Assembly (NCBI GenBank): GCA_026415985.1
Contig: JAOAGA010000080.1
Coordinates: 1-6,490, forward strand
Source: Pseudomonadota bacterium
GTDB taxonomy: Bacteria > CALINM01
Direction of reading: 5' to 3'
DNA: 6,490 nucleotides
Shown here: positions 1-6,490 of the stretch, in pieces
How positions within the stretch are numbered: the stretch's first letter is position 1
Layout of the letters: every line of letters starts with the position of its first letter
Made by a program: the position numbers and the translations under genes
Notes under the pieces: generated by a model
What the model saw: only the letters and a program-made list of their open reading frames with translations
The model's database searches: none
Told to the model about the DNA's origin: nothing

Positions 1-590
1 GGTTGAGAGTGGCGAATACATTTTATAACATCTGTTTTCCCCTCCTCGTTCAGTGCACCTGCAGGACAACTTTTTACGCATAAATCACAATGGGTACAAA
101 GTTCCAATCCAAGTTTTTTATCTGACTCAAGAACAATATTTGTCAGTATGGCAGTAAAAACCAACCTCGTTCCAAACTTGGGATGTATAACTAAGTTATG
201 CCTTCCAAAAACACCAAGCCCCGCTTGAACAGCACAATGTCTTAAAGAAACATCACCGATAGAACCCATCGTCTCATAGCTCATTTCCAGCGGATAGGAG
301 ACAGGAACAGACATTGCCTTAGCTCCAAACTCTTTTTCTATGAATCTTATCATCTTATAATTACAAGTTCTTGTAAATTCAAGTAGATCCAGTCTTCCGT
401 TCATAGCAATCTGCATATTATTGCTTTCACAGCTTGAGGGCTCTTTGTAAGCCAAAACAATGATTGATTTAATCTCCGGATGAATCTTTTCAAGATCTGG
501 AGAACGAGGACTTAAGTAATCTCTTGCTGATAAAAACCCTACGTCATCAATATCTAAACTTAAAGCATAATTTCTGATTTTTTCTTTCAT
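1..590 (-). CDS. 4Fe-4S double-cluster protein, QueG-like (COG1600), 3' end beyond window
   Basis: Partial gene: 196 codons are visible from the ATG at 590-588, and the frame is still open at the window edge. The start is supported by an ideal Shine-Dalgarno, AAGGAGGT, four bases upstream. The N-terminal half (residues 1-60, with DDVGFLSARDYL and KSIIVLAYKE) and the AGLGVFGRHNLVIHP stretch (123-137) resemble the cobalamin-binding fold of epoxyqueuosine reductases. A ferredoxin-type cluster motif follows at C165-x2-C168-x2-C171-x3-C175-P, and C191 probably begins the ligands of the second cluster. In QueG a catalytic Asp lies about 13 residues before AGLG; here that position appears to be Ser110, so I do not call it queG. 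It better fits the poorly characterised cytoplasmic proteins annotated as 4Fe-4S double-cluster binding. Its substrate is unknown. It lies 148 bases downstream of phoU on the same strand and probably has its own promoter. Confidence 0.85.
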   Translation of the reverse strand, partial: MKEKIRNYALSLDIDDVGFLSARDYLSPRSPDLEKIHPEIKSIIVLAYKEPSSCESNNMQIAMNGRLDLLEFTRTCNYKMIRFIEKEFGAKAMSVPVSYPLEMSYETMGSIGDVSLRHCAVQAGLGVFGRHNLVIHPKFGTRLVFTAILTNIVLESDKKLGLELCTHCDLCVKSCPAGALNEEGKTDVIKCIRHSQ

Positions 591-594
591 ACCT

Positions 595-622
595 ACCTCC
601 TTATATCTTCACTACTATAACA
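595..622 (-). promoter_or_regulatory. Candidate extended -10 promoter and strong RBS of the Fe-S gene
   Basis: On the minus strand, TGTTATAGT (622-614) matches an extended -10 (TGn followed by TATAGT, 5 of 6 to consensus). I see no good -35 hexamer at 16-18 bases, which extended -10 promoters can tolerate. Transcription would begin near 607, giving a leader of about 17 bases containing AAGGAGGT (602-595), a full match to the 16S anti-SD. The RBS is certain by inspection; the promoter is a guess in AT-rich DNA. Confidence 0.4.
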
Positions 623-693
623 GAAAAAGAGGTTTTAAAATAGTTTTTTAAAAATATGGAAATTAAGTAACTAATCTTTTAGGCCAGATTAAA

Positions 694-721
694 ACTGAGC
701 TCAGTAAAAGCCCTGATTATA
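694..721 (-). promoter_or_regulatory. TATAAT hexamer followed by a perfect 12-bp palindrome
   Basis: In the gap after phoU, the minus strand carries a consensus -10 hexamer TATAAT (721-716) followed ten bases later by the perfect palindrome ACTGAGCTCAGT (705-694). No convincing -35 is visible. The palindrome has no loop and no T-run after it, so it is not a typical intrinsic terminator. It could be an operator half-overlapping a transcription start, or chance. It is flanked by imperfect direct repeats TAATCAGGGCT (719-709) and TAATCTGGCCT (691-681), 28 bases apart and matching at 9 of 11 positions. The rest of the 591-738 gap shows only A/T runs. Confidence 0.25.
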
Positions 722-738
722 CCTGTTTTATTCACTTA

Positions 739-1407
739 CTAACTGGATTTGGATTGATGGGCATGTCTTATGATTTTACCTTCTACGAGATAGATTACTG
801 ACCTTGCAATGTTTTCTGCGTGGTCTGCTATACGTTCTAAATATTTTGTTAGAAATGATATTTTTGTGGCTCTGTTTATTGTTGTTGGGTCTTTTATCAT
901 AAAAAGGGTTAGTTCATTTCCAATCTGTTCTGTTAGCTTATCAACCTTGTCATCTTCTTTTATGACCTTATAGGCAATATCAGTATTCTTTTCAAAAAAG
1001 GCTCTCAAGGAATCTCTTACCATAAGCCTGACTATTTCAAATACTTTTGGTAAATCAATATAGGGCTTTAGCGGTGGCTCCTCGTTTAATTCAATAACCC
1101 TTTCTGCCATGTTAACCGCTAAATCACCAATTCTTTCCAGATCTGATGTTATTTTCATGGCTGTTATTATAAACCTTAAATCCCCTGCTACAGGCTGTCT
1201 TAGGGCAATAGTCTTTATACAATCTTCATCGATCTCTACGTCTAATGAGTTTATCTCCCTTTCTAATTCAAAAACCTTTTGTGCCAAAGCATCATCTCGT
1301 TCCATTAAAGATTTAAAGGCATTGAATATGGCTCTTTCTACATTGTCTTCCATAAGTACAATGAGGTTTTTTATCCTCTCTATATCCTGATCTAACTGGT
1401 GATCCAT
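739..1407 (-). CDS. phoU: Phosphate transport system regulatory protein PhoU
   Basis: PhoU is a cytoplasmic, peripheral membrane all-helical protein. It restrains the PstSCAB importer and, through PhoR, keeps the phosphate-starvation response off when phosphate is plentiful. The 222-residue product (E. coli PhoU is about 240) has two tandem PhoU domains, roughly residues 12-108 and 118-210. Each carries the metal-cluster signature: SDLERIGD (88-95, preceded by RQPVAGDLR at 70-78) and LERIADHAEN (190-199). The acidic residues D89, E91, D95 and E191, D195, E198 are the expected Fe/Mn/Zn ligands. The ATG overlaps the pstB stop by one base (TAATG), and GGAGG lies eight bases upstream inside pstB, so translation is probably coupled. 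It is the last gene of the pst operon, its usual position. The C-terminal tail HAHQSKSS is variable in the family. Confidence 0.96.
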   Translation of the reverse strand: MDHQLDQDIERIKNLIVLMEDNVERAIFNAFKSLMERDDALAQKVFELEREINSLDVEIDEDCIKTIALRQPVAGDLRFIITAMKITSDLERIGDLAVNMAERVIELNEEPPLKPYIDLPKVFEIVRLMVRDSLRAFFEKNTDIAYKVIKEDDKVDKLTEQIGNELTLFMIKDPTTINRATKISFLTKYLERIADHAENIARSVIYLVEGKIIRHAHQSKSS

Positions 1408-2177
1408 TAACCGAACCTCCCTGTTACATAATCCTCCGTGAGTTTCTTTGAAGGATTGGTAAAGATTTTATCAGTGGTGTCAAACTCTATGAGCTCTCCT
1501 AACATCATAAAACCCGTATAATCTGATATTCTTGCTGCCTGTTGCATATTGTGGGTAACTATTAAAATTGTTACCTTTTCTTTAAGCTCTTCAATTAATT
1601 CCTCAATTCTTCCTGTTGCAATGGGATCCAAAGCAGACGTTGGTTCGTCAAAGAGTAAAATCTCCGGATCCGTTGCAAGAGCCCTTGCTATGCAAAGCCT
1701 TTGTTGCTGTCCGCCAGAAAGTTCAAAGGCTAATTTGTTTAGTTTATCCTTAACCTCATCCCATAATGCAGCACCTTTCAAAGAACGTTCTACTACCTCA
1801 TCAAGTACCTTTTTATTGTTAATACCCCTTACCCTCAACCCATAGGCAATATTTTCATAGATTGTCTTAGGAAAGGGGTTTGGTTTCTGGAATACCATAC
1901 CAATCCTCATCCTAATTTCTATGGGATCTACATGGGGGGAGACAATATTTACCTTATCGGGATATAGGAATATTTCTCCCTCATATCTGTTGTTGGGATA
2001 CAGATCATGCATCCTGTTGAAGCATCTTAAAAAGGTTGTTTTACCGCATCCCGATGGTCCAATTAATGCGGTAACCTTTTTTTCGGCAATTTTTAGATTA
2101 ACATTTTTTAGTGCCTGAACAGTTCCGTACCAAAAATTGAGATTAATAGATTCTGCCTTGATTTTTTCTCCTACCAT
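1407..2177 (-). CDS. pstB: Phosphate ABC transporter ATP-binding protein PstB
   Basis: PstB is the nucleotide-binding subunit. It acts as a homodimer under PstC/PstA at the inner face of the membrane and couples ATP hydrolysis to phosphate import. All ABC ATPase motifs are intact in the 256 residues: Walker [10 protein letters not shown] (40-48), Q-loop Q97 within [16 protein letters not shown], signature LSGGQ (153-157), Walker B ILLFD (173-177) with catalytic E178, D-loop SALD, and switch H209. PstB-specific marks include the N-terminal LNFWYG, the [17 protein letters not shown] stretch after Walker A, the FQKPNPFP loop, and a C-terminal [16 protein letters not shown]. Length is typical. 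The ATG overlaps the end of pstA by seven bases (ATGGTAG), with GAGG upstream. There is no sign of truncation. Confidence 0.98.
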
Positions 2178-3091
2178 TTTATCCTCTTTCTGAATTTGTA
2201 TCTTATGTATATTGCTAAAGCATTCATCGCCAAGGTCATAATAAGAAGAACTATACCCGCTGATGCCGCATTAATATGAAACTCCTTCTGGGGACGGGAA
2301 ACCCAGTTAAACATCTGAATGGGCATGACAGTAAAGGGATCAAAAAGCCATTTAAAGGAGATAAAGGGAAATGTGTCAGTAAAAGGTGATGTAGGCAAAA
2401 AGGCTATGAAGGTTAATGCACCAACGGTAATAATCGGTGCAGTCTCACCGATTGCCCTTGAAAGTCCGATGATTATTCCGGTTAATATCCCCCCTGATGA
2501 ATAGGGTAGTATATGATGTTTTACTGTCTGCCATTTTGTTGCACCAAGGGCATATGAGGCCTCTCTTATTGAATCGGGTATTGCCCTTATTGACTCTCTT
2601 GTTGCCATTATTATCATTGGTAAGATTAATAAACCAAGTGTTAGTCCTCCCGTTAAAATACTCTCTCCAAACTTAAGGGTTTGAACAAATAGCCCCAATG
2701 CCAATAATCCATATATAATTGATGGCACTCCCGCAAGGTTTGATATATTAATCTCAATGAAGTTGGTAAACCAGTTTTTCTTCGCATACTCTTCAAGATA
2801 AATGCCTGCAAGGACACCAACGGGTATTGCAGAAATTGCAGTAACAATCATAACAAGGATTGATCCAACCCATGCAGATAAAATACCCGCTTCTTTCGGA
2901 AAACGGGAAGGGAAGGAAGTGAAAAATTTGTAAGTCAGTCTTGGGTAGCCATCTAAAAAGAGGTCTATAAATAACACACATAAAAGGGCCAAACCAATGA
3001 AAGTTGAGATTAGTCCGATAAAATAAAACAAGAACTCCCATATTTTATTTATTTTTATAACTTCTTTAATATCCTGCTTTTTGATATCCAT
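2171..3091 (-). CDS. pstA: Phosphate ABC transporter permease PstA
   Basis: This is one of the two integral membrane subunits that form the phosphate channel. The 306 residues show about six hydrophobic segments, near 21-46, 70-98, 117-138, 146-164, 199-222 and 277-299. The EAA loop that docks on PstB is at 177-196 ([14 protein letters not shown]). It is followed by [11 protein letters not shown] (209-219), whose Arg212 and Glu216 occupy the conserved RAIGE position implicated in translocation in E. coli Pst. PstA is told from PstC by its place between pstC and pstB and by the [13 protein letters not shown] and GETAPI wording. The start ATG is 22 bases beyond the pstC stop. Its only SD-like stretch, AGGGG, lies 11 bases upstream, a long spacing, so initiation may be weak or partly coupled to pstC. 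Confidence 0.96.
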
Positions 3092-3113
3092 CTATATTAA
3101 ATCCCCTATAACT

Positions 3114-4004
3114 TTAATACTTTTCCCTAATCTTGCTTCTTAAAAAGTATCCGATAATATTAAAAAAGAGGGTCATAAAGAATAATACGATCCCCGCTGC
3201 AAAGATTGTTCTGTACTCAAGCGTTCCATGGGGCACGTCTCCTAAACTAACCTGTACTATATAGGATGTTATTGTCTGTACCGGCTCCAGGGGATTAAAG
3301 GTAAAATTGGGCATCATTCCCGCAGCGATTGCAACAACCATAGTCTCGCCAATTGCCCTTGATATCCCGATGATAAACGCTGCTGCAATACCTGAAAAGG
3401 CTGAAGGAATAAGAACCTTAAAGGCGGTCTGAAATTTAGTGGCACCCATGGCATAAGAGCCTTCCCGTATCTGCATAGGAACAGCCTTAAGGGCATCCTC
3501 ACTAACAGAGCTTACATAAGGCACAATCATTATCCCCATAATAATGCCCGGGCTTAGGGCATTGAAGGTGGATAAATCGGGTATGATTTTTTGCAAAATA
3601 GGGGTTAAAAAAAGCAAGGCAAAGTAGCCATAAACTACTGTTGGAACAGCAGCAAGCAACTCAAGAACTGGTTTTACAGTCTCTCTGAATTTATGTGGTG
3701 CATATTCACTTAAATATATTGCGGTAATTAAACCTACCGGAAGAGCAACCAAAAGGGCTATGATAGTGGTTATCAAGGTTCCCAAAACAAGTGGCAATAT
3801 ACCAAACTTCGGTTCCGCAAAAAGGGGCGTCCACTGAGTTCCGAGAAAAAACTCTTTCAACGGGACCTGTTTAAAAAAATCATAGGATTCAAAAAATAGA
3901 ATAAAAATAATAGCAAAGGTTGTAAAAACAGACACAAAAGCACAGAGAAAAAAGGTTATTTCTAAGATTTTTTCTCTAAATTTGACGATTTTTCTATTTT
4001 GCAT
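3114..4004 (-). CDS. pstC: Phosphate ABC transporter permease PstC
   Basis: This is the second channel-forming membrane subunit of the Pst importer, 296 residues (E. coli PstC is about 319). Hydrophobic segments lie near 15-38, 68-98, 112-136, 152-166, 202-230 and 266-289. The PstB-docking EAA loop is EGSYAMGATKFQTAFKVLIP (181-200), followed by GISRAIGETMVVAIAAG (213-229) with Arg216 and Glu220 of the RAIGE motif. GETMVVAIAAGMMPN and the C-terminal RTIFAAGIVLFFMTLFFNI are typical of PstC. The start is fixed: an in-frame TAA lies at 4013-4011, only two codons (TTA, CTC) intervene, and ATG 4004-4002 is the sole start before the first membrane segment. No Shine-Dalgarno precedes it, which fits a near-leaderless transcript from the promoter described upstream. 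It opens the operon, and no pstS lies before it. Confidence 0.96.
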   Translation of the reverse strand: MQNRKIVKFREKILEITFFLCAFVSVFTTFAIIFILFFESYDFFKQVPLKEFFLGTQWTPLFAEPKFGILPLVLGTLITTIIALLVALPVGLITAIYLSEYAPHKFRETVKPVLELLAAVPTVVYGYFALLFLTPILQKIIPDLSTFNALSPGIIMGIMIVPYVSSVSEDALKAVPMQIREGSYAMGATKFQTAFKVLIPSAFSGIAAAFIIGISRAIGETMVVAIAAGMMPNFTFNPLEPVQTITSYIVQVSLGDVPHGTLEYRTIFAAGIVLFFMTLFFNIIGYFLRSKIREKY

Positions 4005-4013
4005 GAGTAATTA

Positions 4014-4019
4014 ATTTTA
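4014..4019 (-). promoter_or_regulatory. Candidate -10 element of the pst operon
   Basis: On the minus strand, TAAAAT (4019-4014) matches the -10 consensus at 5 of 6 positions. It sits about ten bases downstream of the last TTAACA repeat, the geometry of PhoB/PhoP-activated promoters in which the Pho box replaces the -35. Transcription would start near 4007, leaving only about three bases before the pstC ATG. The surrounding DNA is so A/T-rich that the hexamer alone has little weight; its spacing to the repeats is the argument. Confidence 0.45.
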
Positions 4020-4029
4020 ACTTTTCAAT

Positions 4030-4070
4030 TGTTAAAATTTTGTTAAAAATTGGTTAAAAGTGGTTAAAAA
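4030..4070 (-). promoter_or_regulatory. Putative Pho box: four tandem TTAAC(C/A) repeats
   Basis: The minus strand carries TTAACC at 4067-4062 and 4057-4052, then TTAACA at 4046-4041 and 4035-4030, each preceded by a T-run. Spacings are 10, 11 and 11 bases, one helical turn, so all four present on the same face. Response regulators of the PhoB/PhoP type bind such direct repeats (E. coli CTGTCAT every 11 bases; Bacillus TTAACA with about five-base spacers); the two downstream copies match the Bacillus form exactly. The position, 26-66 bases before pstC and directly upstream of a -10-like hexamer, fits activation of pstCAB-phoU under phosphate starvation. A diverged TTAATC at 4091-4086 may be an extra copy. 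Function is inferred. Confidence 0.6.
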
Positions 4071-4099
4071 TTAGAGAATTAAATTGATTAAAATTATAC

Positions 4100-6205
4100 T
4101 TATTTTCTAATCAATAGCCTTGAGGCATTTAGCGCCACGAAGAGAGTGGGCAACTCTTCAAGAGCTGACGCCATAACAGGAGATAAAATACCCACTGATG
4201 CAAGCCCCATTGTTATAATATCCCATGTTACCCCTAAAGCAATGCCCTGTCTAATAACCTTATAGGTAGTTCTACCTATTCTTATTGCGGTAGGGATATG
4301 CAACCAGTTATCCTTCATAAGTGCCACATGGGCAGACTCAATGGCAGTATCTGTCCCAGCCACACCCATTGCAATGCCAACATCTGCCTGAGTAAGTGCG
4401 GGAGCATCATTGACCCCGTCTCCAACCATGCAGACCTTGTAACCCTCTTTCTGAAGGCTCTTAACTATATTTATCTTATCCTCAGGTAACAGATCTGCTC
4501 TCCATTCGGTTATACCAAGCCTTTTTGCTACTGCACAAGCGACCCTTTCATTATCGCCGGTTAACATTATCAGTCTTTTTATGCCAAGTTCCTTTAACTC
4601 CTTTATTGCCCTTTCTACCTCATCCCTTATGCTGTCATAGATGGTGATAACCCCCGCAATTTGAGAATCTACTGTTACAAACAAAACAGTCTGACCTTCT
4701 TTCTCAAGTTCCAAGGTTTTCTCAAGTACAGAATCTGGAATAATAATACCCTGTTCTTTAATAAGCAGTTCGTTTCCTATGGATACCCTTTTATTATCAA
4801 CGACACCCTTAATTCCTTTGCCAATGAGATACTCAAAGCTTTCAGTGGTTATTGGTTCTATCCTTTCTCTTTTTGCCTCTTCTATTATTGCCCTTCCTGC
4901 TGGATGCTCTGAATATGATTCTAAAGATGCACTTAGCCTTAAAACTTCTTCTTTTTTATAACCATTAAAAGTTACAATACCACTAACTTTTGGCGTCCCA
5001 AAGGTAATGGTGCCCGTTTTATCCATTACCAGACAATTAATTTTCGATAACTCTTCAAGATAAAGCCCGCCTTTAATCAGTATCCCTCTTTTTGCCCCGC
5101 TTGCTACGGACGCAACAACACTAAGTGGCGTTGCAAGACCAACCGCACAGGGACATGCAGCAACAAGAACCGCAATAGCATAAATAGCCTTGCCAGAGAT
5201 TAAATAAGTAAGAAAAGCAAAGGCCAACGCCGATGGAAGAAAATAAGAGGTAAATCTGTCAGCAAACTTCTGGACCGGCGCCTTATGAGTCTCAGCCTCC
5301 TCTACAAGCTTAATAATTTTCCCAAGGGTAGTATCTTCACCAACTTTCTTTGCCTCAATCTCCAGATATCCTGAACCATTTATAGTGCCTGAAAACACAG
5401 TTGAACCAACATATTTTTCAACAGGAAGACTCTCACCTGTAATAGTTGATTCATTTACAAAACTTAGACCATTAATTACGACACCATCGACAGGTATTTT
5501 TTCTCCAGGCCTGACTACTACTATATCGCCCACCTTAAGCTCTGAAACATCAACATCCATCTCCTTACCATCAACCTTAATAACAGCCCTTTTAGGAGCA
5601 ATCTCCATTAACTCCTTTATTGCCTTTCTTGACCTTGATACTGTGAACTCCTCTAAATAATGGGCGATATTCATAAAAAATGTTACAAGCATTGAAGCTA
5701 TATACTCACCGATCAGGCCAGCACCAATAATCCCGATACTCATCATAAGGTCTACATTTATCTGCCTTTTTAAAATGCCAAGGACTGCTCTCTTAAAAAT
5801 AGGATAACCACCTAATAAAATAGCTAAAAGAACCATTGGCAAGGGTATTAGATCAATTCCTTTCTTATAGATACCTAAATACTCAAGCCCCAAAAGCAAA
5901 AGACCTGCAATTCCCAACCCAACGATAAAGGCAAGTCTCAGGGTTTCAAAAAGATCATCCCTTTTTGGCTCTGATTTGATATCCTTTCCTTTAACCTTAT
6001 GTCCAAGATTTTCTATTGTTTTTATTAACTTTTCTGGATCTAATCTCTTCTCATCATAGGTTATTACCGCTTTTTCAGAAGTCATCAATATCTTAAGATC
6101 CATTACACCATCAGTACTTTTAAGTACTCTCTCAATTTTGCCTGCACAGGACTGACAGCAAAGCCCCTCAACATTCAATTCAATAGTTTTCATAATCCCT
6201 CTCAC
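4100..6205 (-). CDS. Heavy-metal P1B-type ATPase (probable Zn/Cd-type or Cu exporter)
   Basis: Inner-membrane pump that exports a soft metal cation from the cytoplasm, 701 residues and complete. An N-terminal HMA metal-binding domain (5-72) has GLCCQSC (C16, C17, C20). Eight membrane segments are expected: about 90-111, 119-137, 150-167, 169-186, 319-336, 340-361, 650-672 and 674-694. Motifs: actuator TGE (256-258), membrane CPC (351-353), phosphorylation DKTGT (D395), SEHP (432-435), TGDN (549-552) and GDGVNDAP (595-602). [10 protein letters not shown] looks copper-type, but the M2 region GEYIAS...YLEE looks Zn/Cd-type, and the last helices lack the copper YN and MxxS residues, having W661-D662 and E683-E684. 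The adjacent ArsR-type sensor argues for Zn, Cd, Pb or Co. Start: GTG 6205-6203 overlaps the repressor stop as GTGA; ATG 6193-6191 (residue 5, preceded by GAGG) is an equally plausible start. Confidence 0.93.
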
Positions 6206-6490
6206 TTATCCTCAATATGTCTTAAACCCTCATCAAGGAGATTTTTGATGTGTTTGTCATCAAGAGAATAATAAACAATCTTTCCTTCCCTTCTATACTT
6301 TACAATCCTTCTATCTCTCAATACCCTTAACTGATGAGACACCGCAGACTTTGTTGTACCAAGCAGACTTGCAATATCACAAACACATAACTCATCAAAA
6401 GATAGGGCTAAAATTATCTTTGTCCTCGTGGGATCCCCAAGAACCTTAAAGGTTTCGGCAAGCCTGCTTATAATATAATCAGATTTAATC
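6202..6490 (-). CDS. ArsR/SmtB-family metal-sensing repressor, N-terminus beyond window
   Basis: Partial gene: the last 95 codons and TGA stop (6204-6202) are visible; the start lies past 6490. The product is a small winged-helix dimer of the kind that represses efflux genes and is released from DNA by metal. Visible parts are [15 protein letters not shown] (helix 2 region), the metal box ELCVCD (33-38 of the visible part, two Cys), the recognition helix [18 protein letters not shown] (46-63), the wing [12 protein letters not shown] (65-76), and a last helix carrying D78-x-H80-x10-H91-x2-D94. That last pattern matches the helix-5 Zn site of SmtB/CadC (DxH...HxxE) with Asp for Glu. Having both sites suggests a CadC- or SmtB/ZiaR-like sensor of Zn, Cd or Pb. 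It overlaps the ATPase GTG start by four bases, so the two are probably co-transcribed and autoregulated from a promoter outside the window. Confidence 0.93.

Follow-up and report, generated by a model that had tools for sequence, protein, structure and literature searches.

Winged-helix regulators of the OmpR/PhoB family commonly bind direct repeats of 10 to 11 bp, and the PhoP box of Bacillus subtilis is built from TTAACA-like units. The consensus of the Pho box differs between species (PMC4415409). Cyanobacterial SphR boxes, which lie at pst operons, are tandem CTTAACCT repeats of at least three units with an 11-bp period (an 8-bp unit plus a 3-bp linker), and the Pho boxes of E. coli stand 10 bp upstream of the -10 element (PMC1906773). 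We analyzed a stretch of 6,490 nucleotides (hereafter the window) that makes up the entire contig C140 of a 1.57-Mb, 84%-complete genome (G000) and that carries four TTAAC(C/A) repeats directly before pstCAB-phoU. These repeats most probably form the PhoB operator, that is, the Pho box array, of a PhoB-activated pstCAB-phoU promoter, a reading to which we give a probability of roughly 0.93 on the basis of sequence comparisons.

Four repeats in the gap before pstC

On the minus strand, the main genes of the window run in the order ArsR-type regulator, P-type ATPase, a 95-bp gap, pstC, pstA, pstB, phoU, and a QueG-like ferredoxin-type gene. The phosphate genes, all on this strand, were called with NCBIfam cut-offs: the phosphate ABC transporter permeases pstC (3114–4004; TIGR02138, 284 bits against a cut-off of 196) and pstA (2171–3091; TIGR00974), the phosphate ABC transporter ATPase pstB (1407–2177; TIGR00972), and the phosphate signalling protein phoU (739–1407; TIGR02135), the last three also scoring over their cut-offs. 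Upstream of pstC lies the gene of a heavy-metal P-type ATPase (4100–6205, minus strand; TIGR01525, 613 bits), the end of which bounds the gap. An ArsR/SmtB-type regulator gene (6202–6489) directly precedes and slightly overlaps the ATPase gene, and the two presumably encode a metal-efflux pair.

The gap between the ATPase gene and pstC has 16% GC and holds, on the minus strand, two TTAACC units (unit 1, the distal one, at 4062–4067; unit 2 at 4052–4057) followed by two TTAACA units (unit 3 at 4041–4046; unit 4, the proximal one, at 4030–4035), units 2 to 4 being recovered by pattern search as well as read from the sequence. The successive steps are 10, 11, and 11 bp, the first being one base short, which puts unit 1 a little out of register with the others. 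A -10-like hexamer, TAAAAT (4014–4019, minus strand), begins 10 bp beyond unit 4 and is presumed from its sequence to belong to a PhoB-dependent promoter. This layout is exactly the one described in the original prediction, and it combines two marks of a Pho box, namely, at least two direct-repeat units with an 11-bp period and a position some 10 bp ahead of a phosphate gene's -10 element. Only 9 bases separate TAAAAT (4019–4014) from the pstC ATG (4004–4002), ahead of which we found no Shine-Dalgarno sequence. In the window (4002–4019) and at the loci L030, L034, and L027, pstC has no Shine-Dalgarno sequence, unlike pstS, and a -10-like hexamer ends 6–12 bases before its ATG; the pstC transcript may be leaderless.

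Repeats of this kind could arise by chance and be without function in a gap that is 84% AT, in a genome where TTAAC is a frequent word. When the 95-bp gap was shuffled 20,000 times with its dinucleotides preserved, however, the longest chain was two units, three or four never being reached, and with the period left free between 5 and 20 bp, a chain of three appeared in 1 of 3,000 shuffles and a chain of four in none of 3,000. The pair TTAACN6TTAAC occurs in the whole window only as the two pairs of the pstC gap, even at one mismatch; shuffling the whole window gave at least two one-mismatch matches in 47 of 200 shuffles, a comparison that alone is not significant. The evidence for the array rests on the chain, its position, and its recurrence, and not on the whole-window pair shuffle.

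Recurrence in the genome and in relatives

Pattern searches of the genome found the exact pair TTAACN6TTAAC 10 times in 1.57 Mb, 7 of these matches being within long reading frames. The three noncoding pairs are two at pstC and one on another contig (C95:18187), in the gap between the leftward lapA-phoB-phoR genes and the rightward pstS gene, 48 bp before the pstS ATG (the name lapA is our reading of a short upstream frame, given without a profile search). The genome-wide pair scan proposed in the original prediction thus matches, outside coding sequence, at pst promoters only. A search of all of G000 for three units, with the pattern KTAAYN6KTAAYN6KTAAY, gave a single match, at the pstC array, and its reversed-pattern control gave none. 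A looser pair, TTAAYN6TTAAY, was rejected as a search motif because it is too unspecific, with 51 matches in G000, 76 in G001, and 85 in G002, the latter two counts being near or below the reversed control. The 51 loose pairs of G000, against 34 for the reversed pattern, fit a chance origin, but such an origin is contradicted by the lack of three-unit chains in the shuffled gap, by the confinement of nongenic exact pairs to pst promoters, and by the position and spacing kept in relatives, where the box recurs at pstS (in two genomes) and as arrays in Nitrospirota; we accord it next to no probability.

The pstS gene of G000 lies apart from pstCAB-phoU and adjoins phoB-phoR on another contig (L207, 951–4755), unlike in G001 and several Nitrospirota, where pstS stands directly before pstC. 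A second phoU-pstS-pstC-pstA-like cluster is present on contig C97 of G000 (L023, 738–3079); it has no visible Pho array in the 150 bp upstream, and arrays are likewise absent from the 150 bp upstream of the binding-protein genes on contigs C156 and C112.

The phylum-wide search covered three genomes, all from one family (G000, G001, and G002). In G000 and G002, the 16-mer TTAACAAAAATTTAAC lies 48 bp ahead of pstS; it is also found before pstC in G001, which has three units before pstC (TTAATAAAATCTTAACAAAAATTTAAC) and TTAACAAAAATTTAAT before pstS. We found no close pstC orthologue in G002 (best match 40%), so the pstC box rests on two family genomes and on Nitrospirota. Shuffling of their own 150 bp leaves the two-unit pstS boxes short of significance (p 0.07–0.09), and they count as evidence because they recur. 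Conservation before orthologous operons is seen at pstC and pstS of G001, at pstS of G002, and at pstC or pstS in Nitrospirota. With the array kept in relatives and intergenic exact pairs only at pst, the Pho box that had been predicted for the pst promoter is well supported; the further suggestion that it could define the Pho box of the lineage holds in part, for a phylum represented by three genomes and with pstS boxes that have only two clear units.

Arrays of three or four (T/G)TAA(C/T) units at exact 11-bp steps stand before pstC in Nitrospirota (L030, L033, L034, L036), and three- to four-unit arrays with the same spacing stand before pstS (L028, L034, L036, L039); at L032 and L037, the array lies upstream of pstC inside the 220 bp read. 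The pstC gene of L028, which almost adjoins pstS, has no array before it, the box there standing before pstS, and none was found at L029 and L031 in the 150 bp tested. The pstS genes of L032, L033, and L037 also have none in the 150 bp tested, the array being further upstream in all three. Chains of at least three units occur in 12 of 24 upstream regions of pstS or pstC, against 2 of 47 upstream regions of other frames at the same loci, and the three-unit pattern has 37 matches in six Nitrospirota genomes, where its reversed control has 2; many of the 37 lie at pstC and pstS.

Several Nitrospirota loci have a TATAAT-like hexamer 8–10 bp past the last unit. The place of the window's TAAAAT is occupied by TATAAT at L030, L036, and L037, by TATATT at L027, and by CACAAT at L034. 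This bears on an alternative in which PhoB would act as a repressor, or would serve another promoter, with a perfect TATAAT on the minus strand upstream of the array (4098–4093) as the main -10 element and the array in the leader. A generic promoter scan, however, found no minus-strand sigma-70 -35/-10 pair in the region, and the order that recurs in the relatives is array, 8–10 bp, TATAAT-like hexamer, ATG, which makes this alternative very improbable. The missing pair fits an activator-dependent promoter and is expected where a promoter has no -35 element.

We further find arrays before genes other than pst in Nitrospirota. A small Cys-rich ORF (about 60–70 codons, with a Shine-Dalgarno sequence) follows three-unit Pho arrays at L171, L173, L176, and L195 (genomes G061, G065, G060, and G062, respectively), one example reading MNTGNFKIGEILCPFLNGNLDICDALSSN...YCSTESYDTCPLFLVESL. 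Three scanned copies gave no credible Pfam match, and the ORF is a candidate for an unnamed Pho-regulon protein. Four-unit arrays stand before an operon for a PHP-domain protein and a GT21-type glycosyltransferase (L198, 759–1448, with L195, 1537–2730, in G062; L175, 747–1436, in G063), which possibly serves lipid remodelling when phosphate is limiting.

The PhoB-PhoR pair and a model of control

A PhoB-PhoR pair is encoded on C95 beside pstS. The C95 PhoB has 40% identity to E. coli PhoB, and in the crystal structure of the E. coli protein with DNA, bases are contacted by Thr194, Val197, Arg201, and Arg219 (PMC3973317), all of which are kept in C95 PhoB (T193, V196, R200, and R216). Neither protein reaches its NCBIfam equivalog cut-off (PhoB 227.7 bits against 296.2; PhoR 252.7 against 334.2), which, we infer, is usual far from model organisms; the two best named families of the regulator are PhoB models, and the kinase resembles PnpS/PhoR.

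Direct repeats of 10–11 bp are common targets for winged-helix regulators of the family, and G000 encodes four PF00486 proteins, three of them besides PhoB, so that the array might be the tandem operator of another OmpR/PhoB-family regulator. We consider this extremely unlikely: the regulator whose gene adjoins the second box and pstS is the PhoB-like one, and a PhoR-like kinase comes with it; it is this protein that has PhoB models as its best named families and keeps the four base contacts; and the three remaining regulators have no array within 150 bp upstream.

For the PhoB operator, we infer that PhoB binds it, that phosphate governs it, where transcription starts, and that control is positive. 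Under phosphate shortage, PhoB would be phosphorylated by the PhoR-like kinase from C95, and PhoB monomers would bind head-to-tail, one per 11-bp unit, the four units accommodating two tandem dimers, as with E. coli PhoB. By the same analogy, the proximal dimer, 10 bp before TAAAAT, would recruit sigma-70 RNA polymerase, replacing the -35 element and turning on pstCAB-phoU, while the similar operator in the gap that pstS shares with lapA-phoB-phoR would induce the binding protein, encoded elsewhere in the genome, at the same time. Rather tentatively, in this little-sampled phylum PhoB may read the TTAAC box in a very small core regulon (by TTAAC motif, pstS and pstCAB-phoU only), with a leaderless pstC and a -10 element 9 bases before its ATG, as in some Nitrospirota.

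Unit spelling and comparison with described Pho boxes

The original prediction had regarded the unit spelling as Firmicute-like and odd for a genome that looks Gram-negative. This view finds no support, for cyanobacterial boxes are CTTAACCT repeats and Nitrospirota mix their spellings. The host is not a cyanobacterium, as judged from its nearest PstC relatives. The spelling is not exclusive to Firmicutes, with TTAACC in cyanobacteria and TTAAC among GTAAC and GTAAT units in Nitrospirota, and, since TTAAC is also cyanobacterial and is mixed with other forms in Nitrospirota, nothing is left of the supposed mismatch between a motif of Firmicutes and genes of Gram-negative type. Arrays of the latter combine TTAAC, GTAAC, GTAAT, GTCAT, and GTCAC; GTCAC and GTCAT both occur at L039 and, as far as spelling goes, are a bridge to the E. 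coli CTGTCAT form. We found no published description of a Nitrospirota Pho box in the literature searched.

The pstC array is almost certainly an ordinary control element in an AT-rich spelling, one of a known kind from a lineage that has been little sampled, and it changes nothing in the general understanding of Pho regulation. What it offers is a motif, tested here, with which Pho regulons can be predicted in Nitrospirota and in an uncultured phylum, and a case in which the unit spelling drifts (TTAAC, GTAAC, GTAAT, GTCAC) while the 11-bp spacing and the PhoB base contacts stay.

Compared with the window, the Nitrospirota arrays (L030, L033, L034, L036, L037, and L039) are alike in their 11-bp units and, in several cases, in a hexamer 8–10 bp on, but most of their units start with G (GTAAC, GTAAT), and pstS and pstC are adjacent, whereas they lie apart in the window's genome. 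The PhoP box of Bacillus subtilis shares TTAACA-like units at 11 bp with the window, but this spelling is not specific to Firmicutes, and the relatives of G000 use (T/G)TAA(C/T) with GTCAC forms. The cyanobacterial SphR box has the TTAACC core and the 11-bp period in common with the window; units 1 and 2 fit it closely, unit 1 matching the CTTAACCT-type spelling (PMC1906773), whereas units 3 and 4 end in CA where the SphR box has CC. The E. coli Pho box (pstS, phoA, and others) likewise consists of 11-bp direct repeats before pst genes, about 10 bp from the -10 element, as here, and differs in its units, which are CTGTCAT in E. coli and TTAAC(C/A) in the window.
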